Shown here: positions 1 to 64,000 of the stretch, one piece after another | Layout: the number at the start of each line of letters is the position of its first letter | Position numbering within the stretch: position 1 is the first letter of the stretch | Assembly: GCF_964355755.1 (NCBI RefSeq) | Contig: NC_092670.1 | Coordinates: forward strand, 25,159,795 to 25,223,794 | Length of the DNA: 64,000 bases | Source of the DNA: Antedon mediterranea | Taxonomy: Eukaryota; Echinodermata; Crinoidea; Comatulida; Antedonidae | Reading direction: 5' to 3' | Translations under genes and position numbers: made by a program | Notes under the pieces: generated by a model | What the model saw: only the letters and a program-made list of their open reading frames with translations | Databases searched by the model: none | What the model was told of the DNA's origin: nothing

Positions 1-435
1 CAATTTTATTTCTGAATAATGGCAATAATAAAATTTGACAAAGGTAAGCATATTTTTGTAAAACGGTTTGCAAATTTAGATTTAACAACGATTATTCTTC
101 TTGGGCATGGAGAAATTAGTTGAATAATTTAAAAGTTGAGTATTTAAAGCCATCTACAGTATTTTAGCATCTTATCTTAACATTCGTTGTTACAGTATTT
201 TCAAGAAGTAAATTACTTATACTTCACAAAATATGATTTGCTATAATTTTATTGTAAAAGTATACTGTAAGGCCTAACAGAGTATATATACAGTAGGACT
301 AGCTAGACTGACACGTTAACCTCAAGTTGATAGTGTGTTTCATTTGCACATGCCAAAATCCTGCACCAAGAGAACCATATATTTTTCCCGGCCTAACTAA
401 GAAAAACTTGCTCTTTTATGATTATTTATGTTTAG
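1..435. other. Left-edge non-coding DNA
   Basis: AT-rich sequence with no exon I can support. It is probably intron of the sulfotransferase gene, whose first coding exon must lie to the left. The carboxypeptidase gene on the other strand must also continue through or past here, but I found none of its remaining motifs in this stretch. Confidence 0.4.
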
Positions 436-2120
436 GCTTGAACACCAGGTGCATATTGGTGCTCTTAAGTATTGGAATACTGTATTTATTATATTTGTAT
501 GTATGTTACAGTAGACAAATGTGAGTATATTTTTAATTTCTTTTTGATTTTAAGAAATGTTAGGTTGAGAACTATAAAGAATGAATAGAATGGACTACAC
601 TGTATGATTGTCCCACCCCTACATTCAGTTATTTGCTCCAATACTTTACATAACAATGTTGGTATACAGAATACAGTATTACATCTTAACAATACTATGC
701 ATAGCTTACTGTGCACCTAGATTGTTTATTGTCTCTCGCTGGACTCACAATTTGGAATAATCTGCTTAACAACCACATACTCAACATTACCCAATACAGA
801 AGTTATCTACAATCCGTTTAAAAACAAAAGACCCTTTATTTGATGTAAAGGATCAATGACTATGATGGCATTCATGCTATTTACAAGTTTTAATGTTTTC
901 CAATTGTAATGTTTTACAGGATTGCTATAAAACATTTTCTACCAATAATGCGACACGATAATACTACGGTGAAATCTGCAGTTTCTCATCTGTTACATTT
1001 GAACAATCAGGAAACGTGTAAACCGCATAATATGTTTGTATTTTTGAAAACTCACAAGACGGGAAGTTCAACACTAACAACAACAATACAGAGATACGGG
1101 TACATTAGAAACCTAACGATTGCAATACCTAAACATGATTCGCATGTAATAAGCTCCGGTAAATTTAAACCTTCGCAGGTATATCCTGGTAAATATGACA
1201 TGTTAGTCAATCATGTTCGTTTTGATAAGAAGAAAATGCAAAAAGTCATGAAAAATGGAACAAAATACTTCACAATAATCAGAGATCCCCGCACCCAAAT
1301 TGAGTCCGTTTTTGGTTACTTTACGTTATTTAAACCTCTTCACCTTTCACCAATATCTGGCTTTGAAAACTTTATTTCTAAACCCCGCTTCTTTTTAAAC
1401 AAATATCGCCATTTTAGAATGAGAAATTACCTAAAAAACCCAAACCTGTTTGATCTTGGATTTGCTCCTAAAAAAATGGAAAAGCAAGATCTGGTAGATG
1501 CTGCTGTTAAGAAGATTTCTAAAGAACTTGATCTTGTTTTAATATATGAATATTATAATGAATCTTTGCTACTATTAAGAAAACTTTTGTGTTTTAGTTT
1601 TGAAGATATTCTCTACGTTCCAAAAGGGATGCGAAGTGATAAACGACGCTATACCGTTTCTGATAACTTACGTGAATCAATTAACAAATGGAGTTGGGCC
1701 GACGCTAAGCTTTATGAAGAATTTAACAAAACCTTTTGGAGAAAAATAGAGGAATATGGACCAACGTTTGAGACCGATTTAAAATATTTTGAATCTTTAC
1801 TTGAAGAAAAGTTAAAGAACTGTACCTTCACAGGTAAAAGCACAGATGATAACAGAACAGTTTATCTTGTTTTTAATGACAATACAAACGACACAAGCTG
1901 TGAATTAATGAAGTATTCTGATGCAGAAATGACTAGTTTAATACGAATAAAACAATATAATACTACAAGGCACACAGAATCAAAGAATCGACTGTGTATC
2001 CTCCTACTACCACCACTGCTACTACTACTACTATTATTACTGTGTTGCAAATACGCACCAAGTCAAAAGACAGCAGCGTCACAGACTCGCTTAATAATAA
2101 TAGCACACAATTCAACATAA
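436..2120 (+). CDS. Galactose-3-O-sulfotransferase-like enzyme, 5' partial (exons 436-520 and 920-2120)
   Basis: Golgi type II membrane enzymes of this family transfer sulfate from PAPS to the 3-OH of galactose on glycolipids and glycoproteins. The large last exon carries the 5'-phosphosulfate loop LKTHKTGSST (1044-1073) and a 3'-phosphate motif reading IIRDPRTQIESVFGYF (about 1275-1322), followed by the family's Trp/Tyr-rich C-terminal half. Upstream, 436-520 encodes a hydrophobic run (CILVLLSIGILYLLYLYVCY), as expected for the signal anchor. It ends at a GTGAGT donor in phase 2, and the acceptor TTTTACAG ends at 919 in the same phase, so the join reads SRQ-M-IAIKH. The initiator Met must be in an exon left of 436. 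An in-frame ATG at 909 spans the acceptor and I do not take it as the start. The C-terminus is odd: a run of about ten leucines coded by CTA/CTN repeats, then a short basic tail. A possible poly(A) signal AATAAA lies at 2496. Family sure; paralogue not resolved. Confidence 0.82.
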
Positions 2121-2172
2121 TCATCGGCTGAATGTTAAGTACATCTTAATTCCAGTACAAGTGCATCAAAAG

Positions 2173-2395
2173 TGTCAACTGAATAGGGGTGTCCCCTTAA
2201 AGGGATGACAAATGAATAGGGGTGTCCCCTTAACGGGACAACTGAATAGGGGTGACAACTGAATAGGGGTGTCACCTTAAAGGGATGACAACTGAATAGG
2301 GGTGTCCCCTTAAATAGGGATGACAACTGAATAGGGATGTCCCCTTAAAGGGATGACAACTGAATTGGGGTGTCCCCTGAATAGAGGTGTTCCAA
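2173..2395. repeat. Minisatellite, unit about 33 bp
   Basis: Imperfect tandem repeats of a unit containing GAATAGGGGTGTCCCCTTAA and ending in AGGGATGACAACT. About seven copies are visible, some truncated. It lies just past the sulfotransferase stop codon, so it is in its 3' UTR or just beyond. Each unit has a small inverted repeat (GGGG...CCCC), which may favour copy-number change. Confidence 0.85.
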
Positions 2396-2560
2396 AGGAG
2401 GGGTTCTGCTGTATCTTTATTTACAAACTAATTAGTTAGGAATGTACAAACAATGAATGTTTTAAAAAAAAATACTGAATGAACAAAATGAGATAAATAA
2501 ATGAGGATGATTTATTTCACTTGTTAGATACAAATTTGATTGTATGAATAAGCTTCTCAC

Positions 2561-5500
2561 CTTAAACTCGGAATGTTTTACATAAAACTGTTTTAGCAGG
2601 GTAACAAGGTCTACAGCAATTTCATCAACATTTGTAGTGTAGGCATTATCATTTGTTACATAGCTATAACCAGTTCCAACCGGATTGTCAATGAATAAAA
2701 TATTTGCAGCTTGTACCTAAAAATGATGGAATGAAGATGTAATGTGGTGTGAAATGCATCTGCAATGAATGCTTGTTTGACTAATAGCGTTGGAAGAATA
2801 CCATGAACCATAGTACAAAATACAGGACTAGGGCTAGGCTCAGGGACATCACAATTGATTAACTGGCCGAGGGACGGAGACTACTTCTTAGTAGTCAAAA
2901 ACGCCGGTATTTTTTCGTTGGTGTAGTCAAACAAGCATTCCACAGAAAATAATCATGAACTCTTTTAAACTGATTACCTTAAAGTCGCAATAATAATAAA
3001 AGAAATTTTTCAACACTTGTATAAGATCTGTTGCAATCTCAGTTACGTTAGTTGTGTAGGCCGACTCATCTGTTACGTAGCTATAACCTGTTCCAACCGG
3101 ATTATCAATAAATAATAGGTTGGCTGCAGACAACTATTAAATATTAATAATTTAAGTTAAGAATCATCACTGAGTGATTAAACAAATGTCTTATACAATT
3201 TTAATATCTGTATTTTAATATTAAATCATATTTAAACCTAACACTGGATTAATATCATACTTGTATTACTCGGACATTGTTATGTCCTTTTGGTACAACA
3301 CTGTATTGAATGTGTACCTTCATCACTTGGACATTGCTGTCCTTGGTGCAACACTATATTGTTAAATGTATACTTTCACAAGCTGTTGGACATTGCTATG
3401 TCCTTGGTCCAGTGTTTTTCCGGATTTAGGGTATGTTCAGACCTACGGAGTTATGCTTTCGTATCACAGCCAAGGTCATATTTTAATGAGCGTCGTAAGA
3501 GCAAAGTGTTCAGATTCATTGCAACGAAGTTGCGTTACAAACGGATATGATGTCACTCGCTGGCGATTAACCAAACTCCAACGCACGCATAGACCTACCT
3601 TTGTTGTTATTAAAAGTAATAGTGGTTGGTTTGGGAGTTACAGGCCTAGACCGAACACTTGGGCTCGGCATTATCGATTGGTTGTCAGGCATACCAACCA
3701 GCCGATCGTTTTGGGGTTTGGGTTTATATTTGGTCTATGACCTAAAATATCATTTATGGCAGAAAAATTTTTTCAAATCCCGTACTTGCACCGGCTCCAG
3801 ATTTATTTAATCGGTCTTTCGCCGCTTTAATACGACGACCCCTTCAAATTTGTTTGGATATTAAATCCTTCTTTATGAGGATGGCCCGTCTGCTAACGTG
3901 TCCGCCATGTCGTTGAACACAGACAGACATCTTGTTGCCGGTGCTTTTACGCCAGTTTTTCACTTCCAACCGATCTCTGAACTCATGGCTTCCCCACAAT
4001 GAAATAAGGTATTTTACTTCGGTTTCTCGCCAATGCGCACGCTTTGATGACATTTTAAATTAATTAATATAATAATAATAATACTGTATAGTGTAACAAC
4101 AAAAGGTAAGATTTTTCGCACGTTCACCGATCACAACAAATGGATGCTTGGCTATACGATGAGCACATGTCACGATGTGATGTGGCGAATATGGTAATTT
4201 GATTGGCTAGATATCTAACCTAGGTCATATTCATCGATGCGTGACTTTCGTATTGTAAGCGACGTCCACTAAACTCATACCTTGAGCTTTCGTAGCGTAC
4301 GAAATATCAGTGTCGTACGAGGTGGCTTCCACTAATCTTTTCCTGGTTCAGACCTATGGATTTGTACGCCGCGTACAATACGAAAGCATAACTCCGTAGG
4401 TCTGAACAGGCCCTTAATTTGATTTTACCTAGATGGATTATTATTCATAACTTTATGTAAATAAATAATATTTTTAACATGTAGCCAAGATTTTTATTGG
4501 GTTTCGTTTCTTTCACAAAAAGGGAAGTATGCTTAACTAGCCTACCTCCCTTTACCATCACTTCCATTGCTGGTTTCTAGATTCAAAGGGGAACATAAAC
4601 AGGGTTTGTTCAGACCAGCAACTTATCTATCTATCTTACCCATGTGGAATTTCTTGGGTTAAGATTCACATCCAATGGTCCTATCTCTTCAAAGTTTCCA
4701 AATCCTGTAGATGATCCACCAGGTCCTCCCTAGTGCAGCAAAAGTATGAAGTGGAAATCAGAATTAATTTCAGTATCATACAGTCTGCTCGATATATAAG
4801 CAACATAGATAAATAAATAAATGATTAAAAGTGGTTTTTTTTCTCTGGCTTCAAATGTCTCTTCAATCATCATTTTAATATAAATTTAATTGAAACATGT
4901 AAGATTTTTATTGGTTTATTTATATTGAAATGAAGAGAGATTTTTTTTCCCTTCATGAAGTTGTCTGTAGTGTACAATATAATCTATATATAAATTTACG
5001 TAAGGGCAAAATTCGGTAAATCGCGCGTTATTTCTAGAATGTTTACTCGATGGTATATAAAGTTGGTTCGTACTTTTGGTACTGATTTTAACCACCTGAT
5101 GTAACCATGTTTACTAATTAAATTGAGTTCGATAATTAGTTATTGACGATTAAAACGAATTTAGGTCCAACGATTTGCCCCAAATAGGGGTGTTTTTCGA
5201 TGGTGGTATACACTGTCTAATGGATGTCCGTCTTGAAAAATACCCGCAGACAATAATACGAGGATGCTTCGCATTTTCCTATCTCCTCCTACGATAATTG
5301 TTTTTAATGGCTGAAAACCGGTTGAACAGCTCGAGTATAGCATCATAATGTTGAAGACTATTTTGATAGATTTAATATACGTTTATACAAATGTATTGAT
5401 TTGCGATGAATGGAACATTCCAATCTCTGTTCCACAAGTGTCTATTCCCTCAGGCGTCGTAACGGCAAGTACAGGTACTGTATACTCATAACAGAAATTC

Positions 5501-8500
5501 GATCCATTTTTTTTTCAATCTGTGCTGCAGAGGTTGGATATAAATTTTTTTTAAACGGATAATGATCTAGCGTTTTCACTCGCCGTATATTATGTACACA
5601 TCTTTATTATTGCAGTTAAACCACCCATATCATCACCCTTCCCTCACTGGCATGAGTAGCGTTGTAAAACCAGTAGAGGATAGGCCTACGGTACATCACA
5701 TGCCCTAAACGCAGAACAACTTTGGTGGGTAGGGGGTGGGTAGGGTAGGAACCAACTTAAGTATGAATTTGCTCTAAGAAACAATTGAAAACCTTTAGGC
5801 CTACTAATTAAGTTGAGTTAGATAATTTAAAGACCCCTTCCCTGCAATTTTGGACGTTTTTTGGAAAATAATACATATATATCACTTTAAAAACATTAAA
5901 CCATGTCATTCCTTGTCTTAAATGTACGTTTTATGGTAAATTATGATAAAAAGTGAGAAACAATGCACTACCTAAGTAGCTCGCGGCGATCGACCTCTCG
6001 TGGACGGTCTTAGGCCTAGCCTAGCTAGGCTTAGTTTTGTAGGCCTAGCTGGTAAACATCGGTAACGTACGAACATCGTACGCGAGCTATATACCTAGCC
6101 TGACGTTGTATAGTTGCTGCATTAATTGTCTTTCTATTTTTGCCAGACTCCGTTGATACAAATTGGGGAAAACCCGGTATTTTCGCTGAAAAGTTAGGAG
6201 TCTTCCATTTGTTTTGGCCTCACGATCGATCGAAAAGTGGGCGAATTACAGGTGAAAAACAAAAATATCAATCCGCGCGCAATGCGTTTTGGGATTTATA
6301 GCGGGCCGCTATAATTATTAGAATCGGCTTATTTTTCACATTTTTAACCGTTTAAAGACGAAAAAAGTTATCGCAATAGGACCATATAGTATTATTTTTA
6401 CATTAAATATAGTTTGTGATCTTAAATTAGATCTAAAAAACGTAGGGAATGGGGCTTTAATATTTATTGACGATTAAATCGAATTTATGATTTTCGCCGA
6501 ATAGAGGTGGTTTTCACAAATTGTTTTACATTATATAAACATATATACGTCGTAGTGATGTATCGTTACATGTACTGTACTATTTCAATCGACTATGACG
6601 GTGATAGTTTCAACAAAGTATTAAATCGCAATGTTTTACTGTGTTTAGTGGTATATTATTTGTAAAACATGAAAACAATTAATATTTCGTTAATAAATGG
6701 GTAAAGAATATATTTAAAAATTGTTCCTCTTTGCACCCATCCTCTTCCCCATCCCTCAACCCAAATGTTACATACAAAACACAATTTAAGTTTGTTTAAA
6801 TTTGACTTAAACAATTGGTCTCATTTTGTGACAAGTTTCTCTTTCGGAAGTAATTCCCAGGGTACTAATTTTACAGTACATAAATCACAGTGTTTATTTA
6901 TTCGTTCCTGTAAACGACATGTATTATTATCCTGCGGTACGTATACATTTGAAATCGCCAGTTTTTTTAACGCTGAAATTATTATGTATTCGAGAACCAT
7001 CTGTGGGCACGACCTAGATGGTACGCGAGCGAAGCGAGCGTACCATCTAGTGTTCATAATTTAACTTGAGTCATTTATTTATTTATCTACTGTATCTATG
7101 TAAGTGAGAGAGTTTGTCTGTTTGTTTGTTTGTTCGTTATACAAATTTTTGTTACTGCACGTAACCTTATTACATATGGGTATAAAAATGACCGCAATTG
7201 TACCGGGAATGTTCTAAACTATATTTGAACATCATCCGCCATCTGGGATCCAAGTTAAGCCTGGTTTCCATTAAAATTGCTACAGCGTTTCCATTGAAAT
7301 CTCTACACGCGCAGATGTCGCCGACGCAATCGGGAAGGCTCCCTGATTCATCGCAGTCAAATCGACAAAGTTCAACCATGTTCAACTTTGCCGATTTTGT
7401 CGACGATGAATCGTATACGCGTACCAAAGAATATTTAGCGCTCGCGTACTAGATCCCCGATAAATTCTAGCGTTTCCATAGAATCGCTACGCTCTGTCGT
7501 GTAGCGATTTTATGGAAACCAGGCTTTAGGGGCCAAAATGTGGTCAAAATGGCCCACTTTTCCCACTTTCGATGTTTGTTCGTTATACAAATTTCTGTTT
7601 CTGCATGTTACCATACATATGGGGTATCAATATGATTACAATTGTACCGGGAAGGTTTTAAACTACATTTCACAAATTCCGGGGATTTATTGGGAGAGAG
7701 GGGTTGGGAGATAGGGTGTGAGAGTTGGGGTTCAGGGGATAGTGGGGATTTTGCTTACGCTAGGGGTGGTAGGCTCTCAAATTGTGGTAGGAAAATTGTT
7801 AAAAGTATTTTAATTATCACTGGGAAGGGGCTGGGAGTTTGGGGTGGGGATGTAGGCCTATCACCATGACTGAAACTGTACTGGGAATGTTTTAAACTAC
7901 ATTTGAAAACTGCCACTGAGGGATTATGGGTTGGGAGTGATGGCTAACATTATTAGTACTCGAACACATCACCCAGTATCTGGGGTGTGTTGAGGGAGGA
8001 GGGGGGAGAAGAGGGAGCGGAAATACTGGCGTTATGAAGTATATGATTGGAATTGTACTAGGAAAAGTTATTACATTTGAACTGTCCTCTGGTAGAGTTA
8101 AGGTTAGGTAATTGTTGCTGGGATGGTTAGAGGAAGAATTCATTTACACAGTTTACAACGTACTTAAACCATAGGCCTATCATAGCTATGTATACCACTC
8201 TCATTTTGAAGCTGAAGTTGTCCTGGGAAGAATTTGTTTTTAAAAAAAGAGTGTGGTGTGTTATTGAAGAGGGGTGGAGGTTGGTGAGTATAGGTATACA
8301 GTTATGTACTGAGAAGGCTTTAAACTAATGTTGAAACCCGCCCTGGGGCGGGTATAATTGCTAGTGTGTTATAATTATGAGTTTGTCCTTTTGTTTGATA
8401 TCATGATATTTTACAGTGTTCATATGCTTGGACATGACATGCTTAAACAGTATTCTCAACCTGAAGAAAAAAAATGTTAAATTATAAAAAGAATATTTCA

Positions 8501-10208
8501 CTTTATGTTTAAAGTTGGAATACGCATGGAACGGTTACAAAGGCAAAATATTGATAAACTCTTAGCAGTATGTACCTGTAGCCATATTACTAATGGTGCT
8601 GATGAATAGTAGGGCTTGATAGTAGAGAAATACAGCCACCAAAACATGTACGCATCTGGACGTACGTTTACGTATCCCCAGTCTTGATCTGGTTCAGTCA
8701 ACTTTTTGTCACCATTGGACCTGCATTTACTTCGATTTTTTCCTATAAAATAAAAATTAAATAAAACAGGCTGGGTTTGCTATGATAAACAAAGTAGGTT
8801 AAAATCAGAAAATAATGTATTTTGTAGCGCTTTGTTTTCTTTGGTTCCTGGCTCCATGTTTGTCAACTCACGAGGAACAATACGGTACCATTGAACAATG
8901 AATGCGGTTACTTAGAAACAGTAGATAAAAACAATAAGCAGAGCTGCTCCGTATAATGTTTACATCAGATTTAACCGAAGAGATACACTAGCGCATATTA
9001 ACGCACGAGCGTAAGGTATTATAGTATATAAAGTATTTAACAATAATAACGTATATTGATTTTTTATATCTGGTTTATTATTTATACCTGGATCCGCCCC
9101 TGTAAAGTTCTCTGGAGCTTATTTGATTTCTCCAGATACAACACAGCATCACGTAAATTATTTGCTTCAATTTAATCATATTTTGTTATCATATTTTGAA
9201 TTTTGCTTTGTGTAAATAAATGAATGCATGGTTGGCTGGGGCTAGGCTTAGACAAGGAAGGTAATTTACTAATTAATTATATTAGGACATTTGTGACTAG
9301 CTAGTTGACTAGGCCAGATGATGTAGGCTAGCTAGGTGGTACAGATACAGAGTAGTACTCTTCCTAGTAGTAGTAATGTATTATGTAATGGCTAGTAGTG
9401 TAGTGTTTTATGTAGGGGCCTCCTACTCTACCTACCTAGGGCCTAGTATAGTAGGGCCCTCTGTCTGGCGCTACTGCAGTTTCGCACCACACTTCATTTC
9501 ATTTCATTTCATAATAATAACATTTATTTCCTTCATAATATACAAAATAAATAATATAATACACAAAATTCATGACGAGAAGAAAGATAGTTAAAACAAT
9601 ACAATTTTTTTTTTTCTCATCTTTAACATGAATAAAACAATATTATGAAGGAGGCACAATTTCAAAAAAGCAAAAGCTTGTGTTGAAAGTGCCTGAACAA
9701 AACAAAAAGTAACTAAAATCAAATTAGTAAATAATAGTAAATGGTATATAGGAATAAAGTAATTACCATAACGGAATATGAAAACAATAAAAAACTGATA
9801 CCTAGAATATAACTAGGGCCTAGGCCTAGTTAATTAATTTACTTTTGTATTAGATATTGTTTAGTGTTTCGATTTCTCCCCTACATTTTTTCTCACACTC
9901 ACATCATACAATTTTGGCCCATTATGTAACATGTTCCCATCCCCTCTCTCTAGGTAGTAGGCCTAGTACTAGTAGGCCTAGCCTAGGCCTAGGGCTAGGC
10001 TACCTAGGCCTAGACTAGGCCCCTACTAGCCTAGGCTAGTAGAGTAGAGGTTAGAGAGTAGATAGGCCAACAGAATTGCAATAGGCCTAGCCTAGGCCTG
10101 TTACATCAATAACTTTACCAAATTACCTTCATCCAGCACCGCTTCTGTATAATAGGAAATGTTTATTATTGAGAGCAAAAAGATAAGTTTACTCAATTTT
10201 AAAAACAT
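2561..10208 (-). CDS. SCPEP1: Retinoid-inducible serine carboxypeptidase-like (SCPEP1), 5' half
   Basis: Family S10 secreted or lysosomal serine carboxypeptidase. Exons in transcription order: 10208-10127, 8742-8576, 4729-4640, then 3133-2978 (copy B) and 2716-2561 (copy A). Exon 1 starts with ATG and a signal peptide (MFLKLSKLIFLLSIINIS) and ends in phase 1. Exon 2 carries DWGYVNVRPDAYMFWWLY and ends VIWLQ in phase 0. Exon 3 reads GGPGGSSTGFGNFEEIGPLD, the oxyanion-hole region. Exons B and A both encode AANxLFIDNPVGTGYSYV and both end in FK at phase 0. Each is 156 bp, with 34 of 52 residues identical by my count, so they look like alternatives rather than consecutive exons. The catalytic Ser (GESYGG), Asp and His exons are missing and must lie left of position 1, which puts the sulfotransferase inside or against this gene on the opposite strand. 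All four introns have GT-AG ends. Family identification is strong; whether the full gene is intact is unknown. Confidence 0.85.
3429..4413. mobile_element. PIF/Harbinger-like non-autonomous DNA transposon
   Basis: Terminal inverted repeats of about 38 bp: the left begins GGGTATGTTCAGACCTACGG, and the right is its complement, ending CCGTAGGTCTGAACAGGCCC. Both ends are flanked by TTA (3426-3428 and 4414-4416), the 3-bp TWA target duplication known for this superfamily. The interior has a remnant of a Myb/SANT-like ORF but no transposase that I can see. It lies in the carboxypeptidase intron between exons 3 and B. Confidence 0.8.
3856..4053 (-). pseudogene. Myb/SANT-like protein remnant of the Harbinger element
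   Basis: A short open frame begins MSSKRAHWRETEVKYLISLW. The spacing of W, E, E, L and W is like the Myb/SANT-like DNA-binding protein that Harbinger elements encode alongside the transposase. After about 35 residues (NWRKS) the frame loses resemblance and soon ends, so it is probably frameshifted. It lies inside the terminal repeats at 3429-4413. The identification rests on pattern only. Confidence 0.5.
5085..5190. repeat. Empty-site copy of a duplicated repeat
   Basis: The stretch reading TACTAATTAAATTGAGTT, then GATAATTAG and TTATTGACGATTAAA, recurs at about 5800-5829 and 6459-6500. In the second copy the two halves are split by the MITE at 5829-6458. Nothing coding is seen in either copy. 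Confidence 0.6.
5829..6458. mobile_element. MITE-like element, about 630 bp, with an empty-site partner in the window
   Basis: Inverted ends: left TAAAGACCCCTTCCCTGC, right complement TAAAGCCCCATTCCCTAC. The flanking bases are TA/TTAA-like. The sequence on either side, joined, matches the uninterrupted copy at 5085-5190, which marks this as an insertion. No ORF of note. It lies in the carboxypeptidase intron between exons 2 and 3. Confidence 0.65.
7013..7051. repeat. Hairpin motif, copy 1
   Basis: A near-perfect inverted repeat: CTAGATGGTACGC, then GAGCGAAGCGAGC, then the complement GTACCATCTAG. Related pieces occur at 17200-17222 (palindromic, with GTCGTGCCC beside it) and at 18985-19014, so it is a dispersed repeat end and not a local regulatory site. 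Confidence 0.65.
7075..8360. repeat. Degenerate long tandem repeat array
   Basis: The phrase TTGTACCGGGAA followed by GTTTTAAACTACATTTGAA recurs in diverged form near 7197, 7641, 7876, 8052 and 8305, at uneven spacing of 176-444 bp. Copies are preceded by ATATGGG-TAT-AATATGA-type sequence. Two copies share the leader GTTTGTTCGTTATACAAATTT (7131 and 7573). Short open frames here are low-complexity and not believable genes. One copy is interrupted by the MITE at 7257-7526. Confidence 0.6.
7257..7526. mobile_element. MITE with AAGCCTGGTTTCCAT ends
   Basis: Terminal inverted repeats of about 27 bp: left AAGCCTGGTTTCCATTAAAA, right complement AAGCCTGGTTTCCATAAAAT, both continuing to GCTACA. TTA (or TA) can be read as a flanking target duplication. 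It sits inside one unit of the degenerate tandem array. No transposase is present. Confidence 0.7.
9480..10126. repeat. Low-complexity DNA dense in GGCCTA palindromes
   Basis: 9490-9660 has ATTTC repeats and AT-rich interspersed-repeat-like sequence with a CTTCATAATAT / ATATTATGAAG inverted pair. 9950-10095 is packed with CTAGGCCTAG-type palindromes. A partial CTGGATCCGCCCC end, like that of the element at 59837-61470, lies nearby at 9088-9101. All of this is in the first carboxypeptidase intron and nothing coding is seen. Confidence 0.5.
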
Positions 10209-10689
10209 GTTGTGATTTGTTTTGAAAATGTTGTATATTGACCGTGTCCGTCATGTGACTTGCTGGTGACTAGCAGAGAATACCGCCCTCTGAACTGAAC
10301 TAAACTGTTATTGTATCAGAGGCACAGTCTCAATGACATGTGCAACAAGTTTACAGTGAAAAATAATACACACACAAACAAAAATTTGACATAAGAACAA
10401 ATGACCAAAAAAATTAAGTAAACTGAGAAAGATTAAAAACTAAGAAAACATATAAATTAAGTTTTAGAAGGAATTGTATTATAATATATATCATTTCGTG
10501 TGTTCCATGCCATGGTCAGAAATATTTTACAAGGTTTGTCGAAAATATTACTTGCTAATTCGTATTCATCATGGGTCAATTGAGTTGGTGTAATTTTAAA
10601 TTCATTATAAATGTCAAGGTCATCGAAGAATAAGTGGTATTCAAGATCTAGAGAGCTAGTAGTAATTAAACAATTCCCAGAACATGGAT

Positions 10690-10925
10690 AGATTATTGTT
10701 GTTTAGATCATCTTTAAGGTTCTGAGTATTGGTTGTCTTACGTACTCAAGTCTTTTGCATTCAAATACGAAATGATATACAGTTTCCTTTTCATTACAAT
10801 TACACAATAAACATATACCTGCATTCTGAGGTGACCATGCTTCTTTTCTACCTTCAAGTGGTAGTGAATTGGAGCGAATTTTAAATTTTAGGTTTGCCCT
10901 AATTTTAGATAATACGAACAATTAT
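10690..10925 (-). pseudogene. LINE C-terminal fragment (zinc-knuckle-like)
   Basis: A 72-codon open frame with CLLCNCNEKETVYHFVFEC followed by KRLEYVRQ. The CxxC...H....C pattern with a following R is common at the C-terminus of non-LTR retrotransposon polymerases. There is no start and no reverse transcriptase core attached on this strand, so it is a 5'-truncated relic. Confidence 0.5.
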
Positions 10926-11269
10926 TCTTGTGGGGTAGAAGCATGAATAATGAGATTACTCATTTTCTATTTTAAAGAATTACCCCTATTTTATATATTT
11001 AACTGATCCCAACCCTCTAAATAATCTCTTAAATTATTAAAACAAAGTATGCAAGATGTCAATGGGTCATGAAAAAGTTTAAATTGAAACCTATTATCGT
11101 CTTATCAACGGTGATCCGATTCAACCACTTATATTGTTCATGTTATTCCATTGGATCTAGGTGACGAGTTAGAATATAAAGCGGCAATATACATATCTTT
11201 GTGTATCAGAGCCAACACACTGGTCAGAAAATTTAGCATGTGTTCTGTCGATGTAAAATGTGTTTCATT

Positions 11270-11860
11270 TAGAACATGGGTATTGTGCTACATGCAACTA
11301 TAATATTTATAAACGACATCTCTGATTCAGTAAAACATTCGAAAATTAAAATGTTCGCAGATGACACAAAAATGTATTGTAGCATCAGTAATATAGAAGA
11401 TAAGATTAAATTTCAGAATTAATATTGATTTATTGTATAAAAGGTCCACTATATGGCAGGTGCTCTTAACTGGAAGCAGTAAGTGAGATGAAAGACTTAG
11501 GTGTTATAATTGACGATAAGCTGTGTTTCAGATCTCATGTGTCCATGTAATTTCTTCTGCTAACAGGAAGTTAGGCATTATTTACCGAGCGTTTACATTT
11601 TTGGACCCTGAGAGTTTTTTTGTTGTTATACAAGTCACTTATACGTCCAACCCTGGAATACTGTAATAATGTCTGGGTTCCTAAGTTTTTAGTGGATGTG
11701 GATAGGTTGGAGAAGCTACAACGAAGGCCACCCGATTCATTCAGGAACTAAGGGGTACAGAGTATGTAATGTTAGGCTAAAAATACTTGATCTTCCTACG
11801 TTAACTTATAGAAGAAGAGAGAGCGTCTCTGATTCAAGTATTTAAAATACTAAAGGATTT
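11270..11860 (+). pseudogene. LINE reverse transcriptase relic (CR1/Jockey/L2-like)
   Basis: Frame pieces read IIFINDISDSVKHSKIKMFADDTKMY (in two parts, with the catalytic-type ADD at 11356-11364), then MKDLGVIIDDKLCFRSH, then YKSLIRPTLEYCNNVWVP and DRLEKLQRR. This order is that of non-LTR retrotransposon reverse transcriptases. Several frameshifts and stops separate the pieces, so it is dead. It lies between the carboxypeptidase and death receptor genes, on the strand opposite to the other LINE piece. Confidence 0.75.
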
Positions 11861-11869
11861 TTGATAAAC

Positions 11870-12918
11870 TGGACATTGAAACCTTTTTTAATATGTCAAA
11901 TATTCATTACAATTTGCTTTAGCCTTAATTTCAAGGTAATTCAAGGAAATAATCGGGATACCTGGCGATCTTTCCAGGTATGCTACAATAATGGTTTAAG
12001 AATGTTGTTGCAAGCTCGACATTGTAGAGCCAGCCTAATGTTTACGGAATTTAATGAAAATAGTAGGCTACAGTTTTGTTTTTTTTTTAAATTAATTTAT
12101 ACGTAATTTTACTTTCTATGGACTAGAGATTTCGAATTAAAAGATTGAAAGGTGGCTGATCTGATATTAATATTTTTTGTCAAGACTCATTGCCGGAAGT
12201 TTGACAGTAATGAAATACTAAAGCAGTTTACCAGACACAAGCAACCCATTATGTAAATATGCTTTTATTTGATAGTGCTCAAGTGTAACATTTTATGATA
12301 ATACGACCTAGGTCTATTGTGTTTTTTACTGTTATCCTTTTAAAACCTAGTCTAACGTCATAGGCTACATTCCAATGGCTAGTATATAATGGTATTAGTT
12401 GTTTAAAATCTAAAATGGAGTCGACAACCTTTTTTGTGAATAATTAAATTTCTGTTTGGATTTCAAAGAAAGTTAATTGTACAGTACAGTATCCTACACA
12501 CAGTGTAAATGAGGTTAGTATATTTATATAGATATCGCGCAAAAACAGTCAGTTGTGACGCCCAGACTTAAAACCGTTTTAAAATTCTTGTTGACGACGT
12601 GGACCCGTTTCTGCTGACAAGAAAAAATTTAAATCCGTATTCTCTTGATCAGCAGAAACAGGCAAATATAGAGGGATAAATAACATTTCTTTTTAAAAAG
12701 TAAGGCTTTCGACCACTCATTCCTTTATCCTAATCAATCTTTTCCACTAGTAAAAAATGACATGTTTTTAGGCCCTATAGGCTAATGTCAAATTAGCTTT
12801 AAATAAAGGCCTAATCGTGAATATTCATCTTCATAGGCTACGGTACACCTATATACTAATTGATGTGTGCTTAGTAGGTTGACTTAAAACCAACTTCAAC
12901 ACAGAGGTAAGAAGAAAG
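11870..12918. other. Intergenic region upstream of the death receptor
   Basis: AT-rich. The 81-codon open frame at 11861-12106 has no recognisable domain and I do not call it. The promoter of the death receptor should lie here. The TATA-like string TATATTTATATAG near 12520 is about 400 bp before the ATG and can only be noted. Confidence 0.3.
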
Positions 12919-15900
12919 ATGACTTTGCCTAAAATATGTAGGCCTATATGCCTATCGTGTGTAGTCTTGTTGGTGTCTTTATCGCCAGTCTTTACAGCGC
13001 TACCTGGAACATGGTTTGGACAAAATCAAGTCTTTATGGTTAGTTTATACAATTCGCCAGATGTTTCAACTCAAAGCTCGGACATGAATTTCAGATAATA
13101 CTTGTACACAAATAAAAAATGTGTCATAGAAATTATGACGTAAAACATAAATTTCTCGTAAAATACGAATTTAGCAAAACAATTTTGTTAGTTAATGATA
13201 CTACACATTTGGTGAGGCTCCAGAAAAGAAAGAAACAACTCACCAAAAACGCCACGAGTTTTTTTAAGAATAAGAATATGGATTAATTGTAATTAGAATT
13301 TTAAAAAATCGTTTAAAAAAATCCCAAAACTAGAGGGTACTCCGAGAGTACAAACCTCCGCCTACTGTAAAATTCCCCTACATAAAATGGCCCCTGAATA
13401 TTTTTTTTTAATATTTTTTTTTATTAGTTCTAAGTGTAAATATGTTAACTGCACACTACAAAGTTGTGGATGACAGTGTGGTGTAATGGTTATGTGTCCA
13501 GCCTCTCACAGTTGAGATCGGTGGTTTAAGTCCCACTGAGGTTTTTATTTTTTTATTATTTTTTTATTTCTTTTTTTTTAGTTTTTTGTGGACCTTGAAC
13601 TTTGACCCTGACCCTTCAAAATTTAACCACAATTATATGATGTGTCATTGATCATTGTGGCTAAGTTTTGTGAGAATCGGGTAAAAACTGTGGTCTCTAG
13701 GCAGTAAAATAGTTTTTTGTTAGTTGTGACCTTGACCTATGACCTTTCCCCCTCAAATTCGAACTCGTCCGAGCTTTTGGGGCATAGATCATTGTGGCCA
13801 AATTTGGTGAGAATCGGATAAAAACTGTGGCCTCCAGGCTGTTCACAAACACACACACACACACACACAAACATACAGGGGTGAAAACATAACCTCCTTG
13901 GCGGAGGTAATTATGAAGCATGGACTCTTGAAAATAATCATAACTAGAGGGTACTCCGAGAGTAGGACTACAAACCTCCGCCTACATAAAATGTCCCTGG
14001 AATATATATATATTTTTAATATTTTTTCAATTAGTTCTAAGTGTAAATAGGCTAACTGCACACTACAAAGTTGTGGATGAGAGTTTGGTGCAATGGTTAC
14101 CGGTATGTATCCAGCCTCTCACAGTTGAGATCGCTGGTTCAAATCCCGCTGAGGTTTTTTTTTTTTATTTATTTATTTTTTTTGTGGACCTTGATCTTTG
14201 ACCCTGACCCTTCAAAATTTAACCACAATTATATGATGAGTCATTGATCATTGTGGCTAAGTTTGGTGGTGGGAATCGGATAAAAACTGTGGTCTGTAGG
14301 CAGTATAATAGTTTTTTGTTAGTTGTGACCTTGACCTATGACTTTTTCCCCTCAAAATCGAACTCGTCCGAGCTTTTGGGGCATAGATCATTGTAGCCAA
14401 ATTTGGCCAGATTCGGATGAAAACTGTGGCCTCCAGGCTGTTCACAGAAACACACACAAACACCCACACACAAACATACAGGCTTGAAAATATAACCTCC
14501 TTGGCGGAGGTAATTATAAATAGGCCTACCTAATGGGAATACCTATGGCAATCTACGGAGGTCTAATTATAGAGCCAAATTTTTGATATGAAATCATTGC
14601 CGCCCCAATAACCTGAAATGAAATGCTAAATGGTGATATTTAATGATACATATACTTTTTTTTAGTTTTCAGAGAAAATTCAAGGCTTCAAATCGACTTG
14701 TATATGCTACCAAGTAGAACCTGGAAGCTCCCACGAACACATGAAGTTCCAATTGACGCCCAATGGGGTAAAATATGATTTATGCCTTAAAGGGTATTAT
14801 TTAGCGAATATCACGTCCAGATACATGTCTGTCTGTAAACCGTGTCCAGAGGAAACATACAGTCCCTATAATAACGCCTGTCCATATTGTCTGGTTTGTC
14901 GAACATGCGCTGAAAATGAACAAGTAAGTAAAAGGAAAGTGACACTTTACACACCGTAGTACTTATGTCCATGGGTGAAAGAGAAGGTGCCACATTTTAT
15001 TTGCTGACACAGGGTTGATTTTCAACGTAATAGTCTTTTGTCTAGTCCAATTCCATTTCAACAGGTTTATAGTGATGTTTTGTTTCCAGGAAGTGTCTAC
15101 GTGTAAACGCACAGAAGATCGAACATGCATGTGTGCACTTGGTCAAGTATGTGACCCAGGTTAGTATTATCAATATATTAGTTTTACATTTAGGCTACCT
15201 TCTTTTTTTAAGCCATATAAAACCATAATGTAAACGTTACAGTATTATTTTGACGTAATACTTACTACAGTATAACGATTTTTTGCTATTTACGTCTCTT
15301 ATTTTTAAAATTAAAATATGATTTTGTATTTAAACATGTATAGGGCCTAACTTAATATTTTAAAATATTGTTTTATAGCTTCTACCACTGTTGGTCAACA
15401 GAGTACTACTACACCTACAATAACCACAAGTCGTAAAATAACTGCACCAGCTACAGTTAAGTTCAGTTCAACACTGCGGCCTCCAGAAGACCAGTACAGT
15501 GCATGTGATAAATGTGATACTTGTCACAATAGTTAGTTACCCTAACATACTTTGTGCGTGTATGCCGCTTGATATTTTTTTCTGCACAAGCACGAAATAA
15601 TTATGGTTCCATTTTTCTTAAATAACTTGGGATCATTTAACTTACCCGCTAAAAATAATAATCATTTGTAGGATACAGTACATATATATGCCGTAGTGAG
15701 TGCACCGGAGATTCGTGATGGCAACATCGTTTTAGATGAGTTTAGTGTTTGTATAAAGCTACAACATTCACTCACACATTCACACTTCCTCCCTTTCACG
15801 GAACGAAATCCGGCGCCGTCATTTTTGTATAAACAGTTGTCGGTCCGGTATCACTATGCGTTTTATCGCTTTCTGACCTTATCTTGATATCAGTTTAATC

Positions 15901-18530
15901 TAGCTAAGTCAATTTTTCACAGTATATTCCTTATGGCCAGGAATCGATGTGGTTATGTTTTCACGGTGCGCAATAAAAAATTACGCGGTCTACGCACGAT
16001 TTAACGAAATCACGTTTGTAATCATATCTTCACAACCATGAATCACAATTAAATAAAATTGGTACTCATAAATTTCAGGGCATAAATCATCATATGGCAA
16101 TACAATTACGTGCGTAGCGCATGTAACGCATGCGTACGCGCGCTTAAAATTTTCAAAATTTATTTTCGATGAAATAAGAGTACGTTTCAGAAAATTTTAA
16201 GCGTTTACAAAATTTCCATGAGTGCGCAGATTTTAAATGTTATTGCGCACTCTTTTTGCCAGATTTCTGTTTTCTTGACTTACTTTTCAACTCGAAATTA
16301 CGTTATACGAGCACGTCAAAAGTGACAGGTTACGCACGTGTAAATTAAAAAAATATAAATGCTTTTAAACATTTCAACATTTTTAAACATGTTCAGTAAT
16401 TTCGGTCAGTTGGTAGGTTGGTCGGTCGGTCGGTAAACACTAATGTAATGAGCACGCGACTGCAGCCATCTATATGGCCTTGTTTTAATGCATGTTTGTG
16501 TTTTTTTTCTAGAAATTATTTGGATTTTGGTTGGTATAGTGTTCCTAATGTTAGTGGTTATAATAGCCATCTTTGTGAAACTAAAACAAAGTAAGGCAAC
16601 ACCTTTGTAATTATTAGTTATCTATAAATTTGTTTAATGTATTATGTAGGCCTAATTGTTAATATGTCCAGGCGATCATTGGTATTTTCGTATGGGTTAT
16701 GGATTTTTACGCAGCGAAGTGAAACATTTTGACTTTACAGAATTCGTTATTAATTAGCAACAATCTTAAAAAATAAAAATTTTTTTTAGTTTTTCAATAT
16801 GTAAAAGCAGTTGACCATGAGATGGAGTCGGTGGTCATAAATTGTAATTACAGGCCATACCAGTAGAAATTAGATCGCAATCATTTCTAACATGTCACGT
16901 TTCTATTAATTAATTTTCTATTAATAATGCTCAATTCGATTCGAAAAAGATGATTACAATCAAATTGAAACTTCCTTTGTGTAATCATTCTAATTAAGTT
17001 GAGAATAAAAATTAAGGCCTATTTATTGAAAGAAAAGTGTCGATTTCTGGATTTAATTTACCAGCGACTTTATTCTGAAAAGCAAGATTTTGAATAATGC
17101 ATAATATTTATTTTACTATAAATCTATTCATAAATAAAGGAAAGCAACAGCACAATCAAAATGATCATTTTTCTTGTTAAGCCTAATTTTATTTAACTAG
17201 ATGGTACGTGAGAGTACCATCTAAGTCGTGCCCAAAGTAGCATATAATAATAACGATGTTTATATTTTTTGTAATTATTAATTAATACAAACGTTGAGAA
17301 GCAATTGTCAGTAATAAAGATAATTAATTGTATATGTGTTTATCTATCTAACAGTACCCACCTTAGGGCCTACAGTAAAACATTTGCGCTTTAAAAGGCG
17401 ACCAAAAATGGTTTATGTATTTATTGTCAACATTTGTTAGACACTACTTATAACTTGCTGTTGCAATACTGTATATATCTACTATTAAAATGTAACTACT
17501 GAAAGTTTTTTATTTAAATAAATGCCGTAAACAAAATTCCAATAACGTCTACACTTATTGCAATTAATAATGTTGTGGCTAACTCATGTTCTTAATCCTA
17601 AAGAATGTTGTTGGAATCCAAGAGTGCCTTGTGAGGTCGGCAACCCTCTCGAAACTATAAGGATACTTCCACGGAATGGTAAGAACCTTGTTAAGCCGTG
17701 AAATGTACAAACAACCACATTAGTGCAAAAATGGCACCCGGCAAAACCAATCTGGAAAAAATCATCACCATGTATTAATGTGCAAACATTATATTATTGT
17801 CTACATTTTATTGAATTATAGGCCTATTGAATTGTAACTGTTATTAATTAACTTGTTAGGGTTACTTATTTTATTTTGTGTAAATTCTTTTTTCTCTTCG
17901 ATATTTTAGATGTAGATCGTTTCATCGAACATTTAGTTCAATTGGTAGGACCTAGAGACCTAATGAAAATTGGTGTACAGTTAGGATTTTCACACGATAA
18001 CATAGAGACTATGCAAAGTAATAGCAGAGACATCGAAGGAGCTTATCGGTCCATGTTCACTGTTACATATAACAATAACCCCACCAACTTTGACCAAACA
18101 CTTATCGAAGTATTTAGGAAATGTCAACGGGTAGATCTTGCCGAAATGATAGGTAACGTAATTAATATTAACGCACATTGCAATAATTTACTTATTATGA
18201 AAACTAAGATTGTATTATAAACAATGAATATGAATTGAATTAAAGTTTTAGAGTTTTATAGAACAGTTTTGCGATTCATGAAAATTCAACAAAAGTATCA
18301 AAACACACCACTATTCTAAAGTAAACTTGTAATCAATTATTCCGCTGCCTCCATCTTAAATCGAGTGTCAACATTTGAATATTACAGTATTAAAACTGTG
18401 TAATAATACTAGACATATTTCAATTGCAATCAATGGAACGACGGTACTCAATAATGTTTGACATAATACTGTTTTTTCAATAGAAAAATTACACAACGAA
18501 ACAGATAATGCAGAACCAGAAGAAGAGTAG
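12919..18530 (+). CDS. TNF-receptor-superfamily death receptor (322 aa, complete)
   Basis: A type I membrane receptor with a cytoplasmic death domain; such receptors bind TNF- or neurotrophin-type ligands and recruit death-domain adaptors. Exons: 12919-13038, 14666-14923, 15090-15159, 15379-15531, 16513-16590, 17910-18152, 18484-18530. All phases agree and the frame ends at TAG. Residues 1 to about 25 form a signal peptide (ICLSCVVLLVSLSPVFTA). Residues 41-149 hold Cys-rich sequence of TNFR type (VCKPCPEETYSPYNNACPYC, then LVCRTC and CKRTEDRTCMC). Next come a Thr-rich stalk and a small juxtamembrane Cys cluster (CDKCDTC). The membrane helix is about 202-222 (IIWILVGIVFLMLVVIIAIF). The death domain is 229-307, with LGFSHDNIETMQ and NPTNFDQTLIEVFRKCQRVDLAEMI. 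An acidic tail ends in EPEEE. In exon 2 I used the acceptor TTTTTTTAG ending at 14665, because the CAG ending at 14672 gives a stop. A poly(A) signal follows at 18641. Closest vertebrate member not determined. Confidence 0.88.
13330..13911. repeat. SINE-like repeat, copy 1 of a tandem pair
   Basis: Begins CTAGAGGGTACTCCGAGAGT and ends CTCCTTGGCGGAGGTAATTAT. It includes a tRNA-like stretch (GTGTAATGGTTATGTGTCCA, then GGTGGTTTAAGTCCC), poly(T), two related GACCTTGACCTATGACC-type blocks and a CA microsatellite. The second copy begins only 33 bp later. In intron 1 of the death receptor gene. Confidence 0.8.
13944..14513. repeat. SINE-like repeat, copy 2 of a tandem pair
   Basis: Same architecture and very similar sequence to the copy at 13330-13911, with the same two ends. 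Its tRNA-like head reads GTGCAATGGTTACC and GCTGGTTCAAATCCCGC, closer to a canonical B box than copy 1. A few indels, for example within the CA tract, show the copies have diverged. Confidence 0.8.
17197..17235. repeat. Hairpin repeat motif, copy 2
   Basis: CTAGATGGTACGTGAGAGTA followed by CCATCTAAGTCGTGCCC. It is a short version of the hairpin at 7013-7051, with the same flanking GTCGTGCCC block (the complement of GGGCACGAC at 7004). In the fifth intron of the death receptor gene, before its death-domain exon. Confidence 0.6.
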
Positions 18531-18640
18531 ACAAGAGTAAAAAAAAGAGACCGGGCTCAAAATAATCTGATATGCAACTGGCAACTATAATGCTCATAAT
18601 GGCGGTAGACGATAACCTGATTGTATCATGATTGTGCAAT

Positions 18641-18646
18641 AATAAA
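18641..18646 (+). promoter_or_regulatory. Poly(A) signal of the death receptor gene
   Basis: AATAAA, 111 bases past the TAG stop. It is the first canonical signal after the stop on this strand. Confidence 0.5.
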
Positions 18647-19164
18647 CGTTTTGTGGGATCCTCACTTTCATTCGCCAATTACCTTTATATACATATTTTG
18701 TTTTTCTACAATTATTTCTAAATTGTTACCGTACGGTAGTTTTTATTTTATTTTAAGCATGTCTAACTATTTAATATACTATTTTTTTTAAATAATCTTC
18801 AATTTGCATTCTGTAACGAGATTGGTTTTACTAACTTTATTGTTAGCAAACAGACTATACGTCAAATGGCAATGTCATAATCATTATAAATTAAATTGAT
18901 TGATTATTAAAACTTAAATGACCCTACCACGACCCTAAATCACTGGCAGGGCGTACTACAATATGCAAGTATCTATATAAAAATTTACGGCGAAGCGAGC
19001 GTACCATCTAGTACTAATAATTAGCATACTATTTTTCCTGTCAACATTATTGGCAAGAATCTTTGCTGGATGGTCAGAATGCTTGATGACCTGTATCATA
19101 AAATAATATAATATAATTATTATTTGTTGTCGGATAGTTGCAGCTAGTTAAATCAGTGTTACAA

Positions 19165-19215
19165 ATGGAGTCGCACCGGTGTCGATCTACAGTATTTTGT
19201 ATTGCCTCCATATCG
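19165..19215 (+). pseudogene. Duplicate of adhesion GPCR exon 1
   Basis: ATG followed by MESHRCRSTVFCIASIS, then a GTAAGTAACGC donor. It matches exon 1 of the receptor at 23808-23855 (MESYRCRSAGVCIVIS and the same donor), and the similarity runs a little upstream (TTACAA before the ATG). Its partner exon 2 copy is at 22486-22510, but no downstream lectin exon follows before 23.8 kb. So this is either a decayed partial duplication or an alternative first exon that splices into the intact exons beyond 24.7 kb. The hAT element at 19266 begins 51 bp after it. Confidence 0.7.
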
Positions 19216-19265
19216 GTAAGTAACGCAATAAGTATTTTTCTAACTCACGAAAATGTACCTGTATC

Positions 19266-21112
19266 CAGGGGTGGCGCCAGGATCTTCCCGACGCGGGGGC
19301 TACATTCCCCGACGAGGGGGCTATGCGAGCAAAGCGAGCATCACAAGGCTGGGGGCCAGGGGGCCGCCAAGGGCCCCCGGTGGGGAAGCAACGCGTTCTA
19401 GCGTCATTTGAGGTCATTTTAATCAGATTTAGGGTAGCCATTTTTTCCATTTTTTATAATGCATAAATAAAATGCTGCGTGCAAAATCAATCCATATTTT
19501 TCAATTTAAAAAATAAAAGTTCAAAGAAAATTTTGAAAAATAGAGTTGAAGGTCCTGGAAATTGGACTTATTATACTTCAAAACATGAAACAAAATATAT
19601 AAGTCCCTATCATAGTTGTGACTGAGCTAAGAAATGTTTGAAAAATAGAGATGTTAGGTCCCGGAAAATGCACTTCGAAATATGACCAGCTTTATTGTTG
19701 GGGCTGAGCTAAGAAAATGTTTAAAACTAGAGCTGCAGGTCTTCAAAAAATTGCATTTTATACTTTGGAAACATCAGGCCCAGAGGCTTAAAAAACGCAA
19801 GCGTAGACTTTTTTCAGTCGGGGAAATAAGTTTATTCCTCCCAAGTGTATGCCTGCGTACCATCTGGACTTCCGGGTGGTGAGAAATTCATGACATACAG
19901 GACATTGAAAATTTAATAACTTAGCTATAATAAGATGTTGGCTAAGCGAAAATAGTATGCCATGTTTTTTTGTTTAGTAATGGATGAAATATTTATTTTA
20001 GGTGCCCCACGGTACAGAAGGTTACTTGTAAATTAAAAAATTGGTGAATATACGATCGAACAATTAACATAATTCGTTTTTGCTGTAGTGTAGCGTACGT
20101 CGACACAGTACACGACGTAACCGTCGGTAAACTTCGCCTGGAAAATAACTACAGTACACATTTTGGTCCCTGGATGGAACATGATATCACGACCCAACGT
20201 TGAACGATTCGTACAAAGGGATACCGCCAGACAAGTGCGTACCTATAGCTATTGTTTAGTAGTAAGTTAGATCGCTGGCAATAATGAATGCATATAAAGT
20301 GCATAATATCACTCTGACGTACTCTCACGGTCAATGAAACGTCGAGGTTTTCTAGGCGCTGAAGCTACGAAGTGAACGCGAACGAATTATATTCCCCGAC
20401 AAAAAGTACCCGAACCGTCGGTAAACTTCGCCTGGAAAATAACTACATTACACATTTTGGTCCCTGGATGGAACTTGATATCACGCGTCTCGACCCAACG
20501 TTGAACGATTCCACCGCCAGACAAGTGCGTACCTAGCTAATGTTTAGTAGTAAGTTAGATCGCTGGCAATAATGAATGCATATAAATTGCATAATAGCAC
20601 TCTGACGTACTCTCACGGTCAATGAAACGTCGCGGTTTTCTAGGCGCTGAAGCTACCAAGTGAACGCGAACGTTTTTTACTGTATATTATATTCCCCGAC
20701 AAAAAGTACCCGTGTTCCCTTCGGTAACCGTCGGTAAACTTCGCCTGGAAAATAACTATATTACACATTTTGGTCTCTGGATGGAACATGATATCACGCG
20801 TCTCGACCCAACGGTGAACGATTCGTACAAAGGGATACCGCCAAACAAGTGCGTACTAGCTATTGTTTAGTAGTTAGATCAGCTCTGGCAATAATGAATG
20901 CATAAAAGTGCATAATAGCCCTCTGACGTACTCTCACGGTCAATGGAACGTCGTGGTTTTCTAGGCGCTGAAGCTATATGAAGTGAACGCGAACGTTTTT
21001 TACTGTATATTATATTCCCCGACAAAAAGTACCCATGTTCCCCGACGGGGGGGCTAGGCTCCCCGACGAGGGGGCTAGAGCCCCCGTAGCCCCCCCGCTG
21101 GCGCCACCACTG
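19266..21112. mobile_element. hAT-type non-autonomous element, 1847 bp
   Basis: Ends CAGGGGTGGCGCCAG and CTGGCGCCACCACTG are inverted repeats. An 8-bp target duplication CCTGTATC flanks both sides (19258-19265 and 21113-21120), the size typical of hAT. G-rich subterminal repeats (CCCCGACGAGGGGGCT) lie inside both ends. No transposase is seen. The right half is an internal array of three repeats of about 300 bp. It is related to the element at 41505-43114 by its ends and by part of its interior. Confidence 0.85.
20114..21030. repeat. Three tandem units of about 300 bp inside the hAT element
   Basis: Units start at CCGTCGGTAAACTTCGCCTGG near 20119, 20415 and 20726. Each carries TTTTGGTCCCTGGATGGAAC (or TCTCTGG in the third), CGACCCAACG and GTACTCTCACGGTCAATG. 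The element at 41505-43114 has one diverged copy near 42770-42890. They do not encode an obvious protein. Confidence 0.75.
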
Positions 21113-22485
21113 CCTGTATCTGCTGCCGATTTGCGAATCTCTAAAACCTGCTGGATGGTTTCTGTGGAATGATGATGGTGACGCCGGCGTCGACGACAAT
21201 GAATTATATAAATGATATAACATAAATGAAACCGTCTAATAATTAATCATTTAGATCTAGACGTCCACTGAAAGTGAACTCCTAGGCTTCATCCCTTTTG
21301 TCGAAGCGTGACTTTGCAGACTGTCGATTCGGGCCGATATCTGACATTTTTGTAGGAAGAATATAAGATGTAGATCATGAAAAATAAGCTTAGACGAACA
21401 AAATCAAACTTTGAATGGTACATTTTTAGCTTTAATTTTAGAATTTAATTAAATAAAGGTCAGGCAAGGTCTCATAAAACAAATCGTAATGTCTTTTATC
21501 CCGTAATCAATTCATGCATTTATTGCCAGTATGAATATTTGTTGATGTTTACTTTGTAATTCTTCACTGAGAGTGAATCATGCAGGCCTACAGCAGTTAT
21601 TATATAATTAGGTGATCATTTAGAATAAAATGCTCACCTATTGTTATTGTATGACATCTTTATTAGGCCTATTCTTCTTCTTTAATAAGACAATTTTTAA
21701 ATGAACATTCTTCAGAATACACGATGACCCCAAATTGTTTTAACTTATTCTGAAAGCCATTGAGTTGTAGATATAAATTCATACAAACATTTGACGTAAA
21801 AAAATACGAATTTTTATCCTTTTTTGTAGGTTATAACATTCAACAGAGCACATCTCCGTTATTTGAGCCAGATTTTTGCTCAAATCGGATGTTGTGACTT
21901 TATGATATGACCAGTTGAAGTTAAAAAGTATTTTTTTTATCTCAAATTTATACAAATTTCAAAGAGCGCGCAGTGCGCTTCTACGTGCCAAATTTTCTTC
22001 CAAATCTAAAAATGTTCAATTCATTATCTTCCGAAGTTTCATCTTCAGGTTTTTTTTATAACATCATCATACCATAACATTTGAACATGATGTGGGTAAT
22101 CTCACTTATACACTGTATATACAATGTACTACAACGCATATTGTATACAGTATAATAGGCACAACTTAGCACTAAGCGTATATGCATCAGCTCATAGGAT
22201 GGCATACGTCAGCATTTTGTGATTATATTATTTTAACGTACGTGCATGTTTATAAAAATTAAATGTCAGTAAAAATATGAAAATGTTCACCTACAATTCG
22301 TCAAAGTGACGAATTAAATTCTAGTTTTTATTTGTATTTGTTTGAGCGATGTCTGACATGAATTGCCGAAAGGACTAATAAATCTGAATCTGTATCATGT
22401 GAAAATAAACTACTTATTCAAACCAAAATGTATTATTTTTGTCAAGGGGAATAACTGTTTATTGAAAAATTTTTTTTTTACCTAG

Positions 22486-22510
22486 GTTGTTGTATTTCAA
22501 GTCAGTTATG
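22486..22510 (+). pseudogene. Duplicate of adhesion GPCR exon 2, donor altered
   Basis: After a poly(T)-CCTAG acceptor the bases encode VVVFQVSYG, against VVVLFQVAIG in the real exon 2 at 24759-24786. There is a 3-base deletion, and the GGTAAG donor is replaced by GTATGTATG, which would shift or weaken splicing. With the exon 1 copy at 19165 it would restore a signal-peptide-like segment. Confidence 0.6.
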
Positions 22511-22557
22511 TATGTATGTAGGCCTATATATAAACACAAGAGATAAAGAACATTAAT

Positions 22558-22636
22558 TCTAAACCGCCCGGTGATATACTGAAATTTAATTAATTAATTT
22601 GAAACGATAAAGATGAGGAAATCTGTGAGAATGATA
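22558..22636 (-). repeat. SINE 3' tail, truncated copy
   Basis: The complement reads TCTCACAGATTTCCTCATCT, then TTTCAGTATATCACCGGGCG. This matches the tail behind the tRNA-like head at 52384-52540. A more diverged copy is at about 32750-32812. The head is missing here. Confidence 0.7.
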
Positions 22637-22639
22637 TAT

Positions 22640-22745
22640 ATATATAAATCCAAAGGCAAATTACTGAAAAAATGACAATGCTGTGGGTATCAGTGGCTGG
22701 ATCTAATTTTTTTCAGTAATTTATCTTTGGATTTATATATATAGG
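22640..22745. repeat. Short palindromic MITE-like repeat
   Basis: Arms TATATAAATCCAAAGGCAAA and TTACTGAAAAAA face their near-complements TTTTTTTCAGTAATTTATC and TTTGGATTTATATATA around a 45-bp centre. The ends merge into TA microsatellite. Confidence 0.65.
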
Positions 22746-23492
22746 GTAGGCCTATATATATTTATAGTTTATCCATTTTTAGATCTAAAATTGTAAAAGT
22801 TGTTAAATGTTTATTGAATACTTTGTTTTGTTTGATCTCAGGCTGTAAGTGGGGTTTTTTTTATCTGTTGTGAATTGAATAAAATATAATAAAATAAAAT
22901 ATGATTAAACTGTAACAGCCTAGTCACGTTAATTTTTTACACTTTCTCAATTCTAATAATTTGATTTATTTTCACGTAGTATCTACCAACTAAGTTTGTT
23001 AGATTAAAAGGTGTTGTTATTTGTATAAAATGTTTAATTATAATCTTATATTTTTGTCAACCATTTGCAATCCACGCAACATCTAATGAAGGTATAGTTC
23101 TTGGAAAAGTATAACTGTTCGCTGAGAAGTAGATAGGGTAATTTGTGGAACATCAATCGCGATCAATGCCTATTATAACAACGATTGTCGTAAATTCTAT
23201 TAATTATATACGAATAATCATCTTGATAAGAATGTGTTTTTGGCATTATTTGGAGGCCAACGGCATCTGGCACAATGCCGCGGCATATTATTTAGCTTTA
23301 GCCGTAATTAGCTGAAGTTTTATGAATTAAAATAACGCCATTTTTAAGTTTTAGCACGATTAAGGTTTGTAGATATGGGCGTTCAATGTTAGTCTGGCAC
23401 ACTGTGTCACAATTATCGAACTAAAAATGACCTATTTAATGTATAAAGGATTAAGAAGCTTGAAAAGAAACAATTCACGTGACATTTAAAAT

Positions 23493-23543
23493 GATGGTAA
23501 TGAGCGGATGTTAAAATGATTTTAACATCCGCTCATTACCATC
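23493..23543. repeat. Near-perfect 51-base hairpin upstream of the adhesion GPCR
   Basis: Arms GATGGTAATGAGCGGATG-TTAAAAT and its exact complement are separated by a single G. It lies about 265 bp before the receptor ATG. It could be a very short foldback element or a cloning/assembly fold-over; nothing shows a regulatory role. Confidence 0.75.
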
Positions 23544-23807
23544 AAACTATGTTGTGAAGCAGTGGAGCGAGACCAAGGGAAATACTAATACAATAAAGGA
23601 AACCAACCACTTGCGTACTCCCTCCCGTACTCAACCGTACACGATTGTGCTAAGGTAAATACGGAAACAATAAGAATAGATCATTATGCTATACGGTATT
23701 TATATAGTGACTGAATTTCGAAATTGCTAGACAGTCACGTATACAGTATATGTAGCTAGCAGGACCTACAACAATGATTAACTAGTCTACCGTAATTAGT
23801 TACAAGT

Positions 23808-26800
23808 ATGGAATCGTACCGGTGTCGATCGGCAGGGGTTTGTATTGTTATATCGGTAAGTAACGCACGAATTGATCTTTTCTGATTCTAAACTAACAGA
23901 CAAAGCTAGCCTAGAATACGTTCAGTTCCAATATAAAAACAGCATCGAAGTTCAATAGGTTCGTGTTGAAACGTATCCCACGATTCTTTTACTTAATAAA
24001 ACACCAACTGAGACTTGTATTGACTAAGTGTTATTGTTTGTTAATATGTTTTAGTATGTGATGTGGTATATGAATTATATACTAACATTTTCGGTAGACC
24101 TAGAGTTGCATACTCATCATAACCATATAGGAATTAGAGTTTTTATATACACTGGAATCTTTTCCTCCAAGTCGTACGTTTGAATACATTATTACCGAAG
24201 GTAATTAACATGTTAAGCCGAACACAATTATTATTTGTTTTAATATATAAATAAAGTTAGTTTTAAATGTTACAGCAAAATCGAAATGAGGGCAACACAA
24301 ATAAATAATAATGCTTAAAACGTGTCTAATCTCTACTAGGTGGTTTTAATAGCTATTTAAAGTCATTGGACCATGATAGTCTTATTATCAGTTCACAAAC
24401 CATGTTTTCATATCCGCCAGATGGTTTGAGTACGGTATCTTACGTAGATTTATCTTAAAAATCTTGCAGTGTTTTTTTGGTCAATTTACATTATGAGTTA
24501 TTTGTTTACTTTTTTTCTTTTGAGTTATAATATTATTATATATTATTAGTAATTTCCTTTCCGATAAGGTGTGTAGTGCCAATTTATGAGTAATAATAAG
24601 CCTAGGTCTATACTCCATGCTTTGTTAAACTAGTGCGCCAAATGTCCTAGAAGAATGATACATAGCATATCATAGGTGTATTACTCACTAAGCTTTTAAA
24701 AAGAATTGTTTTTTGTAGCAAAATACGATATATTAATTATTCTTCTTATTTTTACCAGGTCGTCGTATTATTTCAAGTAGCAATTGGTAAGATTATAAAT
24801 ATTAAATACAATATCAGTCCACCTTCAACATTAGTCAAAAAGCTCTAAACATGACATGGAGAGAATAGAGAAAGAAAACAATAAAACATCAATAAAAACA
24901 TTACATTAAATCCAGTTAAAGACTTGAAGATTATGTTAAGTGATCTCTTTTGGTTATAGTTTGTATGGTATCACATGCTGTGATATTTACATCAATACAT
25001 AATAGTTCAAGATAGTCACACTTGAATAAAGATAAATGTATACATAATCTTCTTAATACACAATAGTATAAGTAAACAATACACTTAGTAGCAGCAACAT
25101 TGAGTCACCGTAAAATGAAGATATCTTTATATGTTTCATTTTAAATTAACAATTGACTTAATCATTTGCAGGTGTATCTACTACAAGTTGTGATGGTTTG
25201 CAATATCAGGGTTGGTGCATTCAAATTAAGATTACAGATATAAAGTCGTACACAGAATATGCCAGCTGGAATGAGGCAGCCAAAGACTGTACAACAAACG
25301 GCCATCGATTAGTTAGCATTGAATCAGAGGACAAACTATCTGAAATACTTAAGCACTTTTCTAAAGAAACGAATAAAAATAATAGATTATATATTGGTTT
25401 GTCTCGGCAAACAGGTTTATCCAGGAACACATTGAAAAATTGGAAATGGACCTCGAATTTGTCCTTGAATTACAAAAACTGGGGAACCGGTGACCCTAAT
25501 TTTGGTAATAGTGAATGTGCTGGAGCATTGTTATCAAATGGCAAGTTTTTGGATCTTGGCTGTGATGAGAAAACTGCACAAATTGGCCTAACGTACATCT
25601 ACGAATTTCCAATAGGTAAGTTTAATTTGTTTTACTTAATACAATAAATTACAGTAATATCTTCTTCTTTACAAACATAAATAAGCTATTCAATTAAATC
25701 AATCAATCTTTATTGCAATTAGATATCAAAGTCTATTTTTTTAATAAAATAAAACGATGTAGAATCGAAAGTCAATGTTGTACTTTTAACGTAATGTACA
25801 GTACGGTCTCGTAATGATCTTTCATGTTTCATTATTATTTGTTTGTTTTTTTTTTGTTATAGAAAATGCGATTGTCACAACAGTAGAGTTTTCAACGACC
25901 TCATCTGTACCAACAACCACGTATGAAGCAACAACTTATATACCAACACAAGAGTATGGACCAACTGGATATATACCAGTAACAGAGTATGGACCACTAA
26001 CAATGGAGTATCAACCAACAACTGCTGACTCAACAACATTAGAAGACGGAGAAGCTGAAGACGAGTTAACAATACTCAGAAATGTAAAAAGAATTTAAAT
26101 AATTAATTCAAGTTCGTGCTATGATTTTGCTAAAAATAGTAACAAATACAAACATTGAATTATTAAAGTCTGTTTGAAAATGTCAATCACGCCTACGACT
26201 ACAAACATGAAACTATTGTAACCTTGTAGAACAGTACTGATAATATTCTTAATGTGACCAATGACAAGCGATGACTTGAATGTGTTCGGATGAGCCATCA
26301 CCTGTGGTTGATCAAAAGACCTGCGCTGCGCGCACGTCCTCCCTGCGTTTCCTAAAGAACCAAACCAAGGTAAACATATTAATTGAAAGTTTATTGAATT
26401 TTTACAGACACCGGTTACCACTGATAACGTTGAAGATGTATCAAAACAATTGGAAAAAGCTACCGAAACCGCTAGTCCAAGCGATAACGAAAACACAATA
26501 ACTGCATCTGCATATATACTCGAAGAAATTGTCAGCTTGAATTCTACATCAAGTAAGGTAAAGACAAATTTGCCCTTAAAAACTATCAATCAGACTACGT
26601 AATCCTCAACTGTCATATATTTATTAGGAATTTACCATTTCATAAAATTTCCATTTCCAGGTTACGACGGCAGTTGCAGCAACAGTTAACAATCTATTAG
26701 AAAGCAGTAATAAAGTGGTAGATGTATCTGACGATTCCCGTTCAGCCTCCTCCACAGTCGTACAGTCGTTAGAGGAACAGCTATCGACAGTTGCTTCTGC

Positions 26801-29800
26801 TGGCCTCAGTTACAATTTCAGCCGTGAGAACTTAAACATAGAGGTCGTGCAGTTGCAAGACGATTTTGCCTCAAATGGTATTGTATTTTACTCTGATGAT
26901 TCTTCTGCAGCCGTTGTTCCATTTGAAAAACACTCTACTGGCGATCTCGAAACCTCATTGACATTACCGGCTGAAGTTTATGATGGAGTTCTTGCAAAAA
27001 ATGAAACAATACAAGGAGTATTTGTTTATTATAAAGAATCCAATCTGTTTCCAGTATCCACTGACAACAGTCAAAGAAACTGGAAAGTTGCAAGTGGGGT
27101 CATATCTGCCACTTTACATGGGTTACACTCAAGCGTATTTAATGAACCAGTTGTTGGAGTTTTTACAATAACAGTAAGTGAAAATCATGCCTTGAAATTC
27201 AATTAAAACCTTGCTGATGCTGCGCATAAGTGCACTTCACGAAACAATCTTGAGGATTTTACAATGATTTGTTATGCTTTATCCTGCTTTATTTCCATTA
27301 AGTCATCTTAAGTAACACTTTTATACGTACATAATGTTTAATCGTATTTGTATGAGGAAGAATCTGTTGATAAATAGAGTTGAATTGAATTGAATTACAA
27401 CTCATCCGTGCATCCACGTTATGAGCTATGAATGGATTGATCAATTTACTTTTGGTTTATTAGTTCTTGAATCACCTGTTAATTTGATAGTAAAATTTAG
27501 CAATTCATAAATAGGTACAAGCACTAAAATTATGTTTGTTTTCTAGGAAAACATTTCAGTATCTGAAGACACAGTAAAATGTGTATATTGGGATTTTGAA
27601 CTTCAAGACGGTATTGGGGATTGGTCGGATAAAGGTTGTCATTACAATTCAACGAAAAACGGACGTGTCAACTGTCATTGTAACCATCTTACCAACTTTG
27701 CTGTTTTAGTGGTAAGACGTGTTAATAGCCTTTTATTATGTAACGTGTGTTATGGTCGTTTTTTCCTGTGGCATGATAGTTTACACGCCAATCATTTTAC
27801 CCTTCGTACCTTTCTTCCGGTCATACTATTTTCTCATGTCAATTTATTAGCTAATTTACACAATCGGATGCTTGTCATGTTATAGGCCTACTATTACACA
27901 TGCAATGAATACATACTTAGGGCCTATGCGTAATAAACAAAGTCTACGCGGAAATGGTTGTATACAACAAATTGTCTGTTTGCGGTTACGGAAAAATATG
28001 ACAAATGAATTGGTAATTAAAGATAATCACATTACAGTATAGGCCTATATTATAGTGTTAACCACGTTTGGAAACAATGAAACTCCAATCCAAATTTATG
28101 TAACAATAATGATGTCATGCTGAGAAGATTGAGTGTGGGGACAACAATTGTGAGAGTCATTCTGATTCGTTCATCTTTGAATATTCAATTTTGCATTACA
28201 AAAATTGTAGGAGACTCGATTGTAGAAATGAGCCTTCTATTATACCGACTGCCGTGGAGGCAGCAAGCGTCAGGATGGAGTATTTAATCAAATAATGCAC
28301 ACACTGGACATGTTAATTTGCATATTATTTATATTTGCAATACTAAGAATAACCTGAATCTAATTACTAGAATAATAATCTGTTATAATTTTTGTTTATT
28401 GAATTGGTTTAAAGACTTATACATGCATCGTTTAGTAAACCATTAGTAAGATCCCATTGTAGCCTTTTTTATAATAAATAATCCATGTTTTTGTTAGGAT
28501 CATCAGGGACAAACTCCTATTGATAGCACGAAAAGTGACGTGTTAACAATGCTAAGCCTGATTGGTTGCTTTGTGTCACTTATAGCATTGATTTTAACAA
28601 TATTCACACAGATATATATGCGATGTGTCTTGCCATTTTCAAGGTAAGCCGCTGAGCCTTATTTCAAATTATTAGGTGTGTATTTTCACCCTAATTTATT
28701 GCATTTTTATTGCATTTTATTATTATATTTAAAATAAAGACTTTTATTGATTATTGTCTGAACATTAACCTATGACAAAATAATAATGATAAAGATAATA
28801 ACAAATGGATAGTTGATTTAATATGTTTACGTAACTACAAAACAGGTAATGTGCATCTCGCTTTAAGAACATGCGCAGATGATGTTTACACCCTTCACCC
28901 TGTAACACAGTGTTATTTAATTTTGTTCATTTATGTTATTGTTTTTGCAGAGAACAACATTTAGTTCGTCCCAGGTTGATATTGATCAACTTTGCTATAT
29001 CTCTATTTTTTCTTTACCTTATCTTCGTTGTTGGCATTGACCAGACAGACAACGCTGACATCTGCGTCATAATCTCTGGTCTACTTCACTACTTTACAAT
29101 TTCATCATTATCATGGATGACAGTGCAAGCAGTCAATATATACGTATCGTTGGTAAGAATATTTCCAACGTACGTAAATAAATTCAAGTTTAAAGCCTAC
29201 GTCTTTGGATGGGGTATGTATACACTTTTGCTCAACAGTAATTTAAAATGTGTATGTTTTCATCTACCTTTCAATTTGTTAAACAAGTAAACCGTGATAT
29301 TTTTAAAATATGCAGATCAATCAAAACAATTATGCACCCAAATTAAAGAACTCTTTCAATAAAACCCGATTTTTATTTTACCTTTTAGGGTTTCCTTTAA
29401 TTCCAGTGGTGACATCATTATGTTTAAGTATAGATAGTTATTCAACTGAACACTAGTAAGTTAAAAATATTGTTATCGCATTATAAGTTCATAATACGTT
29501 TATAAACTGGTGATGAATAATTTAAACCCGGAATTGCCCTATAAATCAAACGCAAACTTGTACTGTAAATTAATTATTAAATAATATTAAAGGACAGCTC
29601 CATGAATATTGCTTGGTTAGTAACGCAACGACGACGTATGCACAATGCAAGTGAGTTGACCAATCAGAGCGACAATTCGGATTCGGATTTGATGATTGTC
29701 AAATTCTTGCGTTATATCTACGTTGTGTGCCGTTGCGTCCAAGCTTTACATTTCAGTACAGTTGACACGTCTTCATGCTCATTTACTTATTGTTTACCTT

Positions 29801-30325
29801 TATTTATTAAATCTTTACATTTTATTTTCATACAGCTGTTTCTTGAAACCAGGTCCTGTATTATACTTTGGCAATCTTGCGGTAATCGGAGTTTTGTTTC
29901 TCAATAACTTCATCATTTTCATTCTCGTCATACGAGTAATTCTCTGTTCAAACAATCACAGAGCAGCAAGAATACAGGATAAGGGAAAGATTACAATTGC
30001 CAAAGAACAAGCTGTGACTGCCATCGGCCTCTCCATATTGTTAGGCCTCACCTGGATTTTCGGGTTTGCAGTCATGGCTGGTGGTTCATCCGTCAAGTTT
30101 TATTCGCAGCTTTTATTTTGTATATTTAATTCTTTTCAAGGCTTGTTTGTCTTTCTATTTTTCGCTGTTCGTACTGGTGATTTAAAACAGTTTATGTGCT
30201 GTTTTCTGAATTGTTTAATTTGTCGCGGACAATCGTATCGTCGTAACAATCGGTACGAGATTGCTGGGTCTCATGATACTGCTGGAGATAATAGCGCGCC
30301 AATGACGAACAATACAGACGTTTAG
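23808..30325 (+). CDS. Adhesion GPCR with N-terminal C-type lectin domain (844 aa, complete)
   Basis: Surface receptor of the adhesion (B2) GPCR class. Exons: 23808-23855, 24759-24786, 25172-25615, 25863-26083, 26408-26557, 26661-27173, 27547-27711, 28498-28643, 28951-29213, 29389-29455, 29836-30325. Phases agree across all joins. Domains: signal peptide 1 to about 25 (VCIVISVVVLFQVAI); C-type lectin fold about 31-170, with WNEAAKDC, LYIGLSRQ, NWGTGDPN and paired Cys; a Thr/Pro-rich linker with two YIPxxEYGP repeats (about 175-235); a GAIN-type region about 250-470; and a GPS at 480-523 ending CHCNHLTNFAVLV, with the cleavage pair HL/T at 515-517. Seven membrane helices follow: SWMTVQAVNIYVSLVRIF in TM3, LLGLTWIFGF in TM6, FNSFQGLFVFLFF in TM7, then a short tail. 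In the lectin domain the sugar-site EPN reads DPN and WND reads FLD, so calcium-dependent binding is uncertain. A poly(A) signal is at 30779. The exon 4 donor AAT/GTAAAA is the weakest call. Confidence 0.9.
29600..29755. repeat. Diverged dispersed repeat, copy in the receptor's last intron
   Basis: Shares runs such as GTTGACCAATCAGAGCGACA, ATTCGGATT, TTGTCAAATT and GCCGTTGCGTCCAA with 30435-30570 beyond the receptor stop. The open frame over it has no domain and is not an exon: the receptor frame joins 29455 to 29836 correctly without it. Confidence 0.5.
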
Positions 30326-30434
30326 TATAACTGTGATAACTGACGGAACGGTGTTTTTTTAAAAAATTGTGATTCCATAAACAATTTCATATCATAAGTG
30401 TGTTAATTTCTTTCTAAGTCTTTTTTTCGCACCT

Positions 30435-30570
30435 GGGCGCAACTCAACGACGTAGGCCCAAACGCAAATTGAATTGACCAATTACAAGCGACAGTTCGGA
30501 TTATCCATCTCGTCGTGATTGTTCAAATTACTTGCGGTGTGGTGACGTCCTTGCGTTGCGTCCAAAGTAG
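30435..30570. repeat. Diverged dispersed repeat, copy in the receptor's 3' UTR
   Basis: Partner of 29600-29755, about 830 bp away in the same orientation: ATTGACCAATTACAAGCGACAG, TTCGGATT, TTGTTCAAATT and CTTGCGTTGCGTCCAA (some matches inexact). Confidence 0.5.
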
Positions 30571-30778
30571 ACCCAATGGGGACATGACCTCCGTGATGGG
30601 AACAAAGCTATAGTTACTTAGTTGGCTTTATTTTCTTTTGTTAGCTATGTATTATATGATATGAAATGATGTTTGATGTTTAATTGTAAAATATAGCTTA
30701 TGTCAACATCGCATTTGAAGGATGGAGAGGAGTGCGATATTAGTTCTACTTGGTAAATAGTAGTAGGTCTATTTGTAC

Positions 30779-30784
30779 AATAAA
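30779..30784 (+). promoter_or_regulatory. Poly(A) signal of the adhesion GPCR
   Basis: AATAAA, 454 bases after the stop codon. The stretch between is AT-rich with no open frame. Confidence 0.4.
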
Positions 30785-31457
30785 TTGCTGTAGTTATACT
30801 AACTAAATGAATTCATGGTTTGTCGATATGTAATCATAAACAACCCCCTCTATCACAGATAATTGATTCAAGAAAGTTTTTAGACTATTCCATATTACAA
30901 TGGGTAGTTTTTTTCCGCGTTATTGAGTGTGTGTATGAATTAAGAAAAAGAATGATTCATTTATTATTTTCATTCATATGACAACTTAAATCAAAATTTA
31001 CATGAATATATACGTTGAATTACAATTATTTTATTTATTCAGATTAGTTATATTTTTGTAAACAAAAATCGTGTAAACTATAAATGGTGTAGCCTGTTTT
31101 ATCATGCTTGAGTGAGCTGTCTTTGCTTGTGTCTTGTGCTTAGCCATTTATTTGAAGATCTCCTCTGGAAACTTGGAGGCAAGTTTCATCACAATGTAAT
31201 AATGGACTAAGCCTAATTGATATTTAATGAAAGAAATACTTTTTAATACATTAAACTGGAAAGTTATGACTCCAAAGACGTTTTGCTTCGCCTGATTTTG
31301 CTAAAATCAACTCGGACGTGCCTACCACCTGGGCTGGGCCTCAGCCAGCAGAGACAATCACTGTACTGGAAGCCTGGCAAGGTTAGGTAGGCTTTACCCT
31401 GCTGACTCGTCCAGGCCTTACAATTGTACAGAAACCTTGATTGACTTATTGTTCGAA
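30785..31457. other. Intergenic region between receptor and myosin
   Basis: AT-rich on the left. 31300-31400 is more GC-balanced (for example CCTGGGCTGGGCCTCAGCC) and lies just before the proposed myosin start, so it may be the 5' UTR or promoter. No clear TATA or other element is seen. Confidence 0.3.
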
Positions 31458-34400
31458 ATGGCTTCAACAAGAAATTTTATGCTAGATAAATACTTTAAAG
31501 AAATGAACCAAGCAAAGGCTCAAGTGGAAGGAGGTACAGTATATGATTCATGCACGATGATTGCAATTCATTATGATTATTTGGGCAATTTATTATAATA
31601 ATTTTCATATTATTGATATATTTATTATTAATATTGATAATAATTAATATACTGTTGTTAATATTGGTACTGTCTGCACCTGGGTACAGTGTGTGTGTTG
31701 CAATGTATTCCACTACTCTGTTTGACTACTGTATGTTAATCATAAATTGTGGTCATTTTATTGCTACCACATTTTATTTGAGTCTATTTAAGACCATTGA
31801 TTGTAAATAACAGATGTATTAAAGAAAATAAAATTTATTTCATTAATTTATTTTTAATTGGATTTGTAACCTGTAATTTGATTGCACCTTTTTTCACAGT
31901 AAGGAATTAAAATTGGTCAAAATGTCTGAGATGATGGCCTTATGGCAATACAAAAATGGGGATGTAAAAGTGAACAAGAGTTGGGTAGAACATCTTTATT
32001 CCAAGGACTTAATATTGATACTACTAATTGTTAAGTTACTTACTTTAGGGTTGTTTCATTTATTTTATTTACCATTACAAAATAAGGTCGTTGCTTTAAA
32101 ACTTTAACTCTAGTTCCAGTTTAAAACATAATTTAAAGAAACCACCTTTTTTTTCTTGACCTCTGATGTGATTTAGTAGCCTAACTGGTAACTGCTTTTT
32201 GATTTTTTTCCAAACTACAAAATGTAGCTATAGCAATTTTAAACTGTTTTGATAGTTATTAACTTTGCCATGCAAACATAATTTGTTGTTACATGCAGAA
32301 GTCAAACTGTTCCACTTGATTGCTTTTCATTCAACTACCTAAAATCTTTTTATCAGGCAAAGTGATTTTTTCTCGCTTGTTCAGCGTGAATAGTCAATGA
32401 CAAAACGAAACGTGTTGTTCTTAGAGTTTTTCTTACGCTGTTTACTTTCATTTTCAGTATTAAGTGTATATAAGGCCTGGGCCATAAATTATCGATCAGG
32501 TAGTTGTAAAATTTATAAATTCCTGTATATATTAAGAAATTATCATTGCCACAAATTTGCTATAACTAGAATTAGTAATGCCCAGTAAATGAGAAGTGAC
32601 TCTTGAAGAGTTTGTGTATGAGTTTGTTTTTTTTCTTTTGAGATTAAAACAACATTACTCTTCACTTTTTTCCAACTATTGTAGTATAATTAATCGAAAC
32701 TTAAGATTCCAGGTTCATATCTAGAATAGGAAACTAAATTTTTTCGCTCATCTTCACTGTTTATTAATTTATTTCCAGTATATCACTGAGTGGTTTATAT
32801 GCCTGTAGATTTAGATGGCTCTGAAATAAAACAGTTTTTGTGTGCATTTACTCAACAAAATCATCATCATCTTCCTTTATTGTGCATAAACTTCATTGAA
32901 TATAGTCACTGCAATTTAACCCTTTCATCATATTTATATTGTCATCCAGTGGAGGAGCCAGAAAGATAAAAACATTTAGATAAATAAATGACTCAAGTTA
33001 AACTTTCAACATTTTATTTACACACACAACGGATTGTTTCATGAAGGTGATAAAAACCACTCTTCAATCATCAGGTGTTAAATTGTCAAATTGATTGAAA
33101 TTTTGTTATAATATCGGTAATTCCCAAATTAATTTCTGAACGTAGGGGAATGAGCTGTTAGGAGGTAGGTGGTATGTGGTAGGGTGGCCAGTTCCTTTCC
33201 ATGCCACCTTATCCTCCTAGTATTTTTAACCAGGTACTCATTTACAGCTGAGTACAGTAGACTGGGAGTTGTCAGGAATTGAACCCTACTAGGTCTTTTT
33301 GTATGACAGTCAAGTGTCCTAACCACTCAGCTACCCATGGATGATTTAATAGGGGGTGTGCCGAGGAGCCCATTTCTAAATCTGACAACTGTATATGTTT
33401 GCAGAAAAGGTGGAATTTGTAATTAAATGGCCTGTGTTATTAATATTGATTCTTGGTGAATCTCGAATAAACTCTTAAAAAAAGAGCATGCTAAAAACTG
33501 TACAAGCAGCACCTAAAGTCATTAACTCATGGGCAATTAAATTACTCAACCAAATTAATCATACATAAACGAAACTCTTTGAATACATTAGTCATTAGTT
33601 CAGCCTTGTATACCCGACACAAACAGCTTTAAACCTAGGTTTAAGTTTAACAATAAATTGAGATTAAGGTATTGTGTTGTGTCACAATTGTTTCCTTGAT
33701 GTTTTGTTTTATAATAGGCTCATGTGTCAGGTTTACAGCTTAGATTTGTGCATGTTATTGTAGAGTCGATCTTACTATTTCAGCTTCACCTTATTGTGTT
33801 TCTTCATTAGCAATTGTAGGTGTCAACATGGCCATTTTACACTTTGTGTGTGTTTTTGTAAACAAGTACCTTGCAGGACAAGAAATGTAAAAACACTGGA
33901 TGATGTAATTGTAAGCTAGTCTGATTCTATACGATGATTACTTTTTTGGTCTGATGGGATCTGGTTCCTTACCCATTAATTAATAATTCCTCAAAAAATA
34001 TTATAGATTTTCTTCTGTGTCATGCATGTACACTTTTCCCACTTGTTGAGTAAAGTGTGCTCTTAGAGTGCTGTCCTTATTAAAATCTCTGTAGAGAGTA
34101 TTCATGCAAATACTATGCTGTCACTATACTACACTTGACTTTATAAGAACATACAGTACAGTACTTTAGAACACTCAGAGATAAGAAAACAAGATGGAAA
34201 ACTTGCATGTTTATCTATGCAAGTCTAATTCTTTATTATGCATGTTGAGGCATGGCCTCTTAAAAGGTTTTTGGTACAATATATGTCTGTGCGCGTACTG
34301 TACATGTTCTCTTGTTAAACAAGGCCTTACAAGAATTCTATTTTGACAAAACATGTAGGAAGTACTGTTAGGAACTTGCTTTATACCAAGCTTGAAAAAT

Positions 34401-37400
34401 TGTACTGATTGCACAGAAATGTCTTAATATTCTGCACATAGTTTACTTATCTAAAACTGTTTTGCATAAGCATAAGAGACAGGATGGTATATTATTGACA
34501 TGAAACTGGAACACAGCATGCCAATATTATATTATCTATCATTTTAATATTACTCAATATAGGCTAGCATTATAACGAACCATAGGTGGGCCATTAAACA
34601 CATTCCTACTCAGGTAGGAGCTCTCATGAGAATGCACCTTGATGCTCTCAGGTGGTGTGTGTTATCTTGGTAATTCCCACAACAAAATCATTGGCTTGCT
34701 CCGTGTACAGGTAGGTAGTAAAATAATGTGATCTGGTAGAAATCATGGTTCGCACGATATTAATCAGTTTAAATAGGAAAAATGTATGAAGTTTTTCAAT
34801 TAGGATATAAAGTAATTGCTGATAAATAAATGATAAATCATCTAAATAAACTCAAATTTTATAAGTTTAGTTTCATAAAGTAATTTTTTATAAGGAGCTT
34901 TTGTAACTATTAGCTGTTGTGATATACCAACATGATAGAATGACAGCTTCAGAGTCAAGTCGCCATTTAAAACCTGAAACACTGAATACGACCCTTTTTT
35001 TGGATCCAAATTAAAATTGCCAAATTTAGTATTTAAACAAAATGACAAAATTTGATGAGAGAGGGGACATGAAACTACCATTGTTTAATAATCTATTTAT
35101 CTAATGTGTACTATAACCCTATCATGGTTTTTACATTGAATACAGTAGGTGCGTATCTGATCAAAGACAGTTGTGCGTGTGTATACAGAAAAGACGAGAG
35201 ATAAGCAGTTTTCAAAAAATCTATAATAAAGTTTTTTGCAATGTCTGTAACCTTCCTTCTAGCATTGAATTAACCTTAGTGAAAGAACCTTACCTCATGC
35301 CTGAAGGCAAGCTTTTATATTGACTCTTGGAGATAAATCCCCCCTGAAGGGGGTTAGGGGTCCCACCTGTGTTGCTCTCTTTATTGACCCTAACACCTGC
35401 CTGCCAAATGGGTGTTTGTTTTAATTTAGAGCATCTTCATTAGGACACAACATACTAGATTGGTAGATTCTCCGAAATGACATATTTTAAAATTATTTTA
35501 TAGAAAAGTATACAGACGTGAAGTACATTTTGAATGAATGATTATTTTAATTGACATTTAAAAAAATGTAAAACATATTTTTATAGGTTTATGATTAATA
35601 AAAAAATTTATAATGTGTTATTGATAGCAAGAGGTCCTCGTAAAACATATTTTGACCAACATCATTGTAACTTGTTCTACGTGATATTATTCAATAAAAT
35701 TTGACAGCTACACAACTTTGAACAGTAATTTATAACATTAAGTGGAAATGAAAACCTACATAATCATTCTAAATCTTTCAATTCCATTTGAAATTGAAGG
35801 CAAGAAATATTTGATAAACATTTCATAATAAAAGTAATAACAGGAAACAGGACCATCACAGATTTCCTTATAGTGTATAAATGAATTGATAATTAATTCA
35901 TGTATAGTATACTGTATGACTAGATGATGGTTTTTCTCTGTCTTATACCTGTCAAATTTATATATACAGTACAGTACATCAATAATGGATTTATAAAGTT
36001 TATAAATGAACAATTACTGTAAGGACTGCTAAAATAATATAAATGTTAAAAATGTATTATTACTGGTCCTCAAGTCTAACTGGAAACTGAGGAAATTCGG
36101 ATTAGGCCCTACATGGACCCACGGCAGCCAGCAGTGCAGTGCCTACCAGATCAGCACACCGAGAGACAATCCCCTAATTTTGTTGAATAGTATACCTTAC
36201 GGGACCAAGGGATTTACATCCCATCCGAAGGACGGGGCAATGAGAGTAAAGCATCTTGCCTAAGGATGCAATTAGTATGGTACAGATAACTTCGAACCCA
36301 TGCCTATCACATGCTAGTCCGATATTACCATTACACCACCATCACTCTCTGGTGTAGCCTATATACTGCACCCGCCGCTATTTCCAGACGGTCTCCCATC
36401 CAGAACGCAAACGGGCCCAACGTTGCTTAACTTCGGTGATCTGACCAGAACCCGTGTTTCAACGCAGTATGGCCGTATAATAATAATATCTCGTTCACAT
36501 CGCCTAGGATCTAGGAAAACTGGCCGTCACCACCGGCGTTTTCATGGCCCGGTGTGTGTAAAATTCATAATTTTTCAAGGCAATGTAAAAAAAATTAGTG
36601 TAAAACTTAAAAGCGAAATAATAGTCTTATTGTAACTACAGTAGGTATGTACTGTAGTCTACAGGTTCCAGACAGGTTTGACTTAATATTAGTAAATAGA
36701 TAAATATTTTGGCACATATGGTGTTTCATACTACTACTACCAAAACTACTGCTCATTCAGACAAAAATTAAAATGCCCACCGGTGAACTAACATAAAAAA
36801 GACAATAACTACAGACTTTGAGGAAAGTCTATAGGTATGTATGGTGTGGGCTCTTTATCACTTTCTTCATCTTCTTCATGTAGTAACTACTGTATCAGTG
36901 ACACTTTAATTATGTGACCAGGTGGAAGATGTCACTACTTGATGTGTTCCACTCAAATGACATTATAGCCATGAAAACTATCTTGTTTGCCTTATGCAAC
37001 CAATAAGTTGCTGTTGGCAATGTTATTATTTAAGTTGAATGACCGCTTAACATTGACCGTTTTAAAATGTGTTGATTGACCCAAATGCAGATCAGCAGCA
37101 GCAGAAGTGGAACCAAATGCTGTAAAAATAGTAAAGTTTTAGTACTGTCTGGACAATCGGACAAGAATAGAAATTTAATTTAGTAGTTAACTGACATAAT
37201 TGATATATAAACATAGGTCACAGATTCATACATTTTGTTTAAAGGGTCTTTCACACCGGTTCTGGTTCGGCGAATCGAATGTCAATGTTTCGTTTTCACA
37301 TTATAAAAATAAGTTTAATAGCGACTACATTTATGCTAAATGTGTGCTCCCAAATAACCATTTAAAGTCAGCGAGTAGTTGTCGAAAAAAAGGTTTTAGT

Positions 37401-40400
37401 TGATTGAAGATCAAATAACAATTATTTTCTGTTGCAGCTATAATAACAGGTTAAATGGCATTCTAACACACAATTGATTGGGTTAGCCATTTTTTAGGCT
37501 GCCATTTAACCGATTTAATTGAAAATTTGTGGTTTTTTAGAGCAGAAATGGGACCTTAATTCATAATTCAGAAATAATATTGCCAGTTACATAACGTTTT
37601 TTTTTATTAAGTGCACATCATCAACCAAACACAATGCATTGCATTTTTGCAAATTATTTGATTATCCCTAGATCTAATCGTTTTAATCTTGTTAGTAACC
37701 TAGCAACACCATTAATGATATGATAATATAATTAATATAATTTAATTTGTTTCCATCATAATGTTCACCTAATTCTTAAAGGAAATAGATGGAAAACTGT
37801 TTCTGAATGTAAAGATTATTTTAATTGATTAAATGTACAAAAGTAACATTATTAAATATTAGTAAATTTTTTTTGCAAAACACATTGTACTGTAGGCTAT
37901 GCTAAGAAAAAACGAAAAACACAATATTATTATTATACAAATAATGAATGTTTATGAGTTGGATAATGAGAATATTTCATGAGTTGAAAAATTGACTGCT
38001 CTATTTTGAAAGGCAAAGCTGAGTTGAAAATAGAGTAGTCAATTGAAATATTCTCTCCATTCAATGAATACAAAACATTCATTATTTGTTTTATAACACA
38101 CCTACTTTTATTCAGTTACAGTATATTCACCATAAATCATTGACAAATGGTATGCCGGGGAATCTAGTAAATTACATAGAATACTATGGAACGCCGTTTA
38201 CGCAACATTTCGATGATATGAATTTTATGACGCGATATGTGAATGAAATGCATTGATATGAATTGAATGGCGCGATATATGAATGAAATGTTTTGAATGT
38301 CACATTTCATTCAAAACATTGCATTCAAAACAATTTATTCAAAACATTTCATTCAAAACATTCAATAAAGCATTCAATTCAAAACATTTCATTCATATAT
38401 CGCACCATTTAATTCATATCGATGCATTTAATTCACATATCGCGTCATAGAATTCATATCATCGAAATGTTGCGTAAACGGCGTTCCATAGAATACACAT
38501 AAATGTGATTGTACATTTTTTGTACAACACAAGTTATTCGTTTTTTAAATCAATTGGAAAAACATACATTCAATTTGCTGTGTTATCAGGTCTAGACTTA
38601 CTTGATAGTTTGATTGTTATAATTTAGGAGTTTACAACTATCAAGGGACTCATAAGCAAGTACACAAATGTCATACTGTGTGTATGCTCAAATGTTTACC
38701 AGTATTTAATGTCAACAAACCATGTTATTTAGTAGAAAAGGTGCACTGTAAAAAATATGTTTAGGTAAATATATTTATAATTTTAAATTTTAAAGTTTTC
38801 AGAAGGAAATGATAATATAATATTTATTTGGCATTTAATTTAAATATAATCTTGCCAGGAGTTTGACATATGTACTGTATATACCAAACCGATAGAACTG
38901 CTCATACTCCAACATAACAAAACATGGATATTAAAATAACAAATCATTTAAGAAGATGTACAAACAATACAAATTATAAGAACTAAATGAAATATAAATT
39001 GAATATAACACAAGACTTTCCATCCCGCCTTTTCATTAATGAGAATAGGTTGGCCTCTTTAACATTTTAATAGTCCTCTACTTATTCACCTTTTTACTAA
39101 TTATAATTTACTATTTTACTGTTCATATTGTTATTTTAATCATTAATGATACACTGATGTTAAATATGTACTGTTAATAATAGTGTTTTTTACTTTATAC
39201 TATATTTTTTAGTCCTTTACTCAACAGCAACTTCATTTCTTGTATTTTTACAAAATCAATAAAGTTTCTGTTTTAAAAGTACAATCCATGGGATATTGAA
39301 TTATACATAAATATACAAATTCTTATTTGATAATTAATTACCTAATTATCTATTTTATGCTTTTCAGTTGTTTCTGCATCTGAAGTATCACTACTTAGGG
39401 AGCAGTTACGTAATCTTAGCACAGAACTTCTATCTTTGAAACAGACACTTCAAGTTGATGCAACTCCAAGATGTCCAATCACTCATGTACACCAAAGTCA
39501 AGGTAAGTTTCAAATTTACCATTCTGAAAATGCAGGGGTTGTGTTGAACCCACAAATTTGAAAACGCCCACAAATGTGAAAACAACCACAAATGTGAAAA
39601 CGTATCAACCAAAAATGTGAAAACAACCAGAAATGTGAAAACGTATCAACCACAAATGTGAAAACAACCACAAATGTGAAAACAACCACAAATGTGAAAA
39701 CAACCACAAATGTGAAAACAACCACAAATGTGAAAATGCATCACCCACAAATGTAAAAACAACCACAAATGTGAAAACAGCGCCCACAAATTTGAAAACA
39801 GCGCCCAAAAATTTGAAAAAAAAGAGAGACCTTTTCGGCCACAAATGTAAAAAAAAATCCAAATCAAATTTATTGCTAGGCCCAAACAATTTTGATCGAG
39901 TTAATGTTAATGTATTTATATACATTGTATTGAGTTGTTTCAATAATTGTGTGTTCACGATACGTCTGTTAGAGTCGTCGTCGTTAACGCGTTGGATTTG
40001 CTGCTTGTGCGCGATATTTGCATGTTAACTCGTTGATTTAATGTACGTATAGTTCAAGACGATATATGTTATTTGCTGCGCGAATGCACGATACTTCAAG
40101 CTCAAGGCCATGTTATATCATTGTTGCTTGTAGTTGTTAACTCGTTGGCTTACTATTATATACGTATAGTTCCAAGTCGGAAAAAAACATCGAACATCGA
40201 CTTGGAACAATACATACATAATCGTAAGCCAACAACCACACACTACAAGCAACAATGATATAACATGACCTTGATCTTGAAGTATCGTGCACATGCGTGC
40301 AGCAAATCACAAATATCGTCTTAAACTATTCATTCATTCATCTTTTATTTCGGAAAAAAAAGTAATTCTCCATAGCTCAAACAAAGTTTCTACATTATTA

Positions 40401-43400
40401 TAAATATAAAAGAAACAAATATATATATATATATATTTGGAATTAATGTTCGTTGCCTGATTTGTTTATATATATATATATATATATAGATATATAAAAA
40501 AAAAACATACGCCACAAACTCACGTGGTTAAAACAATAGCTTCATCCATCTACCATGTAGATTGGATGAAGGAAGACTAAATTCATGAATACATTTTGTG
40601 ACAATATTGCCTGTCCTCCCCAACCTGCTAAACATTGTAGTTCGTAGAACAAGCAGATGTGGTTTTCTACAAACATGGTGCTGGCACTGCATGATCTATG
40701 TTTATTAATAGGCGTAAGGCATTGTTGAAGCAGCACACCGCAAGTGCTTCCATAGATTTTACATTAAAATTTGATTTGATTTTTTTGTTTACATTTATGG
40801 GCGAAAAGTTCTTTCTTTTTTTCAAATTTGTGGGCGCTGGGTGTTTTCACATTTGTGGGCGCTGGGTGTTTTCACATTTGTGGGCGATAGTCGTTTCCAC
40901 ATTTGTGGGTGGTGCGTTTTCACATTTGTGGTTGTTTTCACATTTGTAGACGTTTTCACATTTGTGGGTGATGCGTTTTCACATTTGTAGGAGTTTTCAC
41001 ATTTGTGGGTGATGTGTTTTCACATTTGTGGGCGTTTTCACATTTGTGGGTTCAACAGGGTACTGTATGTGATTGATTATATCTGTTACAGTACTGTTTT
41101 GCAAATGAAATTGTCGTTTTCAACTTAATAATTAAACATTTTAATGTTGCTTCCATTGTGATTATCTACAGCAATTCTACGTGGGTGATATGAAATAATG
41201 CATAATTGCACTGGATTATTAATCTCATCTTCTTCCTTATCAATTCTTTTGATAAAATGTCCATCACTACCGAATAGTTGTAGTTTGTGTCTACTTGATA
41301 CAATGATGTTATCATCCTCATCAACTACAACTCCTTGTGGCCCTATCACCATACCATCTTCTCTACCTTTATTGATAAGTACTTTTAATGACTTGTCTTC
41401 ATTATCATATAATACAATTTGATCTTTTTCAAAATCTGCTACAACCAATTTCCCAGTTTGTGTAAGTGTTATATCCTGGTATACATATTCTACAACTTCT
41501 TGTGCAGTGGTGGCGCCAGGATTTCCCCGACGGGGGGGCCGAATTCCCCGACGGGGGGGCCGAATTCCCCCACGGGGGCCGTACGCGCGAAAGCGGGGGT
41601 GGGTTTGGGAGGGTTTGGGAGGGGGTATTCCCCCTCCCGAGTCTCAGAAAATTTTGAAAAAATAGATGCATACACACTGTTTAATAGGCTAGAGCAACTG
41701 TTTCCATTACATTTAATAACAATGTCACATAATAATGTAAATTTAAATAAATCTTTCCTAAATACTCTAATACGGACGACGAACTAATAATAAACTTTGA
41801 TCCGAAAATGCCTCGATAGTGCATGTGTTTAGTGTACGACTGTGCTTTGGTGGTCTGTTAACCTCAGATATATACCCTATAGCCGGGTGAATAACTCAAT
41901 GTAATTTAGTACCGTATACAATGATGATTGCCGTAATCGCCGTGTCTATAACACAAATCAATAAAATGCCGTTTTTTCGGCCGTGTAGGCCTACATAGAA
42001 CAAGACATTTCATGTTTATGTTATGCCTATAAAATAATAATAAAAGAACATGTTTATCGTTTTTTTTATCGTTTATACTGCATACCATTATATAAAAAAA
42101 CCTTCATACGCAAGAAAAAAGTTCACTATATTACACTCTACTCTGTACAGGGGTGTAAATATACAGGTCCACGCTAACGCTTGCACACGGACCAGGGCGG
42201 AAAATGGTGTATTTTTGGAGAGTGATGACGTCAGCATTCACACGAGGAGCGAGCTAAGACAACGTGATGCTGGTAGTGGGAGTGCATGTGTTTTAAAAAT
42301 AACTCAGTTGTGGGTATTTTCCGAAGATTTTAAATTGCGTTTTCTTTTTAAACTCTTGAATTCATAAATAGTTCTTTCACTATGTAGGCCTATTTACACA
42401 ACTATAGCTCTAGCCTACTCTTCTTAATTAAAAGAGTCAAGTGCGTCGAATCCGGTTGGTGCATCTTTTTTTTTCCTAGACACCCTATTCACCCACCTAC
42501 CCTAGATCGAGATTTATGCGCGAAAAGAAACGTGACCAGACCCTGTTTTATGGTTCGGGCCAACCGCTTCCTTTTCCCAATCGAACCCCCACCCAAACGC
42601 CTTTAATCGACAGCGAACATATATACGCGGTACACCAAGGGTAATTGGTAAATTGAAACAATTCGTAAACTCAACCGTGAGAACATAACTCGTACCTTTA
42701 TCCCTGTATGAACGTACGTCGATGCGTAGTTGCAAATGAATTTTCGATTTTCGCCTGGAATCTGAAAAATACACATTTTGGTCCCTGGATGTAATATGAT
42801 ACAGCCCAGATATGTCGACGCGTATACCGCAGTGAGCCATGAAAGATTCGTACAAAGAGACACCGCCAGACAAATGCGTACCACGTCATACTGTTTACTT
42901 CGCTGTCAGTATATCGTACGTACGTCAAAAATGGAATGCCACAGTTACTTAAAATATATAGTAGTACACTTAATATGGTTTTATTTTTTACCAGAAAAGA
43001 AATGATCATATTTTTCTCCCCGACAAATATGGCCAATACTCCCCGACGGGGGGGCCAGCTTTCCCCGACGGGGGGGCCCTGGCCCCCCCGGCCCCCCCGC
43101 TGGCGCCACCACTGTTCTTGTGATCCTATCTTTATCAGCTCCTTAACACTATTGATGTCAAACATGAACACACATTCAATGTTATATTCTGCTACATAAA
43201 TCTATGTGAATTCCACGTGGGTCTTTCATTTCAATACACCCTTACCAATGGATTTGATCACATGACCATTCATATCACATAATTGAATGCAGTCATCATC
43301 ACTGAATGCTATGTTGTTCATTTTGTGCATTCTGTAAACTCTCACACCTGGTAGTGTAATCTTGCTTTTATGCATTATCCTGATTGTTTGTACTTGTGAA

Positions 43401-46400
43401 TTTCATTTGTGTAAAATGAAATCAGCAAGCAATCAACATCACACTTAGATATTCCTCTGGGTTTTTTATCTACAGTACTTCAAAACCATTTACCAGTCCG
43501 TTCTTCTCTATCTTGATAGTAAGTGGCGATTGTTTGATGGGTTTGTCATTGAAATACACATTTAATGTACAAATTCCTGGATTGTCACATACTTTTCTCA
43601 TAACATACTCATTATTATCTTCTTCAAAAAGACCATTAGTGGTTTCTCCTGTTGGTTGTGTCCATGTTGCTTTCAGTTGCTTGAACCAACTTTATGTGGT
43701 ATGTTAATTCTGGCAAAAATTGGTTGACCTTGGATCACACATTGAGGACCTTTTAAAATCAGATCATCAGCTGTAATGGGGGTAACATATCCAATATTGC
43801 ATTGCTCCAATACACCAATTGTGTGTATGTTCGCAATAAAGTTAATTTGTTCATTGTCCTTTTGTTAATGTGATCCTTCAGTGTATTCAATGCAATCTCA
43901 CTTGACATCATAGCAGTTGCTGGTTCACTCTTTAGTGACTGATTAAGGAAATTCACATCGGTATTTAAATCTGAAGTGATTGTTCTTAACTCATTGAGTT
44001 GAATATAATTTATTTCTTTTTCTTTTTTGTATTTTTCTTCCACTTTCATCTTCAGTTTGTCTGTTTTTTCCTGCAGTATTTTTACCATTTCTTTAAACTG
44101 CTCACTGATACTTTTCAAACTTGTATTTTTACTTTCTTCTAATTTCATGGCATTTTCGGTTACTACTTTGATTCTATCTTCCAGTTTGCCTAGGCGTTCA
44201 TTGGCAGTGGTTTCCAATTTGTGAGGCGTTTTTTTAAATATTTGGAATGCTGAGACAATGTCGGTTGGTTCATGGTCTGCTCCCTTTACGTGGTCCAATA
44301 TTGCACATTGCATGCAAATTGGTACTTTACATTTTGTACAATACTGTACAACTCCAGTGGTTTTTTATTAGTGGAACATGATAGTGGATGTAAAGTTTGT
44401 GAAGTTTCTCTGACTTCTGGCTAATTATGTTATCAATTAAAGAGTGTCAAATGTTATTACAGTATATTTACAGTTGGTGCTACTTTAAATAATAACAAAT
44501 ATAGAAATGGATTTAGCTGAGCAAACGTCTTGCCTTGTCCTACCCTCTTCCCATCCCTTTTTAAAGTGAAAATAAAAGAAGCATTGCCAGAACAGGAGTT
44601 TCCTTACCTAATATGAAGAAGTATAAATGTCTTTGTTGGTAAATCTCTGTCCCTCTTCTTTAGTGACTCTTGATAGGTGCTGACGTGGCTGTTACCAAAT
44701 AAAAAGTAAGTTTTTTAGTCATGAGATCATTGTTTGATCAGACATTGAATTAAACATTAATAATTTTATGTTATCAAGCATTTTGTATTTGCTTTTTAAA
44801 ATGTTTTATATTCACTTTGATACAATGACAAAGCAATTGTTTAACTTTGTTATTACCTATTATTATAATCTCAAGTGTACTTTATCCAATATTGTTGGGA
44901 TGGGGACGGGGGTATTGGAGAGTGGGGGAGGGGGGAAGGGAAGTGGGGTTAGATTTGGGGACATCTCCGTAATTATAATTTTATAAGCAACCCAAATATA
45001 CCAAGTAAACCTAGTATTTCAGGTTGTGTCTTGTTTTCAAAGCAATGCATTAAACTGTAATTACACTGAACCTAACATCCCATATAATGATCAAGGTGGT
45101 AATTCTTGTAACAAATATACACTGTGTCATATATGACTCAATTTATATGAAGTTAGTATACAAAAGCAAGTCAGAAAAACAAATAAAAGCTTCTCCATAA
45201 ACAAAAGCTTAAATCATACCAATAACTGCCGGCATAGATATTTGTCACTTTAGCAGAAAAGGAGATCTTTTAGTTCGCATGGGTGACATAATACTAATAG
45301 CTTTGAATTGCTTCATTGATTCTATGCACATACATTCACACACTGTCTCTCTTGCCATTTGGTGTAACAAGTTGTCTGGTTGATATGGATTTATGGTGGA
45401 TCTTTGTTGATTAAGTTTAAAGAAATAAATAATTTATACATTTACAGTAAAAGGACTTGTCACTGACAAGAGTATTGTACTAATAGATAATGCTTAAGTA
45501 ACTTTGATCTGCTAAGTAACTTTAGTCAGCCTATCCAAAGGAAAAAAGTATCTTTTAAAGCCCTTTTAGCACAAAATTGTAACATTACCCAGGACCATGG
45601 GTATTTGACTATAATTGTTCTCACTTGAATTATTCATGGTTACTCACTGTAGTTTTAGCAGCGACATTGGATTTTAAATAGCATGGTTTTTCCTGAGATC
45701 ATGGTTAAGTTCTAATGGGTAGGCAGTAGTTGTTAAAATTAACAGGAGTGGTTCATTAAATCCCTTCTGTAGATGTAGCCAGTTTTCAGGGTTTGTTGGT
45801 CAATTTAGCTGACAAGTTAATTTCCAGTGCAATCATGAATCCTTATACAAATAAAGGACACCTACAAGTATTGAAGAAAGTGTTCATTATTCTTTACTCA
45901 ATGGTTCATTTAATACCATGGTGTCTGTCTCTGACTGATGGGGATTAGCTAGTCAATTTATTTTAGGCCATCTTTAAGGAGTATGTTTACTTATTTTACA
46001 TGAAATAATAATATTTATATAATAGTAAATGCACTGTAGAAGTATATTTTTCTCTTGTACTGTGTAACATTACATTATTTTGTAAATTAGAACTTAGAAG
46101 TTACTATAATAATAGACCATAATGTTTTCACACTAAATTCTGGCCTTCAAAAAACAGTATTTTCTCTGAGTTAATTATCTTTAATGATGTCATAACAGCT
46201 GATTTCTTGCATTAGCATGTTCCTTCTTTGTCATCCAAACAATTCTTCCACATAATATTTATACCATGTTTACAGTCGTTGTAATGGTTTTCCTCTGTAT
46301 TGTTTTGGCTTTAAAGGGATTAGATGACTAACAATCTCAGTTAAGAAGTCAAATTAATGATGTATTGTGTATTCAATCTGTGTAACTGAGAACCTTTAAA

Positions 46401-49400
46401 TATCAATAGGAACATCTCAGTTCTGCTGACCAACATCTGCACATGGATTATCATATTAACCATGGAGAAATAACTTATTTCTCCATGTATTAACAGACTA
46501 ATAAAATAATATTTATTCGCTAGCACCAATTTGAATCCCTCTCCACAGATGCACAGCAACCACATAGTCAATCCCTAATAGTCTTTCCAATAGCATAGCG
46601 TTCTATTTTTGGCAAATACTACACACAACTCCAATGTAAGTCCTTTACTGTTGTCTTGCTTTATATTTAATCTTCTTGCTTTAAATGTGTTGGTCATATG
46701 GTGTTATATTGTGAAAACAAAGATTATTGATTATAAAGTAAGTTGAATTAGTTTAGATTTTCGGAATAATTTCTAACAGTATATTTCCGTCCTTACTTTA
46801 AATTTGGATTTGGTTTTCATCCGGTGTTATTGTTATTGTAAATCTTACAATTCAATTATTACGAGTCGCGTGGATAACAAACTTTTAATGTGTTTTTAAC
46901 TAATAATAAAAGAAACACTTCATGGATCGATGCTTTTTAATTGGTTTGGAAAATGATCATGAAAAAATTGAACAAGATTAAACCTAGATATTGGTGAATT
47001 ATGAAAGTTTTTGTTTGATTGCTAAAGCGTCTTTCATTTTATTGTATGTTAGGTGATTTAAAGGTTGAAAGCATGGACTGTAATTGTATGTTTGTTTAGG
47101 TAAGAATTTTGATGCCCAGTGCTTACATTGTACTTTGGATAGGCATAAAGTTGTACATGTACAAAAGAGTAGGACATTGCCAGGCCTCTCCGTATTCTGA
47201 TCACAATAGGAGCTACTCTCCTCTCTGGCTGCCATTCGAGTCTGAAGTACAACATCCAGGATACTGCAAAAAATCTATACCATAACATGTTTTTGTAAAC
47301 ATTAAGATTTAATTATACAGGTAGAACAACATTTTTTTATTTTAATTCAAGATTTTCAGAGTAGGTACAAATATTCCAAATTAAAATTGTCCTACAAAGA
47401 ATAACTTGTTTTCTATGTGGTCTTGTTGTGGATAGGTTAATCCAACTAAATATTTGTACATAGTTCTTTTATTGTGTGTACACATACGTTGACAGATTAA
47501 CGTGGTGTTTAGGACAATCAATATACTGTTATATGTTGTATGGGACGTTTTGTTTACAGAAGAAACGTTTCAGTGTTTATAATGTCGTTAATGTATGCAG
47601 TTAAGTTTTAACAATTTGTTTTTCTTGAATTCTTTAAAAAGAGTGAGAAAAAACAATATTTCTGGAAAGCAAAAAATATTCAGAAATCTAAAAATAAATA
47701 AAAAAATATTTGTATTTGTTATATTTTCAGTTTGCCTTTTCTGATCGTTGATGTTCAATAGAACTTGGTTAGGTACACGGAAGTATTACATATCTCTTAG
47801 CTTTTCAGTAAAATTGAATTCAAGCTGAATACTAAGCATTTTAATTGAATGAAAACATTTATTATAATTCGGCTATTATTATAAGAAAGTTGATAAAAAC
47901 TAAGCAAAATAAACCCTATGAGAATATTAAAAATATTACTATATTTACAAAAAATAATACAGGTATAAGAATAAAGTGGTTTAAAGAGGTATATTATAAT
48001 TTATAAATACTGTCTAAATTAATTGTTTATTATATATTGTAATATCACAGAAATGTTTTGTTGTTTGGCTTAATACAAGAACAATACTTTATTAAAGTAA
48101 AACATATAAAAAAATATATTAAAAATGTTAGTATAGTACCATATAAATAAAGAGACTATAAGAGTAGGCCTGTAATATAAATTGAAATATAAATGATTTA
48201 TTGGAAAATACACAAAGAGCAATTATTAATTTGCTGTTAAGAGCTACATTGTACTTGTAGTGCAGTACGTGTTTGTCAACATCTGATATAGAAGTGTATT
48301 GTGCACACACTTAACATTTCATCTGAAGGACAACAAAGTACATAGTACTAATTCTGTTAAGTGTTGACTTATTGTGTTTATGTCCCATTCCAATCAATTT
48401 AAGTTCAGTATTATCTGAATATGGTGTTAAAATTACTAAGTTAATTGACAATGCTATAAGGAAAAATTGAATAGAGCAGCTCAACAAATAAGACTGTTTC
48501 ATATCTCTATTTAACAATCAAATATAGCCTAAAGCTACAGATGTGAATGCTATGATAGGCATTGCATTTCAAACTACAATATTAGTCACATTTTATAAGT
48601 GACACACACACAAACACGCTTTTGCTCTATAAGTATTTATAACTGACGGTTGTAATCGGTAGCCTGCTGTTAAATAAATATTGGAGATTGTGAATTTTAA
48701 AGAATAGAAATATTTAAGGTATAGTAACCATGTTTGTAGGCCTATTTATAGAATTTCTAAATGTGCCATTGTAATTTGTTTGAATGTATTTAAAATTGTT
48801 CAAAATAAAGTATGTATTTGTAGTACAGTAGGTAAATAAAATAAGAGAGAAAGAGATTTTACTTTTTTAATCAATTATTCTTGTGAATTTAAACAAAATT
48901 GTAGGCCTACAGAACAGTATGATGGATTTTAAACTAGAGTGAGCTGAGGGTCTAAAAATTGTGAAATGTTGAACTTAATCTATCATTTGCATTGTAATGT
49001 CCGGTTGTTGTCCTCCCCCAAGCCTTGGATCCGCCTAATGTATGTGTAGTTATTAATGATACTGTTTTACTTATGGTCAGAGTCTATAATGGACATTAGT
49101 AGAATAAATATTGACCATCTGAATCAGAACAGGTCAATGTTGAATATCATTTACATAAATAAAGTCTTTCTAGCTAGCTCACAGCCATGTCTTTTGTAGT
49201 CTACGGTAAAGTCAAAAGACTGTAGCAGGCCAAATTTATGAGACTAGAATTGTGAAGACCTAATTAATTGGTGCTTTTGTTTGTATTAACCACCTGCCAG
49301 TAAACTGTAAATAATGAAGGCTTAATTGGTCAGTTTTATAAGAAATAAAGCAGCTCATGTTATTATACATAATTCTGTGCATGCATTTAACGCAAAAGGA

Positions 49401-52400
49401 AAAAAACCAGTTGGAGTGTGTAAATACATTCCTACATTACATAAACGCAGGTCTATGTTCTAGACTGTTTCAACTTAAAATTAGTTAAAAGATATTTTGG
49501 CACATGGTGTTTAAACGTACAGTATAATACTTGAGCCTAACAAAAATTTAAATACCAACTGCTGGACTAAGATAAAAAAGACAGTAAATACAGACTTAAA
49601 TCTTATATCATTTTTAACTGTATAAAACATGAAATTTATTGGATGTAGAAAAATGCAGATAAAATCTAGAATTTAGAAACAAGACTAGGAAATGCCACTA
49701 TATTAGTGTCCATATTTAAAAAAAAACAATTTATACACTTTTTTTGTCTGGATTTATCCTTTAACAGCATTACCTTGAATCCACTGAGTAGTGTAAGCTG
49801 AATATTCAACTATATTGTATAGACAATTTAGTAACAGATATTAATCTACAGTAATTGTGAAACTATTTGGAACCAGCTTAATTATCCAACCAAATTTTCT
49901 GCTGTAGTCATGACTACCGGCTGAATCAACAAGATCGCTTACGAGTTTACGAAGGTGATGCCATTTATTTTGACACCTTTATGAAATCTTTTTTGTCTAC
50001 CCTCAGGCACAGGTTCCCTTGTGAATTCTTTTCAGTTTCAAATCTCTTCTACTGGGAGTTAAAAGCGTTTGATAAATTGTATATAAAATTTCAGAATGCA
50101 GCTCAAATAGATATTAGCTATCTGAAAAATCTTTAAACGTTTTAAATGTTTATACTTTAGAGCTAAGTAAATACTTAATCTTGATAGACATCCGGTGGCG
50201 TTTACTATGAGATAATCATCTTTGGCTTATTCGGTTTCGATTTCATTCCGTTTAAGATTTTAATTTGAGACTGAAACTCTTTTCACAATGCTTGTAAGAT
50301 TTTATCATCGTGGTAAGTATTCAAGTTCAAATGGTGGCCACTGCTACTTTTGTTATAGTTTTTTCTCTATTGTATTATATTGTTATACCTTGTATAGACT
50401 GTAACTGTATATTGTATGTATTATTATATATTTGCTGTGAACAGCTGAGTATATAGAATTATCCAAAACAGGAAGAAATGTTATTTTTCAAGCTAACCTA
50501 CAATTGTATAGTAAGTCATAATAACTGAAAAGTCAAAAATCAATTAAAAGAATGTTTATTTTATAAAGCTTCTTAATATTTAGTATTTCCTTATATTGAT
50601 TTGCACTTATTTAACTATTAATTATATATGTTTATGTTTATGTATTTTTCTACATTTATTTGCTATTGAATCATCCCTCTCTCTGTTTTGCAATGTGAAT
50701 ATCAATGTTGAAAATATCTTAATTTTATCTTCTAGAAAAAGGCTATGAATCCGACACAGAAACCATGTCTTCGTCCGAGCTGAGCGATTCTTGCACATCA
50801 TGCCCAAGTTGCCAAATAAACAGGACAGAAAACAAAAAGATGGAAAGAAAACGAGGACGAAAAGACAGTAGAAAACGACAATCACAGAAACAACCCCCTC
50901 TAGTGAATGATCTTAGTCACATGACCTTACCTCTGACGGAAGATGCTGTCTTGAATATCTTACATGAAAGATGGATAGGTGGCTCATGTATGGTAAGGTT
51001 TACATTATGCTAATGAGAATTTATGAATGTTTACTGAGAACTCTTTAGTGTATCCATATATTTTGGCAGCCATAATATATGACAAATTTTTCTATGCACT
51101 TAATAGTATTATTAAATGAATTCAATATTAAGGGAAGCCTTCGGGACCCAACAAAATGTCTCTTTGATATGGGTCTCCCCCTGCTGAATATGAGCAAACT
51201 GTCCCCTTATTATTCATTGCTTCTACTATATACTTTTTAAATATTATAAAAAAATTTAATTTGACAGACAAAAATTGGATCAATCGCTCTAAGCTTGAAC
51301 CCATACAGCGGCCCAGCTCTACATGAAGTCTTACAAGAAAAGCCTACATCTTGTACTGTAGGTTCAATGGTTGACAGTATTGCAGAAAAGGTTCTGAATC
51401 AATTTGTTGAAACTAATACTTCTCAAAGTATCATCTTCAGGTAAGAAATCTTATTAAATCAATTACAGTGTTCACTGAAGCATATCAACATCTGGAATAA
51501 TCAATGCTTTGCTATGATTACTTTTGCACACTTTAAAATAGTATTGACATTTTTAATAAATCTAAACTGCTAAAAGTAATAAACATTCACAATATAAAAA
51601 ATGCTAAATATGCACCAATTTTGTTAATAATTTATTAAAATTAAATGCCAACAGAGTTTTACTGTTTTTTTTGTTTGTTTTTTCCCCCAGTTTCACTAGC
51701 ATTCATATAAACTCATAGAATTGTTTTTTATTGTTTTGATAGTGGTGATAGTGGTAGTGGAAAAACGCACACAGCTCTTGCAACTTTAAGACAACTGTTT
51801 CGATTGGCTGGTGGCGGAACAGAAACTGATTCATTTAAGGTATGTATTGTAATATTCACCACATACCACCATCTTTCAACATTAATTAATTTTGTGCTTT
51901 TTACATTTTCTGTTGATTGTTCAGCGCTTAGAGGTGCCCTGCATTAGTGCGCTAATAATTTGAACATTATTATTATTATTATTGTTATTATCTACTACCA
52001 AATTCACAAATTCCCAGTGGAATCATATTCCATCCGTATTTTGACAGTTAATAACTTTTATACAATAATTGTCTCTTTTGATATAGCATCTAACTGCAGG
52101 ATTCACCGTTCTTCGCTCTCTCAGTACAGCTAAAACAAAACACAATTCCAACTCTAGTCGAATGGTAAGCATCTAATCAAAAGTTCACAAGCATTAATAG
52201 GTGGACAGAAATGATACTGTAAACATATGTTTGTTTAATTTAAAAGTGGTGTGCACTAAATAGTGTAGGGAAGTAATGTCCCAAAATTTCTATACTGTCA
52301 TTTCTCATTAATACTGTAATTTGTACATGCCGAGAATGTTAAAGAGTCGCTATCCAATTGAGTTTGAACAATACCATGAAAGCCCCAGTGGTCTAATGGT

Positions 52401-55400
52401 TAGGACATCTGCATATCAAGCAGGCGGTCCGAGTTCGAGTCTCGGTTTGGGCGTCTTTTTCTCATTCTCACAGATTTCCTCATCTTTATCGTTTCAAATT
52501 AATTAATTAAATTTCAGTATATCACCGGGCGGTTTAGAATTAATGACAAAATTCCTATTCACCATACTTACAATAGTAACATGTTTTGATTCAGGGTCAT
52601 TATATAGAAGTCTTACTGTCTGATTGTGCTATTTATCGCACCAAAATTCACTGTTACTGGACGGACCAATCTCGCATTGTCCAACCACCCGTGACCGGTG
52701 ACAATTATCATATATTTTATCAAATGTTAGCGGGACTGACAAATGAAGAAAAAGGTAAGTGTATAAAGATTAACAAAAACATTATTAATTATTTGCACTG
52801 CTATATGCTTTTTGCATAAACACTCTCCAGATCTACCAACCCTTCCCAGTTAGTTTACACCCCCAGTTGAAGCAATTCTATACCCCCAGTTCAAATAGTT
52901 GAAGCAATTTTACACCTACACTTTCTTTTTCATAATTAATGGTCAATATCAATCATGGTATCTGTGATAGACTTAAGTCTGCCCTTTTTCAAATGATTTT
53001 GACACTTTATTTAACTTGTTAAAACCATTTTAATCTTTTGATTTGTGTAAATCTTCATTTTGATGTGTTTTATTGTACAGTTTTTATGTTTCACCTAAGG
53101 GAGGTGAATAAATTTGAATTTGAATTCAATGGAATCGACCCCATTTCCATTACCTAAAATGGAACCGCATTGGGAATTTTTGTAAAAGAGATACCTCTCT
53201 TAAACATAAAAATGTTAATGTTGTTTGAATGTATTTCCAGCTGTAATACCATTCTTGTTAGGATATGGGTAATTTGTCATCACTCATCCATAATCCAGAT
53301 AATAAACAACCAACTATCTTGTTGTTTTTCTCATTCTCATGTGTAATCAATCAGCTATTCCTAGCTTGCATGTTTTGAAGTCTAAATTCCTGGCTTGGCC
53401 TAATTTGACATTAATAATAAATGTTCCATTAGTCCATGTAAACTAAATGTTAGATAAGGTTCATTTGTGTCTCATATGGTTTTCATCACCCATCTCATAC
53501 ATGCTCTTGTTGTCTTGAATATGCATATTCTAGATCTTTGACTTTTAAAGAATTAATTATAAATCACATAACAATGTTGTCTAATAAATGGAATCAATGC
53601 CTCATTGTACTATAAATGCAACACAGTCAAACCACAATGTATTTATTATCTTGATGATGTCATCGCTAAATTATGTCTACAAGTTGTTTATTTGTTTTTT
53701 TGAAAAAACTGAATACTATTTCAAGTTTATGAAGCAAATATAGTCACATTTTAATGATTTATCTTGATATTCAATAAATTAAAATACTGTATTGTCCCAA
53801 CTAACTCTTTCTCTGTGCAGGTGCTCTACTTGATAAAAAATAAAAGCATATTAACAACTTCTTCTTCTAGTGAAATTACACCTTCAAGGGTACTCAGCAC
53901 TTGATGTAAATTATCTTAATGATTTACCACGAGATGAAACTAGTGATGCTGAAAACTTTGCAAATTGGCGGGTAAGTAACGTTACTTTGAACCACACCCC
54001 TTTTTACTGTGATATCTGCCACCATTTTACATTACAGTCAACTGTCCCAATACTGGACACCTTTGGGCCGGCCTAATATGTCTGGTTTTCTCAGAAGTCT
54101 GGTATTCTGAATGTGTTTTTAATAACAACAATGGGACCTTTTGAACCTCAAGAAAATTCTGGTTTGGGGAGAGTTTCTGGTTGTTAGAGAGTCTGGTATT
54201 AGGAGAGTTGACTGCATTATGATTTGATAAAGTGGTTACATTTATTTCTTTGCGTTTTCAGACATCCTTGGCTGTTCTTGGAATCCCTTTCTTTGATGTC
54301 ATCAGAATCCTAACTACAATACTGTTGCTAGGCAACATAGAGTTTATTGATGATGGTGGTTTTGAGCTAGATATCAAAGGAAACACTGGTAGGTATCAAA
54401 AATGAACAAAGTTTGTGATTGTCGACTCAAAATTATTTTGCATGCCCATATTTTCGTTTTTTTTTATTACTGTGAAACATTTATTTAACAATAAATAATA
54501 TTTAATTTATTTTGACAGTGCTCTATCAACTAATTCTATCTTTTTATATTTTTATAATTTAGAAATCAAAGCGGTTGCTGCGTTGCTTGGGGTATCCGGT
54601 GTTGTTCTTTATCGTGGCTTTACAACAAGAACACACAATCTTAAAGGACAAGTGTTTAGATCCTTGTGTGATGCAGACACGGTATATATCATTTAACAAC
54701 AATATTAAATCAATATATAATAAACAAATTTGATATAGTATATTATAACAGAATAGTTAAATTCTGTTAAAATCTGGTGCATTTTAACATACTAGTTCAC
54801 AAACAACTTCGTGATACCGTTTCACAAACTAAATTGTCTTTTATACTATTTTACTCGTAGGCCAATGAAACCAGGAACAGACTGTCAAAAGCACTTTATT
54901 GCCGTACGGTATCAGCGATTGTTCGTCGCATTAACAGCGTGAGACGCCCTGCTTCTCAGTCAGGTGCATCTACTAGTAGCAGTGATGAAGTGCAGAGTAT
55001 GGGTATGCATTTATTAACATTTTAGGGTCAAATTAATTAAGTATATTTATTTAAAAATATTTGTTTCTTAATTACAATGGGTGATCTATTCAGTACAAGA
55101 CTGTTATCCTAGAGAACTCTACATGAAAGAAAAAAAAAATATTAGGCCAATTTCCAACTTTACATTCCATTCAAGGATGAGGCGCAAGCAACAAATGAAA
55201 TGTATCATGCCCACGAATACAATTATTCATTGTTATCTTTTAGACAAAAAGAATTTCTATTTGAATTTAATTTAATTTAATTATGATACAGTCACGCCTC
55301 AAACCCATGCCTCTCACATGGTAGTCTAATTTATGTAACAAATGTAATTTTGTTGTTGATTATTTGTAATTTCAGATTCAGTTTTCAAACCGTTAAGGCA

Positions 55401-58400
55401 GTCGTCTCCAGCAACTTCTAAAAGCTCTGTCAGTCACTCAAACAGTTCCCATGGATTCCCAGGGGAAGGCTTCATTGGCTTAGTAGACATGCCTTGCTTC
55501 CACAATCTCAAAGTAACTACTAATCATTGTTTTCCTCATCTAGAACACTTTCCCAATGTTTGTGGTGGCATCCTAAGAATATGTAACTTTTTTTTTTCAA
55601 CTCTAAATAGTCCACTAACAATTTAGGGTCTTTATAAACTTTAAAAAAAACCGACATGTTCTGTTATTAGATTTTAATATTAAATTTTTGCATTTTTCAA
55701 AGGATAGCATCAGAGTGTATACTCCAAGATGTCTACATCTCAAAATGGCAAAAGGAGCCTGGATTCTTTTTTCGTAGTTCCATCCCCTTTTCAATTCAAA
55801 TCTCTCCTGAAAACTCACCTATTTCAATAGCTATTCTTTTCTTGTGTGCTGTAAGACTCCGATAAAGAGCGCTTTATAAATGTTTGATATTATATTATTA
55901 ATAATAAAATAATTTCTTTTACAGTGTAACCAATTGGACCAATTATGCATGAACCTCTGTTCAGAAAGATTACAACAATTTTACATTCAGAATGTTTTTA
56001 CGGACAGTATAGAAGTGGCAAGGTATGAAATCATTTGATTCCTCAACTTTTAATTTTTCTAATTTTTAGATCTATATTCTGTGTTGAGTTGCTACAGTAT
56101 TTACCATTTATAACAGAAAGATAATAACAAAGAAAAGTATGAATTATGTTTAAAAATACATTATACAAATCAATGTGATTATCTTTTAGGGCTGAAGGAG
56201 TTGAGAATGTGTTAGAAATGGAATACATCGACAACAAACCATGTATAGATCTTTTAACTGCTCCAGTAAGTACTTTTGTCTTTTCATGATAAAAGAGGGT
56301 GCATCTCTAACCAACAACAAAAACAGCACAGTTGCTATTAGGAGAATATGGGGGAATACTTAAGCAGACCTGGTCCATAGCATAACAGAAATAAACTGGG
56401 CAAAAGTGTTATCTCTTTATAGCTATGTGTGTGTAATTAATTCCATTTTTAACTCGCCGCTATATTAATTAATAATTGCATTTTTTTTTATAGAAAAATG
56501 GAATTTTGGCAATTCTTGACAAAGAGACATTTTACCCAAAATGCAGCTGTGAAAATTTCCTTGAATCTCTGCAAGATTGTCACAATAATAACAACAGGTC
56601 AGTATGATATTTTCATGAATTGAGAAGTTCTCAGCCAGGCCTACCATGTGAATATTTTTATGATACAATAGGGAGCTTTCAATTTGTGATGACCCAAAAC
56701 ATCTATAACTAGTTATGTCATTTTAAATCATGCATGTGCATGTGGGGACACTGAAACGTGCTTCCTTACTTGGTTTCTCAGATCAGTTGTTGATCCAGAA
56801 AACTAATGACACAATACGCTTAGCTCCTATAGGTCTTGGCAAATTGTAAGCTTGTGAAAAATGGTCACTTTATTTTAAATTCCTTCAATTTCTGTCTAAA
56901 CTGTTATTTCAGGTACTTCACTCCAGCCGTGGACTGTGAAAATTCATTTGGTGTGAAGCATTTCGCTGGTAATGTAGTCTACGATGCTAACGCCCTTCTA
57001 GAAGGCAATCGAGATGTTCTCAGTGATGATATTGTCAGCGTGTTCCATAAAAAATCTTGTAACTTTGGTTTTGCAACGCATCTTTTTTCTCATGAGTTAA
57101 AAGCACTTGAAGGTATGTGAGATGAATAAGCCAACCATTAGGTTGTAATTATTATGATTATATGTATGCGCTGCTAAAAGGTCTAAGAAATAAAAACTTT
57201 GACATCATAAGATGAAGACATTTTACTATTAGCCTGTTCCACCTTGTCAGAAGAGGTTGTGTGTCCTAAATTCTGGTGGTTTATTTTCATATAATTTTCA
57301 TTTATTTTCAAAATAAAATTAAAATTTGTTCTAATATTGTTAATTTATGATGTATAGTTGATTTTATTAGGAAAACATTTTAATATTTGATTTATTTTGT
57401 TGAAGGTATAGTAAAGTAAAAACTAATTTTTATGTGTTGTTTATTTCATAGGTGGCAGTCCAACTGGAACTATATTTAAAGTTTTCTCCAGTTTTCATCC
57501 AGAAAACCACTCTAGGTAAATCACATGAACATTTAAAATAAATACTTCACAACCTTATACTTCATCGGTTTTGTTTGTGAATCTACCTCTTTTATGTAAA
57601 CATCACAATTTGATACTTATTTATTTTCTAAATTGTAGTAAAAGTTATGAGGGTGTGAAAAGTACTCATATGCAAGATTTTCAAATGCGGCTGGACAGTT
57701 TAATGAAGACTCTACGCCAGTCAAGTCCACACTTTATACGATGTGTTAGGGTGAGTACGAGTTCTAAGCCTACTACATATTCTGAATACTTAAATGAACA
57801 AATTTAAGTCTTTTTGTTTTGTTTTTTTTAATTCAACCTTTTTACACAGAGGCTAAACAAGGTGAAATCATCTTCAAGGCTCCTCAAATTAACAAGAAAC
57901 CGTTTTACATAATAAAACAATAAAGCATTTTCACGAGTCCAAAAAATTCACTTAAAAATTCAAAATTATACGTTAGGAAAAATCCTTGGCTAAGATATCC
58001 TCAATAATTGAGTTAGCATTTACATTTGTTTGTGTGTACTAGGTGTAATATGCCTATTCTTGTTTATATTGTATTACCATCATCCTAAATAATTGTCTCA
58101 TCGTTATAGTAACCATATTTTTTAACAAACATTATATTTGTGTTATTCTACCATAGCCAAACAACTCCGAGGATTGCAATACCTTTGAACCTGATATCAT
58201 CAAAGAGCAACTAAGATCACTACAAGTACTTGAAACCACACATCTATTTGCTGGAGGTAACAAGCATTGCAAACAGATTCTAATACAGTCAACTCTCCCA
58301 ATACCGGACACCCTTGGGCGGGCATATATTTTCCGGTTTTTCGAAAGTCCGGTTTCCTGAAAACATATTTTTAAAGTCATCACGTTGTCACCGAATGCTG

Positions 58401-61400
58401 CCCGGTACGGTCTCCTAGCGTAGGGAAGGCCTAGGCTAGGCTATGATTGTGTCAATCTAGTTTTAATTAAATAAATACTGATAGGCCTAGGCCTACTTTA
58501 TTAATATTAAGCTACAGTAATTCAATTTACCTTTTTTAAAAGTTACATTATTTACTGTACCAATAAAACATGTTACAATAGTAAATTATTGTTTCTCAAT
58601 GTGTTTTTAACGGCAAAAAGGCCTACGTACGTACGTACGGTGAACATAATTTCGGTCTGTTTATTGTTTTTCGTGAGCTAGCTAGCAGCAGCAGCATGGG
58701 TGAAGGGCTTTGATTGATGCGCATGTGCAGAGGTGTCATAATAAAATAAAAACGCCCACACCTAGACCACATGTTTTTTAAGCTCCTTTATTTTGACGTA
58801 ATTTGATAGCAATGATGAAAATTGATTAGGTAAACGAGCCAAGCAATAATGACACAATAATTAATTGGTAACATTTCAAAGTTTATTAACACTAGTTAAG
58901 TCAAGTTCATTCCGTTTACGTTTTGCCATAATGATTTCCAAATTTATAATGATGCACATTTTTAGTCCCGTTTTTAGTGAAACATTTAAAGTCCTATTGC
59001 AATTGTGAATTTAACAATAATTTAAACAAAACAAAGACACAGGAATGTAAATTTAACTTTATTAAAAAACAATTCATATGCTAAAAAACAGGGAGTTGTT
59101 AACAACTCCCTGCTAAATACAATAGAGACATAGCGCTTCGATGTGAAAAAGCCCACCGCAGTTCGATACGCAACAAAGCAATTGCCGCCTCGTGGTGGGT
59201 TAACAATGAACTGACCTGTCAATCACAGTGTAGTGCTCCATGGCAACATTATTTGATCGTACCGCGAAACGTCGCGCACTTCATGCATGGTGAGGGTATG
59301 GTTAAAAAGCTTTTGTACATTGTGAATGTAGTGAATCCGAGTCAGCGACGACGATGTTGCGTTGTTTTCGTAAATATTTGGAGTTTTTTAACCGTCAGTC
59401 CGGTTTTCAGACGCTAATTTTCGTGTTTTGTACTTCATAATTTGTCCGGATTCCGGAATTGGGTATTCCGGTGTTCATAATAAATTACAGTACATTCAGA
59501 ATAGGGACAAATTGGGCCCTCCAAAAAAGTCCGGTTTTTCGTGAATTCCGGTTTTGGGAGAGTTGACTGTATATGTATAAACCCATTTACTAAAATTGTC
59601 AAACTTCATAGCCTTTTGTACACAATACCCAATACGGTATATCATTTTGTTTTCATTATACTTCAATATTCATTTCTTTAGGCTATCCCAATAGACAGAC
59701 ATTTGCAGATTTTAACAAGAAATATGGCTTCTTTGCACCAAGACGAATTCTCAACAAAACCAAAGATAAAGCTTTACAGAATTGCAAGGTAAGATATGTG
59801 TTAAAAAGGAAAGAAAATGTATAAAAAATAACCAACCTGGGGCGGATCCAGAGGGGGGGTCTACGGTGTCCGGACCCCCCCTAAATTTTAAGGGTGCCCT
59901 TTTTTTAGAGGTTCAATATTTTATTCGTGTGACATATTTGTGTGTATATTAGTATGCACAGAGTAAGCTACACTAACCCCAAAAATAAAAACAGAAATTT
60001 ATCACAATGAGCGCGATGTTAAGTTACGGCGGCCGATCAAAGAGCATTGTGAGAGGTGGTGATGCGTGATGATCTCTACTTAAACTTCTAAAAATAGATC
60101 GTTTCGCATACTACAGAGGGCGCATGTAAACTTTTTACGATTCAACTCCGCGTACGTTACCATGCGCGTTCTGTCATTGACGCGATTATTTGTCCATTGG
60201 TAAACACATTTTTATGTATTATTATTCTGAAAATAATTGAACTGTAAACATAATTCTTTTGAGTATTTGTTTATTTACATATCATTCCATCAGATCAACT
60301 ATTTTTTATTTACATTACATCCAACCAAACATGTAAAAAATGTAGTTAAAATATCGTACTATCTACCGCGTACGACCATACGCGGTAGATTGTTTACTCA
60401 AAAATCATCGAACGGTCCTTACACTATACTATTCAACCTTGTTTTTATAGTTGAGCCTCTCATGACCTGGGATTTGTTTGTCTTCCTACGCCAAGATAAT
60501 ATAGTTCTACAAGCCATGTGCTTTTTTCTCTGAGAAATATTTATTATAAGTGCCAAAAAAATGTTTTTTTCTCGATATAAAGCCTTTATTATTCAAATCT
60601 TTTAAAGAAAAATCACACATACCATAATCATAAAGAAGGTTCATTTTTTTCATTTTTGAAACAATATTTGTGAAAATTACGTGAGGCTCAACTACAAAAC
60701 CACCATTTTGTGATATGATGTCATCGTAAGCCAATCATAGCTGAGCTTTCCCGCGATCGGCAGAGCTCACGGTTGAATGATTTTGGATTCTGGCTATTTG
60801 ATTGGTGGACGCGAATCACCCACAGCGGAATGTTTTCTCTCGCGCGCGTGTACCAAGAAGTCACGTGATCTCTCTGTACTGAACGGTACTCTACACAAAT
60901 TTAGAGCAATGAATTTGTACGAATTCCGTTAAATAAACAACTCTATATATTTTATAAACATTTAATAATATTTTATTGATATTTCCAATGTTGATAAATA
61001 AAAGAAATTACTATAAAACGTAATTATATGTAATTATTTTAGCGAAAAATGGCGCAATTTGTTTACAACGTTCGTGGCTGCTAAAAACGATCATTTTCGG
61101 CAATGTTTTAGACCCTATATTTCGAAAACTACAAGTCAGATTTTCGTAATTCTTTCTTTATTGGAATATTGAAACAAAATACCAACAGATAATGTTTAAA
61201 TTGGTTGAAAAATAACAACTTTTAATTTTGCATCGTTATCCCTGCTAATAAAGTGTCATTTCCGGCGAACTAGAAAGGTGCCATTTATCATGGATTTTGC
61301 GTGCGAGAGTGCCATTTCCGGCCATCTAAGTGTGTCCTGTAACAAAATTCGCTTCGCCACAACCCCCACCATGGGGGGGGGGGGGGGGGCTGTGGCTCAA

Positions 61401-62670
61401 ATACTCAATATCTGATGTGCCCTTTTTATCGGCGGACCCCCCCTCTCAAAAATGTCTGGATCCGCCCCAGCCAACATATTTAAAAGGTAGTTATTTTTTA
61501 TGTTGGTAATTGTTATTATGGTAGCCCAGAGGTGCCTTGCTAACTAAATGATATTTCCAATTCTGTGTGATCATAATTCCTATGATTTGGAGGAATTTCC
61601 GGGTAGTAAATCAAATTTTGTTAATCAACTGTTTTTGTTTTTTTAAAGACTATTTTAGATTGTTTCTTACAAACAATGGAAATGAGTTCACTTCCTTACA
61701 GCAGTACAACATGGGCTATTGGAACAAAGCATGTCTTTCTAAGGTAAGATGAGGTTTATATATAATACAAATATTGCCTGCGTAGAGGGGAAATATAGCA
61801 TAGGCTATGTATTTTAGTATTATTATGTAGTAAATTATTATTTTATAACAATATGGCTACACTCAACAAGTTAAGGAAACATTTAAAACATTTTTGAGTT
61901 TTTGATATGTGTTGGTATAAGAAACAATGCAGCCTGAAATAAAACAATAGCCCATGGTTATAAATAAATTACATTTATTTATAATAAATAAATCAAATTT
62001 GCAATTCAATCATTTTCCAAACCTATAGTGAAGAAGCTGTGCAGTATCTGGAGCTATGTCAGATTGAAAGGCGCCACCAAGCCGCAATCACCATCCAGTC
62101 ACGTGTCAGAGGTTGGCATTGTCGGAGAAGATGGCCACTGTTGAAACGGCAACTAAAACTGCATCAAATCATGGTGAAGATAAAACGTGATGCACCTCCA
62201 TGCCGACCAAAGCTGTTTGATGTGTAAGTTGAATTACTTGCAATATATTTGTAACTTCTTTTCATTTTATTTTACCAGTTTTATATGTTTTTAAATGTAT
62301 ATTGTATATTGATAAATAATTCTATGTAGTTAAGTTCTTCCCCAGAGAGGCCCCAGACATATCATGTTATGGTGACTCTGTTGCCTTTGGGGTCCCAGCA
62401 CTTTTTTTATGTCGAATGAATAAATGGGAAAAGAATGAAACGAAATGTAATGCAACACATGGCGTACAAAAACTTTTGCAATATAAGAAGCAAATGAATT
62501 TGTAACATTTGGTACACCCATGTTTCTTGATATGGCTATTCGTGATATATAATGTTTATTTTTCAATTTAGCATGGAACCTCCTCCACCACCCCCTGGTA
62601 GACCCCCTCCTGACCCAGATGACCAACAGCACATTATGCAACAAACTAGGCAGATATATGGTGCAAGATG
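31458..62670 (+). CDS. Unconventional myosin heavy chain, probable pseudo-motor, possibly Dachs/class XX-like (3' partial)
   Basis: Exons: 31458-31533, 39368-39502, 50736-50992, 51268-51440, 51743-51839, 52087-52164, 52595-52754, 53871-53971, 54262-54388, 54563-54681, 54861-55002, 55376-55512, 55925-56022, 56190-56265, 56494-56597, 56913-57112, 57452-57515, 57639-57750, 58157-58256, 59682-59788, 61649-61743, 62029-62223, 62572-62670. All 22 joins keep one frame (950 codons). Residues 1-70 include a coiled-coil-like stretch (SLLREQLRNLSTELLSLKQ); about 71-135 is charged and Ser-rich. The P-loop GDSGSGKT is intact (215-222). Switch I reads NSNSSR (266-271), near the usual NDNSSR. Switch II, normally DxxGFE, reads DMPCFH (526-531), losing the Gly and Glu needed for ATP hydrolysis. 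A Ser-rich insert of about 50 residues precedes it. QLCMNLCSERLQQFYIQNVF and SSPHFIRCV are typical motor motifs. One IQ motif (AAITIQSRVRGWHCRRRW) precedes a proline-rich tail (EPPPPPPGRPPP). The last exon ends in phase 2, so the gene runs off the window. Class XX is my best guess. Confidence 0.87.
31534..33119. other. First part of the proposed myosin intron 1
   Basis: AT-rich. A diverged copy of the SINE tail (CATCTTCACTG to TATATCACTGAGTGGTTTAT) is near 32750-32812. The open frames at 31913-32107 and 32397-32588 show no family resemblance. Confidence 0.4.
33120..33340 (-). mobile_element. tRNA-derived SINE
   Basis: On the minus strand a tRNA-like head starts at about 33338: GGTAGCTGAGTGGTTAGGAC (A box), and later GGTTCAATTCC (B box) near 33270. 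It is followed by a body with AATGAGTACCTGGTTAAA and a GGTGGCATGGAAAGGAACTGG block. It has the architecture of a polymerase III SINE; the family was not identified. Confidence 0.7.
33341..36090. other. Intronic DNA without recognisable features
   Basis: AT-rich with scattered short open frames, none with family resemblance. A small inverted CCCCCCTGAAGGGGGTTAGGGG is at about 35340. Confidence 0.4.
36095..36477 (-). mobile_element. Chimeric SINE: 5S rRNA head, tRNA-like middle, conserved-looking tail
   Basis: On the minus strand 36477-36356 reads like a 5S rRNA gene: TACGGCCATACTGCG, ATCACCGAAGTTAAGCAACG, then GATGGGAGACCGTCTGG and a GGGTGCAGTATATAGGC end. It runs directly into a tRNA-like part (GATGGTGGTGTAATGGTAAT as A box, GGGTTCGAAG as B box, to about 36285). 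The tail holds CATCCTTAGGCAAGATGCTT and CTCTCATTGCCCCGTCCTTC. This 5S plus tRNA order is the one described for AmnSINE1-type (Deu-domain) SINEs of vertebrates. Whether the tail here is a true Deu domain needs alignment. A truncated relative is at 55286-55335. Confidence 0.8.
36356..36477 (-). pseudogene. 5S rRNA-like head of the SINE
   Basis: About 120 bases with the internal promoter region recognisable (GAAGTTAAGCAACG for the A-box area; GATGGGAGACCGTCTGG for the C-box area). Substitutions in stems and lack of an immediate T-run terminator make it a SINE promoter rather than a working 5S gene. Confidence 0.75.
36480..38183. other. Intronic DNA
   Basis: AT-rich. TTTCACACCGGTTCTGGTTC at 37247 resembles a transposon end, but I found no matching second end. 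A pair of short inverted runs near 37940-38090 (ACAAATAATGAATGTTT and its complement) may be another small foldback repeat. Confidence 0.35.
38184..38491. mobile_element. Palindromic MITE, 308 bp
   Basis: Ends CTATGGAACGCCGTTTACGC and its exact complement GCGTAAACGGCGTTCCATAG. The two halves fold on each other over most of their length (TTTCGATGATATGAATT..., GACGCGATAT...). The centre is a run of CATTCAAAACATT-type repeats. AATA flanks both sides and may be the target duplication. No coding capacity. Confidence 0.85.
39542..41057. mobile_element. Foldback element with tandem-repeat arms, 1516 bp
   Basis: The left arm (39542-39855) is an array of about 18-bp units, CCACAAATGTGAAAACAA. The right arm (about 40795-41057) is the same array in reverse complement (GTTTTCACATTTGTGG). 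The outermost bases TGTTGAACCCACAAAT and ATTTGTGGGTTCAACA are exact inverses. The centre is itself a hairpin: about 125 bases from 40050 (CGATACTTCAAGCTCAAGGCC) pair imperfectly with about 40190-40325. A TA microsatellite lies at 40422-40490. No clear target duplication and no ORF beyond translated repeats. It starts 39 bp after the donor of proposed myosin exon 2. Confidence 0.8.
41120..44445 (-). pseudogene. TRIM-NHL (TRIM2/3/71-type) pseudogene, interrupted by a hAT element
   Basis: Read on the minus strand without introns: a B-box-like zinc finger with a small frameshift (CSTNKKPLE, then LYCTKCKVPICMQC, about 44420-44290); a coiled coil (44280-43800, heptads around LEDRIKVVTENAMKLEE); a filamin-type Ig repeat (about 43760-43450, QPIFARINIPHKVG and NPGICTLNVYFNDKPIKQSPL); and NHL repeats (43400-43123 continuing at 41496-41125, with GPQGVVVDEDDNIIVSS and KLQLFGSDGHF). 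Stops and frameshifts occur near 43760 and within the NHL part. A 1610 bp hAT insertion splits the NHL region, so it is not functional. The RING finger is not seen. The lack of introns suggests a retrocopy or an ancestral single-exon gene. It lies antisense in a myosin intron. Confidence 0.82.
41505..43114. mobile_element. hAT-type non-autonomous element, 1610 bp
   Basis: Ends CAGTGGTGGCGCCAGG and CTGGCGCCACCACTG are inverted repeats. The 8-bp target duplication TTCTTGTG is present at 41497-41504 and 43115-43122. Subterminal G-runs (CCCCGACGGGGGGGCC) are repeated at both ends. It shares its ends and an internal block (TTTTGGTCCCTGGATG...GATTCGTACAAAGAGACACC) with 19266-21112 but has only one such block. 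No transposase. Removing it and one target copy restores continuity of the NHL relic. Confidence 0.87.
44446..50735. other. Long intronic stretch of the myosin gene
   Basis: About 6.3 kb of AT-rich DNA. Short open frames on both strands show no domain, no codon bias I can judge and no good splice-bounded exon. Small local features only: a G-rich run at 44898-44960 and a palindrome CATGGAGAAATAA/TTATTTCTCCATG at about 46459-46486. An undetected extra myosin exon is possible. Confidence 0.4.
52380..52540 (+). mobile_element. tRNA-derived SINE, head plus tail
   Basis: The head 52384-52456 folds as a tRNA by eye: D arm GGTCTAATGGTTAGGAC, anticodon stem TCTGC/GCAGG with loop ATATCAA, T arm CCGAG TTCGAGT CTCGG, and an acceptor stem with one mismatch. 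The tail (CTCACAGATTTCCTCATC to TATATCACCGGGCGGTTTA) recurs at 22558-22636 and about 32750-32812, so this is a SINE rather than a working tRNA gene. It sits in the intron before the myosin exon at 52595. Confidence 0.75.
52990..53130 (+). repeat. Possible LINE 3' tail
   Basis: GGGAGGTGAATAAATTTGAATTTGAATTC resembles the short-repeat (TTTGAA) tails of L2/CR1-type LINEs. There is no coding remnant. The rest of the 1.1 kb myosin intron 52755-53870 is AT-rich without features. Confidence 0.35.
54035..54214. mobile_element. Short pogo-like MITE, 180 bp
   Basis: The left end CAGTCAACTGTCCCAATACT and right end AGGAGAGTTGACTG are inverted. It is flanked by TA on the left and CA (a decayed TA) on the right. 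Its ends match the larger element at 58286-59569. It lies in a myosin intron. Confidence 0.7.
55286..55335 (-). repeat. Truncated copy of the 5S-tRNA SINE family
   Basis: The complement reads AGACTACCATGTGAGAGGCA then TGGGTTTGAGG, matching the tRNA-like B-box part of 36285-36340 (GGACTAGCATGTGATAGGCA). Only about 50 bases are recognisable. Confidence 0.5.
55690..55905 (+). repeat. LINE 3' end fragment
   Basis: The bases at about 55796-55827 translate FKSLLKTHLF, a motif seen near the C-terminus of L2/CR1-type LINE polymerases. They are followed by TAAAGAGCGCTTTATAAATG and an ATT-rich tail. 5'-truncated and dead. In a myosin intron. Confidence 0.55.
58286..59569. mobile_element. Pogo-like DNA element, 1284 bp
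   Basis: Ends CAGTCAACTCTCCCAATACC and its near-complement GGTTTTGGGAGAGTTGACTG. TA lies on both sides (58284-58285 and 59570-59571). Subterminal GGTTTTTCGAAAGTCCGG and GGTTTTTCGTGAATTCCGG are also inverted. The interior has a 24-bp perfect palindrome at 59089-59112 and no transposase that I can recognise. In the myosin intron 58257-59681. Confidence 0.75.
59837..61470. mobile_element. DNA element with CTGGGGCGGATCCAGA ends, 1634 bp
   Basis: The termini CTGGGGCGGATCCAGA and TCTGGATCCGCCCCAG are perfect inverses, and GGGGGGGTC/GACCCCCCC runs follow inside. A 5-bp target duplication CCAAC flanks it (59832-59836 and 61471-61475). No transposase is visible. A G run of about 20 is near 61373. A nested short element is at 60446-60694. 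A solo end of the same type is at about 9088. Superfamily not assigned. Confidence 0.75.
60446..60694. mobile_element. Possible nested MITE
   Basis: Inverted ends TAGTTGAGCCTC and GAGGCTCAACTA, about 250 bp apart, lie inside the element at 59837-61470. Only 12 bp of terminal repeat is clear and no target duplication was confirmed. Confidence 0.4.
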
Positions 62671-63694
62671 GTAAGTATTATTAGATTCAACGTATTAGAT
62701 ATTGATAAAAAAAAATTATATTGATAATAGTATTTAATTTTTTCAAATTTTAAACCTCAACATTTATATTATAACTGCACAAAAAGTGATGGTTAAAAAG
62801 CAGTGAGGTAAAATTTATAGGGTGTCCAGAAGACTAAGATATCTTTTATGTCTTCTTCTAGATGTTTTTTGTTAGACACCCATCGGGTTTAAAAAAAATA
62901 AGACTTAAGAGTGCTTGTCACCAAAAATCAGACATATTCGTAATTTAGTGGCAAGGGTCAAAATTTCGAATTGGCTCATATTTTGCACATTGGTAGACCT
63001 TGATGTAAGGAAACCTGATGTGTAGTTTGTTTGGTAAAATATCGCTTAGTTTTCGAGAAAATCGAAAAATAACAATTTTCGGCCAATTTTGTTAATTTTT
63101 GGTGTATAATTTACATTAAGTTTAACAGCCTCTGGAAGCCAAACGTAGCTACCTAGCGTTTTAATATTTTACACTTATGTTAACTAGCATCTTGAAAATA
63201 ATTTAGTGAAGTTTCAAAAAATTTGATGAAATTCTAAGATTTTTACTAATTAATTACAAATTAGCATATATAAAACTCATAAAAAGTAGGGTAAAAACAA
63301 ACGCATTTTTTTTCATGTGCGACGAATTTTTTTAAATAAAAAAATCATCAATCTAAAGTTTAGATACTAATATTTATGAATCAAGTAAAAAAAAATTGGG
63401 GAAACTATTTTGCGCTCCGCGCCAGAGCCACAAAGTTGTAAGAAATTCAAAGATTTTATCTGTCGGCAAGATCAATCAGATGTACCTATTGTTTTCTATT
63501 TACAGATTTAAGGTAAATTTTACTAAGAGAAACAAACTTTATAGGTAAACTGAAAGGTCCTGAATAATTTGGAATCACGTTTTCATATAAACACAAACTA
63601 AAAATATATTTCTAGTAAAATTTAAACGACTAACCCATGATGAAATTAAGCATTTACTATCTGAGCTCAACATTATAACTCGCTTAGCTTCATC
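62671..63694. other. Downstream myosin intron
   Basis: AT-rich. There is an imperfect inverted run AGAAGACTAAGATATC/TTTTATGTCTTCT at 62829-62863. No exon continuing the phase-2 frame was found, so the next myosin exon is probably beyond 64000. Confidence 0.4.
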
Positions 63695-63868
63695 AAGCCT
63701 GTTATGTTTTCCACAAGGTGAATTTATTCGCGCGAATTGAACATTTTTTGCACTATACGCGCGCATGCGCAGTTTATTTTTTATCAACAAAGTGTTCCAT
63801 TGGGCGTGCGCGTATATGCGAAAATGTTTGATTTGCGCGAATAATTTTGCCTAGTGGAAAACAGGCTT
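63695..63868. mobile_element. MITE with AAGCCTGTTTTCCAC ends
   Basis: Inverted ends: left AAGCCTG-TTAT-GTTTTCCAC, right complement AAGCCTGTTTTCCACTAGG. Subterminal AATTTATTCGCGCGAAT faces ATTCGCGCAAATC-type sequence. The terminal motif is like that of the MITE at 7257-7526 (AAGCCTGGTTTCCAT), suggesting related families. Confidence 0.65.
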
Positions 63869-64000
63869 TACAACATAATGTTCTTATCTTCTCATATAGG
63901 GAGTTTTCACACGAGCACGTTAACGCTATTTTCCAAGCTCCGCCCACTTTGTAAACAACTTGATCTGTGCGTGCGCAAGCATTACGAAAAACTTTAGTTA
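63869..64000. other. Right-edge DNA
   Basis: GGGAGTTTTCACACGAGCACG at 63900 looks like another transposon end cut by the window edge. Nothing coding is seen. Confidence 0.3.

Follow-up and report, generated by a model that had tools for sequence, protein, structure and literature searches.

Switch II of myosin heads reads DIxGFE, and the myosin gene in this window (the whole stretch of DNA analysed, 64,000 nucleotides) was originally noted to read DMPCFH at this element, which raises the question of whether its head could still run an ATP-driven cycle or is kept for something else. We consider it likely that the gene encodes an intact, divergent animal myosin, with class XX as its closest lineage, and that its head acts as a scaffold, binding F-actin and partners with no such cycle. 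The gene model spans positions 50288-62670 on the plus strand and has 22 exons, the first one putative, with GT-AG boundaries at 21 of 21 introns and consistent exon phases:

50288..50312, plus strand, exon 1, probable first coding exon (MLVRFYHR + 1 nt; ATG, 8 codons and a GT donor, phase fitting exon 2; preceded in the genomic frame by an in-frame stop)
50736..50992, plus strand, exon 2, N-terminal region and start of the motor (AG..GT, open frame)
51268..51440, plus strand, exon 3, NPYSGPALH (NPxxxxY with Tyr changed to His)
51743..51839, plus strand, exon 4, P-loop GDSGSGKT at 51744-51767
52087..52164, plus strand, exon 5, switch I NSNSSRM
52595..52754, plus strand, exon 6, remaining switch I (GHY), YWTDQSR replacing YLLEKSR, and NYHIFYQ
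53871..53971, plus strand, exon 7, motor
54262..54388, plus strand, exon 8, motor (ILLLGNIEF)
54563..54681, plus strand, exon 9, motor
54861..55002, plus strand, exon 10, motor and first part of an insert of 52 residues, rich in Ser (17), that precedes switch II
55376..55512, plus strand, exon 11, remainder of the insert and switch II DMPCFH at 55486-55503 (flanked by AG and GT, in phase with both neighbouring exons)
55925..56022, plus strand, exon 12, relay helix NQLDQLCMNLCSERLQQFY
56190..56265, plus strand, exon 13, motor
56494..56597, plus strand, exon 14, motor
56913..57112, plus strand, exon 15, lower-50K strut FGVKHFAGNVVYDANALLEGNRD
57452..57515, plus strand, exon 16, loop 2 region by position
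57639..57750, plus strand, exon 17, helix-loop-helix FQMRLDSLMKTLRQSSPHFIRCVR
58157..58256, plus strand, exon 18, SH2/SH1 region
59682..59788, plus strand, exon 19, end of SH1 and start of the converter
61649..61743, plus strand, exon 20, converter
62029..62223, plus strand, exon 21, single IQ-like motif IQSRVRGWHCR at 62093-62125 (by eye; aligns with the first IQ of myosin Va)
62572..62670, plus strand, exon 22, proline-rich stretch (PPPPPPGRPPPDP), either terminal or spliced on at GT 62671

The last exon is left with these two options because the frame across its donor reads TGG TAA. The model contains 888 open codons (950 residues had been given originally) without a stop or frame break, 879 of them in the 21 internal exons, and the chance of 879 stop-free codons at intron composition is ~10^-29, a value to be taken as idealised, since openness was itself a ground for choosing the exons. 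The predicted protein matches Pfam Myosin_head with 377.2 bits (E 1.9e-112, cut-off 33.3), which places its motor domain in the myosin superfamily.

Exon 11 reads ...GFPGEGFIGLVDMPCFHNLK and continues in the next exon as CNQLDQLCMNLCSERLQQFY, with DMPCFH in the place of DIxGFE. The switch II and relay of the window myosin align with those of solved myosins (myosin Va and myosin X) without a gap, and the replacements of Gly by Cys and of Glu by His are therefore real changes at aligned positions, as had been claimed. The possibility, raised at the outset, that a different exon supplies a normal DxxGFE was rejected after a pattern search of positions 54801-56200 on both strands, in which D..GFE was absent and the matches were the DMPCFH motif, one D..TFN string and one minus-strand RHGFE string. 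The whole window contains two D..GFE strings, one of them on the minus strand and the other, DDGGFE at 54349, within exon 8 of the same gene and not at switch II. Among the 16 other myosin genes fetched from the same genome, D[IV]xGFE was complete in 14, only FE was visible in one, and one class XVIII-like gene had DSCGFQ.

Switch II is one among several altered elements of the nucleotide pocket. Compared with the signature of a working motor (GESGAGKT, NxNSSRFGK, DIxGFE), the P-loop is nearly kept and NSNSSR is present in switch I, in line with the original description of both as near canonical, but the FGK found next in most other myosins is replaced by MGH; further changes are YLLEKSR to YWTDQSR and the Tyr to His of NPxxxxY. 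The original view of an otherwise well-preserved head was not borne out, as 39 of 97 near-invariant head positions are changed, against 0-9 in control heads (n = 17) and 37/94 in the class XVIII-like head of the same genome, and the window myosin forms the longest end branch in both head trees. By element, the near-invariant positions kept were 6/8 in the P-loop, 2/7 between P-loop and switch I, 6/8 in switch I, 2/6 in switch II and 7/8 in the lower-50K strut. A clustering of changes on the nucleotide side was considered and dropped (16/29 positions kept vs. 14/19 on the actin side, Fisher p 0.24, not significant). NYHIFYQ is kept, and the SH1 helix is altered, with THLFAGGYPNR in place of IRxxGFPxR.

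The very long branch and the many near-invariant residues lost are also what a decaying or dead gene, a pseudogene in progress, would display, yet 888 open codons over 22 exons, GT-AG borders at 21/21 introns and no frame break make this highly improbable. The gene is real and intact and probably encodes a pseudo-motor, and the earlier proposal that an intact gene carries a switch II unfit for normal hydrolysis is supported, at the level of prediction, by the altered residues together with the open gene model.

The switch II Gly contacts the gamma-phosphate. The window myosin would lack this contact and has also lost the Glu whose salt bridge partner is the Arg of switch I, and with both residues gone the closed, hydrolysis-competent state should therefore not form. 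Nucleotide binding may persist, because the P-loop is nearly kept, while the well-kept lower-50K strut would fit a static or slow attachment to actin, and the IQ-like motif and the proline-rich stretch would link the head to partners, perhaps SH3 proteins. By analogy, the suggested role as actin binder or scaffold agrees with what is described for the fruit-fly growth-control protein Dachs, for which reviews report no ATP binding, no ATPase activity and binding to F-actin (PMC12828244; ATPase and F-actin also PMC8967653), and the window myosin looks like a further example of this known pseudo-motor kind and not something new. Dachs itself is a reported pseudo-motor.

The retention of 6/8 near-invariant positions in each of P-loop and switch I, and the altered SH1 helix, speak against a scaffold. 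The former, together with the intact NYHIFYQ, would also suit a slow but working nucleotide-gated myosin, in which an ATP-binding P-loop and switch I combine with a rearranged pocket for slow hydrolysis or ATP-regulated release from actin, as in a tether or strain sensor; the accumulation of Dachs, in the account of PMC12828244, follows junctional tension, and the same 2026 review lists the function of Dachs as a myosin among its unanswered questions. We regard such a motor as unlikely, since both key switch II residues are changed along with YWTDQSR and MGH, the Dachs biochemistry reported above lacks ATP binding and ATPase, and negligible ATPase is described for class 18 heads, whose switch II is less severely changed (PMC11112018).

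Class XVIII (Myo18A/B) had been offered as a parallel, and it does share an altered switch II without the Glu, whose loss there (DTxGFQ) should, according to PMC11112018, disrupt a salt bridge on which hydrolysis depends. The parallel holds as an analogy, but another gene of the genome is class XVIII-like and has different switches, namely NSNATRF and DSCGFQ with an insert after GFQ, whereas the window myosin has NSNSSR and DMPCFH and no such insert, and hence not the class XVIII signature of a DTxGFQ-type switch II followed by an insert. That the window gene itself belongs to class XVIII and has a switch II that degraded further could be argued from the switch II Pro it has in common with mammalian Myo18 (as given in PMC11112018), from the similar degree of divergence (39/97 vs. 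37/94) and from the AU test, which did not reject one clade of the two heads at 0.05 (p 0.061). The best tree nevertheless puts them apart, the class XVIII-like head groups with two heads taken for class II (99/99) and the window myosin does not, and the latter continues with an IQ-like motif and then a proline-rich stretch, with no sign of a coiled coil in the identified exons, so that we hold membership of class XVIII to be very improbable.

Class 80 myosins, with an MH2 tail, are described from Ambulacraria as a metazoan class of restricted distribution (PMC5583752), in which they would resemble the window myosin. Among the 10 MH2 matches listed for the genome, one lies ~5.6 kb 3' of another myosin gene (C1:18.08 Mb), and none is near the window myosin (C1:25.2 Mb). 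Class 36 (chitin synthase-myosin) was considered separately as the source of the many myosin matches on C3 and was not supported, both chitin synthase matches being on C6.

Class XX (Dachs) is our candidate for the closest lineage, compared by published descriptions and reached by elimination, because the class XVIII-like and class 80-like positions are taken by other genes of the same genome. The presence of one IQ-like motif (by eye; no IQ match by Pfam at E 0.001 in the predicted protein) and no tail domain seen in the modelled gene fit this class, for which a short neck with one IQ motif is described (PMC2375034), although one IQ and many exons are features not unique to it. The long coiled-coil N-terminus in the same description differs from the window myosin, where the pre-motor part has ~65 residues in the putative model and no long open frame was recognised upstream of the gene. 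Four published non-arthropod Dachs orthologues are also without it, and the window myosin as modelled fits the published non-insect orthologues in having a single IQ, in its short N-terminus and in its number of exons. A figure legend ascribes a unique insert to the Dachs head, at a place that may differ from that of the 52-residue Ser-rich insert before switch II.

Drosophila Dachs has a longer tail. Downstream of exon 22 there are 11 candidate next exons. The opposite strand has two long open frames (64457-67822 in window coordinates), which suggest that little space remains for a long tail.

The Ser-rich insert directly before switch II, the short modelled N-terminus and the lack of starred neighbours in the trees could also point to a metazoan pseudo-motor class that has no name yet, distinct from both XX and XVIII, in which switch II function was lost independently. 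We give this a minor though not negligible chance, given the match with published non-insect Dachs orthologues and the lack of a second candidate resembling the window myosin among the 16 other genes fetched, a set in which divergent heads may be missed. The Pfam myosin-head search, in which 65 of 335 candidates were scored, did not list the window gene itself, and therefore divergent heads, another class XX gene included, can escape it. In one own-genome search no close paralogue was found, matches outside the gene having ≤44% identity among the best candidates scored. Scans that reach close relatives only gave none in viral contigs and 25 pattern matches in prokaryote contigs, zero of them confirmed, and no class XX myosin was named in the 60 of 150 PDB sequences shown.

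Returning to the scaffold, one may tentatively go further and propose that the head, whether of class XX or of a separate pseudo-motor class, was kept for its actin- and partner-binding surface after the loss of both catalytic switch II residues. The window gene has a myosin head kept open across 22 exons despite having no normal catalytic switch. Dachs of class XX is reported from Drosophila, Strongylocentrotus purpuratus and several non-bilaterians; if the window gene belongs to this class and its host is not an arthropod, Dachs would have lost hydrolysis long ago, and this Fat/Dachsous effector would have been a scaffold from the start. If it does not, the window myosin would represent a separate pseudo-motor class. 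A class XX-like gene without the switch II Gly and Glu would weaken the reading of the class as motors, and the loss could be dated by comparing switch II among class XX genes.

Within the 354 Mb genome of 18 contigs, the window corresponds to C1:25159795-25223794, and its + strand myosin gene was modelled exon by exon. Positions 50736-62670 hold 21 exons, all preceded by AG and followed by GT, with agreeing phases (splice sites read and script-checked), which encode 879 residues without a stop; a putative first exon brings the model to 888 residues. The probability of a stop-free frame of such length at intron composition is ~10^-29, an idealised figure because the exons were chosen as open. 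The frame across the exon 22 donor reads TGG TAA, so this is either a terminal exon or one joined to a further exon, and the 11 candidate next exons 3' of it include none distinguishable from the rest. Two long frames on the opposite strand suggest little space for a long tail.

Features of the gene model and its 3' flank
50288-50312, + strand, putative first coding exon (its phase fits and an in-frame stop lies upstream)
64457-67822 in the window frame (457-3822 of L001, the DNA directly 3' of the window), - strand, two long open reading frames of 665 and 420 residues

The first of these frames (665 residues) carries a C2H2-like stretch, and the two together mark a putative gene facing the myosin. 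A tRNA-Asp-like gene (anticodon atc, 52382-52453), perhaps a tRNA-derived repeat, lies in the intron splitting switch I, and two further intronic elements with inverted, CAGTCAACTCTCCCAA-like ends (54035-54214 and 58286-59569) resemble a DNA transposon and a short element derived from it.

Exon 55376-55512 ends with GFIGLVDMPCFHNLK and the next one starts with CNQLDQLCMNLCSERLQQFY. Switch II and relay aligned without gaps to the same parts of myosins Va and X, and no D..GFE was present in 54801-56200 on either strand, so that switch II is indeed DMPCFH, as originally noted. The control set comprised 16 further myosin genes from this genome, with head exons stitched by profile rather than by checked splice sites. 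A full D[IV]xGFE was found in 14 of them (including C2_1.0, where stitching left a stray letter); C1_6.1 displayed only FE, because its stitched match begins there, and C3_38.3 had DSCGFQ. These genes came from all places listed by a myosin head search (65 of 335 candidates scored, 80 matches listed), minus further copies of one C3 gene type. The window gene itself was absent among the 80 matches listed; divergent heads were thus missed, and the 16 controls are fewer than the whole repertoire.

The search also revealed a large local expansion of one head type, which we take to be class XIX-like: its switch II exon occurs in at least 19 copies dispersed across 5.5 Mb (C3:19618101-25122537, one in the fetched stretch L015). 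At ~C1:18.09 Mb (C1:18083389-18098635), a myosin head is followed ~5.6 kb further 3' by an MH2 match in the same orientation, resembling the C-terminal MH2 described for class 80 myosins (PMC5583752); the two are a candidate single gene.

C3_38.3 (C3:38303518-38320300; stretches L030, L032, and L033; P-loop GQSGSGKS) was recognised as class XVIII-like by switch I NSNATRF, switch II DSCGFQ, and an insert after the latter. It agrees with the published class XVIII marks, DTxGFQ and switch I changes (PMC11112018), and is probably a second pseudo-motor of this genome.

Conservation was assessed, in a leave-one-out manner, in columns ≥ 90% identical among 17 heads (15 from this genome, 2 from PDB). 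The window gene differed in 39 of 97 near-invariant columns vs. 0-9 (out of 50 to 101) in the 17 control heads, which contradicts the proposed good preservation of the head outside switch II; the class XVIII-like head differed in 37 of 94.

Near-invariant columns kept by the window gene
N-terminal part, 4/7
P-loop, 6/8
P-loop to switch I, 2/7
switch I, 6/8
switch I to switch II, 9/18
switch II, 2/6
relay, 6/10
relay to helix-loop-helix, 1/2
lower-50K strut, 7/8
helix-loop-helix, 6/9
SH1/SH2, 5/6
converter, 4/8

The nucleotide side (P-loop to switch I plus switch II) kept 16/29 columns vs. 14/19 on the actin side (strut, relay to helix-loop-helix, and helix-loop-helix), a non-significant difference (p 0.24); the class XVIII-like head showed the reverse tendency (19/29 vs. 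7/16, p 0.21). Outside the scored columns, the SH1 helix is also altered (THLFAGGYPNR vs. IRxxGFPxR), and a 52-residue stretch with 17 Ser directly precedes switch II.

In two tree runs on 19 heads, the window gene had the longest end branch (3.9 and 3.35) and no starred neighbours. In the latter tree it grouped (91/91, not starred) among nine rows including myosin X, and the class XVIII-like head (branch 3.12) paired with two presumed class II heads (99/99). Placing both divergent genes in one clade gave p 0.061 in the AU test, which leaves their separation formally undecided. Genes of this genome were labelled class V or X where the latter tree grouped them with PDB rows, while the class II and XIX names are presumptive. 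By elimination and gene anatomy, we infer that the window gene is nearest to class XX (Dachs); its one IQ-like motif and many exons fit this class, yet are not unique to it. Dachs was reported absent from most chordates examined in one published survey.

In class XVIII, the Glu to Gln change in switch II is expected to break a hydrolysis-essential salt bridge to the Arg of switch I, and the heads have negligible ATPase activity (PMC11112018). The window gene retains this Arg, while the switch II Glu is replaced by His and the Gly by Cys, and further changes affect YWTDQSR (vs. YLLEKSR) and MGH (vs. FGK after switch I). Given this precedent and the several pocket changes, loss of hydrolysis is a well-founded inference from sequence, and nucleotide binding may persist at the nearly intact P-loop. 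Dachs reportedly does not bind ATP and binds Warts (PMC12828244), and reportedly lacks ATPase activity and binds F-actin (PMC12828244; PMC8967653); by analogy, the window head would act as an actin-attached scaffold. Among the best-ranked open-literature papers on pseudo-motor myosins, class XX/Dachs, and echinoderms, judged by title and abstract start, none reported a DMPCFH-type switch II. The original reading of switch II is correct, and the interpretation built on it is so in part: hydrolysis is probably lost, the remainder of the head is not well conserved, and the gene is probably an additional pseudo-motor of an already known kind.
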